This document shows, piece by piece, positions 1-36,580 of a DNA stretch of 36,580 nucleotides (its first letter is position 1; every line of letters starts with the position of its first letter). The stretch spans positions 1 to 36,580 of the forward strand of contig JAITIZ010000382.1 in assembly GCA_031279215.1 (NCBI GenBank). Direction: 5' to 3'. The stretch comes from Planctomycetaceae bacterium. GTDB taxonomy: Bacteria; Planctomycetota; Planctomycetia; Pirellulales; Thermoguttaceae. The position numbers and the translations under genes were made by a program. Below the pieces are notes generated by a model. That model saw only the letters and a list, made by a program, of their open reading frames with translations, was not told the origin of the DNA and did no database searches.

Positions 1-636
1 TAAAAAAGTTATTTCACCGCTATACCATATTGTCTCGAAGTAGATTCGCCAAGCTAAATCATATAAACCTAACTCTGTCAATATTTGTGCAGTTGGATAA
101 TGTTTATAATGATACATATTGGGATGAGGATAACGCTGATACTTAAAATTAGCCATAGAATCAAATTCACTCTCTATTAATATTGGCAAAATAATATGAC
201 TGTATGAGTACGAATAAAATGGATAATAAATCCCTCGCTTTTCATCTTTATATGACCAACAATTATCTGTCAGCATTGAATCACAATAATGAAAACAAGT
301 CAAACAATTTGAATTTGTTATAGAATCATAAACTGTTTGTACAATTTCACTTGATTGAAACGTAAAATAGCCTTTATACAATGCGAGAATTGTTGCAACC
401 GCACCGCCGTCTCCAATTTGCGGACAGTTTTTAAGTTGTTTTACGAGTTCTGATGTATTCCGTGAAACAATACTTTTACTTCCTATTTCAAAGTCTGATC
501 GATATATTATTATCCGAAGTTCTCTTGCTAACTTTGTTGTATTCCGAAATTCATCCGTATCTTTCGGTGTACGTGCAAAAGACAATGTACAAAAAAACAT
601 CGCAAATAAAAAAATATATATCTTTGCTAAACGCAT
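1..636 (-). CDS. Exported protein of unknown function (C-terminus beyond the left edge)
   Basis: An open frame of 212 codons runs from an ATG at 636 to the window edge with no stop, so the C-terminus is missing. The start is supported by an AGGAG ribosome binding site about 7 bases upstream. The N-terminus (MRLAKIYIFLFAMFFCTLSFA) is a signal peptide, so the product is probably exported. The mature part is rich in Tyr, Ser and Cys and contains a Cys-His stretch (NCLTCFHYCDS) near residues 115-125; I recognise no family. It lies 31 bases downstream of the HExxH protein on the same strand and is probably co-transcribed with it and with the Reg_prop propeller gene. I am confident that it is coding but cannot name a function. 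Confidence 0.75.
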   Translation of the reverse strand, partial: MRLAKIYIFLFAMFFCTLSFARTPKDTDEFRNTTKLARELRIIIYRSDFEIGSKSIVSRNTSELVKQLKNCPQIGDGGAVATILALYKGYFTFQSSEIVQTVYDSITNSNCLTCFHYCDSMLTDNCWSYKDEKRGIYYPFYSYSYSHIILPILIESEFDSMANFKYQRYPHPNMYHYKHYPTAQILTELGLYDLAWRIYFETIWYSGEITFL

Positions 637-667
637 AATTTATCTCCTAACTTGTATTTTAAATTTT

Positions 668-1387
668 TTACTTTGGGGCAGCACGTATATTCCAATTATA
701 ACCGTTTACACTACGATATTTCATATCGTTCAACTCCTTTGGAATACGATCGTATATGTCTTGTAGTATTTTCTTCGTTGCTTCCCTGATGTTATTAGAC
801 GTAGATGTGAATAAATTCTTATCTTGTAATACATTTTTATAATAGAATACAAACCGTGAATTATTGCTTAAATATAACCAGCTTCCTCTAGTTTCTGGTT
901 TTGTAAAGTCAAGTTCCACACATTCACTATCTGCTTCCTGCAAGTCTGAATATTGTTGTATGCTACAATTATCGTCCAATATTCGCCAATTTGTATTTGT
1001 TATCTTTATAGTTTTATGTTGTTCAACATGTTGGCATTCGTGGGCAGCAATTGATTTAAGGTCTTCCAATTGAAAATTTGCATCATATGCTGTTTTTGAT
1101 AACATCACGGCATAAACCTTACGGTTATCGCCTTTACCTTCAAAAACTGTTCTACCCCAAGGCGAAAGTGAAGTGGCATATCTGATGTTTGAGTTACCGT
1201 TATATGAACAGGTTACGCTATAAATTGCATTTTCACCGATCCCCACTTTAGCCAATGTTTTGTTGTCAGCATCAGCTGCCGGTGCCGGTGATGTTGGTAC
1301 AATTTTAAGCGACATTGTTACTTGTGCTTCTACTTGCAATGATGCAAATAGTACTAATAATACAAATATTAGATTACGTAAAATCAA
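668..1387 (-). CDS. Exported zincin-like protein with an HExxH motif; start region frame-disturbed
   Basis: A 239-aa frame whose only in-frame start is a TTG at 1387 with no ribosome binding site. The N-terminus is a signal peptide ending near VEAQ. Residues 116-120 read HECQH, a zinc-metallopeptidase HExxH motif, followed at 151-153 by EAD, which resembles the downstream acidic ligand of gluzincin-type or ImmA/IrrE-like zincins. I recognise no closer family. A well-placed GGAG and ATG sit at 1404-1406, but that frame stops after 10 codons. Removing one base from the A-run just after it would join the ATG to this frame and give a better signal peptide (MTYSKNLILRNL...). The gene may therefore be frameshifted, or the sequence may carry an indel. 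It lies between the Reg_prop gene and the left-edge gene, all on the same strand. Confidence 0.7.
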   Translation of the reverse strand: MILRNLIFVLLVLFASLQVEAQVTMSLKIVPTSPAPAADADNKTLAKVGIGENAIYSVTCSYNGNSNIRYATSLSPWGRTVFEGKGDNRKVYAVMLSKTAYDANFQLEDLKSIAAHECQHVEQHKTIKITNTNWRILDDNCSIQQYSDLQEADSECVELDFTKPETRGSWLYLSNNSRFVFYYKNVLQDKNLFTSTSNNIREATKKILQDIYDRIPKELNDMKYRSVNGYNWNIRAAPK

Positions 1388-1436
1388 ATTTTTTACTATA
1401 AGTCATGTTATTTCTCCTTTCTCTAAAAAGTTCTTA

Positions 1437-3869
1437 TCAATCCGCCATGTCTTCAAAAGGCGAACCATATTTCTGATACTCAATCGTTTGCCGTAAATCA
1501 GGATCGTCATCATAAAAATTTTTAAAAGCGGTTTTCATCGCTTCCAACCATTCTTTCCGTTGTTCGTCATCCCATTGGTTTAATTGCCATTTCAGTGATT
1601 CAACTATTGGTTTGATTTTTTCGTCGTGTTTCAGCATCTCATTAGCGGTTTGGCAAATTGCGATTCGCCGTTTACGTTGTATTGCCATTCCGCCGACCTT
1701 GTCATAAGTATAATCAAGTTTATTCCAAAAAGAAATAATTCGCCAAGTTTCACTTGTATCTAGGTTATTGGGGAATGCCGGTGGAATATTTCCGTATCTA
1801 TTTCCTTTGGGCAGATACATTGATACGAAAGGTATTACGAGTGATTCGTCATGCGTCGGTTTACCCATTAGCCGTTCAACTATCACAGCCGAGACGATGG
1901 TATTGTAACTATAATTTCGGCGTATTTTGACGTAGTAAAAACCTCTTGGCAAGAGAAATTGTTTATACACACCGCCCCAAAAATCACGTACTCTGCTCTT
2001 TGCAAGTAATGGACCAGTACGTGATGTTTTTTCTGCGTCTTTTGAATATTGTTTCCATGTATCGTAAGGATTTCCTTTCATGCCTTCTTTTGCTGGATAA
2101 ATTTCGATAATATAATCACGTTTTCGATTGTGTCCGCTATGTCCGTCTTTATTGTAAAAGTACAAACCATGCCGAAACATTCCGTCGTGTTTTATTTCAA
2201 GTAAGTACCAAACGTCAGGACCATCTTTTGTCAACGGATACGCTTCGCCGTGATCGTCCCATTCGGCTTGACGGCGATAGCCGTTAAAAGGCTCCCATAA
2301 AACTTTGGGATTATCGGTCCGAATCCAGTGAACCCAACGCCTAATCGTATCATCGTGTGTTGCATTAGGACCGATAAAACTATTCGCATGATAATATTGT
2401 GCTGTCAAAAGTATTTCTCTATCAAACGGTGATACGGCGGCGCACATTATTGCCCAATTTTTTGTTGTTCTTCCTAGCCAGTCGCCTTGTGTTTTCCAAT
2501 CTTCGCTGTAGTAGGCTGCGTATTGTTTGGGCAAAGGTTTGGTTAATTTTGAAAGTTGTTTTTGCATTGAAATTAATTCATCAATTGACGGTGCGATTGC
2601 TGATTTAGGTAAATTTAAGAAGTTACTTTTTTTGACTGCGTATTGTTCGGCTGCAGCAATTTGTTTTGGGGCGTTGCGTCCGGTCATATTAAAAGGAGCT
2701 GTTGATTCGACAACTCCGCCGCCGTAAGTTGCAATCAAAAAATTGTTATCTTTGAGCGGCAGAATTTTCGTTACAAAATTGTCTGTTAAACCGGAATTTT
2801 TGTTAGTCACAAATCCGCGTTTTGCAAGAATAGAATCCATTACCTCAACTCCGTTTTGCCGTGTTCCTATCCAAATTTGTCCAACTTCATCTTCGGCAAT
2901 AGTTGTCAGATAATCTTCCGGCAATAAACGCGAAAACAATGTTGGTAAAGGTTGTTTAAATTCTTTCGGTGTGCCGCCGTAAAGTCCGTTGACCTTGTTC
3001 GCAAAATCTTTGCCGCGTCTGTACTCAAGTTTGGAAAAATCATTTGACATCTTGACAAGCCCAGACGAAGTTGCGACCCAGATTGATTTGCTGTTTGTAT
3101 TTTTCGTTACAATAATGTCATTGATCTGATTCGACGGCAAAATATTGCCAAACGGTGTAAGCGGAACATAACTGCAATTGTCTGGTCCAAAACGTTCCGG
3201 CGCAACAATATTTTGCGAGTGTTTATATTCTCCTTTTTCACTACGATTAAAAATCGCAATTCCATGACATTGAGTTCCAACTATCAATGTTCCATCTTCC
3301 TTAAATGCGAGAGCAGACACTTGATCTTCAAGCAAACCGTCTTCACGTGTAAAATGTTCCCAAGTTAGACGGTTGATTTTATAGCGTGAAATTCCGGCAG
3401 AGGTTGCCATCCAGACATCGTCATCTTTCGGACAAATTTTTATGTCAAAGATTCTTTCGCCAATTGGTCCATCGACAACATCATAATTTTTCCATTTTTC
3501 GCCGTTAAACACAGAAACTCCCATATTCAGATGTCCAACCCAAAGACGACCATTGAGATCAATTGCAAGAGCGTAACCGTTGTTATCACCGAGACCGTCT
3601 TTAACTGTATATCTTGTAATCTTGTTATTAGTGTCATAATGAAAAACACCTTCGTCTTCAGTTCCGATCCAAGCACCGCCTTCACCGTCTGAAATTAGCG
3701 CAACGATAAATTTAGCATTGATACCAACAATCCGCCGAACTTTAGGTTCTAACTTTTGAGATTCTAGTTTTGAGGATTCCGAATTCTTTTGAGCTGCTGC
3801 AAAATTCGGCAAAGCAATTATTGCACAAACAATTATTGTTACAAAAAAGAAATTTCTAATTAAATACAT
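1437..3869 (-). CDS. Secreted Reg_prop beta-propeller protein
   Basis: The frame is open further upstream, but the ATG at 3869 is chosen because AGGAGTAAAATC precedes it and it begins a good signal peptide (MYLIRNFFFVTIIVCAIIA...AAAQ); this gives 810 aa. The first half holds repeated blades of the two-component-regulator-propeller type, for example GGAWIGTEDEGVFHYD, GRLWVGHLNMGVSVFNG and GQIWIGTRQNGVEVMD. The second half has no domain I recognise and contains many Trp/Tyr residues. No kinase or DNA-binding domain follows, so this is a stand-alone exported propeller, not a hybrid sensor. It is the first gene of a probable three-gene minus-strand run. Confidence 0.8.
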   Translation of the reverse strand: MYLIRNFFFVTIIVCAIIALPNFAAAQKNSESSKLESQKLEPKVRRIVGINAKFIVALISDGEGGAWIGTEDEGVFHYDTNNKITRYTVKDGLGDNNGYALAIDLNGRLWVGHLNMGVSVFNGEKWKNYDVVDGPIGERIFDIKICPKDDDVWMATSAGISRYKINRLTWEHFTREDGLLEDQVSALAFKEDGTLIVGTQCHGIAIFNRSEKGEYKHSQNIVAPERFGPDNCSYVPLTPFGNILPSNQINDIIVTKNTNSKSIWVATSSGLVKMSNDFSKLEYRRGKDFANKVNGLYGGTPKEFKQPLPTLFSRLLPEDYLTTIAEDEVGQIWIGTRQNGVEVMDSILAKRGFVTNKNSGLTDNFVTKILPLKDNNFLIATYGGGVVESTAPFNMTGRNAPKQIAAAEQYAVKKSNFLNLPKSAIAPSIDELISMQKQLSKLTKPLPKQYAAYYSEDWKTQGDWLGRTTKNWAIMCAAVSPFDREILLTAQYYHANSFIGPNATHDDTIRRWVHWIRTDNPKVLWEPFNGYRRQAEWDDHGEAYPLTKDGPDVWYLLEIKHDGMFRHGLYFYNKDGHSGHNRKRDYIIEIYPAKEGMKGNPYDTWKQYSKDAEKTSRTGPLLAKSRVRDFWGGVYKQFLLPRGFYYVKIRRNYSYNTIVSAVIVERLMGKPTHDESLVIPFVSMYLPKGNRYGNIPPAFPNNLDTSETWRIISFWNKLDYTYDKVGGMAIQRKRRIAICQTANEMLKHDEKIKPIVESLKWQLNQWDDEQRKEWLEAMKTAFKNFYDDDPDLRQTIEYQKYGSPFEDMAD

Positions 3870-4344
3870 GATTTTACTCCTATTGGTTTGTTTGTTAATG
3901 GTTAAATAAACGTAACAAAAATTGCATAAAATACAAGTAATAGCAACAAAAAAATTAAAACAAAAAAGCTCTGTGTTCTCTGCGGTTAATAAAAAAATTA
4001 GGTTGAAAATAATGACAAAACTTAAATTATTAGTAGAATATTTTAATTCATAATATTCCATCGAAATTTGTAATCATTCAGCTGAGTTTTCAAATTACAA
4101 GAATATTATGGATAAATACACACGAACAAATATCACACAAGAAACTTATACGCAGCGTACTCTGATCGTATTCTGAAATTCGGTGAATATGTGTTACTCA
4201 TTAAAAATCCTGCTTGCCGATAGATAAGCATCGATAGATAAGTATGCAGCTCACACCGAAAATTAGATTAAAAGTAGTTTAAATTTTTCAACCATTCAAC
4301 CATTAACTTTCAACCATTAACTTTCAACCTAACAAGTTTAAAAA
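3870..4344. other. Divergent intergenic region with short repeats
   Basis: No coding frame is credible in these 475 bases between two divergent starts, so it should hold promoters for both genes; none is clear enough to place in such AT-rich sequence. Near 4217-4240 the word cgatagataag occurs twice and recurs at about 5559. At 4285-4329 a degenerate tandem repeat of tttcaaccattaac lies just upstream of the propeller gene. Confidence 0.5.
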
Positions 4345-5439
4345 ATGAAAACCATCAATCAAAAAGTTGTAACATTTTTTGTTACATTAATTGTTTCGTT
4401 AATTTTCGGCAGTAATATTTTTGCTGAAGTACCTCAGTTTCAAACCCCTCAGTTGCTTACGGTTTTGCCGGACTATTGTCCTACGCCGGATGGAATGGCT
4501 ATAGATTCCGCAGGACGTCTTTGTGTTGCTTGTCCTAATTTTGCGGATCAGACTAAACCTGCTGTAGTCATTCGAATCGATAAATCGGGTCAAATCGAAA
4601 AATGGTTTGATGTCCCGATTCTCAAAGAGACAGGTGTTTCTTGTCCTATGGGAATTGCATTCGGACAAGAAGGCGAACTGTACATTTGCGACAATCAAGG
4701 TTGGACAGGTAAACCAAATGGTCAATTCAAAGGACGTTTACTAGAATGCCGTGTGCAAGGTAAAGGTAACGATGCAAAAGTTCAAACTCGCACAATAGCA
4801 GCTGGTCTTGAACATCCTAACGGTGTGCGGCTTTATAACGGTAAACTCTATGTTACGAATAGTCTGATGACAAAAATTAAACATCCAAGCGGATTACTCG
4901 TTAGCGGCGTTTATTGTTTCGACCCGAAAATAAAAGAAACAATTAACATAACAAATACCGAAAAAGATACAAATTTATTTCTAACAGTTTTAACATACAA
5001 TAAAGATTGTAAGTATGGTCTTGATGGAATTGCTTTCGACAAAGCGGGCAATTTATATCTTGGTAATTTCGGGGACGGTACTATTATTCGTACAAAAATT
5101 GATAACAACGGTAAAGCTGCCGAAACAAACGTATGGGCGAAAGAACCAAAGAATCTACGAACTACCGACGGCATCTGTTTTGATGAAAACGGTAATTTGT
5201 ATATTGCAGATTTTTCAGAAAACGCAATAGCTGTCGTAACACCAGATTCAAAAGTTTATCGAATCGCACAATCTCCCGACTCCAACGGCGAAAAAGGTGA
5301 ACTCGATCAACCGGGAGAACCAATTGTCTGGAATGGAAAACTTATCGTAACTTGTTTCGATATCGTAACAGGTGCTGATAAAGTCAATACGAAACACGAT
5401 AAACCGTTTACAATCACAACTCTAAACCTTGTAAAATAA
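4345..5439 (+). CDS. Exported SMP-30/gluconolactonase/LRE-like beta-propeller protein
   Basis: 364 aa, starting at the ATG at 4345 and ending in TAA. Residues 1 to about 27 are a signal peptide (MKTINQKVVTFFVTLIVSLI...NIFA). The mature protein has repeated blades with the phrasing of SMP-30/NHL-like six-bladed propellers: GIAFGQEGELYICDNQGW, GVRLYNGKLYVTNS, GIAFDKAGNLYLGNFGDG and GICFDENGNLYIADFSEN. Family members are lactonases or sugar-acid-binding proteins; the substrate cannot be read here. It stands alone on the plus strand. Its 3' flank leads into the 17-bp tandem array. The family call is sound; enzymatic activity is inferred. Confidence 0.85.
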   Translation: MKTINQKVVTFFVTLIVSLIFGSNIFAEVPQFQTPQLLTVLPDYCPTPDGMAIDSAGRLCVACPNFADQTKPAVVIRIDKSGQIEKWFDVPILKETGVSCPMGIAFGQEGELYICDNQGWTGKPNGQFKGRLLECRVQGKGNDAKVQTRTIAAGLEHPNGVRLYNGKLYVTNSLMTKIKHPSGLLVSGVYCFDPKIKETINITNTEKDTNLFLTVLTYNKDCKYGLDGIAFDKAGNLYLGNFGDGTIIRTKIDNNGKAAETNVWAKEPKNLRTTDGICFDENGNLYIADFSENAIAVVTPDSKVYRIAQSPDSNGEKGELDQPGEPIVWNGKLIVTCFDIVTGADKVNTKHDKPFTITTLNLVK

Positions 5440-5640
5440 AAAACAATTCGTAATAGTAAATTCGTAATTGTAATATTTCGGTATAATTTTTTCATTCCAG
5501 ATTTATTATACAACTCGTACTATGATTTTCGGCAGATCAAAAACGTAAAAGGCTGCTTTTCGATAGATAAGAAATAAAAGACTTTCACAGAATACGTCTT
5601 TGTTTCGCCGAATTTCATTGTACGATACGTATAATTCAAT
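5440..5640. other. Intergenic spacer with a dispersed ~45-bp repeat
   Basis: No gene is seen. A stretch at about 5591-5637 (tttcgccgaatttcattgta and onward) is recognisably related to 8205-8250, which lies on the far side of the 16-bp array. The same kind of sequence thus borders both tandem arrays of this region. Confidence 0.4.
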
Positions 5641-5878
5641 TAATCCAATTACGCGGCTAACTCAATCACACAGCTAATTCAATCACGCGGCTAATTCAAT
5701 CACACGACTAATCCAATCACGCGGCTAATCTAATCACGCGGCTAATTCAATTACGCGGCTAATTCAATTACGCGGCTAATTCAATTACGCGGCTAATTCA
5801 ATTACGCGGCTAATTCAATTACGCGGCTAATTCAATCACGCGGCTAATTCAATTACGCGGCTAATTCAATCACACGGC
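5641..5878. repeat. 17-bp tandem array, 14 copies, overlapping the pyrC stop codon
   Basis: Fourteen head-to-tail units of consensus taattcaattacgcggc cover 238 bases without interruption, preceded by a partial copy at 5632-5640. Units 7-11 are identical and the outer units differ by one to four bases. Each unit contains a near-palindrome (TAATTcAATTA) and a CGCG core. The last copy (5862-5878) contains the pyrC stop codon (complement of 5870-5872) and its last two codons. The array may act as a transcription end, a nucleoid or protein binding array, or may simply be a neutral minisatellite. Confidence 0.95.
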
Positions 5879-7132
5879 ACGTCTGCCGGAAATGAAAACT
5901 GCAACAGATTTACCTGTCAACTCCATACCTATAAAAGGCGAATTTTTACTCTTTGACTTAAAATCTGTAACAGCGATTTTCCATTTTAAGTCTGGATCAA
6001 TTACTGTTATATCAGCATCTTCACCAATTCGTAAAGTTCCTTTTGGAATGTTCAGAATCTTTGCGGGATTAATAGTAAGTTTCTCAATTAAACTCGACCA
6101 AGTCAAAATATTAGTTTTTATCAAAGTCGTAATAACTACAGGTAAAACGGTCTCCATACCAATCACACCAAAAGGAGCTTGATCGATTTCACGCATTTTT
6201 TTCTCAATTGCGTGCGGAGCATGATCGGATGCAATTACATCAATTGTGTTATCTTTCAAACCTTCAATACACGCTTCCACATGATTCTTACTCCGTAACG
6301 GCGGATTCATTTTGAAATTCGGATTGAAAGATTTCAAATAATCATCTGTCAACATTAAATGATGCGGCGTAACTTCCGCCGTAACTTTTATGCCGCGTAA
6401 TTTTGCGCGTCTTATTTCAGATACAGCACCTTCCGTAGAAACGTGCATTACGTGTAATTTTCCGCCTGTAATTTCAGCCAACGTAATATCTTGAGCGACC
6501 ATAACATCTTCAGCCGCAACCGGCATACCGCGTAATCCTAACAACAACGACGCCATACCTTCGTGCATTACACCGCCTTTAGTCAACGACGTAACTTCGG
6601 GATGACTCAATAACGGCTTATCAAACATCAGACAATACTCTAAAGCGCGTCTTGTCAGCTCTGCGTCTTCTACCGGAGAACCGTCGTCGCTGCATGCAAC
6701 TGCACCTGCTTTGAAAAGTTGACCAAGCTCGGCGAGTTCTTTACCTTCACGATTTTTACTTATACAACAAATAACATAAACATTACAATTTCTACTGCGA
6801 GCCGCTTGCTGTTGAATGAACTCGACAATCGCCTGCGAATCTATCGGCGGCGATGTGTTCGGACAACAAGCAATAGAAGTGAAACCGCCATTGACAGCTG
6901 CTCTCGTGCCGGTTTCAATTGTCTCATCCTCTTCAAGACCGGGTTCACGTAAATGAACGTGCATATCGATCAATCCGGGAATTACTATTTTTCCCGCAGC
7001 ATCATACACGTCATCTTGACTATCCGGTTGACAGCCTAAAGAATAAATCTTGCCGTCTTCTATACGAATATTACAGACCTTGTCAAGCCCCTGACTCGGA
7101 TCAACTACACGACCATTAATTATTGATAACAT
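5870..7132 (-). CDS. pyrC: Dihydroorotase (class I type)
   Basis: 420 aa from an ATG at 7132. The enzyme closes N-carbamoyl-L-aspartate to L-dihydroorotate in pyrimidine synthesis, in the cytoplasm. Signatures seen: DMHVHLREPG with metal ligands His58 and His60; SDDGSP with Asp150, the bridging residue of the lysine-free type; His177 in SHPE; His230 in LHVMHVST; and the catalytic Asp303 in SDHAPH. Length and motif order match the bacterial class I enzymes. It is divergent from the BMC operon across a 500-base gap and seems unrelated to it. Its last codons and stop lie in the final unit of the 17-bp array, so the C-terminus (GRRAV) may have been shaped by the repeat. Confidence 0.93.
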   Translation of the reverse strand: MLSIINGRVVDPSQGLDKVCNIRIEDGKIYSLGCQPDSQDDVYDAAGKIVIPGLIDMHVHLREPGLEEDETIETGTRAAVNGGFTSIACCPNTSPPIDSQAIVEFIQQQAARSRNCNVYVICCISKNREGKELAELGQLFKAGAVACSDDGSPVEDAELTRRALEYCLMFDKPLLSHPEVTSLTKGGVMHEGMASLLLGLRGMPVAAEDVMVAQDITLAEITGGKLHVMHVSTEGAVSEIRRAKLRGIKVTAEVTPHHLMLTDDYLKSFNPNFKMNPPLRSKNHVEACIEGLKDNTIDVIASDHAPHAIEKKMREIDQAPFGVIGMETVLPVVITTLIKTNILTWSSLIEKLTINPAKILNIPKGTLRIGEDADITVIDPDLKWKIAVTDFKSKSKNSPFIGMELTGKSVAVFISGRRAV

Positions 7133-7632
7133 CGAAAAATACTAAATAAAATTTTGAAAAGTACGAGAAAATTATCGTTCACTATTTATAATTCTTGTAA
7201 TATATCAGAGGAATTTCTCAAAGACTTTAAGTTTATTTTTCGGCAATCTCTTTTTCAAATTCATTATCCAAAATGTTAAAAAATAAATATTCCGCTGACT
7301 ATATTATTATCATTTTTATTCTCTCAAATTTTTCAAACTTTACTCTTACCCGAATTCTTTGTAAATAGGGGGGTTCTAATAATTGGTAATTTCGTATTAT
7401 TTTTTTAGACCATAAAATACAGAATTTTGTAATATCTCAATGGAATTTTTATTTTTCAATTTTTTTTGAGTAACGAAAACCGAAAATTACAGAGAAGTCA
7501 GTTTAAAATATTACAAGCGGTTTAAAATTAATATTTGTTTCTTTATTGTCCGATAAAGTATTTATAAATTTATAAGCGTTTTGTTTTCTGATGTTTTTAG
7601 CGTTAAATTTTGTGTAAATTACCAGAATACTC
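7133..7632. other. Divergent pyrC / BMC-operon promoter region
   Basis: There are 500 very AT-rich bases with no gene. They separate the divergent pyrC and first BMC-P starts and must carry both promoters. A weak sigma70-like candidate for the BMC operon is TTGTCC at 7546-7551 with an AT-only -10 region near 7569, too degenerate to trust. A G6 run occurs near 7370. No operator palindrome stands out. Confidence 0.4.
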
Positions 7633-7935
7633 GTGTTCATTGCAAAAATAGTCGGTTCAATTGTGTCAACACAAAAAGTCGAATCGATGATTGGTAAGAA
7701 ATTACTAGTTGTCGAACCTTATCGGCTTAATAACGACCATACCGAAATAAATTCAACCGGTAGAACTTTAGTTGCAGTCGATACTGTCGGCGCAGGTGAA
7801 AACGAGTTTGTTCTCGTCGTTCAGGGTTCAAGTGCGCGTCAAACTCCTGAAACTAAACCGCTTCCCGTTGATGCTACAATAATCGGCATACTCGACTCAA
7901 TAAATATCGATAAACGTAAAATCATTCCAACATAA
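7633..7935 (+). CDS. BMC-P (EutN/CcmL-type) shell vertex protein, copy 1
   Basis: 100 aa from a GTG start. The opening MFIAKIVGSIVSTQKVESMIGKKLLVVEP is the classic beginning of the EutN/CcmL family (Pfam EutN_CcmL), followed by VDTVGAGENEFVLVVQGSSAR and ending IIGILDSINID. These proteins form pentamers that cap the vertices of microcompartment shells. The length equals a single domain. It is the first gene of the BMC operon, and of the three BMC-P proteins here it looks closest to the family norm. No Shine-Dalgarno is obvious before the GTG, but the upstream codons of the frame add nothing family-like. Confidence 0.93.
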   Translation: MFIAKIVGSIVSTQKVESMIGKKLLVVEPYRLNNDHTEINSTGRTLVAVDTVGAGENEFVLVVQGSSARQTPETKPLPVDATIIGILDSINIDKRKIIPT

Positions 7936-8024
7936 TTGATCAAAACGTGTCTCAATTATTCGATGGAAAAAATTAAACTGCTCTCAAAATTTTGGTTCAA
8001 GCTGCATTGCATACTTACTTATTG

Positions 8025-8200
8025 TAAAGCAGACTTTTTGTAAAGCAGACTTTTTGTAAAGCAGATTTTTTATAAAACAGATTTTTCGTAAGGCAGATTT
8101 TTCGTAAAACAGATTTTTTATAAATCAGACTTTTTGTAAGACAGATTTTTTGTAAAACAGATTTTTTATAAATCAGATTTTTTATAAATCAGACTTTTTA
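8025..8200. repeat. 16-bp tandem array, 11 copies, inside the BMC operon
   Basis: Eleven head-to-tail units of consensus taaaDcagaYtttttR (D = A, G or T) fill the gap between the first BMC-P gene and the aldehyde dehydrogenase, ending 93 bases before the latter's start. Each unit ends in five or six T, giving a T-tract every 16 bases. The first two units are identical and the rest differ at two to four positions. A small hairpin (gccgttttatacggc, about 8256-8270) lies between the array and the ribosome binding site. The remainder of the 7936-8293 gap holds no gene. Confidence 0.93.
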
Positions 8201-8293
8201 ATGAATAGACTTCGTATCGCCGAAAATCGTAGTACGATGTGTAAATTTAAGTATTGCCGTTTTATACGGCATTAAATCAGGAGATATTATATA

Positions 8294-9772
8294 GTGCAAG
8301 GATTGAGTGAACCTGTTATTCGCAATATAGTCGAAGAAGTAATCAACCGAATAAGTCAACGAGTTAAACATAACGTTGGTTGTCCGAGTGGTCAACCTCA
8401 TTTTGCATTTTCATCAACTACGCGTAGTTTTCGCGGCTATAATGGACTGTTTGCGGATCCTAACGACGCTATCGCCGCTGCTCGAATTGCATTCGAGGAA
8501 TTGCAACGAAAAACAATAGCTGAACGCGGCGGGATAATCGAAATAATCAGACGAATCGTAATTGAGCAAGCAACTGAACTCGGTACGCTCGAAATGAACG
8601 AAACTAAAATCGGACGTCTTGAACATAAAATCGATAAACTGATCGGATTAGGCAAAAATGCACCCGGTATAGAATTTCTTAAAAGCGATATATTCAGCGG
8701 CGATCACGGATTGACATTAATCGAATACTCGCCTTTTGGTGTTATTGGTGCTGTTTCACCGGTAACTCATTCTTTGCCGACTATTGCAAACAATGCGATC
8801 AATATGATTGCGTCTGGTAATACTGTTGTTTTCAATCCGCATCCAAGCGGTAAACGAATTGCAGCTGAAGGTGTCCGCCGATTCAATGCTGCTATTTTCA
8901 ACACGTATGGAATTGATAACTTGATCAATGTCGTTGTTGAACCAACGATGCAAACAGCTGACATTATTTTTCGTCATCCTGATATTGCTTTGATTATCGT
9001 TACCGGCGGTCCCGGAGTCGCTAAAGCTGCTATGTCTCAAACAAAACGTGCGATTGTTGCCGGACCCGGTAATCCGCCTGTCGTCGTAGATGAGACCGCA
9101 AATCTCGAACAAGCTGCAAGGAGTATTATCTATGCCGGCGCTTACGACAATAATTTATTGTGTCTTGCTGAAAAGGAAGTTTTTGTCGTAAATTCTGTTT
9201 TCGACGAGATGATGAAAGCAATGGAAAACGCTGGCGCGGTTCGATTAAACGCTGCCGAAGTCAACGCATTTACAGATAAAGCAATCGTTCAAGCCGGAGA
9301 AGGTAACGCTAAACACGACGCACCAAGCCGCGATTTACTCGGTAAAAATGCAAAAGTTCTCGCTGATAGTATCGGAAAAAATATTCCTGATAAAACAGAA
9401 TTGATATTCGGTGAAACAGATGAAACCAATCCTTTCGTTTCTGTCGAACAGATGATGCCTTTTCTGCCGTTTGTAAGAGTTCACGATGTAAACGAAGGAA
9501 TACGACTCGCAAAAAAATACGAACACGGATTTCGGCACACCGCTGTTATTCACTCAAACAATGTAAATACAATTACAAAAATGGCGAAAGAACTCGATAC
9601 GACTATTTTCGTTACAAATGGTCCAAGTACTGCCGGAAACGCCGGAGGAAATGCAGGTTTCTCGTCGTTTTCTATCGCTGGTCCAACTGGTGAAGGAATT
9701 ACAACGCCGCTCACTTTCACAAGATCAAGACGTTACGCTCACGTGGGAAGCCTACACATTTTAGGCAAATAA
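8294..9772 (+). CDS. CoA-acylating aldehyde dehydrogenase of the microcompartment (PduP/EutE-like)
   Basis: 492 aa from a GTG at 8294, chosen because AGGAG lies about 10 bases upstream. It oxidises an aldehyde (here probably lactaldehyde) to the acyl-CoA with NAD+. Residues 5-21 (SEPVIRNIVEEVINRIS) form an amphipathic helix followed by a loose linker, the form of an N-terminal encapsulation peptide. The catalytic domain follows: EYSPFGVIGAVSPVTHS near 144-160, TGGPGVAKAA near 237-246, and the catalytic Cys290 in NNLLCLAEKEVFVV, which is the CoA-acylating pattern. The C-terminal half contains the FTxxITxP-like loop near TGEGITTPLTFTR. It is the internal signature enzyme of the BMC locus. Confidence 0.93.
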   Translation: MQGLSEPVIRNIVEEVINRISQRVKHNVGCPSGQPHFAFSSTTRSFRGYNGLFADPNDAIAAARIAFEELQRKTIAERGGIIEIIRRIVIEQATELGTLEMNETKIGRLEHKIDKLIGLGKNAPGIEFLKSDIFSGDHGLTLIEYSPFGVIGAVSPVTHSLPTIANNAINMIASGNTVVFNPHPSGKRIAAEGVRRFNAAIFNTYGIDNLINVVVEPTMQTADIIFRHPDIALIIVTGGPGVAKAAMSQTKRAIVAGPGNPPVVVDETANLEQAARSIIYAGAYDNNLLCLAEKEVFVVNSVFDEMMKAMENAGAVRLNAAEVNAFTDKAIVQAGEGNAKHDAPSRDLLGKNAKVLADSIGKNIPDKTELIFGETDETNPFVSVEQMMPFLPFVRVHDVNEGIRLAKKYEHGFRHTAVIHSNNVNTITKMAKELDTTIFVTNGPSTAGNAGGNAGFSSFSIAGPTGEGITTPLTFTRSRRYAHVGSLHILGK

Positions 9773-9800
9773 AAAATTGTAATCATTCGATTTATTTATT

Positions 9801-9970
9801 GTAACGAAAAACATAACAAACGAAAAAATCCTGTAGAGACTCAATACCTTGTGTCTCGAATTTTCGATTTTATTTATTGTAACGAAAAACGTAACAAACG
9901 AAAAAATCCTGTAGAGACACGATACCTTGTGTCTCGAATTTTCGATTTTATTTATTGTAACGAAAAACGA
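9801..9970. repeat. 78-bp direct repeat, two copies plus a partial third
   Basis: Units begin at 9801 and 9879 and a partial third begins at 9957, with the same phrase gtaacgaaaaac at each start. Each full unit contains a hairpin of the form gagacac...gtgtctc with a short loop (clearest in the second copy near 9915-9936). Related text (gagacacaatac, ccttgtgt) recurs around 13790-13880. The repeat fills the gap between the aldehyde dehydrogenase and the second BMC-P gene; the partial third copy ends directly at that gene's start. Confidence 0.9.
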
Positions 9971-9972
9971 TA

Positions 9973-10227
9973 ATGATCAAAGCAAAGGTAATTGGCACGG
10001 CAACGTCAACAATTAAGCATTGTTCACTCGACAGTTGGAAGCTGCTTGTTGTGAGTGACGGTTTCGACGTGTATATCGCTTTGGATAAATTTGGTGCCGG
10101 TGAGGGCGATAACGTAATTGTTACAAATGACGGAGCGTATGCGTCTGAAGTTGTCGGTGATCGTAACTCACCGGCGAGATGGTGCGTGATCGGATTAATT
10201 GACGATATTACAAATAACAAAAATTAA
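9973..10227 (+). CDS. BMC-P (EutN/CcmL-type) shell vertex protein, copy 2
   Basis: 84 aa with an ATG start. It begins MIKAKVIGTATSTIKHCSLDSWKLLVV, then ALDKFGAGEGDNVIVTNDGAYASEVVGDRNSPARWCVIGLIDD. The glycine-rich GAGEGD turn and the VIGLID ending are EutN/CcmL features. It is shorter than copy 1 because the mid-domain loop is reduced, and it carries an unusual Arg-Trp-Cys just before the last strand. The partial third 78-bp repeat ends right before the ATG, so no clear Shine-Dalgarno is seen. It is probably a vertex pentamer of the same shell. Confidence 0.9.
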   Translation: MIKAKVIGTATSTIKHCSLDSWKLLVVSDGFDVYIALDKFGAGEGDNVIVTNDGAYASEVVGDRNSPARWCVIGLIDDITNNKN

Positions 10228-10303
10228 TTGAATTGCCGAATCAAAAATTGATCATATTATCGCAATTATCGCAAAAAAAATTTTTAAGATACGGAATTAA
10301 ATT

Positions 10304-11068
10304 GTGACAATCAGTAGTACAAACAATAGGATTACAGACAATATTAATATTACCGATATTGTTCAAAAAATTTTGGCAGACCTTAAAATCAAGCCGGAAT
10401 TTACCGAAATTTGTCATAAGACCGCTGATAATTCAATAACGGACAAAGATAATACGGTCAAAGATAATATTGAACAAACAAATACAATCGGACTTGATGA
10501 AACCGAATTGTTAATCGACAGCGGACATGTAATTTCACTCGGCGACATCAAAAGACAACTTGACAATAATCACAATCAAAAAATTTTGAAAATAGTTATT
10601 CCGTCTAAAAGTATTTTGACGCCTTCGGCAAAAGACGAAATAAAAAAACGCGGTCTCGGAATTATCGTACAAAAAACCGGTGAAAGTAATATTAGAAATA
10701 TCTCACTTTGGTTAGCAGAACACGGCAACGCGATAGTTTCGCCGCCGATATTGAAAAAATTACAAGCCGAATATTATTTGACACGGAATCAATTTATCAA
10801 CATTTCCGAAATCGTTGAAGAATCTGTAAGAATTACAGGACAAAAAAAACACGGCGTAATTTTGACACAACATCCTGCAACTGCCTTGAGAGTAATCGGA
10901 CTATGCGAATCGTTACGGGTGATCATTGCAATTGATCCCAAACAAGTGTACATCGACGCAAAAGAAATAAACGCAAACTTGATGATAGTATCACCAACAC
11001 GAATAAACGAATTAAATATCATCGAATCGATAAAACAATTTACAAAACAATTTGTAACTATTCAATAA
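10304..11068 (+). CDS. Unrecognised BMC-associated protein, possible cargo or adaptor
   Basis: 254 aa from a GTG start; I cannot assign a function. Residues about 13-29 (NINITDIVQKILADLKI) form an amphipathic helix like an encapsulation peptide, followed by a polar Asn/Asp/Thr-rich linker to about 62. Residues 73-123 contain SGHVISLGDIKRQL and SILTPSAKDEIKKRGLGIIV, phrasing like the N-terminal region of EutT and related BMC proteins (TPSAxDxLKxxGI). The C-terminal half (from about 131) alternates strands and helices (HGVILTQHPATALRVIGLC, NANLMIVSP), in the manner of an RpiB/LacAB-like alpha/beta fold; this is an inference. It sits between two BMC-P genes, so a role inside the organelle is likely. 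Confidence 0.8.
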   Translation: MTISSTNNRITDNINITDIVQKILADLKIKPEFTEICHKTADNSITDKDNTVKDNIEQTNTIGLDETELLIDSGHVISLGDIKRQLDNNHNQKILKIVIPSKSILTPSAKDEIKKRGLGIIVQKTGESNIRNISLWLAEHGNAIVSPPILKKLQAEYYLTRNQFINISEIVEESVRITGQKKHGVILTQHPATALRVIGLCESLRVIIAIDPKQVYIDAKEINANLMIVSPTRINELNIIESIKQFTKQFVTIQ

Positions 11069-11206
11069 TTTTTCCTTATATTCGGTGTTTTTCGACTGTT
11101 TCGTTTTTTTGTGAATTTGTTTTTTTGTGAATTTCGTATTTCGTATATTTCGTATTTCAAAAAAAAAGAGTGCAGGTAAAAATATCGCCAAACGGAGAAA
11201 TGAATA

Positions 11207-11488
11207 ATGAGAATAGGAAAAGTAATTGGAACGTTGACGCTTTCTAAATCGCATGATTCACTTCGCGGCAGTAGTTGGCGGATAGTTGTACCTGTCAGTG
11301 AAAGTAATTTGTACGAAAATACAGAACCCGAGTCTGAAGAACTAATAGTTTACGACGATTTAGGTACCGGCAGCGGTGAATTGATTGCTTTTACGGAAGG
11401 TGCCGAAGCGGCGAAACCTTTTTTTCCATCGCTTAAACCTGTTGACGCTTACAACGCCGCAATATTAGACAAAATAGATTTACAATAA
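11207..11488 (+). CDS. BMC-P (EutN/CcmL-type) shell vertex protein, copy 3
   Basis: 93 aa with GGAG about 10 bases before the ATG at 11207. It starts MRIGKVIGTLTLSKSHDSLRGSSWRIVVPVSE and continues VYDDLGTGSGELIAFTEGAEAAKPFFPSLKPVDAYNAAILDKIDL. The GTGSGE turn and the AAILDKIDL end match the family. The region just after the first strands carries an acidic insert (ENTEPESEE). Three diverged BMC-P paralogues in one operon are characteristic of the planctomycete/verrucomicrobial BMC type. The upstream gap (11069-11206) has AT-rich micro-repeats of tttttttgtgaattt and cgtattt. Confidence 0.92.
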   Translation: MRIGKVIGTLTLSKSHDSLRGSSWRIVVPVSESNLYENTEPESEELIVYDDLGTGSGELIAFTEGAEAAKPFFPSLKPVDAYNAAILDKIDLQ

Positions 11489-11708
11489 ATTTAAGATTGA
11501 ACATTTTAATAATTGACGATTTTAATAATTGTAATGTTGAATGAATTTTTATATCCTGACGGGATATTTTCAATATAGCCGATGGTATTGTGCCGGACAT
11601 GAATTAATTGTTACGTTTTAATAATGCAATATCAACGGACAATCGGATTGCAGAATTTTCAAAGCCCGCATTGGGTATAACAATCAAACAAATTTAAGGA
11701 TTATTGAG
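11489..11708. other. Intergenic spacer with a small hairpin before the aldolase
   Basis: A short stem ATATCC/GGATAT (11551-11556 and 11562-11567) followed by T4 lies between the third BMC-P gene and the aldolase. It is too weak to call a full terminator but might reduce read-through. No other structure is seen. Confidence 0.35.
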
Positions 11709-12680
11709 ATGCTTAACATTCATCAAGTTAAAGAGGAGATTTGCGATATTGGTCGTCGTATTTACAATCGCGGATTTGCGGCGGCAAATGACGGCAACAT
11801 ATCTTATCGAATAGACGAGAACCGTGTCGTTTGTACGCCGACTGGTATTAGTAAAGGTTTTATGAAACCCGAAGACCTTTGTATCGTTGACATGGAAGGT
11901 AATCAAATTTCAGGTACAAAAAAACGTACAAGTGAAATATTACTTCATTTGACAATAATGAAATCACGTCCTGAAGTCAAATCGGTTGTTCATTGTCATC
12001 CGCCTCATGCAACAGCGTTTGGGATAGCGCGAGAGGCGATACCGCAATGTCTAATGCCCGAAGTTGACATTAACATGGGTGATGTTCCGATAGCAAAATA
12101 CGCATTGCCGGGCGGTCAAGGATTTGCTGATGTCGTAATGCCGTATATTATGAAAAGTGATATTATTGTTCAAGCTAATCATGGTACGGTTAGTGTTGGT
12201 CCAACTATCGAGCGGGCGTATTGGCTGGCAGAAATGTTAGACGCTTATTGCAGAATTTGTTTAATTGCACGTGATCTCGGTAAAGTTGAATATTTCACAC
12301 GGGATGAAGCGGAAGATTTATTACAATTAAAACAAAAATGGGGATTCAAAGACCCGCGAGCTGAATTAGAAAATTGCGAACTCTGTGCAAACGATATTTT
12401 TCGTGAAAGTTGGAAAGAAACAGGCGTCGGACACAGAGCTTTTCAACCGCCGGCATTTAAACGCAAAGATGATATTCTTGATCAAAAATCTACAAATCCG
12501 AATTGCAAATGCGGAGGCAGCAGATGTAAGATGAACTCACAAAATTCACAAAATTCACAAGGCTCACAAGGCTCACAAAATCCTGCGAACATTACTGATT
12601 CAAATGTACCGGCAAGCGATGAATGTGAGTTAATAATAAAAACAATAACAGACCGTGTAATTAAAGCATTGGCAGGTTGA
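11709..12680 (+). CDS. Class II (FucA/RhaD-like) aldolase with C-terminal encapsulation peptide
   Basis: 323 aa, ATG preceded by AAGGA about 10 bases upstream. The class II aldolase/adducin domain occupies residues 1 to about 220: DGNISYR near 28, the catalytic Glu76, zinc ligands His95 and His97 in HCHPPH, and His158 in QANHGT. Relatives cleave L-fuculose or L-rhamnulose 1-phosphate to lactaldehyde and dihydroxyacetone phosphate. The usual enzyme is about 215-260 aa, so this one has a long tail: CELC at 223-226, CKCGGSRC at 266-273, a Ser-Gln-rich linker (275-292), and a final amphipathic helix (ELIIKTITDRVIKALAG) that looks like an encapsulation peptide. It would feed the aldehyde dehydrogenase inside the compartment. 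Confidence 0.92.
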   Translation: MLNIHQVKEEICDIGRRIYNRGFAAANDGNISYRIDENRVVCTPTGISKGFMKPEDLCIVDMEGNQISGTKKRTSEILLHLTIMKSRPEVKSVVHCHPPHATAFGIAREAIPQCLMPEVDINMGDVPIAKYALPGGQGFADVVMPYIMKSDIIVQANHGTVSVGPTIERAYWLAEMLDAYCRICLIARDLGKVEYFTRDEAEDLLQLKQKWGFKDPRAELENCELCANDIFRESWKETGVGHRAFQPPAFKRKDDILDQKSTNPNCKCGGSRCKMNSQNSQNSQGSQGSQNPANITDSNVPASDECELIIKTITDRVIKALAG

Positions 12681-12784
12681 CGTAATAAGAATAAAAAATA
12701 TAATTTCGTCTCGTTTAAATTTACTGAATTTATAAATTATTAGAGATAAACGAAACGAATATTATGTATATCAGAATTTGTGTT

Positions 12785-12833
12785 ACCGATCGCAAATTGT
12801 AGTTGGAACAATTTGTGACCGGTTGTTTTTTTT
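12785..12833 (+). terminator. Strong rho-independent-like terminator after the aldolase
   Basis: A 16-bp stem (12785-12800 with 12808-12823; 14 Watson-Crick pairs, one G-T wobble, one mismatch) with a 7-base loop is followed by a T tract (ttgtttttttt). It lies about 105 bases after the aldolase stop and 63 bases before the next gene, so it probably ends the BMC transcript. An attenuator or regulator-binding palindrome for the next gene is an alternative. Confidence 0.8.
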
Positions 12834-12895
12834 GTGATTGTTTATTGTTTATTTAAAGTTTTGTCCTGTTATGGGCAGCACATTGGCGGTGGGCT

Positions 12896-13681
12896 ATGCA
12901 AGTTGACATAATTGATCCGGTTTTACGTTCTTATCCCAAGCTGGAGTATCCGCGTTATAAATTTGGGGAGCGGGTAGCGTTTTTTATTCCGTGTTTTATT
13001 GAGCAGTTTTATCCGTCGGTAAAGCGTGCGATGTGTCGTTTATTTGATGCTGAGGGTATATCGTTTGAGATTCCATCTGGGCAGACGTGTTGCGGACAAC
13101 CGGCGTTAAACAGCGGATATTGGAAGGAAGCTCGTAAAGTCATGGAGTATTTCACTAAAATATTTGGAGTTTATGACTGGATTATTACGCCTTCGACTTC
13201 GTGTGCTGCTATGTGTAGAGTTTTTTTTGGATATTTATCGCCGAACTCGATTCATGCTGAAGTTGGCAAACGTGTTTTTGATGTAAGTGAATTTTTTGTC
13301 AATTTATTTGGGAAGATTGATTTCAATGCGAGTTATAGCAAGCGGGTTGCGCTTCATATTGGTTGTCATGGACGCCGTGAGTTAGGGATAGTAGAGCAAC
13401 CGTTATTGTTATTGAATAATATTAAAAATTTGATTTATACTCCGTTACCGTTTATGGAGGAGTGTTGTGGTTTTGGCGGAACGTTTAGTGTAAAAACGCC
13501 CGGAACTTCGATTGCGATAGGGCAACGAAAAATATCGAACATTGCAAGCTCTGGATGTGAAGTCGTAGCGACGTCGGATTTAAGTTGTGCAATGCACTTT
13601 GGGGGGATGATGCAAAGAGACAACAAGTTAAAAAACATTCCGATAAAACACATAATAGAATTACTCTCACCAGAAGAATAG
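12896..13681 (+). CDS. LutA/GlcF-type cysteine-rich (CCG domain) oxidoreductase subunit
   Basis: 261 aa from the ATG at 12896; the nearby ATG at 12871 is out of frame. Two cysteine-rich CCG domains are complete: PCFIEQFYP with CCG at 65-67 and Cys103 in TPSTSC, then HIGCHGRR with Cys157, CCG at 190-192 and Cys231 in DLSCAMHFGG. This is the pattern of LutA (YkgE), the heterodisulfide-reductase-like subunit of L-lactate oxidation. LutB and LutC partners are absent here. PVC-type BMC loci are known to contain such a gene, so a role in oxidising lactate derived from lactaldehyde is plausible. The terminator before it suggests its own promoter or regulated read-through. Confidence 0.88.
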   Translation: MQVDIIDPVLRSYPKLEYPRYKFGERVAFFIPCFIEQFYPSVKRAMCRLFDAEGISFEIPSGQTCCGQPALNSGYWKEARKVMEYFTKIFGVYDWIITPSTSCAAMCRVFFGYLSPNSIHAEVGKRVFDVSEFFVNLFGKIDFNASYSKRVALHIGCHGRRELGIVEQPLLLLNNIKNLIYTPLPFMEECCGFGGTFSVKTPGTSIAIGQRKISNIASSGCEVVATSDLSCAMHFGGMMQRDNKLKNIPIKHIIELLSPEE

Positions 13682-13693
13682 CGGCTAGTGCTT

Positions 13694-13745
13694 AGTGGTC
13701 AGTGGTCAGTGGTTAGTGGTCAGTTCGCATGCGGAGATTATCATC
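13694..13745. repeat. Heptad tandem repeat plus shared block, copy A
   Basis: Four tandem units of agtggtY (13694-13721) are followed by agttcgcatgcggagatta. The same arrangement with two heptads recurs at about 15172-15212. Each copy begins about 15 bases after the stop codon of the gene before it. Confidence 0.85.
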
Positions 13746-14053
13746 GGCTATAATTTCGAATCACCAATCACCTACGCTATTTTGTAGAGAGACACAATAC
13801 ACCCCGTGTTTCTGTGTTATGTGATAAACTTTCTATCATCGGAATTTCCGAAGATGCACAATACACCTTGTGTTTCTGTGTTATGTGATAAACGTAATAT
13901 TTCGGTGAAAAATTTCTTTCAGAAGGTTTCAAATTCTTTTTTTACAAACCTTATTACCTTATTAAAAAATCGTTTTTCAATAATAAGGTAACAAGGTTTT
14001 GTTTTTTTGTGATTTTTAAACACGAAAAGCACGAAAAGGAGTTAACTATCAAG
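13746..14053. other. Intergenic region with hairpin-bearing duplicate
   Basis: No gene is seen. Around 13785-13895 the phrase acaatacaccYYgtgtttctgtgttatgtgataaac occurs twice in tandem and is related to the hairpins between the aldehyde dehydrogenase and the second BMC-P. From about 14015 the words aaacacgaaaagcacgaaaagga appear and recur near 18570. Confidence 0.5.
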
Positions 14054-14172
14054 AAGTCCCGCTAGGGACGACACTTTATTAACCGTATGCTTTAGCTTAC
14101 GGATCAACGCAATAAACATATCCAAGTCCCGCAGGGACGACACTTTATTAACCGTATGCTTTAGCTTACGGA
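14054..14172. repeat. Two direct copies of a ~50-bp double-hairpin repeat
   Basis: Copies at 14054-14103 and 14124-14172 are identical except for one inserted base. Each contains two stem-loops: gtcccgc-agggac, and ccgtatgc-ttta-gcttacgg (one bulge pair). This is the form of a REP-like intergenic palindrome family. The copies lie upstream of the SDR gene. Confidence 0.88.
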
Positions 14173-14378
14173 AGGAGCTTTTACTACACATATTGTTTTT
14201 CTTTTTAAGTTAATTACAATTTGCGGCTTGTTTGAAACTCGTGCAAGTTGTTTCTTGACTCTTTTGTTGAGCTTGCACAAGATTAGTTTTTGATAAATTG
14301 ACACATAAATTGCCAATAGTCAAAATTAAAAAAATAAATTTAAAGGAAAATTCAGAAATTACAAAAAACAAAAAAATA

Positions 14379-15155
14379 ATGGAATTCAAAGACAAAGTAG
14401 CATTAGTAACCGGCGCAACCGGTTCAATCGGTAAAGAAATAGCTAAACGTATTGTCGCCGAAGGCGGCAAAGCCTTCATTACAGATATCGATCAATCAAA
14501 AATCGATGCCGTATCAGAAGAAATAGGCTCAAACTGCAGCGGATTAGCAGCAGATATAACTAAATTAGATGCCGTTACTTCAGTTGTCGAAGCATGCCGG
14601 AAAAAATTCGGTAAAAATATTAACGTACTAGTTAATGTCGCAGGTACGTCCGGTAAAGGTAATAAAATCGAAGATGTCGATGAAAAAGAATGGGATTTTA
14701 TCTATGCCGTCAATGTTAAAGGTACGTTCTTTTTTATCAAACGCATAATGCCGATAATGAAAGAACAAGGTAACGGTTCAATCGTAAATTTTTCAAGCAA
14801 GTCCGGAAAAACAGGCTCGGCATTGATGAGTGCATATAGCTCGGCAAAAGGCGCAATCATTACACTGACACAAGCCCTAGCTTACGAAGTTGCAAAATTG
14901 AATATTCGTGTAAACTGCGTTTGCCCAGGTATAACCGAATCAACCGGCGTATGGACACACGTTTCTGCCGACTATGTCAATAACATGAAAATGCCTCACG
15001 ATGAAATCGTAAAAACATTCACCGCAAAAGTTCCAATGGGACGCTTAGCACATATTGAAGATGTCGTCAATGTAGCTTGCTTCTTAGCAAGCGATAGATC
15101 CGCATACATGACCGGTCAAGCAATAAACATAACAGGAGGCCGCGAAATGCACTGA
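14379..15155 (+). CDS. Short-chain dehydrogenase/reductase (SDR)
   Basis: 258 aa from the ATG at 14379 (MEFKDKVALVTG); the frame is open 81 bases further upstream, but that extension is Lys/Asn-rich and not SDR-like. The classical SDR layout is complete: nucleotide-binding TGATGSIG (11-18), NVAG near 86-89, catalytic Ser140, Tyr153 and Lys157 (YSSAK), RVNCVCPG, and the C-terminal SDRSAYMTGQAINITGG. It reduces or oxidises a small alcohol, ketone or sugar acid with NAD(P); the substrate is unknown. Its position 700 bases after the BMC locus invites a link to fucose or rhamnose acid metabolism, but the repeats between them argue against one transcript. Confidence 0.88.
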   Translation: MEFKDKVALVTGATGSIGKEIAKRIVAEGGKAFITDIDQSKIDAVSEEIGSNCSGLAADITKLDAVTSVVEACRKKFGKNINVLVNVAGTSGKGNKIEDVDEKEWDFIYAVNVKGTFFFIKRIMPIMKEQGNGSIVNFSSKSGKTGSALMSAYSSAKGAIITLTQALAYEVAKLNIRVNCVCPGITESTGVWTHVSADYVNNMKMPHDEIVKTFTAKVPMGRLAHIEDVVNVACFLASDRSAYMTGQAINITGGREMH

Positions 15156-15171
15156 TTAAATCTCCAGCAGT

Positions 15172-15212
15172 TAGTGGTTAGTGGTTAGTTCGCATGCGGA
15201 GATTAGCATCGA
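15172..15212. repeat. Heptad repeat plus shared block, copy B
   Basis: Two agtggtt units followed by agttcgcatgcggagatta, matching copy A at 13694. The two copies bracket the SDR gene as direct repeats. Confidence 0.85.
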
Positions 15213-15536
15213 ATCTACGAGTCTAAGTTCGAATCATTAACCTCTATTATTGATTCAATATCCTGCCGCCCTTTCAGGGCTTCGGGGAAGGGGGACTTTT
15301 ACCCGCCCCGATGGGGCGGGCGATTCAGTAAAAAATCCTGTTGCCCTTTCAGGGCGATTCTAGTTTATGCGTGAATGGTCACCTTTTTCGTTACAAAAAA
15401 TAAAACCGAATTTTAAAGTACAAAGAGTATATTACATTCGTTTTTTATTTTTTTTATTGAAAATATTGTCAATAAACGTTGCAATATTTTTTAATAAATA
15501 CAACTTGTTTTTGAATCAAAAAATTGTCTATGTTTT
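15213..15536. other. Intergenic region with GC hairpins and a diverged copy of the flanking repeat
   Basis: No credible gene. Hairpins gccctttcagggc occur at 15268-15280 and 15343-15355. A perfect 8-bp GC stem, CCCGCCCC-gat-GGGGCGGG, lies at 15302-15320 in otherwise AT-rich DNA. After the second hairpin, 15356-15450 is a diverged direct copy of the repeat at 15537-15600 (shared phrases tagttt, aaccga-ttttaaagt, agtatatta, gttttttatt). Confidence 0.6.
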
Positions 15537-15600
15537 CGCCCTGCAAGGGTAATTTTAGTTTAAAACGAAAACCGAAATTTAAAGTGTGAAAAGTATATTA
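15537..15600 (+). repeat. Left inverted repeat flanking the 933-aa gene
   Basis: A hairpin (cgccctgcaagggt) followed by about 45 bases that recur inverted at 18453-18518. The copy ends 10 bases from the stop codon of the 933-aa gene. Confidence 0.88.
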
Positions 15601-15609
15601 AGTTGTTTT

Positions 15610-18411
15610 TTATTCTAATAATGGAATCGTGTATAACATCGGTTGACTTAAAGAGTCTGACGGTAATGGTGTTGCATGGATGGTTATTTCTTTTACACCT
15701 GATCTCAATAGTTCGCGTCCGTTTGGAATAGTATAAGTATATTCAACTCTGCCGAATCCTTGCCGTGTTACAAATGTTTGTAAATATTCACGTCCTCTTG
15801 CACGAAGTCTGCAAACATACGATCGCTCGCGTTCTCCGTTGTTTATAAACGCTTGTGTTACTTCAATATCTCCTGCTCGATTCATTCTTGATGAAAATTC
15901 TAATTTTACATCTTTCTCGCCGATATAAATTTCATCGTAAACTGCAAACTTGCGTTGAACCGTACCGGTCGTTGTTATGTCGATTCTAAATTTTTGCAAT
16001 CCTGTATTCGATTGTGAATTTAATATAATTCCAAAATCTGATTTGCCCGTTCCTCCTGAGTCCAAAGTAAGCGCAAGAGGAGACTTTATCCGCCATGTAT
16101 CTTCTCTCGGTTCGATAACAGAAAATTGAACCGCTGCCGGTAAATTTGTATCATTGACAAATGTAAACGGAATTCGCTCTTCATTGTTTGTCCGACTCGG
16201 AATTTCATCTCTATCTAACTTGAATCCTAACCGCATCCGAACTATATCTGCATCAAGTCCTCTTACAAAAATTGGAATCTGTCCTACTATTATTTTCTGA
16301 TTAGAGCCTTCTAATTCAGGCGTAATTCGTTTACCCCACACGTCAATTATTTCTACTTCCTCGCCAAGATATAAAGTTTCTGCCGTAGGTGAATTTTCTG
16401 AAGCCGAATCATTCCACACTACCATAACAGCGCCGCCGCCGAAATGATCAACGAAATTATAATTCTTACTCCGATTCGGTAACTTTATTTGTCCTAAATA
16501 ATCCCGCCCTGACAACAATACCGATGTTGTCCGCCATGCTAAAAAAATCTCATTCGGAGTTGCATCCGAATTTAAAACACCGCGTTGCTCACTAATCGGC
16601 TGCGATAAAAAAATCCCGTCAACTCCCGCAACTTTACTCACAACCATCTTGCGGACAATATCAGTGATACGTCCGGCTATATCATATTTATCACCCGATA
16701 AAATCGAAAGTGAAATCAATTTACGGACGTTAATAGCCGAAGACGCTTCTAAACTTTGTTCCAGATCAACCGCAGTCATTTCATCGGGAGTGTGAATTGA
16801 AACAAAATCACGCTGCACAAAATTACGTTTGTTTCCTGCTGTTGCTGTATCTTTCTCCGGCGTTGTTTGTGATTCAATATTTGTAAACGGAAACGGTTGC
16901 GTCCAATCCCACGCAACTCCAAGACTAAGCCCAAGATTCTTTCGATCAAAACTTCGTTGTATTTCACGAAATCGATTTTCAAAATTAGTAATATTTACTA
17001 CACTCAAATCATCATCTCCGGTCAATTGCCAATTTTTTATCAACAACGAATTTTCTTGAATTACCGGCTGAATCGCTTCCGTCCATGTTGTTACAGGAAC
17101 AGCAAAAATTGCAGCGGCATTAACTCTGCCTATTTTTATTTTATCTTTAACATTTTTCGGCACCGGCGATAACAGTCCCGTAAGCTGCATTCCCATAGGT
17201 GTAAATGTTTCACTTATCTGAAGGAACCGGCTGCGTTGTTTAGCGTCATCACCGCCTATCCACGCCGGAATTTTCAATTGCGATACTCCCGATAAACTTA
17301 ATTGTAAACGCCGATCATAAATTTCGTTTAAACTCCATCCGTCAAGATTCCAACCGAAAATTCCGTCTTGAGTAATTGCTGCCTGATCAATTACAACAAA
17401 CGTTATCGGCATAGAATTTCGTAATGAATCTTCAAAAAAAACTCCGGGCGGAAGATGTAATTTAGAAATATACGATTTCGGCGTTTCAACTCTAATTCGA
17501 TAAAACCCCGGTGAATTTATCGGTAACGGCGACCAAGATGCAACACCTTCAAAAACACTCCATCGATCATTTTTCGGCACAATGAACTGCGAAGCTGGTC
17601 TGTTACCAATAATCATTTCGATTTCACGGCTGGCTATCGGCTGCCCTAAAGCGTCTTCGATAATAAATTTCAATTTGTCTTGATCAGGATCAAATCCTGT
17701 CATCACACATTCGACCTCGATTCCGGTCTTGTCCGTGAAAATATGATGCTCATTAGACATCGATAATTTTACATTCGGACTTTCTTTTATTTCAACATTC
17801 GTGAAATAAACTTTCGCATTAAAATCGCGCCGCTCACTTTGAGTTGTCAATAATCCGATAGAAACAGAATCAATTTTTTCATCGTCCGCCCGAAACGGAC
17901 CTATAACAAGCTTCCGCCAACCGTCACTCGATTTGATACTTTCCGACCGAACCGTAACAATCGAATCGCCGCCTTCCTTACTATAAAAAGCTGCAAAAAT
18001 GAAAACATCATTAAAAACGATATTCTCCATAGACACAAACGCTGAAAACGTGTAACACATTCCGCGCCGAACTTTTATCTTTGGAGAAAATGCCGCCGCA
18101 CTGCCGCCTTCAATCGACATCCGTAACGCATTATTTCCAAATTGACTTCGATTTTCTACTATTCGTATATCGATATAATCAGGGAATTGAATATTACGTT
18201 CAATGCCGCGTTTTCGTGTCCAAGAATCGGGCCAACCGTCTTCATCGATATCGGCTGCTCTATCAAAAAGTGTCCGAAAGATCGTCCCGCCCGATCTAGT
18301 ATATCGCGGCAATTGACCGGGCAACGGTTTATCAGCACAATATATCGTTGCGCTAAATAAAAAAGAAATAACAATACAAATACAAAAAATAATTCTCAAT
18401 ATCATTCGCAC
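15610..18411 (-). CDS. Large exported protein of unknown function
   Basis: 933 aa from a GTG at 18411 (an ATG two codons later is possible; GAGAGA lies at better spacing for the GTG). Residues 1-26 are a signal peptide (MRMILRIIFCICIVISFLFS...YCA). After it, GGTIFRTLFDRAADIDEDGW has a calcium-loop-like Asp-rich turn. Residues about 85-210 resemble a carbohydrate-binding-type beta-sandwich (GNNALRMSIEGGSAAAFSPK). The middle contains GIFGWNLDGWSLNEIYDRRL and could hold a barrel-like fold, and the end is again beta-rich. I recognise no named family; a cell-surface or sugar-related role is only a guess. Inverted repeats flank the gene closely on both sides. Confidence 0.8.
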   Translation of the reverse strand: MRMILRIIFCICIVISFLFSATIYCADKPLPGQLPRYTRSGGTIFRTLFDRAADIDEDGWPDSWTRKRGIERNIQFPDYIDIRIVENRSQFGNNALRMSIEGGSAAAFSPKIKVRRGMCYTFSAFVSMENIVFNDVFIFAAFYSKEGGDSIVTVRSESIKSSDGWRKLVIGPFRADDEKIDSVSIGLLTTQSERRDFNAKVYFTNVEIKESPNVKLSMSNEHHIFTDKTGIEVECVMTGFDPDQDKLKFIIEDALGQPIASREIEMIIGNRPASQFIVPKNDRWSVFEGVASWSPLPINSPGFYRIRVETPKSYISKLHLPPGVFFEDSLRNSMPITFVVIDQAAITQDGIFGWNLDGWSLNEIYDRRLQLSLSGVSQLKIPAWIGGDDAKQRSRFLQISETFTPMGMQLTGLLSPVPKNVKDKIKIGRVNAAAIFAVPVTTWTEAIQPVIQENSLLIKNWQLTGDDDLSVVNITNFENRFREIQRSFDRKNLGLSLGVAWDWTQPFPFTNIESQTTPEKDTATAGNKRNFVQRDFVSIHTPDEMTAVDLEQSLEASSAINVRKLISLSILSGDKYDIAGRITDIVRKMVVSKVAGVDGIFLSQPISEQRGVLNSDATPNEIFLAWRTTSVLLSGRDYLGQIKLPNRSKNYNFVDHFGGGAVMVVWNDSASENSPTAETLYLGEEVEIIDVWGKRITPELEGSNQKIIVGQIPIFVRGLDADIVRMRLGFKLDRDEIPSRTNNEERIPFTFVNDTNLPAAVQFSVIEPREDTWRIKSPLALTLDSGGTGKSDFGIILNSQSNTGLQKFRIDITTTGTVQRKFAVYDEIYIGEKDVKLEFSSRMNRAGDIEVTQAFINNGERERSYVCRLRARGREYLQTFVTRQGFGRVEYTYTIPNGRELLRSGVKEITIHATPLPSDSLSQPMLYTIPLLE

Positions 18412-18452
18412 AAAATATCTCTCTTTCGTTATAAAATAATAATCAACAAAAA

Positions 18453-18518
18453 TAATATATACTTTTCACACTTTAAATTTCGGTATCGTTTTAAACTAAA
18501 ATCGCCCTGAAAGGGCGA
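18453..18518 (-). repeat. Right inverted repeat flanking the 933-aa gene
   Basis: The reverse complement matches 15537-15600: hairpin gccctttcagggc, then tttagtttaaaacga, accgaaatttaaagtgtgaa and agtatat, with a 2-base insertion and very few substitutions. It lies about 40 bases upstream of the gene's start. Confidence 0.88.
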
Positions 18519-18689
18519 TCGTATATTGTCTCAATATTAGTGATTAGTCCGCATTTATTTTTTAAACACGAAACACACGAAAAGCACGAAAAGGAATTGT
18601 ATATGATTTTCGTGTTTTTAAAAATCATTTCAATCATACAAATCACAAAAATCATAGTTCAGACAATTAACCTTATTTTTACCTAATTT
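18519..18689. terminator. Spacer with a possible terminator after the WD40 gene
   Basis: The phrase ttaaacacgaaa (near 18563) and its inverted form ttttcgtgtttttaaa (near 18608) can pair around about 35 bases, placed just after the WD40 stop on the minus strand with flanking A/T tracts. A factor-independent terminator is plausible but imperfect. Confidence 0.4.
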
Positions 18690-19922
18690 TCAATTTCTAG
18701 GTGAATCGTCCGATAATTCCCAAATCCGCGCGGTTTTATCCCCACTTGCCGTAACAATCTTTTTGCCATCGGGTGAAAACACAGCTGAGCTCACCGCATC
18801 GGTATGTCCTTTGAATGCTTTTAATTCTTTTCCCGTTTCTGCGTCCCAAATCCGCGCGGTTTTATCATAACTTGCCGTAACAATCGTTTTGCTATCGGGT
18901 GAAAACACAGCAGAATACACCCAATCGGTATGTCCTTCGAGAGCTTTTAATTCTTTTCCCGTTTCCGCGTCCCAAATCCGCGCGGTGTCATCACCACTTG
19001 CCGTAACAATCTTTTTGCTATCGGGTGAAAACACAGCAGACCGCACCAATTCGGTATGTCCTTTGAGTGCTTTTAATTCTTTTCCCGTTTCCGCGTCCCA
19101 AATCCGCGCGGTTTTATCAAAACTTGCCGTAACAATCGTTTTGCCATCGGGTGAAAACTCAGCAGACCAAACAGTTTCTGTATGTCCTTTGAGTACATTT
19201 AATTCTTTTCCCGTTTCCGCATCCCAAATCCGCGCGGTGTCATCCCAACTTGCCGTAACAATCTTTTTGCCATCGGGTGAAAACACAGCAGATATCACAT
19301 TGTAGGTATGTCCTTTGAGTGCATTTAATTCTTTTCCCGTTTCCGCGTCCCAAATCCGCGCGGTGTCATCCCAACTTGCCGTAACAATCTTTTTGCCATC
19401 GGGAGAAAACACAGCAGAAAGCACCTCTTTGGTATGTCCTTTGAGTGCATTTAATTCTTTTCCCGTTTCCGCGTCCCAAATCAGCGCGGTGTTATCATAA
19501 CTTGCCGTAACAATCTTTTTGCCATCGGGTGAAAACACAGCAGAATACACCCCTTTGGTATGTCCTTCGAGTTTGATATATTCCTTAATATATTCCAGAA
19601 TATTTTCTTCAGTAGAATTGTTTGTTGGAACTTCCGCAGTTGAATTTGTTGGTTGCGCCGGAATATTTTCATTAATAGCAGTGTCAGTGTTGGTCGCATT
19701 GTCGTTGTTATCTTTGTCATTGCGGTTCAGTATTCCCACAAAAATAATTAAACACACCAACGCAACTATTCCCAATAGTGCAAACAAAGATTTTGTTACT
19801 TTTCCTTTAAAAAACTGATTCGCATCAGTACGATCAGAACTATCTTGACTTGTCGGCACAATTGTTGCCGCATTAAATATATCGCTATTCGATGGAGAAT
19901 TTTTGTCTTGGTTGTTGGACAT
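18690..19922 (-). CDS. Membrane-anchored seven-repeat WD40 propeller with near-identical blades
   Basis: 410 aa from an ATG at 19922. An N-terminal polar segment (1-44, KGKVTK just before the membrane) precedes one transmembrane helix (about 45-66, SLFALLGIVALVCLIIFVGIL), then an Asn/Thr-rich linker and seven WD40 repeats of 42 aa from residue 118 to the end. The charge pattern suggests the propeller lies outside the cytoplasmic membrane. Repeats share SAVFSPDGKKIVTAS and TARIWDAETGKEL almost exactly. Differences concentrate after GHT (KG, KE, YN, ET, EL, DW, DA), at the residue after the next Val (Y, L, I, W, R, Y, S), and after TAS (Y, W, W, F, G, Y, G). Seven blades close one propeller. 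It probably binds a protein partner that is not identifiable here. Confidence 0.9.
   Translation of the reverse strand: MSNNQDKNSPSNSDIFNAATIVPTSQDSSDRTDANQFFKGKVTKSLFALLGIVALVCLIIFVGILNRNDKDNNDNATNTDTAINENIPAQPTNSTAEVPTNNSTEENILEYIKEYIKLEGHTKGVYSAVFSPDGKKIVTASYDNTALIWDAETGKELNALKGHTKEVLSAVFSPDGKKIVTASWDDTARIWDAETGKELNALKGHTYNVISAVFSPDGKKIVTASWDDTARIWDAETGKELNVLKGHTETVWSAEFSPDGKTIVTASFDKTARIWDAETGKELKALKGHTELVRSAVFSPDSKKIVTASGDDTARIWDAETGKELKALEGHTDWVYSAVFSPDSKTIVTASYDKTARIWDAETGKELKAFKGHTDAVSSAVFSPDGKKIVTASGDKTARIWELSDDSPRN
18705..19571 (-). repeat. 126-bp tandem repeat encoding WD40 blades, seven copies
   Basis: The coding DNA is repeated with a 126-base period, and the strings encoding TASxDxTARIWDAETGKEL are almost identical base for base between copies, including third positions. 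That indicates recent duplication or ongoing conversion. The last copy diverges after RIWEL. Confidence 0.93.
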
Positions 19923-20592
19923 AATAGTAAGGGTATTTTCTCTAAAAAGGGTATTTAAGATTGGTTAGTATTTATGTAAATCGTAATTTATTATTTTTAC
20001 GAAACAAGCCCCCCTTTCTTTAATGCAAAGGACAAGACTTATTGTCAAAGGATTGTAGCGAAAACAAGTATAACACAGTATCGCAATTTAATCAATGATT
20101 ATGCTGCCCTTTCAGAACGACAGAAAAGACTAATCAATCATCGGTAAAAAAGTTATCAAAATAGGCAGTTACGGCAATAATTCCGCTTGCGGCACTCTCC
20201 ACTCTCCACTCTCCACTCTCCACTATCAACTATCAACTACTATACTGCCCTTTCATGGCGAATACATTTTTAAACTCAAATAAAAATTTCACTGATATAT
20301 TACTTATTTTTTATTCTTTAATTTTTAGCAATAACTTGTTGTTCAGAAAAATGATAGACTTTGATTGACTTTGATAGACTTTAATATTATAATGGTACCG
20401 TTGTTTTGAGTTATGCCGTGCATTGTATGTTGCACAACATCTTTGTTATCAAAGAGTTATGGTAAATCATGCCCTAAAATAATATTTTAGCCGCAGGATT
20501 GACTGCCTTATGATTAAGATGTCTGATGATAAACAATAAGATCGCTACTGAATAGTTACGTTTTATTTTATTTGCGTTTTATTTTATTTGCA
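19923..20592. other. Intergenic region with a heptad microsatellite and a 16-bp duplication
   Basis: No gene is seen in 670 bases. A heptad repeat, cactctc four times then cactatc and aactatc, covers 20193-20234; it is preceded by acggcaataattccgc, which recurs as acggcaataattctgc near 22970. Two agactttgattgacttt-like units lie near 20350-20385. Directly before tmk, gttttattttatttgc is duplicated in tandem (20560-20591). Partial gccctttca hairpin words occur near 20104 and 20244. Confidence 0.6.
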
Positions 20593-21243
20593 ATGTTTAT
20601 AACACTTGATGGCGGTGATGGTTGCGGTAAAAGTACCCAACAAAAACGGCTGGGGCATCGTTTCCAATCACAAGGTTATGAGGTCGTGTTGTGTCATGAT
20701 CCGGGCAGCACTGCTCTCGGTAACGAAATTCGACATATTCTTTTACATGGTCACGAACTCAGAATTGATAACAAAACAGAAATGTTTTTGTTCATGGCAG
20801 CACGTGCACAAATGGTTGAAGAAGTCATTCGTCCAGCTCTTAATGAAAAAAAAATTGTTATTTCGGATCGGTTTTTGCTTTCGAATTTTGTTTATCAAGG
20901 TTACGCCGGCGGTATTCCGTTGGATACTCTGGAAACGGTTGGTCAGATCGCTGTTGAAGATATTATGCCGGATCTGGCGGTTATTCTTGATATTCCGTAC
21001 GAAATTGCTGCTCAACGAATCGGAAACCGTAATGCATCTGACCGCATGGAACAGAAAGGCGAAAAATATCACCGCCAAGTACGGAATGGGTTTTTACAAT
21101 ACGCAGCAATTCACCCCAACCGCTATGTGGTTATAGATGCCGTTCCGCCGCCAAATAATGTAGAAATGGCAATCCAAAATGTTATCCATGAACGTTACGG
21201 TATTGATTTTTCATTCCCGTTAAGTGAAAACAGTAACAGCTAA
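20593..21243 (+). CDS. tmk: Thymidylate kinase
   Basis: 216 aa. The ATG at 20593 is chosen because MFITLDGGDGCGKST begins exactly as the family does; seven codons of open frame upstream come from the 16-bp duplication. It phosphorylates dTMP to dTDP with ATP. Motifs: P-loop GGDGCGKST (7-15), the DR motif in ISDRFLLSNFVYQG (Asp92-Arg93), and a LID region with NASDRMEQKGEKYHRQVRNGF. Length is normal for bacterial TMPK. No Shine-Dalgarno is visible: the 30 bases before the ATG are two copies of an AT-rich 16-mer. It is 87 bases from the next gene on the same strand. Confidence 0.93.
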   Translation: MFITLDGGDGCGKSTQQKRLGHRFQSQGYEVVLCHDPGSTALGNEIRHILLHGHELRIDNKTEMFLFMAARAQMVEEVIRPALNEKKIVISDRFLLSNFVYQGYAGGIPLDTLETVGQIAVEDIMPDLAVILDIPYEIAAQRIGNRNASDRMEQKGEKYHRQVRNGFLQYAAIHPNRYVVIDAVPPPNNVEMAIQNVIHERYGIDFSFPLSENSNS

Positions 21244-21330
21244 ATTTGCAAGTGTAAAATAGAAAAAATACAACAAAAACCAAACAAGTAAAAATTTGTA
21301 TATTTTTAAACCCTTTAACATTTATGAGTT

Positions 21331-22905
21331 ATGAAAAAGTTACCGATAGGAATACAATCATTTGAAGATTTACGCAGCAACAATTATTTGTATGTAGATA
21401 AAACCGAAATCATTCATCGTATGATTACAACCGGAAAGATTTATTTTCTTTCCCGTCCTCGCCGGTTTGGGAAATCGTTGTTGTTAAGTACGTTGGAGGC
21501 GATATTCAAAGGTCAGAAGGAATTGTTTGAAGGACTTTATATCTACGACCAATGGGATTGGTTACAATATTATCCGGTTATCAGAATCGACTGGACGCAG
21601 ATCAATCATTCTACTGCGGATAAAATGGAAACCAGTTTATGTAGGTATTTGTACAATATTGCCTCAAAATATAAAATGACACTTCACAGTAACATCGCTT
21701 CCGATTGTTTTAATGAACTCATAACGTCTTTGCACGAACAAACCAATAAGAAAGTCGTTATTCTGATTGACGAGTACGATAAACCAATTACGAGTCATCT
21801 TTTTGATTCCCAGTTGGATGTTATTCGCCAATCGGTACATGATTTTTATCAGGTGATGAAAGGAGCTGATGAATACATACAGTTTATTTTTCTTACGGGA
21901 GTCTCACGATTTTCGGGATTATCTGTTTTTTCGGCATTGAATAATTTGAACGATATTACTTTGCATGACCAATTCGTTTCGATATGCGGATATACGCAGG
22001 ATGAATTGGAAAGTAATTTTTCCGATTATATTGATACAACAGCCGAACATTTGAAGATGACCAAAGAATATTTATTGGAACGAATTCGTTATTGGTACAA
22101 TGGTTATACTTGGGACGGGAAAACTTCTATCTACAATCCGTTTTCGACATTGATGTTCTTTTATTCCAAATATTTTAACGATTATTGGTTTAACACGGGT
22201 ACTCCGACCTTCCTGATTGACACGATTCAACGCCATAACCGTACGGAAACAATGTTGGAACCGTTTGTTGTTGACAGTGCTATGTTTAGAGGTTATAACC
22301 CGCCGGATATTGATGAAGTACCATTATTGTTTCAGACGGGTTATTTAACGATCAAACATCTAGAGTTGTTTGATGGGATCCCGCGTTATACGCTTGGTGT
22401 TCCCAATTCGGAAGTGAATAAGGCTTTTCTGACATGTTTATTGAGAGCCTACGGAAAATACCCCGGTTATCGGATCGATAACTTACGTATGACAATGGAA
22501 CGGCAGATAACGAATTGTGATGAAGCGGGTTTTGCCAATAGTCTTGAAGTGATGATTGCTGCGGTTCCTTATGAACTTCACCGTACCGACGAAGCCTATT
22601 ATCATACAATGATGTTAATATGGATGCGTTTACTCGGTTTTGAAGTACACGGCGAAACCCCAAACAATCGCGGACGTTCCGACGCCGTTTGGGAACAATC
22701 CGGCGTAACAGTTATTGCCGAAATAAAATATCACGCCAAAAAGAGAATAAACACCTTACTCAAAGAAGCAATGAAACCAATCCATGAACGGCGTTATTAT
22801 AACAAATATTCTGGAAGAGTAATTCTTCTAGGGATTGCTTTTTCCAGACAAAATGTCGGGTGTAAAATGGAAGAATTGAATTATAAACCGTTGTGTCAGC
22901 AATAA
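21331..22905 (+). CDS. AAA-ATPase-like / PD-(D/E)XK nuclease fusion protein
   Basis: 524 aa, ATG at 21331. The N-terminal half is an AAA-ATPase-like domain (Pfam PF09820 type): LPIGIQSFEDLRSNNYLYVDKT, Walker A RPRRFGKSLLLS (Gly47-Lys48-Ser49) and Walker B VVILIDEYDKPI. The C-terminal part has the PD-(D/E)XK nuclease core (PF08011 type): a catalytic Asp in GRSDAVW and Glu-x-Lys in VIAEIKYH. Such proteins are numerous in gut Bacteroidetes and other anaerobes and spread horizontally; their role is poorly known, with mobile-element or defence functions suggested. Length and motifs look intact, so it is probably active. Its link with tmk is likely only positional. Confidence 0.9.
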   Translation: MKKLPIGIQSFEDLRSNNYLYVDKTEIIHRMITTGKIYFLSRPRRFGKSLLLSTLEAIFKGQKELFEGLYIYDQWDWLQYYPVIRIDWTQINHSTADKMETSLCRYLYNIASKYKMTLHSNIASDCFNELITSLHEQTNKKVVILIDEYDKPITSHLFDSQLDVIRQSVHDFYQVMKGADEYIQFIFLTGVSRFSGLSVFSALNNLNDITLHDQFVSICGYTQDELESNFSDYIDTTAEHLKMTKEYLLERIRYWYNGYTWDGKTSIYNPFSTLMFFYSKYFNDYWFNTGTPTFLIDTIQRHNRTETMLEPFVVDSAMFRGYNPPDIDEVPLLFQTGYLTIKHLELFDGIPRYTLGVPNSEVNKAFLTCLLRAYGKYPGYRIDNLRMTMERQITNCDEAGFANSLEVMIAAVPYELHRTDEAYYHTMMLIWMRLLGFEVHGETPNNRGRSDAVWEQSGVTVIAEIKYHAKKRINTLLKEAMKPIHERRYYNKYSGRVILLGIAFSRQNVGCKMEELNYKPLCQQ

Positions 22906-23012
22906 CCGACTTTTTAGTTGAACGTGGAAAAGTGCCGCATACGAATTACCGGATTACCGTCCAAAAACGGCAATAATTCTGCATACGGCACTTTCCGCTA
23001 TCAATTCTCAAC

Positions 23013-23372
23013 CTAGATAGTTTGTTTAATGAGTTCCAAAAGTACATCAATTGGAAACGGTTTACGAATATAACCATCAATTCCCAAACTTTCAGCATAC
23101 GCCTTATGGCGTTCTCCTTCATTTGCTGTAATCATAATGACTCGGATGGGATAAAAATGGGATTGCCGCAGCGTTTCGAGAATAAGAAAGCCGCTTCGTT
23201 TGGGCATCATAATATCAAGAATCACCAAATCCGGTTTTTCTTTATTGACCATTATCAGACCCTGATCGCCGTCAAAAGAGACAACAACATCATATCCGGC
23301 TGCTTCCAAAGCAATCCGAATTGATTCAATAATCTCACGATCATCATCAACAATTAGTATTTTCTTTTTCAT
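23013..23372 (-). CDS. Single-domain response regulator (CheY-like receiver)
   Basis: 119 aa, a receiver domain only. The acidic pocket is Asp9-Asp10-Asp11 (ILIVDDDRE), the phospho-acceptor is Asp53 (LVILDIMMP), and the switch residues are Thr82 (MITA) and Lys104 (IRKPF). With no output domain it must act by protein contact, either as a phosphorelay intermediate or on a partner elsewhere. No histidine kinase is in the window. The start (MKKKILIVDDD) is canonical, though no Shine-Dalgarno is visible. Confidence 0.93.
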   Translation of the reverse strand: MKKKILIVDDDREIIESIRIALEAAGYDVVVSFDGDQGLIMVNKEKPDLVILDIMMPKRSGFLILETLRQSHFYPIRVIMITANEGERHKAYAESLGIDGYIRKPFPIDVLLELIKQTI

Positions 23373-23785
23373 ATTAGTCAGGTGGGAATAAGGGAGGCGG
23401 GATATTGGACAGGTAATGTTACGATTTTACTTTCCAAATGATATTTCCGTAAGTCAAAATAATGATATTGTGATCGATTACAGTATTTATCAAAAAAAGG
23501 ACTTAACGGATACATGATATTGGGGCGGGACATAAAAAGTTGTGAATAATTACGGAAGGCTGAAAAAAACCGGTAGGAATGACACCTGTTCAATAACAAA
23601 TCGTTTTCAGGTACAAACCGCACACACTGTTTGTTAAGCCGTTGCTAATTATAATAATGGAACAAGAAAAGGTATGAAGGTTAATTTTGTTTGTATTCTT
23701 TATTGTCCGCCCCCAATCCGGTAATCCCAACCATGTTTTGATTCATGTTTTGGTTATTGGGGGAGGGCAATGATGAATTTTAAGA
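23373..23785. other. Intergenic region without a convincing gene
   Basis: An 81-codon frame on the minus strand (23378-23623, GTG start) is present but has no ribosome binding site and an Arg/Tyr/Phe-heavy composition with no family resemblance; it is probably chance. No repeat of note was seen. Confidence 0.4.
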
Positions 23786-24883
23786 TTATTTTGGTTTTAC
23801 TTTTCGGTTAAGTTCCGGGTCTTTTGCGAGCGGTAACTTGACAATTTGACCGGATTCGGCGGCTTTGTAAATTCCGAGAATGATTTCAACACTTCGGCGT
23901 CCTTCGTTGCCGTCAACGAGCAATTCTTCTTTGCCTTCAATTGCGGCAATCATATTCGCAAAGAGTTTGGCGTGACCGGTGAAGTTAATTGCGGACGGGT
24001 CAGCCGCACCGCCGCCGCCGGATTGACGGTAAGTCATTGCCTCACGAATCTCTGCATCTTCCGGTGCGGAAACGGCAAAATCCCATTTGACAATATCTTC
24101 TTCTTCCAGAACAGCCGAACCTTTGGAACCGCTGATTTCAACCCGTTTCAAATAACCCGGGTAAGAAGCGGTGGTTCCGACAATTGTTCCTAAAGCTCCA
24201 TTGGCGAATTTCAGTGTTGCAACCGCAACGTCTTCAACTTCAATACGTTCATGGGCTAACAGAGCGGTGTGAGCGGAAATTTCGACGACAGGTCCCATGA
24301 GCCAGGTTAAAAGGTCAATGGTATGAATTGCCTGATTCATCAATGCCCCGCCGCCGTCAAGTTCCCAAGTTCCTCGCCATGCTCCGCTATCATAATATTC
24401 TTGAGTTCGGTACCATTTGACAATAGCATCGCCCAGTGTTAAACGCCCAAAACGTCCGGTGTCAATTGCTTTTTTGATTTTTTGTGAGGAATCATGAAAC
24501 CGGCTATGAAAAACGGTGGCGAGTTTAATGTTTGACTTTTGGCATGCCGTAATAATTTGACCGCAACGTTCCAGTGTAATTTCGAGCGGTTTTTCGACGA
24601 TTAGATGTTTACCGGCTTCTGCTGCTGCCAGAGCCGGTTCGATATGGGATCCGCTGGGAGTTCCGATTGTTACAATATCGATACGGTCATCCGCAAGAAA
24701 TTCTTTGAAACCGTGATAGGCTTTGCAACTGGAATATTGAGACGCTAAGCGGTCTGCCGATTGCGGAACCATATCGTAACAAGCAATAAGCGTTCCGCCG
24801 GCTGCCTCAATCGCTTTCGCATGAAAACCGGCAATCATGCCGCAACCAATAATTCCAAAATTTTTTGTCGATTGTTTAGCCAT
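23786..24883 (-). CDS. Gfo/Idh/MocA-family oxidoreductase (1)
   Basis: 365 aa, ATG at 24883. The N-terminal Rossmann fold is NFGIIGCGMIAGFHAKAIEAA, with YHGFKEFLADDRIDIVTIGTPSGSH and the family's EKP motif in LIVEKPLEITLERC. The C-terminal alpha/beta domain includes GGGALMNQAIHTIDLLTWLMG, where a catalytic or substrate-binding His is usual. These enzymes oxidise or reduce sugars, inositols or sugar acids with NAD(P); planctomycetes carry dozens, so the substrate cannot be read. It lies 152 bases downstream of a second family member, which may be co-transcribed. Confidence 0.9.
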   Translation of the reverse strand: MAKQSTKNFGIIGCGMIAGFHAKAIEAAGGTLIACYDMVPQSADRLASQYSSCKAYHGFKEFLADDRIDIVTIGTPSGSHIEPALAAAEAGKHLIVEKPLEITLERCGQIITACQKSNIKLATVFHSRFHDSSQKIKKAIDTGRFGRLTLGDAIVKWYRTQEYYDSGAWRGTWELDGGGALMNQAIHTIDLLTWLMGPVVEISAHTALLAHERIEVEDVAVATLKFANGALGTIVGTTASYPGYLKRVEISGSKGSAVLEEEDIVKWDFAVSAPEDAEIREAMTYRQSGGGGAADPSAINFTGHAKLFANMIAAIEGKEELLVDGNEGRRSVEIILGIYKAAESGQIVKLPLAKDPELNRKVKPK

Positions 24884-25035
24884 GATTTATGTTCAAGCTA
24901 TTAAATTTTTTTGCAACTAATAATAAAACACGAATACTAACTAATATACAGGCAACCCGTTGCTAAATATACAACACTGAATACAACAACGGTTCCAATA
25001 CCGTCAGATTTTGAGTAATTTAATTATCTGACAAG

Positions 25036-26145
25036 TTATGTTTTTACGAGCGGTTTGTTTTCACAAGCCGGTTCCTTTAATTTTTGTGTATTGAAGGGAA
25101 TGGGTCTTTTTTTGCGGATGGATTCGACGATTGTTTCTGCAACTGCAACCGCCGCCAAAGCCCGATGCCCTGATACACGCGGTTGCCGACTGGTTTGGAT
25201 GGATTCTACAAAATCATCCATTTCTTTTGCCAAAGCATCAACTGCCGTCAATGCCGGAACAGTATCACTTGTCATTTCGGTTGTTGTGAAATGTTCTTTC
25301 ATAAAATTGGGGGCAAGTTTTGTTGTGGTATCGGGAGCGAGGAGTTTGGGATTAAACAGTCCTTGTAAAACGAGTTGATCGGGTTGAAATTTTTTAACAG
25401 TTCGAGCGGCAAAATCAATAGTTATGGAAGAAGACATTGAGGTAATACACATTTTGCGAGTTGTATCGGGGGCAACTCGGGACGAATAAAAACGAGCGAT
25501 TGTTCCATTTTCAAACCGAACTTGGGCATTGGCAATATCTTCGAGAGCAATATCGTTGAGTTGTCTGTTTAGGGTGTTGAATCCGGCGGCATCGATCCAG
25601 AGAACCGGTGAAGGAATTAAGGATAGGACAAGGTCAAGGTCGTGAATCATCATATCAAACACGGTTCCGATATCGGTACTTCGAAATGTATATCCGCTTG
25701 TTCTTACTGCGTCAATGATTGCGGGAGCACCGTTTTTAATTTCCTGAAGTTCTGCCTGAACAACCAACCACGCCGGATTAAATTCTTCGACATGACCAAT
25801 TTGAAAAACAACTCCGGTTTGTTGAGCGGTTTCTACTAATTTTTGGGCGTTATTCCATGAATCACACATTGGTTTTTCCATGAGAACATGCAAACCGTTC
25901 TGCAAACAAATTTCACCGAGTTTGTAATGTAATAACGTTGGTGATGCGATAACAACGGCATCGGCATTGGGAATAAGTTCTTCGATGGTGAAATATTCTT
26001 GAATATGGTATTTTTCGGCAAGGTTTTTACGTGCCGGTTCTGATGGGTCAAGCACACCGACAAGTTGAACTGTTTTGTGTGCGGCGGCTTTGTCTGCATG
26101 AAAGGAACCAAGACGACCGGCACCAATAATTCCGAGTTTGAGCAT
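25036..26145 (-). CDS. Gfo/Idh/MocA-family oxidoreductase (2)
   Basis: 369 aa, ATG at 26145. It begins LKLGIIGAGRLGSFHADKAA, then VQLVGVLDPSEPARKNLAEKY, ADAVVIASPTLLHY and the EKP motif in VLMEKPMCDSWNNA. The C-terminal domain carries GTVFDMMIHDLDLVLSLIP. The early GRLGxFHA and the HDLDLVL phrasing resemble planctomycete members next to lipid A genes, such as UDP-GlcNAc 3-dehydrogenase (GnnA)-like proteins, but no lpx gene is near, so this remains only a possibility. It is upstream of family member 1 on the same strand and shares little sequence with it beyond family motifs. Confidence 0.9.
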   Translation of the reverse strand: MLKLGIIGAGRLGSFHADKAAAHKTVQLVGVLDPSEPARKNLAEKYHIQEYFTIEELIPNADAVVIASPTLLHYKLGEICLQNGLHVLMEKPMCDSWNNAQKLVETAQQTGVVFQIGHVEEFNPAWLVVQAELQEIKNGAPAIIDAVRTSGYTFRSTDIGTVFDMMIHDLDLVLSLIPSPVLWIDAAGFNTLNRQLNDIALEDIANAQVRFENGTIARFYSSRVAPDTTRKMCITSMSSSITIDFAARTVKKFQPDQLVLQGLFNPKLLAPDTTTKLAPNFMKEHFTTTEMTSDTVPALTAVDALAKEMDDFVESIQTSRQPRVSGHRALAAVAVAETIVESIRKKRPIPFNTQKLKEPACENKPLVKT

Positions 26146-26566
26146 GTCCTAGATAAATTGTTTAATCGGAAAAAAACCAAAAATAATGGAACAAAAAATT
26201 ATCATTCGGAATAATTTTATTACAAACCTCTAACCGAATACCGATTGCTGAATAAATTCTATTATAAATGCCCATTGAAGTCTATACATTCTCCAGATAT
26301 TTCGGAAAAACAGCAAAGTTTATAACTATTTATAACTATTCCGACAATTTGGCGGGATAAGGCAATTTTTATAAACTATTTACATGAATAATACAAGGGT
26401 ACATCTAAAAACTTAAATTTTATTTTTTTGAAGGGCGAGAACGAGCAAACAAATTTTTAAAATATTTCCTAGTGTTCACAGGGTGGTTGTTAAAATGGTT
26501 AAAAATTTTGGGTGATTTCGGTATTTTGTGATCTATTGTTCAGGTGAATTATCCCGAGGCAGGTGA
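26146..26566. other. Intergenic region, nothing recognised
   Basis: About 420 AT-rich bases precede the first decayed gene. Small duplications such as tataactattt are present; no gene, hairpin or convincing promoter stands out. Confidence 0.4.
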
Positions 26567-26614
26567 TGTTTTGCCGAAACATCATGTTGGTGTACTCGCC
26601 AACTTGCCCCTGTT

Positions 26615-26998
26615 TTGGGATGGCAATTTGTGTTGCCGAGCGGTTTGGAATCCGGTGACCAACCGAAAACTGGGGCAAAGTTGCCTATCGGCAACGCAAC
26701 CATGGATAAAAGCCTGTGGGTAAAAGCCCTCCAAAAAAATGGGCTTCCTGTTGGAACATACCGTGTTACATTGGGAGAAAAAATGGAGATACCACAAGAG
26801 TTTACTGAAGACGTTCCGCGTGCCCCGAGAAAAGCTAAAAAATTTTTTGAAAAACAAAAAAAATACTTTGCGGAACACCATACCTTACCGGAAATTCTTT
26901 GTGATTCAAAAACAACTCCCATTGAATTAGTTGTGCAAGAACCCAGTGCCAAATTAACTATTGATGTTTCCAATTATCAAAATGAAAAGTCAAAATAA
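26615..26998 (+). pseudogene. C-terminal fragment of a planctomycetal transthyretin-like/carboxypeptidase-regulatory lipoprotein
   Basis: The frame is open from 26567 with only TTG (26615) and an internal ATG (26702) as starts, neither with a ribosome binding site. From about residue 40 the text GLPVGTYRVTLGEKMEIPQEF, then LPEILCDSKTTPIELVV and a final LTIDVS, resembles the end of short planctomycete exported proteins with a beta-sandwich regulatory domain (usually with a lipoprotein signal, absent here). The first 30 codons do not fit the family. I read it as a 5'-truncated remnant; a short functional gene starting at 26702 is an alternative. Confidence 0.5.
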
Positions 26999-27020
26999 TA
27001 TCGTAACAGATACGTGGTGG

Positions 27021-27114
27021 GTAACTGTCTATTTTTAATCTGCGGATATTCACTGATTTTTGAGATTATTTTTTGAGAATACGAAACCAACAAAATAATG
27101 TAATAGACAGTTAC
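27021..27114. repeat. Small palindromic (MITE-like) element
   Basis: Perfect 13-bp inverted ends GTAACTGTCTATT (27021-27033) and its complement (27102-27114) bound 94 bases. The interior includes aatctgcggatattc and gattattttttgagaatacg, which recur at about 31890-31960. A second palindrome (ccgtaggt...acctacgg, about 27140-27166) follows. Confidence 0.75.
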
Positions 27115-27234
27115 TTAAAAGGGTGGGATGTTTCCGAACCGTAGGTTGCGCTGTGCTACACCTACGGTTATGTATTTCACACCCCTAGCTGGGTTAAGAT
27201 CGAAAAACAAAAATTTCACGGATATATTACCGTG

Positions 27235-27955
27235 TTATTTAAACAAAGCGTTTGCTCGTTTGAGAGATTCTTCGACCAGTTTTTGGTCTCCTTCGGGACC
27301 AACATTGATACTGTTAACAATAGCACTGTAACCACCATGCCGATAAGCATCTGTTGTCGGTAGATAACTCGCAGCCCCTTCTAACGGCGACGGTGATGCA
27401 TCCGTTAATTGAACAACAAATGTCTGTACAACATCACATCGTGCCTTCATCTGTATCCCGTAAGCACTGAATAACTCAAAAGGATTGCTCATCACCACAA
27501 TATCACCAATTCGTATAATATGAACCGGTGCCTCAAAAATGGTTGCTTCTCCTTTCTGTTGCGATTCAAAACGTTCACACATTCTTCGCGTCCTGTCATA
27601 AGCAATTTTTTGTTGTGGTTCCTTTGCTAATCGAACTTCAAGTGTTTTTGATTCTGCAACAAGATTATTATATTCTGTTTGTGTTATTGTATGATAGGGA
27701 AGCGGAATCAATTCATATTCGTGCTGTTTTATTACGGTACGAACCTTCCATCGCAAGAATTTGTGCTGTTATCGGAGTTGTAACTTTTTTCGAAACACGC
27801 ATATAATGTTGACCGGTCAAAAGAACCGGACGCGGCGGTGTAATATCCGCCTGCCCGGCACCAACTTTCAGTTCCGCCGCATTAAGCGATAACGAAACAA
27901 AAATAAATAATGAAAAAATCATTATTGTAATGGATTGAAAATAAACGTTTTTCAT
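27235..27955 (-). pseudogene. Neutral/alkaline ceramidase-like protein, internally deleted and frameshifted
   Basis: Two overlapping minus-strand frames make up the two ends of one family. The first (27955-27713, 80 aa) has a strong Shine-Dalgarno (GAGGAGG), a signal peptide and the N-terminal motif LKVGAGQADITPPRPVLLTG. The second (27756-27235) carries the C-terminal part: VHIIRIGDIVVMSNPFELFSAYGIQMKAR, ASYLPTTDAYRHGGY and VGPEGDQKLVEES. Planctomycete relatives are about 430-480 aa; here only about 245 remain, with the central catalytic region missing and a frame change at the join (about 27713-27756). It was probably an exported amidase-like enzyme, now inactive. The intact ribosome site suggests recent loss. 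Confidence 0.82.
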
Positions 27956-28004
27956 CGGTTTTCCTCCTCAGATAATTGTTGATAATATTCAGGAATATCA
28001 AAAG

Positions 28005-28427
28005 ATGTTTTCAAACCTTTTGACAGTCGATTATTGTAGCGTAGGAAATCCGCATCCAGAAAATGGTTGCCGGTTTATCGGTGATGAAGGTTGGGTTTTC
28101 GTCAATCGCGAAAAGTTAATAGCGCAACCGGAATTATTGTTACAAATAAAGTTTAAGGATTCCGATACACGGTTACACGCCAGTCCGGCTTCAAATGATC
28201 CTTATACTTCCCATACTGCCGATTTGTTCCGTTCGGTTCGTAGTCGGCAAGATCCGGTTTCACCGATTGAAGAAGGACATGCCGCAACAACTCTCGGAAA
28301 TGTTACAGATATTGCACTGCGTTTAGGACGGAAACTGAAATGGGATCCGACTCAAGATCAGTTTAGCGGCGACGAACAGGCAAATCAAATGCTTTTCCGT
28401 ACAGAACGCAGTCCCTGGACAATGTAA
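28005..28427 (+). pseudogene. C-terminal fragment of a Gfo/Idh/MocA-family oxidoreductase
   Basis: 140 codons that begin inside the family. NGCRFIGDEGWVFVNREKL, LFRSVRSRQDPVSPIEEGHA, TLGNVTDIALRLGRKLKWDP and GDEQANQMLFRTERSPWTM are the standard C-terminal third of planctomycete members of about 430 aa. The Rossmann domain and EKP motif are absent and no upstream in-frame sequence restores them. The first dozen residues do not match. It lies 49 bases from, and divergent to, the ceramidase-like remnant; its present ATG is probably chance. Confidence 0.82.
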
Positions 28428-28498
28428 ATACTTGACCGTATTACATTTAACTTCAAATTAACGTTTCTTTTTTTAACTTTAACCCTATTAGAATAATA

Positions 28499-29107
28499 AT
28501 GAAAATAAAACAATATTTATTGATATTCCTGTTTGTTCTGATCAATTGTGTTGCAATTAGTGTGCAGGCGATGACATCAGAGGAAGCCTGGAACCGGTTA
28601 AAAACGTATCAATATGGTGATGACTTTGAACCATTATTAATAATCGAACAAGAAGTCTTACAATCAACAGTTTCCACCGAAACAAAAGAAAAATATGCTG
28701 CTCGGCTTGCAGCACTGCTCAACAACCAAACAACATACGCAGGACGTGAATTTCACAGTATTCTCTGCAACACGAATCCTGAATTTTTCGGATTGTGTTT
28801 AGAACAACTTTGGTCTTTTCGTGGCTGCGGTCATTCGCAACAGGCCTTGTTCGATCACATAAAATTGTATCAAGATCGAATTTACGAGGTACATTTACGC
28901 CAAACGGCGAATCATATTTTGTGTGAATCGTATGAAGACGGTGATATGGATAATGTCAAACTTGCCGATGAGTTACGGAAACTAAAAACTCCGCCGCATC
29001 TTTTAATTGAGCAATCACCGGTTGATCCTGAAACACCGAAAACAATTTCAGCCGACGAATCTATACGCCGAAGTATTGCTTATGTACGCCGTGTTTTTAA
29101 TTGTTAA
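28499..29107 (+). CDS. Exported protein with HEAT-like N-terminal region, possibly truncated
   Basis: 202 aa, ATG at 28499. Residues 1 to about 24 are a signal peptide (MKIKQYLLIFLFVLINCVAI...VQA). Residues 25-85 (EEAWNRLKTYQYGDDFEPLL, ETKEKYAARLAALLNNQTT) resemble the start of large planctomycete HEAT-repeat proteins, where many alpha-helical repeats should follow. Here the rest is a Cys-containing helical tail (FRGCGHSQQALFDHIKLYQD, LRKLKTPPHLLIEQSP) with no family recognised. It may be a stump of a larger protein or a small derivative still in use; the frame is clean, so I list it as coding. Confidence 0.6.
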   Translation: MKIKQYLLIFLFVLINCVAISVQAMTSEEAWNRLKTYQYGDDFEPLLIIEQEVLQSTVSTETKEKYAARLAALLNNQTTYAGREFHSILCNTNPEFFGLCLEQLWSFRGCGHSQQALFDHIKLYQDRIYEVHLRQTANHILCESYEDGDMDNVKLADELRKLKTPPHLLIEQSPVDPETPKTISADESIRRSIAYVRRVFNC

Positions 29108-29199
29108 TTTTTTGTAATTATTTAGTACCTTGCTTACAATAAAATGGGCAAGGTATATTTCTTACATTTATTATTTTAATGTTGTAACAGTTTGTGTTA

Positions 29200-29251
29200 A
29201 ATCATTCCGAAGGCGGTAGGCGACCTTGTGAATTGACACTACGGAATGATT
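29200..29251. repeat. 10-bp inverted repeat beside the IS110 remnant
   Basis: AATCATTCCG (29200-29209) and its exact complement (29242-29251) enclose 32 bases. The right arm ends six bases before the transposase fragment's stop codon, so this may be part of whatever cut the IS. Confidence 0.6.
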
Positions 29252-29256
29252 ACGCA

Positions 29257-29397
29257 TCATGCGAGCAACTCTTTCAAACCTGCTTTGTTGTTCTCAACCT
29301 TCTTGTATTCCCTTGAGGGAAGGTAATAAACATCAAGTGTTTCTTTGGAAATATTTATTCCGATAACGGAAGGTACCGGTTGTATTGTTCGGTTCAT
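29257..29397 (-). pseudogene. IS110-family transposase, N-terminal fragment
   Basis: A 46-codon frame from an ATG at 29397 reads PSVIGINISKETLDVYYLPS, then KKVENNKAGLKELLA and stop. This is the opening of the IS110/IS1111 DEDD transposase (IGIDISKxTLDV...FxNxxxGxxxLL), including the first catalytic Asp position, which is Asn here (GINIS instead of GIDIS), while the second Asp (LDVY) is kept. The remaining roughly 250-350 residues are absent. It is a dead remnant and shows that IS110 elements have been active in this genome. Confidence 0.8.
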
Positions 29398-29651
29398 GTG
29401 ATTAAAATAGCGTTATCTTTGACTCCTTTGATGAGAAAATATTTCATTCCTGTTATCCGCAGTCAAACCGTAAGGCTCGACGCATGCAATACTATTAACT
29501 ATTCACACAATTAACGATCAACTCTTTTTCGTCCTTTCAGGACGGAATATATTTTAACGTAACCGTTTTATCACCCGCAAACAAAAAAACACCGGTAATT
29601 AAAAACATCAATCCAATGACTGTATGAAGTATAATTACCAAAATTTGAATT
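29398..29651. other. Upstream region of the prolyl oligopeptidase gene
   Basis: This may include the rest of the IS110 left end. A gtcctttcaggac hairpin lies near 29533-29545, a variant of the gccctttcagggc family. No ribosome site or promoter is clear. Confidence 0.35.
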
Positions 29652-31787
29652 ATGACAACATCTTATTTCTTTATTTATTTTCGGACGAATTTTTTCTTTA
29701 CTGTTATGCTGACGGCTTTTTTGGTATCAAATTTACGGGCGAATGATTTTGGTTATCCCGATCCGAAGCGTTCAGAGCAGCGTGATGAATATTTCGGAAC
29801 AACAGTTACGGATTCGTATCGCTGGATGGAAACAAACGATACGCCGGAATTAACCGCATGGATTAACGCAGAAAATCAATTGACCGAAAAATATCTTAAC
29901 ACTATTCCATTTCGTAACAATATTCAAAAACGGTTGACGGAAGTTGTTAATTATCCAAAATATTCGTTACCGTGGAACCGGACAAACAAACGGTTTTTCT
30001 TTAAAAACGACGGGTTACAAAATCAATCGGTGTTGTATGTTCTCGACACACCGGACGCAACGCCTCGTGTTTTGCTTGATCCGAACAAACTTTCCAAAGA
30101 CGGAACGGTCAGTTTACAACAAGCGGTTGTTTCCAAAGATGGAAAATATTTGGCGTATTCTCTTGCCCGAAGCGGTTCGGATTGGAATGAAATAAATGTT
30201 TTGAAAATTGATTCGGGCGAAAAATTGCCGGATCAAATTGACTGGGTTAAATTTTCCGGTATTGCTTGGCAAGGCAACGGATTTTATTACAGCCGTTACG
30301 ACGCTCCGCCGGAAGGTGAGAAATTAACAGCGAAAAACGAAAACCATAAGATTTATTTTCACCAACTCGGTACCGAACAAAAAGACGATTTGTTGATTCG
30401 TGAAGATCGTGAACATCCGCTCCGAAACCGCGGCGCAACAACAGATCGGGAAGAACGTTATCTTTTTATTCATGAGAGCGAATCGACTTATGGTAACACG
30501 TTGGAATTTAAGAGTCTTACACAAGCCGATGCAACATTTCAAACAATCGTGAACGATTTCCGTTCAGAACAGGATGTTGTTACGGTTTTGGGTGATACTT
30601 TCTATTTGCTGACGGACCGAAACGCATCGAATAAACGATTTGTTGCAGTGAATCCGGCAAAACCGCAACCAGAATATTGGATCGATATTATTCCCGAATC
30701 CGATTCATTGCTTCAAAGTGTCAAGTGTATCGGCGGCAAATTTATTGCAACTTATCTGAAAGACGCGGCCAATATTGTGTACATTTATGACACAACCGGA
30801 AAAAGACTTCGGGAAATTGAGCTGCCGACACTTGGAATTGCCGGTTTTTCCGGTAACAAGGATGAAACGGAATTTTTTCAATCGTTCACTTCCTATCTTT
30901 ATCCGACAGTTATTTACCGTTGCGATATTGAAACCGGTGAACGTTCCGAGTTGTTTCCGTCTGAAATTGATTTTAAGCCGGAAAATTATGTAACAGAACG
31001 TGTTTGGTATGAAAATTCCGCAGGAAAAAAGGTTCCCATGTTTTTGACACACAAAAAAGGACTTTCGCGAAACAATAATAATCCGGTTTTACTTTACGGT
31101 TATGGCGGTTTCAATGTTAGTGTCAGACCGGCATTTTCAGCATATCGGTTACCGTTTTTGGAACACGGCGGGATTTTTGCCCATGTGGTTTTACGCGGCG
31201 GCGGTGAATACGGCGAAGAATGGCACCAAGCCGGTACAAAATTACAGAAACAAAATGTATTCGATGATTTTGCAGCAGCAGCAAAATTTTTAATAAAAGA
31301 ACAATATACCTCACCCCAAAAATTAGCCATTCAAGGCGGTTCAAATGGCGGATTACTGGTTGGCGCGGTTGTTACGCAACAACCTGATCTTTTTAAGGCG
31401 GCAGTGATACAGGTGGGAGTTCTCGATATGTTGCGGTATCATAAATTCACTATCGGTTGGGCGTGGGCAACTGATTATGGAACCAGCGAAGAAAATAAAG
31501 AGATGTTTGAATATCTGCTTCGTTATTCGCCGTTGCACAATATTAAGTCCGATGTTGAATATCCGGCAATTTTAGTAACAACTTCTGATCATGATGATCG
31601 GGTTGTTCCGGCGCATTCATTCAAATTCACGGCGGAAATGCAGGCGAAAAGTACAAGCAAACATCCTACCTACATCCGAATTGAAACCAAAGCCGGACAT
31701 GGTGCCGGTAAACCCGTCAGTAAACAAATTGAAGAATCCGCCGATATTTGGACATTTATTATGGATCAACTCGGTATGGAATGGTAA
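29652..31787 (+). CDS. Prolyl oligopeptidase (peptidase family S9A), exported
   Basis: 711 aa, ATG at 29652. A long hydrophobic signal sequence covers about residues 1-31 (FFIYFRTNFFFTVMLTAFLV), so the enzyme is probably periplasmic, unlike the cytoplasmic norm. It cleaves short peptides after proline. The seven-bladed propeller occupies about 100-440 and the alpha/beta-hydrolase domain the rest. The catalytic triad is Ser564 in GGSNGG, Asp648 in SDHDDRVVP and His683 in AGHGAG. NDFGYPDPKRSEQRDEYFG and YRWMETNDTPELTAWINAEN are typical N-terminal family text. Length equals the family norm. It is monocistronic as far as can be seen. Confidence 0.93.
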   Translation: MTTSYFFIYFRTNFFFTVMLTAFLVSNLRANDFGYPDPKRSEQRDEYFGTTVTDSYRWMETNDTPELTAWINAENQLTEKYLNTIPFRNNIQKRLTEVVNYPKYSLPWNRTNKRFFFKNDGLQNQSVLYVLDTPDATPRVLLDPNKLSKDGTVSLQQAVVSKDGKYLAYSLARSGSDWNEINVLKIDSGEKLPDQIDWVKFSGIAWQGNGFYYSRYDAPPEGEKLTAKNENHKIYFHQLGTEQKDDLLIREDREHPLRNRGATTDREERYLFIHESESTYGNTLEFKSLTQADATFQTIVNDFRSEQDVVTVLGDTFYLLTDRNASNKRFVAVNPAKPQPEYWIDIIPESDSLLQSVKCIGGKFIATYLKDAANIVYIYDTTGKRLREIELPTLGIAGFSGNKDETEFFQSFTSYLYPTVIYRCDIETGERSELFPSEIDFKPENYVTERVWYENSAGKKVPMFLTHKKGLSRNNNNPVLLYGYGGFNVSVRPAFSAYRLPFLEHGGIFAHVVLRGGGEYGEEWHQAGTKLQKQNVFDDFAAAAKFLIKEQYTSPQKLAIQGGSNGGLLVGAVVTQQPDLFKAAVIQVGVLDMLRYHKFTIGWAWATDYGTSEENKEMFEYLLRYSPLHNIKSDVEYPAILVTTSDHDDRVVPAHSFKFTAEMQAKSTSKHPTYIRIETKAGHGAGKPVSKQIEESADIWTFIMDQLGMEW

Positions 31788-31820
31788 AAAATAGTAATTA
31801 TTAGCCAAGTGGACTTTGGG

Positions 31821-32040
31821 GGCATTGTCTATTTTCGTCCGCAGATTGCGCAGATTTACGCAGATTTTCGTCCAGTGATTTTCGTCCAGCGATTTTCGCA
31901 GAGATTCGATATTCGTGGATTTTCAAGGATTATTTTTTGAGAGTACGAACCAACCAAAGGAAGAATGGACAAAAAATACAAAAAATTATTTTCAAAAAAC
32001 TTTTTAAAATAATCTGCGAAAATCTGCGGACGATTTCAAT
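31821..32040. repeat. Palindromic intergenic element with CGCAGATT words
   Basis: Left arm 31831-31856 (cgtccgcagattgcgcagat) pairs with right arm 32011-32040 (aatctgcgaaaatctgcgga and onward). The interior holds gattattttttgagagtacg, also present in the 27021 element, and repeated gattttcgtccag phrases. I take it as a related, larger member of that family. Confidence 0.7.
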
Positions 32041-32087
32041 TATGCGGTCGTTAAGAAAAGAGACTGTTACTACTTTTTGCATTTATC

Positions 32088-32204
32088 AATTGGGAACTTC
32101 TAAAAACTCATTTTTTTAGGAACGCAGGCGTCTCGCCTGCACTTTTTATAGGCAATGTGCAGTCGAGACGACTGCGTTCCTGATGTTTTTAGAAGTTCCC
32201 AATT
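32088..32204. repeat. 117-bp MITE-like element with perfect 20-bp terminal inverted repeats
   Basis: Ends are AATTGGGAACTTCTAAAAAC (32088-32107) and its exact complement (32185-32204). The interior is itself symmetric: ggaacgcaggcgtctcgcct pairs loosely with gtcgagacgactgcgttcc. It has no coding capacity. A diverged relative lies at about 34000-34150 on the other side of xylB. Confidence 0.9.
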
Positions 32205-32303
32205 ACATTTTCCGACTTGAAAATAATTAAATGTTTCGTGATCCTATTTTGTGTTCTAAAAATAAAAACCGGATTTTAAGGTTGTGATGAATAGACACAA
32301 GTT

Positions 32304-33818
32304 TTACAATTTTTTGAAATCCTCTTTGAGTGACCGGTACAAATTTTGATAGATCGGCATGGATTTATCATAGATTTTTTTTGTTTTGGGGTTTGGGTTC
32401 GTTTTTTTAACAACTTTGATCACTGTTTTGCAGGCTTCCTGAATATCTTTGAACGCTCCGGCACCGACAGCGGCGAGCAGGGCAACCCCTAGAGCGGGAC
32501 CTTCTTCGGAGTTGATGGTAACAACGTGTTGTCCGAATACATCAGCTTGGATTTGCCGCCAGAAGGGGCTTTTTGAACCGCCGCCGGAGGCACGAATTTG
32601 TTTGATCGGAATACCCAACCCTTGGAAAATTTCGAGTGAATCACGCATTGAGTACGTAACTCCTTCCATAATACTTCGAACAAGATGACCGCGTCCGTGA
32701 ACTAAAGTCAATCCTACAAAACAACCGCGTGCAAAAGGATCAGCATGAGGAGTCCGTTCACCGCTCAAATACGGTAAAAAGTACAATCCTTCACCTCCCG
32801 GCGGTGTTTTTTCTGCTTCGGCGGTTAATAAGTCATACACATCAATTTTTTTCTTTTTGGCTTGGGCGGCGAGTTCGGGGCAAAGGGCATTGCGAAACCA
32901 TTGGAGTGAACCGCCGGACGATAAATTGACTCCCATTAAATGCCATTTTCCGCGAACTGCATGGCAAAACGTATGAACTCGACCAAGCGGATCGATTTTT
33001 ATTTCATCGCTGTACACAAACATAACACCGGAAGTTCCGATAGATGTGGACAAAATTCCTTCATGGACAATTCCGTTACCGATAGCACCTGCGGCACAAT
33101 CTCCGGCACCGCCGACAACCAAACAATTGGTTGTCAAACCGAGTTGTTTTGCGGCATTGTGAGTGAGTTTACCGGTTACGTCTTCGGATTCGTACACGCG
33201 GCCCAAAAGATCAATATCCAATTGCAATGCGGAAAGTAATTCTGTTGACCAGTTTCGGCGGGTAATATCCAGCAAAAGCATTCCGCTGGCGTCACTGACT
33301 TCGGTGGCATATTCACCGGTTAAACGCCGACGAATTTCATCTTTGGGCAACAAAACTTTGTGAAGTTTATCGAAATGTTTTGGTTCGTTGTTCCTGAGCC
33401 AAAGAATTTTCGGAGCGGTAAAACCTGTCAACGCCGGATTGGCAACCAATCGAATCAATGACTCACGTCCGCCGGCTAATCTTTCAATTTCATAACATTC
33501 TTTAACAGTACGTTGGTCATTCCAAAGAATTGCCCGTCGAATTACCTGACCATTTTTGTCAAGAAAAACACTGCCATGCATTTGACCCGACAACCCAATT
33601 GCTTTAACATCATCCGGTTTAAGCCGTGTTTTTTTGAGGACATTATGTACGGTTTTAACTGTTGCGTTCCACCAATCGTCGGGTTCTTGCTCGCTCCAAA
33701 GCGGTTTGGGGGCAAAACAGCGATATTCCTGAATATCACTTGCCAGAATTTTACCGTTTGCGTCGATTGCCAATGTTTTTGTACCGGAAGTCCCAATATC
33801 AATTCCAAGAAAAACCAT
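32304..33818 (-). CDS. xylB: Xylulokinase (FGGY family)
   Basis: 504 aa, ATG at 33818. It phosphorylates D-xylulose to xylulose 5-phosphate with ATP. Motifs: phosphate-binding [11 protein letters not shown] (5-15), [13 protein letters not shown] (75-87, the Met-His signature of xylulokinases), WNDQRT (99-104), catalytic Asp240 in [15 protein letters not shown], and the adenosine motif [19 protein letters not shown]. Length and order are normal. No xylose isomerase or transporter is adjacent. MITE-like palindromes lie in both flanks and no Shine-Dalgarno is evident. Confidence 0.92.
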
Positions 33819-33999
33819 AGTTCGGAACCGTATGTTGTACGGTATTTTTTGTTATAGTGTTGTTATACGTATTTGTTGCAAAACCACAATGGTTACAACA
33901 TAATGGAAAAGAAACAGCAGTATATGTTAATTGACCCCAATATGTCAAGTACACTTCTTGTATTCATAATTTTACGTTTAATCAATTGAGAGTTTTATT

Positions 34000-34151
34000 A
34001 AAGGGAACTTCTAAAAACCTAATGTAAAAAATTTATTGTTAGAAGGAACGCGGTCGTCTCGACCGCATTTTTAGGTGTTTTTTGTAAAAAAACAGGGCAG
34101 GCGAGACGCCAGCGTTCCTCCTAATATATTAGTTTTTAGAGGTTACCTAAA
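34000..34151. repeat. MITE-like element, diverged relative of the 32088 element
   Basis: Imperfect inverted ends: aagggaacttctaaaaacct on the left and gtttttagaggttacctaaa on the right. The interior has ggaacgcggtcgtctcgacc and caggcgagacgccagcgttcc, the same building blocks as the element downstream of xylB. Confidence 0.85.
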
Positions 34152-34316
34152 GGGCATTTCTAACTAATTCCATTTTTATTTTCAACGAAGTAGTTAATGA
34201 AGTAGTTAACGACGGGGTTCACTCCGTATTTTATTGGTTAAGTCTAACAACGCTGGGCAAGCCCACGCCGTTAACCGTTAATTGTCGATGAATTGGGAAT
34301 TATTAGAAATTCCCTC
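34149..34316. repeat. Third palindromic element abutting the previous one
   Basis: Ends agggcatttctaactaattc and gaattattagaaattccct are inverted copies with two or three mismatches. The interior differs (gaagtagttaatgaagtagt, an acgctgggcaagcccacgcc stem, gttaaccgttaatt). It begins where the 34000 element ends, suggesting tandem or nested insertion. The rest of 33819-34469 holds no gene. Confidence 0.8.
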
Positions 34317-34469
34317 AAATAAACCTCATTTCCGCCTAACTTCCCTAACAAAACAACCTCAGTAACCAAGTAAATAAGAACATCAATAGATTCCGCCTTG
34401 ACATTAACATGTTTTTCTGCGAAAATTCTTTTTATTTTTTGTTGGGGAAGATTTTTTGAGAGGCAAATC

Positions 34470-35756
34470 ATGTTGGATCGGAAATTTATTCTGGAAAATA
34501 TTGAATCCATTAAACTCAACTGCCAAAATCGGGGAGTTATTGTGGATGCGGATTGTTTTGTTGCGCTTGAAACAGAGCGGAAATCATTACAGCAGGAACT
34601 AGAACATCTACAAACCGAAGCCAATACAATTTCAAAATCTATTGGTCAGGCAAAATCACCGGAAGAACGGGATACCAAAAAAGAAAAAGGACGTCTCCTT
34701 CGCGAAAAAACCAATGAAATACAAACAAAATTAAACCATATTGAAATTGAATTGAACGGTATTCAACGTTCCATTCCCAATATGACTCATCCTGACGCCC
34801 CAATTGGAGCAGATGATACCGCCAATTTGAGACGGTCTCTCGGAAAAACCCCTCTTCCCACTTACAACTTCAAACCCTTGGATCATGTTGTACTTGGTGA
34901 AAAACTTGATTTGATTGATTTTGAGGCGGGTGCAAGAGTTGCTGGAGCCGGATTTTATTTTCTTAAAAATGAAGCTGTTTTGTTGGAACTTGCATTGCAG
35001 CGTTATGCGGTTGAGATTTTATTACAGGCGGGTTTTACTCTTACTGTAACTCCCGATCTTGCCCGTAATGATATTTTGCAGGGAACGGGTTATATTCCGC
35101 GTGGGCCGGAAACACAAATTTACAGTATTGACGGAACCGATTTAAGTCTTGTTGCGACGGCGGAGATTCCATTGGGTGGTTTGTTGGCGGGTCAAACGGT
35201 TGACGCGGAAGTACTTCCGTTACGGTTTTGCGGTATTTCACATTGTTTTCGTACGGAGGCTGGGGCTGCCGGACGGGCATCGCGTGGTTTGTATCGGGTT
35301 CATCAGTTTACCAAAGTGGAGATGTTTGCGTTTACATTACCAGACCAGAGCGAAACAATACATCACGAAATGCTTGCTCTCGAATGTAAAATCTTTGACG
35401 GTCTCGAAATTCCTTATCAGGTTGTTGATACGGCGACTGGTGATCTTGGCGGTCCGGCATACCGCAAATTTGATATTGAAGCTTGGATGCCGGGACGAGG
35501 TGAAACGGGTGAATACGGCGAAGTAACAAGTACCTCGAATTGTACAGATTATCAGGCACGCCGCCTCAATACACGATACAAAATCAAAGGACAAAAAGGT
35601 ACAAAATTTCTTCACACCCTAAACGGAACAGCAATTGCGATTAGCCGTGCGTTGGTTGCCATTCTCGAATTGTATCAACAAAAGGACGGTTCTGTTGTTG
35701 TTCCCAATGTTTTACAACCGTTTGTCGGAAAAGACGTAATCCGCCGTAAAGAGTAA
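34470..35756 (+). CDS. serS: Seryl-tRNA synthetase
   Basis: 428 aa. The ATG at 34470 is chosen because GAGAGG lies 7 bases upstream and MLDRKFILENIESIK is the usual opening; the frame is open 72 bases further up but that part is not family-like. It charges tRNA-Ser. A coiled-coil arm spans about 30-100. The class II core follows: TAEIP (230-234), motif 2 FRTEAGAAGRASRGLYRVHQF (260-280), the TSTSNC-type loop in EVTSTSNCTDYQARR, and motif 3 TLNGTAIAISRALVAILE (about 383-400). Length is normal. No neighbouring gene shares its strand closely, so it is probably monocistronic. Confidence 0.95.
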   Translation: MLDRKFILENIESIKLNCQNRGVIVDADCFVALETERKSLQQELEHLQTEANTISKSIGQAKSPEERDTKKEKGRLLREKTNEIQTKLNHIEIELNGIQRSIPNMTHPDAPIGADDTANLRRSLGKTPLPTYNFKPLDHVVLGEKLDLIDFEAGARVAGAGFYFLKNEAVLLELALQRYAVEILLQAGFTLTVTPDLARNDILQGTGYIPRGPETQIYSIDGTDLSLVATAEIPLGGLLAGQTVDAEVLPLRFCGISHCFRTEAGAAGRASRGLYRVHQFTKVEMFAFTLPDQSETIHHEMLALECKIFDGLEIPYQVVDTATGDLGGPAYRKFDIEAWMPGRGETGEYGEVTSTSNCTDYQARRLNTRYKIKGQKGTKFLHTLNGTAIAISRALVAILELYQQKDGSVVVPNVLQPFVGKDVIRRKE

Positions 35757-35966
35757 ACAAACTATTAACTCTTAACTCTTGGTGTGCTTATCCGCGAATT
35801 TTGAAATGACTTAAAATTATCTGTACGATAAATGGATGGGATGAATTTTAGAAAATGTCACTAGAAATGAAGCAAATTATCGCTTCGATAATATACAAAA
35901 AACGACAAAATTGTTCAGAAATTACGTTTTGCGCATATTGTGATCGTAGATTGACTATTGATAATC

Positions 35967-36580
35967 ATGAGAAGTAAATTAGATTTATTTAGTACAAACC
36001 AAAGAATAAGTCCGTTTGTCCATATTATTCATAGTTACGATTATAATGGAAATCGTACCAAACGTTATGATCCTGTTTACGCTGCAAACTCCGAACTTTA
36101 TACTTACGATAATTTAGGACAAATTAAAACTTTGAATCGCGGTGTTCTAAATACGGCGCAAAATGAAGTTATGACCGTTAATCATTCTGAATCACGGAAT
36201 TTTGACAAAACCGGTAACTGGTCGCAATACACCAAAAACGGCAATGTTGAAAACCGTACTCACAACGCCGCAAACGAATTGCAGGGTATTGCAACTCACG
36301 ACGCCAATGGTAATATGGTGTTAATGCCAGGCTTGAAAGGAAAATATGATGCGTGGAATAGACTCGTTGAAGTGCGAGACTCTTCGGATAATCTGATCGC
36401 AAGTTACGAATATAATGGCTTAAACCAAAGAATCAAAAAAACAGTCGGTTCAATTGTTACGAAATCGTTCTTCAATGAAAACTGGCAGGAAGTCGAATCA
36501 ATTACAAACAATCAGGTAACAAGTTATGTTTGGGGAATACGTTATATTGACGACTTGATTTTACGTGAAAAAGGTGAAGA
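35967..36580 (+). CDS. RHS/YD-repeat protein fragment, runs off the right edge
   Basis: An open frame of 204 codons from an ATG at 35967 to the window end. YD repeats are plain: YDYNGNRTKRYD, YTYDNLGQIKTLNRG, FDKTGNWSQYT, HDANGNMVLMPG, YDAWNRLVEVRD and YEYNGLNQRIKK, ending VWGIRYIDDLILRE, which is typical of the distal core of planctomycete RHS proteins. Such proteins are normally over 1,000 aa and exported, but here an in-frame stop at 35952-35954 lies just before the ATG, with no signal peptide and no ribosome site. It may be a displaced C-terminal tip, as occurs in RHS loci, or a 5'-truncated pseudogene. The part beyond the edge (possible toxin tip) cannot be seen. Confidence 0.8.
   Translation, partial: MRSKLDLFSTNQRISPFVHIIHSYDYNGNRTKRYDPVYAANSELYTYDNLGQIKTLNRGVLNTAQNEVMTVNHSESRNFDKTGNWSQYTKNGNVENRTHNAANELQGIATHDANGNMVLMPGLKGKYDAWNRLVEVRDSSDNLIASYEYNGLNQRIKKTVGSIVTKSFFNENWQEVESITNNQVTSYVWGIRYIDDLILREKGE

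Follow-up and report, generated by a model that had tools for sequence, protein, structure and literature searches.

Introduction

Ties between the enzyme cargo and the shell are known for only a few bacterial microcompartments (BMCs), and each linker has been treated as a separate invention. One described case for comparison with the gene studied here is EutQ. According to PMC12487888, H1/H2 of EutQ go with the shell and H3/H4 with the cargo. The same source reports that shell and cargo come apart when residues 9-41 are removed, with EutQ staying with the cargo, and that EutQ lacking residues 62-99 stays with the shell. The C-terminal part of EutQ is described there as dimerising and as dispensable for assembly. 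Removal of the first 100 residues of EutQ was reported to abolish the pull-down of EutM (PMC4827028). A second protein, PduM, is described as joining shell and core (PMC9132943, PMC12108088); PMC12108088 states that it requires its N-terminal signal and that it has no sequence relatives outside Pdu. In C. difficile, Table 1 of PMC3483176 lists the gene of an unnamed protein (CD1921) just upstream of eutN, together with an EutQ of about 157 aa.

Here we describe a protein of Planctomycetota microcompartment loci that carries a module matching parts of EutQ, PduM, EutT and the hypothetical family TIGR02536, placed in front of a domain that looks like a sugar isomerase whose active site has been lost. 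We propose that it is probably an assembly linker between shell and cargo.

Genomic context and distribution

The gene lies in the window, by which we mean the whole stretch of 36,580 nucleotides of a Planctomycetaceae bacterium that was analysed. The open reading frame was confirmed, with a GTG start and 254 open codons (254 aa), and so was its position between two shell genes as given in the original prediction (Table 1). The gene order in the window is BMC-P, CoA-acylating aldehyde dehydrogenase (AldDH), BMC-P, the gene, BMC-P and class II aldolase. With BMC-P genes, AldDH and a class II aldolase present, the locus is a PVM-type (fucose/rhamnose) microcompartment locus. Downstream of the aldolase, at 12896-15155, we found a lone LdhH/GlpC-like CCG-domain protein (from 12896) followed by an SDR (from 14298). 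PVM loci have been reported to encode a lactate/malate dehydrogenase, for which these two may be stand-ins.

Table 1 Features of the gene and of its locus in the window.
Feature	Positions	Strand	Remarks
BMC-P shell pentamer 1 (EutN_CcmL)	7633-7935	+	
CoA-acylating aldehyde dehydrogenase (AldDH)	8294-9772	+	encapsulation-like helix at N-terminus
BMC-P shell pentamer 2	9973-10227	+	PF03319, E 5e-17
The gene (candidate encapsulation helix, linker, putative docking module, degenerate RpiB/LacAB-fold domain)	10304-11068	+	
Encapsulation-peptide-like amphipathic helix, aa 13-30	10340-10393	+	AF2 helix at aa 16-26; pattern in 40/41 members
Variable low-confidence linker, aa 31-65	10394-10498	+	pLDDT <50 at aa 32-53
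Putative docking module, aa 66-124	10499-10675	+	common to EutT/EutQ N-termini and PduM/TIGR02536 C-termini
Predicted RpiB/LacAB-fold domain, aa 134-252	10703-11059	+	without SDHGG, GxGxG, EHN and GRH motifs
BMC-P shell pentamer 3	11207-11488	+	E 1e-17
Class II aldolase, PVM signature enzyme	11709-12680	+	locus type as described in PMC4207490

BMC-H and PduL families were not detected among the window ORFs scanned; the genome itself has four BMC-H-type matches, located on contigs C343 and C441. A second copy of the gene, 38% identical, was found on contig C343 inside a second PVM locus (L017, G000:C343:9000-28592). This locus contains PduL, acetate kinase, two BMC-H genes, BMC-P1, AldDH, BMC-P2 and the gene copy. 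Neither BMC-P3 nor the aldolase was found on that stretch, whereas the window locus has both but lacks BMC-H and PduL. The gene is under purifying selection, with dN/dS of 0.21-0.28 in six of seven ortholog pairs; dS was saturated in the seventh.

We searched 40 genomes, including the genome of the window, and found a family match in 23. A BMC-P gene adjoins the gene in 19 of 20 retrieved loci and the gene is flanked by BMC-P left and right in 11 (across a gap of some 1.2 kb in L034), where one of the 20 (L031) ends at the contig end and the gene was located by position in three (L018, L020 and L023). A scan of one genome per species across 84,980 species, using patterns from four Pirellulales-type sequences, identified 34 loci. 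Every title among them was Planctomycetota, and they include that of an isolate, Blastopirellula marina DSM 3645 (L072). The original prediction implied that orthologues would be confined to BMC loci, and this is where the scan found them: all 34 loci have at least one BMC-P gene next to the gene. Because an in-frame stop splits the gene in L070, this sequence was excluded from analyses A4, A5 and A7; the partial sequence L073 was included in A4 and A6 and excluded from A5 and A7.

The module also co-occurs with BMC-P at the level of whole genomes. In a search of 392 Planctomycetota genomes, BMC-P was present in 86 of the 87 genomes with a module match, among the matches listed; the single exception there (G252) is a genome that is 67% complete. 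Another 38 genomes of the 392 had BMC-P and no module match among the matches listed. Within the class of the window, and leaving its own genome uncounted, the family was present in 37 of 38 BMC-P genomes among the matches listed. One genome, G414, is 98% complete and has a PVM locus (L126) in which BMC-P2 is followed directly by BMC-P3, the gene being naturally absent. This is a point against reading the protein as a linker.

An N-terminal helix and a module matching PduM, EutT and EutQ

To describe the build of the protein, we begin with its N-terminus, which contains ITDIVQKILADL, a candidate encapsulation peptide. It fits a single helix pattern that occurs within the first 40 aa of 40 of the 41 family members and in 3.1% of shuffled N-termini; the pattern was drawn from these same family sequences, so the 40/41 count and its comparison with 3.1% are descriptive. 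The AldDH of the window fits the pattern as well. Consistent with the original prediction of an encapsulation peptide, the AF2 model has a helix at this place (Table 1). The model of the window protein has a mean pLDDT of 77.5, with low values in the linker and block means of 88-96 for aa 71-120 and 87-96 for aa 181-250. The model of a relative (L041) reached 89.5.

The second element highlighted in the original prediction, the motif TPSAKDEIKKRGL ('TPSAKDE'), lies inside a conserved module of about 50 aa, and three of the residues there (T106, P107 and D111) are invariant in 34 aligned members. We built a profile from 26 module sequences of non-PVM Planctomycetota proteins and searched 606 E. 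coli ORFs with it. The three top-ranked ORFs were PduM (6.9e-7), EutT (1.8e-6) and EutQ (6.3e-5), and the next ORF followed at 0.059. The profile holds no E. coli sequence, and E-values are given for a database of 4,900 proteins. With the same profile, no sequence in a decoy set of 3,636 reversed or shuffled ORFs scored better than 0.28. The profile found 40 of the 41 PVM proteins at 1e-3 or better. In the window it matched the gene at a modest 5.2e-4, the only credible match among 238 ORFs. A set of 25 module sequences, including 4 from PVM proteins, was also run against 18,950 models of NCBIfam. TIGR02536 was matched by 17 sequences, PduM models by 13 and 11, EutQ by 7 and EutT by 5, and six other models were matched once each. 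The individual E-values are modest (best 5e-5), and it is the agreement among them that counts. Taken together, the ranking in E. coli, the decoys with the recovery of the PVM proteins, and the agreement among NCBIfam models argue strongly that the module is homologous to those of PduM, EutT, EutQ and TIGR02536. The EutT-like N-terminal phrase noted in the original prediction was thereby confirmed, in a wider form that takes in EutQ, PduM and TIGR02536.

A profile match within the genome of the window covered 10523-10678 with an E-value of 1e-11, obtained with a profile that itself includes the window sequence. When the profile was made of PVM modules only (A6), the E. coli search placed a PduL ORF first (0.059) and EutT second (0.39), with PduM in 38th place and EutQ not listed. 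Single-sequence comparison with hhalign was weak, with probabilities of 31% for PduM, 27% for EutT and 3% for EutQ. Both results count against the homology, which emerged once the broader non-PVM profile was used. Searches of the module against the PDB (A6, A8) found no credible match. Since E2 peripheral-subunit-binding domains appeared at E 0.08-0.6 in the A8 search, a circularly permuted version was tried; it gave 0.15 for one of these domains and 0.36 for another, and this candidate was rejected.

Additional Planctomycetota carriers of the module comprise triosephosphate isomerase (TIM) fusions, ACT fusions and small proteins (with Pfam-level names taken from NCBIfam where scanned). Module-TIM fusions were identified in L115 and L116 (NCBIfam) and in L119 (by eye), the last of which adjoins BMC-P and an encapsulated-type RpiB. 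The module occurs with an ACT domain (PRK00194-like; by eye in L117) in L107-L110, L117 and L118, several of them beside BMC genes, and it is possible that these fusions act as regulators in or on microcompartments. Small proteins consisting of the module only (open frames of 98-142 aa), some with a cysteine-rich stretch, are encoded directly 3' of BMC-T-like genes in L111-L114 and L123.

Comparison with described carriers of the module

The match on E. coli EutQ covers approximately residues 2-48 and thus spans the shell-associating residues 9-41. EutQ, described in PMC12487888 as linking shell and cargo, is a close likeness in several respects: it has the same module of about 45 aa, helices binding encapsulation peptides, and a C-terminal domain that is of enzyme type and dimerises. 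The order of the parts differs, since the module comes first in EutQ and the encapsulation helix comes first in the PVM protein. The bodies differ as well: EutQ has a cupin, whereas the PVM protein has a predicted RpiB fold, and Pfam and NCBIfam scans of the window protein found no cupin match. EutM and EutL are known as shell partners of EutQ, whereas none is known for the PVM module, which also counts against the linker reading.

PduM has an N-terminal encapsulation helix and the module at its C-terminus (approximately residues 121-162 in E. coli). Both features are present in the window protein, and pduM, like the PVM gene, lies directly upstream of a BMC-P gene. In PduM, unlike in the PVM protein, nothing follows the module, the middle part is of another kind and an RpiB domain is absent. 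Full-length PduM models gave no match for the window protein; its relatives match the C-terminal part, below the cut-off where shown. In EutT the same module, at about residues 2-45, is followed by an adenosyltransferase domain, unlike in the PVM protein. No adenosyltransferase family was found in Pfam and NCBIfam scans of the window protein, the rest of which is predicted to be the RpiB fold. TIGR02536 proteins carry the module at the C-terminus (162-206 of 207), and the C. difficile CD1921 protein may be the local TIGR02536 carrier.

Because the module also occurs on plain enzymes (EutT, the TIM fusions), its role could be general targeting, and this is a further point against a linker role. 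The module would then be a second targeting element on the cargo side and no shell dock, and the PVM protein would be packed inside while linking nothing. For the encapsulation of such a protein, its N-terminal helix could be sufficient. However, the module region of EutQ (9-41) was reported to be needed for shell association, its loss leaving EutQ with the cargo (PMC12487888). We therefore regard a targeting element as an unlikely account of the module, and a dock on the shell as the preferred reading.

The RpiB-like domain and loss of the isomerase motifs

To characterize the C-terminal half of the protein, structure prediction was followed by fold searches. Foldseek with the window model returned RpiBs as the best PDB matches (6mu0, E 4.2e-5; target TM-score up to 0.79). 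The L041 model aligned to RpiB with Z 18.7 and an rmsd of 1.9 over 121 residues; Z ranged from 18.7 to 13.0 for RpiB relatives and was at most 9.1 for any other fold listed. Family profiles searched against the PDB likewise ranked RpiB or LacB first (A1, 4.8e-4; A5, 1.7e-5). With a limit of E 5, PF02502 was matched by 9 out of 21 members; with the limit at E 1, it was matched by 21 out of 30, the best value being 1.5e-8. The window protein alone had no match in the Pfam scan, PF02502 included. On the predicted models, the C-terminal domain is a full RpiB/LacAB fold, as the original prediction had suggested for this alpha/beta half.

The profile search of the 392 Planctomycetota genomes, followed by inspection of 40 regions, also yielded 14 proteins whose RpiB domain looks intact and follows an N-terminal extension; 13 of the 14 have the module. 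Loci with a DeoC aldolase and a nucleoside phosphorylase correspond to the SPU type of PMC8217296. We call all 14 proteins SPU-type by their build, and a DeoC-type locus is meant only where neighbours were checked: there, a DeoC aldolase is near the gene in L134, L135 and L120 and a nucleoside phosphorylase in L134, L120 and L133. BMC-P genes lie beside the SPU-type gene in 8 of the 14 cases; the other six show no BMC-P link in the stretch inspected, but their genomes contain BMC-P.

We compared 11 motif sites (SDH, C/D-GxGxG, EHN, GRH..RV), which we take to be the catalytic and phosphate-site residues of RpiB. The number retained is two or fewer in each of the 41 PVM proteins (mean 0.4) and zero in the window protein, versus at least 10 in the 14 SPU-type proteins and 10-11 in three cellular RpiBs. 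The D of SDH, the Cys66-equivalent, the third G of GxGxG, the H and N of EHN and the H of GRH are kept in none of the PVM proteins. Of the 41, one keeps the H of SDH, two keep each of the other two G, one keeps the R of GRH and 12 keep the R of RV. At the Cys66-equivalent, PVM proteins have T, S or A (33, 4 and 4 of 41) and all 14 SPU-type proteins have D. These residues suggest that the SPU-type RpiBs look catalytic, while the PVM protein looks like a sugar isomerase that has lost its active site, that is, a pseudoenzyme. It would then be the degenerate counterpart of the encapsulated isomerase.

The original prediction had preferred a sugar-phosphate isomerase. That identity was rejected on the residue table, and what could still be argued is an active isomerase with a re-invented active site, given the common RpiB fold and the catalytic look of the SPU-type counterparts. 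The motif sites, however, are lost across the whole PVM family, and the genome of the window encodes four PF02502 proteins at other sites, able to carry out the housekeeping reaction. An active isomerase is very improbable on this evidence. Of the original prediction, the EutT-like N-terminus and the RpiB/LacAB fold were thus borne out by the profile and fold searches and the isomerase function was not; the structural adaptor that it named as another option has more support than the isomerase.

The domain might instead bind a sugar phosphate or a nucleotide and tune the pathway inside the compartment as a non-catalytic sensor. The fold is retained across the whole domain, and three positions remain conserved in the PVM proteins (N of ANR in 33/41, R of GVRA in 38/41 and N of NAN in 40/41). 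From the alignment, however, these positions look structural, and the glycine loop, the EHN motif and the GRH motif are lost. A sensor or ligand binder seems quite improbable to us, and the reading as a structural part is preferred.

The encapsulated-type RpiB of DeoC-type (SPU) BMCs has the same parts as the PVM protein and, in 8 of the 14 loci, occupies the same slot beside BMC-P. This suggested that the two are of common descent. A profile of the SPU proteins over module and domain was collinear with many PVM members (best 4.4e-11); the window protein reached just 0.19. The modest scores of the window protein, with this profile, with the non-PVM module profile and in the Pfam scan, count against the linker reading. 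In the tree of RpiB domains, the PVM group was not placed with the SPU proteins and its branch is 4.46 changes per column long. A PVM+SPU clade was 0.39 log units worse and was not rejected (p-AU 0.325). The tree neither supports nor rejects descent of the PVM proteins from SPU proteins.

Discussion

We consider it probable that the PVM protein links shell and cargo in the assembly of its microcompartment, with a dead isomerase for a body. The N-terminal amphipathic helix would join the enzyme core, where AldDH has the same kind of helix, and a flexible linker would separate it from the 'TPxARD' module of about 50 aa, which would dock on the shell. Core binding by the helix and shell docking by the module are proposed by analogy with the described linkers. 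By the same kind of analogy, the RpiB-fold body would lack catalysis and oligomerise, keeping copies of the protein together.

More broadly, the balance of the evidence leans slightly towards a single shell-docking module of about 50 aa that is used across many kinds of catabolic BMC and has been shuffled onto unrelated bodies. These would be a cupin (EutQ), an adenosyltransferase (EutT), PduM, TIGR02536, RpiB, TIM and ACT domains, and stand-alone small proteins. The carrier at PVM loci would be a pseudoenzyme derived from an encapsulated isomerase, with no task left but to keep core and shell joined. In the literature searched, we found no paper joining PduM, EutQ, EutT and the RpiB-like PVM protein; the supplementary tables of BMC catalogues, which may already record PF02502 at PVM loci, and most subscription papers lie outside this scope.

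If this is true, PduM and EutQ would express one and the same principle of assembly. Should all of these proteins dock on the shell through the shared module, linkers would be predictable from sequence in many loci, and engineering would gain a portable tag, some 50 residues long, for docking on shells. The PVM protein would then clearly exemplify an encapsulated enzyme that has turned into a structural part.

Follow-up and report, generated by a model that had tools for sequence, protein, structure and literature searches.

A single WD40 blade has recently been amplified in the protein encoded at positions 18690-19922 of the window (the whole 36,580-nt stretch of DNA analyzed here): the blades retain a near-identical scaffold, and five positions in each blade (35 residues) have diverged far faster than silent sites. 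On balance, and with moderate confidence, the picture that best explains the gene as a whole is an anchored, exported propeller with recently amplified blades, a selected binding face and an anchor from the kinase family. The window is contig C448 of a draft genome (5.46 Mb, 716 contigs) whose nearest named relatives are Planctomycetaceae MAGs, for example Roe453_bin113, Cd354_bin63, Po218_bin82, and Im510_bin130; these isolate labels we take to denote termite-gut metagenome bins. The parts of the gene are as follows.

18690..19922 (-), whole gene, 410 aa: tail, transmembrane (TM) helix, linker, seven-bladed WD40 propeller
19791..19922 (-), residues 1-44: disordered N-terminal tail, predicted to be cytoplasmic
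19725..19790 (-), residues 45-66: TM helix (helix 37-66 in the structural model)
19572..19724 (-), residues 67-117: acidic, Asn/Thr/Pro-rich linker, then the ring-closing outer strand (110-118)
19599..19793 (-), residues 44-108: TM and linker homologous to a congeneric receptor Ser/Thr kinase (55-58% at the amino acid level; 76% at the DNA level over 190 nt)
19446..19571 (-), blade 1: positions 6, 7, 9 are K, G, Y and positions 25, 27 are Y, N
19320..19445 (-), blade 2: at the same positions, K, E, L and W, D
19194..19319 (-), blade 3: Y, N, I and W, D
19068..19193 (-), blade 4: E, T, W and F, K
18942..19067 (-), blade 5: E, L, R and G, D
18816..18941 (-), blade 6: D, W, Y and Y, K
18717..18815 (-), blade 7, strands a-c: D, A, S and G, K; the fourth strand is supplied by residues 110-118

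Among the Pfam matches listed, all are to WD40-type domains, the other 117 N-terminal residues of the protein being tail, TM helix, and linker, and PHROGs and NCBIfam returned just weak repeat matches or ones far below cut-off, such as TolB. As a candidate for a known defense system, the protein gave only a partial HEAT-ARM_XIII match in PADLOC through its WD40 part, which is uninformative. No conserved operon partner of the WD40 gene was found within the window.

The initial annotation had described seven near-identical blades that differ after the GHT motif, after the following Val and after TAS, and the open reading frame, the repeat spacing, and the variable columns all bear this description out. 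Blades are 42 aa long, the GHT motif occurs seven times at a spacing of exactly 42 residues, and TRF delimits an array at 18718-19572 (period 126 bp, 6.8 copies, 89% matches). Blades 1-6 differ from one another at 9-19 of 126 nucleotides and at 4-10 of 42 residues (identity 0.76-0.90, mean 0.82), and the divergence of blade 7 lies mostly in its C-terminal tail. Read from blade 1 to blade 7, the variable columns are KKYEEDD at position 6, GENTLWA at 7, YLIWRYS at 9, YWWFGYG at 25, and NDDKDKK at 27; most other columns are constant. When only the 32 codons that every blade has are considered, variation affects 13 of the 15 nucleotides of these five hypervariable codons, compared with 10 of 81 in the framework, and the mean pairwise nucleotide difference is 0.57 at the hypervariable codons versus 0.04 elsewhere. 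None of 20,000 column shuffles equaled the observed concentration in the best five codons.

A dN/dS-type comparison among the repeats agrees with the diversification that was originally proposed. By simple counting (Nei-Gojobori type, uncorrected for multiple changes and without a likelihood site test), pN is 0.61 at the five codons, while framework pS is 0.08 and framework pN 0.04 among blades 1-6, a reading that presumes a single recent origin of the blades. The excess of pN at the five codons over framework pS points to recent blade amplification and diversification under selection, and not to relaxed constraint alone, which would give pN close to pS. In neutral simulations the observed residue diversity was never reached at a pairwise divergence of 0.1, was reached in 0.4% of runs at 0.2, and was reproduced at divergences of at least 0.3, so the argument for selection hangs on the low framework pS. 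Conversion from other genes could raise pN as well, but the draft genome holds no other blade copy of more than 77% identity; among 131 blades from 22 genes, the nearest framework relative of all seven window blades is found in the same gene. The young genes L036 and L077 have a like pattern, with ratios of 14.6 and 6.9, and in older arrays pS is higher and the ratio drops to about 0.7-2.7, as would follow from a face that has already reached saturation.

An AlphaFold2 model built from 19 related sequences predicts a propeller of seven blades, nearly the whole of which has a pLDDT of 92-99. The modeled strands of blade 1 span residues 124-129, 135-140, 144-149, and 155-160, with positions 6 and 7 (residues 123 and 124) at the d-a turn, position 9 (residue 126) within strand a, position 25 (residue 142) in the b-c turn, and position 27 (residue 144) at the start of strand c. 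The established geometry of WD40 propellers assigns these two turns to the top face. Three contact residues have been defined there (Wu et al., 2012; PMC3419727): D-1 directly precedes the Asp of the tetrad, and R1 and R1-2 lie where strand a begins. The tetrad of the window blade is H4, S10, D26, and W32; hence R1-2 corresponds to position 7, R1 to position 9, and D-1 to position 25. The bottom-face loops SPDGKK and DAETGKE are nearly constant among blades. Together, the modeled strands and the known contact positions 7, 9, and 25 argue for the earlier proposal that the variable residues lie on one face, and the structural and evolutionary part of that interpretation is well supported.

Anchoring in the membrane had also been proposed, and is consistent with the TM helix of the model. 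Four K/R residues lie in the 15 residues before the helix and acidic residues follow it, and from this charge pattern alone the propeller is predicted to lie outside the cytoplasm. The homologous TM and linker segment belongs to a Ser/Thr kinase protein of the congeneric genome G013 (contig C126), whose N-terminal NNVFDQPTMIPSSQN is weakly like SDIFNAATIVPTSQD of the window protein (residues 13-27; shuffle p = 0.006). To judge from these alignments, an origin from a receptor kinase, or modules held in common with one, is most likely, and the protein looks like either a receptor minus its kinase or a captured, kinase-derived anchor. The weak relation at residues 13-27 makes loss of a kinase likely, if unproven, and a swap of the anchor module is equally possible. 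Three related G013 kinases end in a sulfatase-modifying (FGE-like) type domain, named from sequence, and locus L195 of G019 (G019:C32, complement of 358-1557) encodes an N-terminal domain, a single WD40 blade, the shared EETIPAQ linker, and then Sel1-like repeats; its single blade may be what is left of an array that collapsed, or the collapse may have arisen in assembly. The kinase, sulfatase-modifying-type, and L195 architectures suggest that anchors, linkers, and ectodomains have been exchanged as modules.

Repetitive propellers occur in further combinations among the related genomes. One is joined to a vWA-like domain (L062, G001:C543), another to a zinc-ribbon, a TM segment, and Sel1-like repeats (L060, G019:C195), and a third to a TM segment and a sulfatase-modifying-type domain (L075, G003:C82), which suggests that the propeller travels between differing, often exported or membrane, architectures. 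The 642-aa open frame L063 (G006:C5) has a repetitive WD40 propeller fused to what its sequence suggests is a membrane M56/BlaR1-like peptidase region, making this protein a candidate for an unusual sensor.

No orthologue of the window gene was found in 20 congeneric genomes. A query with its N-terminal part recovered fragments only, in 3 of the 20: the one in G005 is weak, doubtful, and interrupted by stops, and the other matches are anchor or linker pieces within other architectures. The neighboring gene at 15610-18411 (-) encodes a 933-aa, secreted-looking protein with a second copy on contig C165; it is present in 18 of the 21 genomes of the genus, at 70-81% in five relatives and near 47% in most others. 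In the stretches read, no congeneric relative has a WD40 gene beside its 933-aa gene, the contig being short on that side in some, and this absence suggests that the window gene may be short-lived.

Elsewhere in the window, a 17-bp repeat (TAATTCAATCACGCGGC) occurs 14 times at 5641-5878, at the 3' end of a dihydroorotase-like gene (5870-7132, -), and a 16-bp repeat (TTGTAAAACAGATTTT) occurs 11 times at 8022-8199, just before an aldehyde dehydrogenase-like gene starting at 8294. That gene opens a row of aldehyde dehydrogenase-, class II aldolase-, LutA-, and SDR-like genes (8294-15155), so named by reading their sequences, which together resemble a planctomycete sugar-degradation cluster of the microcompartment type.

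Several histories could lie behind the variable face. The one that survives best, which we regard as possible but short of an even chance, is a one-off burst: a single amplification, quick specialization to one fixed partner, and constancy thereafter. The sister gene C333 is consistent with this course, in that its blades 1, 2, 3, 5, and 6 pair with the same-number blade in G012 or G014. At the five positions its identity to these orthologues is 0.73 and 0.82, with 0.86 and 0.80 in the framework (Fisher p 0.13 and 1.0, non-significant), and pN is 0.11 with pS of 0.44-0.48, a purifying ratio of about 0.25. In a conventional WD40 family (C568 type), the five sites are the most different within the propeller (identity about 0.10) and are fixed between species (0.89-0.96). 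Given such conservation between species in C333 and in the C568 type, diversity between blades is no evidence of quick change at the level of strains. That the receptor could be fast-evolving, as the initial annotation suggested, is not supported so far: its gene lacks an orthologue among the 20 congeneric genomes, and the sister gene C333 keeps its blades in place across species, with the five positions about as conserved as the framework. However, over greater distances conservation at the five sites falls somewhat below that of the framework (0.50 vs. 0.69 and 0.57 vs. 0.73, non-significant), and because the window gene lacks an orthologue, a one-off burst is not separable there from a continuing arms race.

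That continuing arms race, in which the protein would be a sensor whose blades are shuffled and re-diversified between strains like those of the fungal HNWD incompatibility genes, we consider unlikely. It draws on the use of the same codons as in HNWD and on the restriction of the window gene to its lineage. Blades of the related G017 genes often pair across loci, with a framework sequence (by nearest relative) common to three or four loci of that genome, in line with repeat exchange, and genome G043, assembled as a single contig, pairs its 6-7-9 motifs with differing 25-27 motifs (LP.L with A.K or G.N; DP.T with G.N or R.N), which looks like shuffling. Against it, the face sites of C333 are held between species, and the window protein has no effector or cell-death domain. 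The pattern shows blade diversification within one propeller and does not demonstrate an arms race. An extended form, in which termite-gut Planctomycetes run a cell-surface counterpart of HNWD made of kinase-derived exported propellers with exchangeable blades and five face positions continually re-diversified against partners, prey, hosts, or phages, is more doubtful again. One genus has both newly amplified and settled stages, and with them the choice between an arms race and a one-off specialization becomes testable.

It is improbable that the protein is a nascent propeller of unsettled function heading for decay. Among highly repetitive propellers, many carry disruptions or do not last (PMC9218822), the gene is missing from the 20 congeneric genomes, and L195 could be a single-blade remnant beside the same linker; yet the framework pN/pS of the window gene is 0.5 with an intact reading frame, and neutral change cannot raise pN to 0.61 at the five face codons while leaving it at 0.04 in the rest. 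We give still less credence to an assembly artefact that merged blades of several strains or paralogues into one array. Repeat arrays of this sort misassemble from Illumina data and have not been reconstructed from them (PMC12222747), and the draft genome comprises 716 contigs, so the blades may have been placed or counted wrongly, but their sequences are likely real: there are exactly seven blades in an intact frame, their nearest relatives all lie within the same gene, and the single-contig genome G043 has the same pattern. Mutagenesis targeted at the blades by a diversity-generating retroelement would suit the sharp confinement of change to few codons but almost certainly did not occur: this draft genome has no second blade copy as template, its sole reverse transcriptase trace is a broken, sub-threshold fragment, and the codon pattern does not fit, with free variation at third positions and no change at the adenines of the framework.

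In the favored account of an anchored, exported propeller with a selected face, a single-pass membrane protein would hold the seven-bladed propeller outside the cytoplasmic membrane by a flexible linker. Selection may have favored an asymmetric binding face for a periplasmic or gut-lumen ligand, protein or other, and the variants were probably spread and mixed with the help of conversion or unequal exchange among the blades. Having no kinase, the protein could serve as a binding, docking, or decoy receptor, or could signal through a partner. Of the functions put forward initially, recognition can fairly be inferred, and adhesion would be a guess.

Among known systems, PkwA-type receptor Ser/Thr kinases with WD40 domains resemble the window protein in propeller fold (Foldseek rmsd 1.0 Å) and in their kinase-type TM and linker, but have a cytoplasmic kinase domain where the window protein has only a 44-residue tail. 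WRAP proteins (the cyanobacterial Npun_R6612 and the designed WRAP-T) likewise consist of recently amplified WD40 blades, with a Foldseek rmsd of 0.7-0.8 Å for the WRAP-T designs; natural WRAP proteins are linked to STAND or TIR, whereas the window protein has neither a STAND ATPase nor a TIR domain.

The fungal HNWD proteins (het-d, het-e; PMC1805685, PMC2873952, PMC12222747) share near-identical WD40 repeats and signs of repeat exchange with the window protein. In Podospora anserina HNWD, codons 7, 9, 25, and 27 are positively selected and codons 8 and 26 conserved (Paoletti et al., PMC1805685), in a numbering that agrees with that of the window blades, which starts at LxGH. The fungal analogy drawn in the initial annotation thereby holds codon for codon at 7, 9, 25, and 27, and the window protein has position 6 in addition. 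Unlike HNWD, it has no HET or NACHT domain and has seven blades instead of about eleven; its propeller would be extracytoplasmic, by charge pattern, whereas that of HNWD is cytoplasmic, and the gene is known from a single genome.

The closest class is that of the highly repetitive WD40 proteins. As far as the accessible part of Hu et al. (2017; PMC5587647) goes, about half of the most repetitive of these are bacterial, diversity is high at hotspot sites, and WD40 proteins are enriched in Planctomycetes; a position-by-position match to the fungal selected codons was not found in that part. The window protein resembles this class, so far as the same part describes it, in being bacterial, with blade identity above 0.7 and hotspot diversity: pairwise identity is at least 0.7 among blades 1-6, the level that defines the class, and the top-face sites R1-2, R1, and D-1 (positions 7, 9, and 25) are within the five most diverse. 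In a set of 24 repetitive WD40 proteins from bacteria of several phyla, between-blade diversity ranks 25 > 7 > 9 > 6 > 27 (the top five of 42 positions), which with the work of Hu et al. indicates that the phenomenon is already known in kind. The window protein differs from the class in being a single exported propeller on a kinase-type anchor, and this anchor and linker are the new element of the present case. It thus joins a known class, highly repetitive WD40 proteins with diversified contact sites, and has an HNWD-like sensor face without being an HNWD protein. Fungal recognition proteins and bacterial exported propellers, otherwise differing in every domain, vary at the same WD40 codons, which suggests that the blade itself is a general evolvable binding face.
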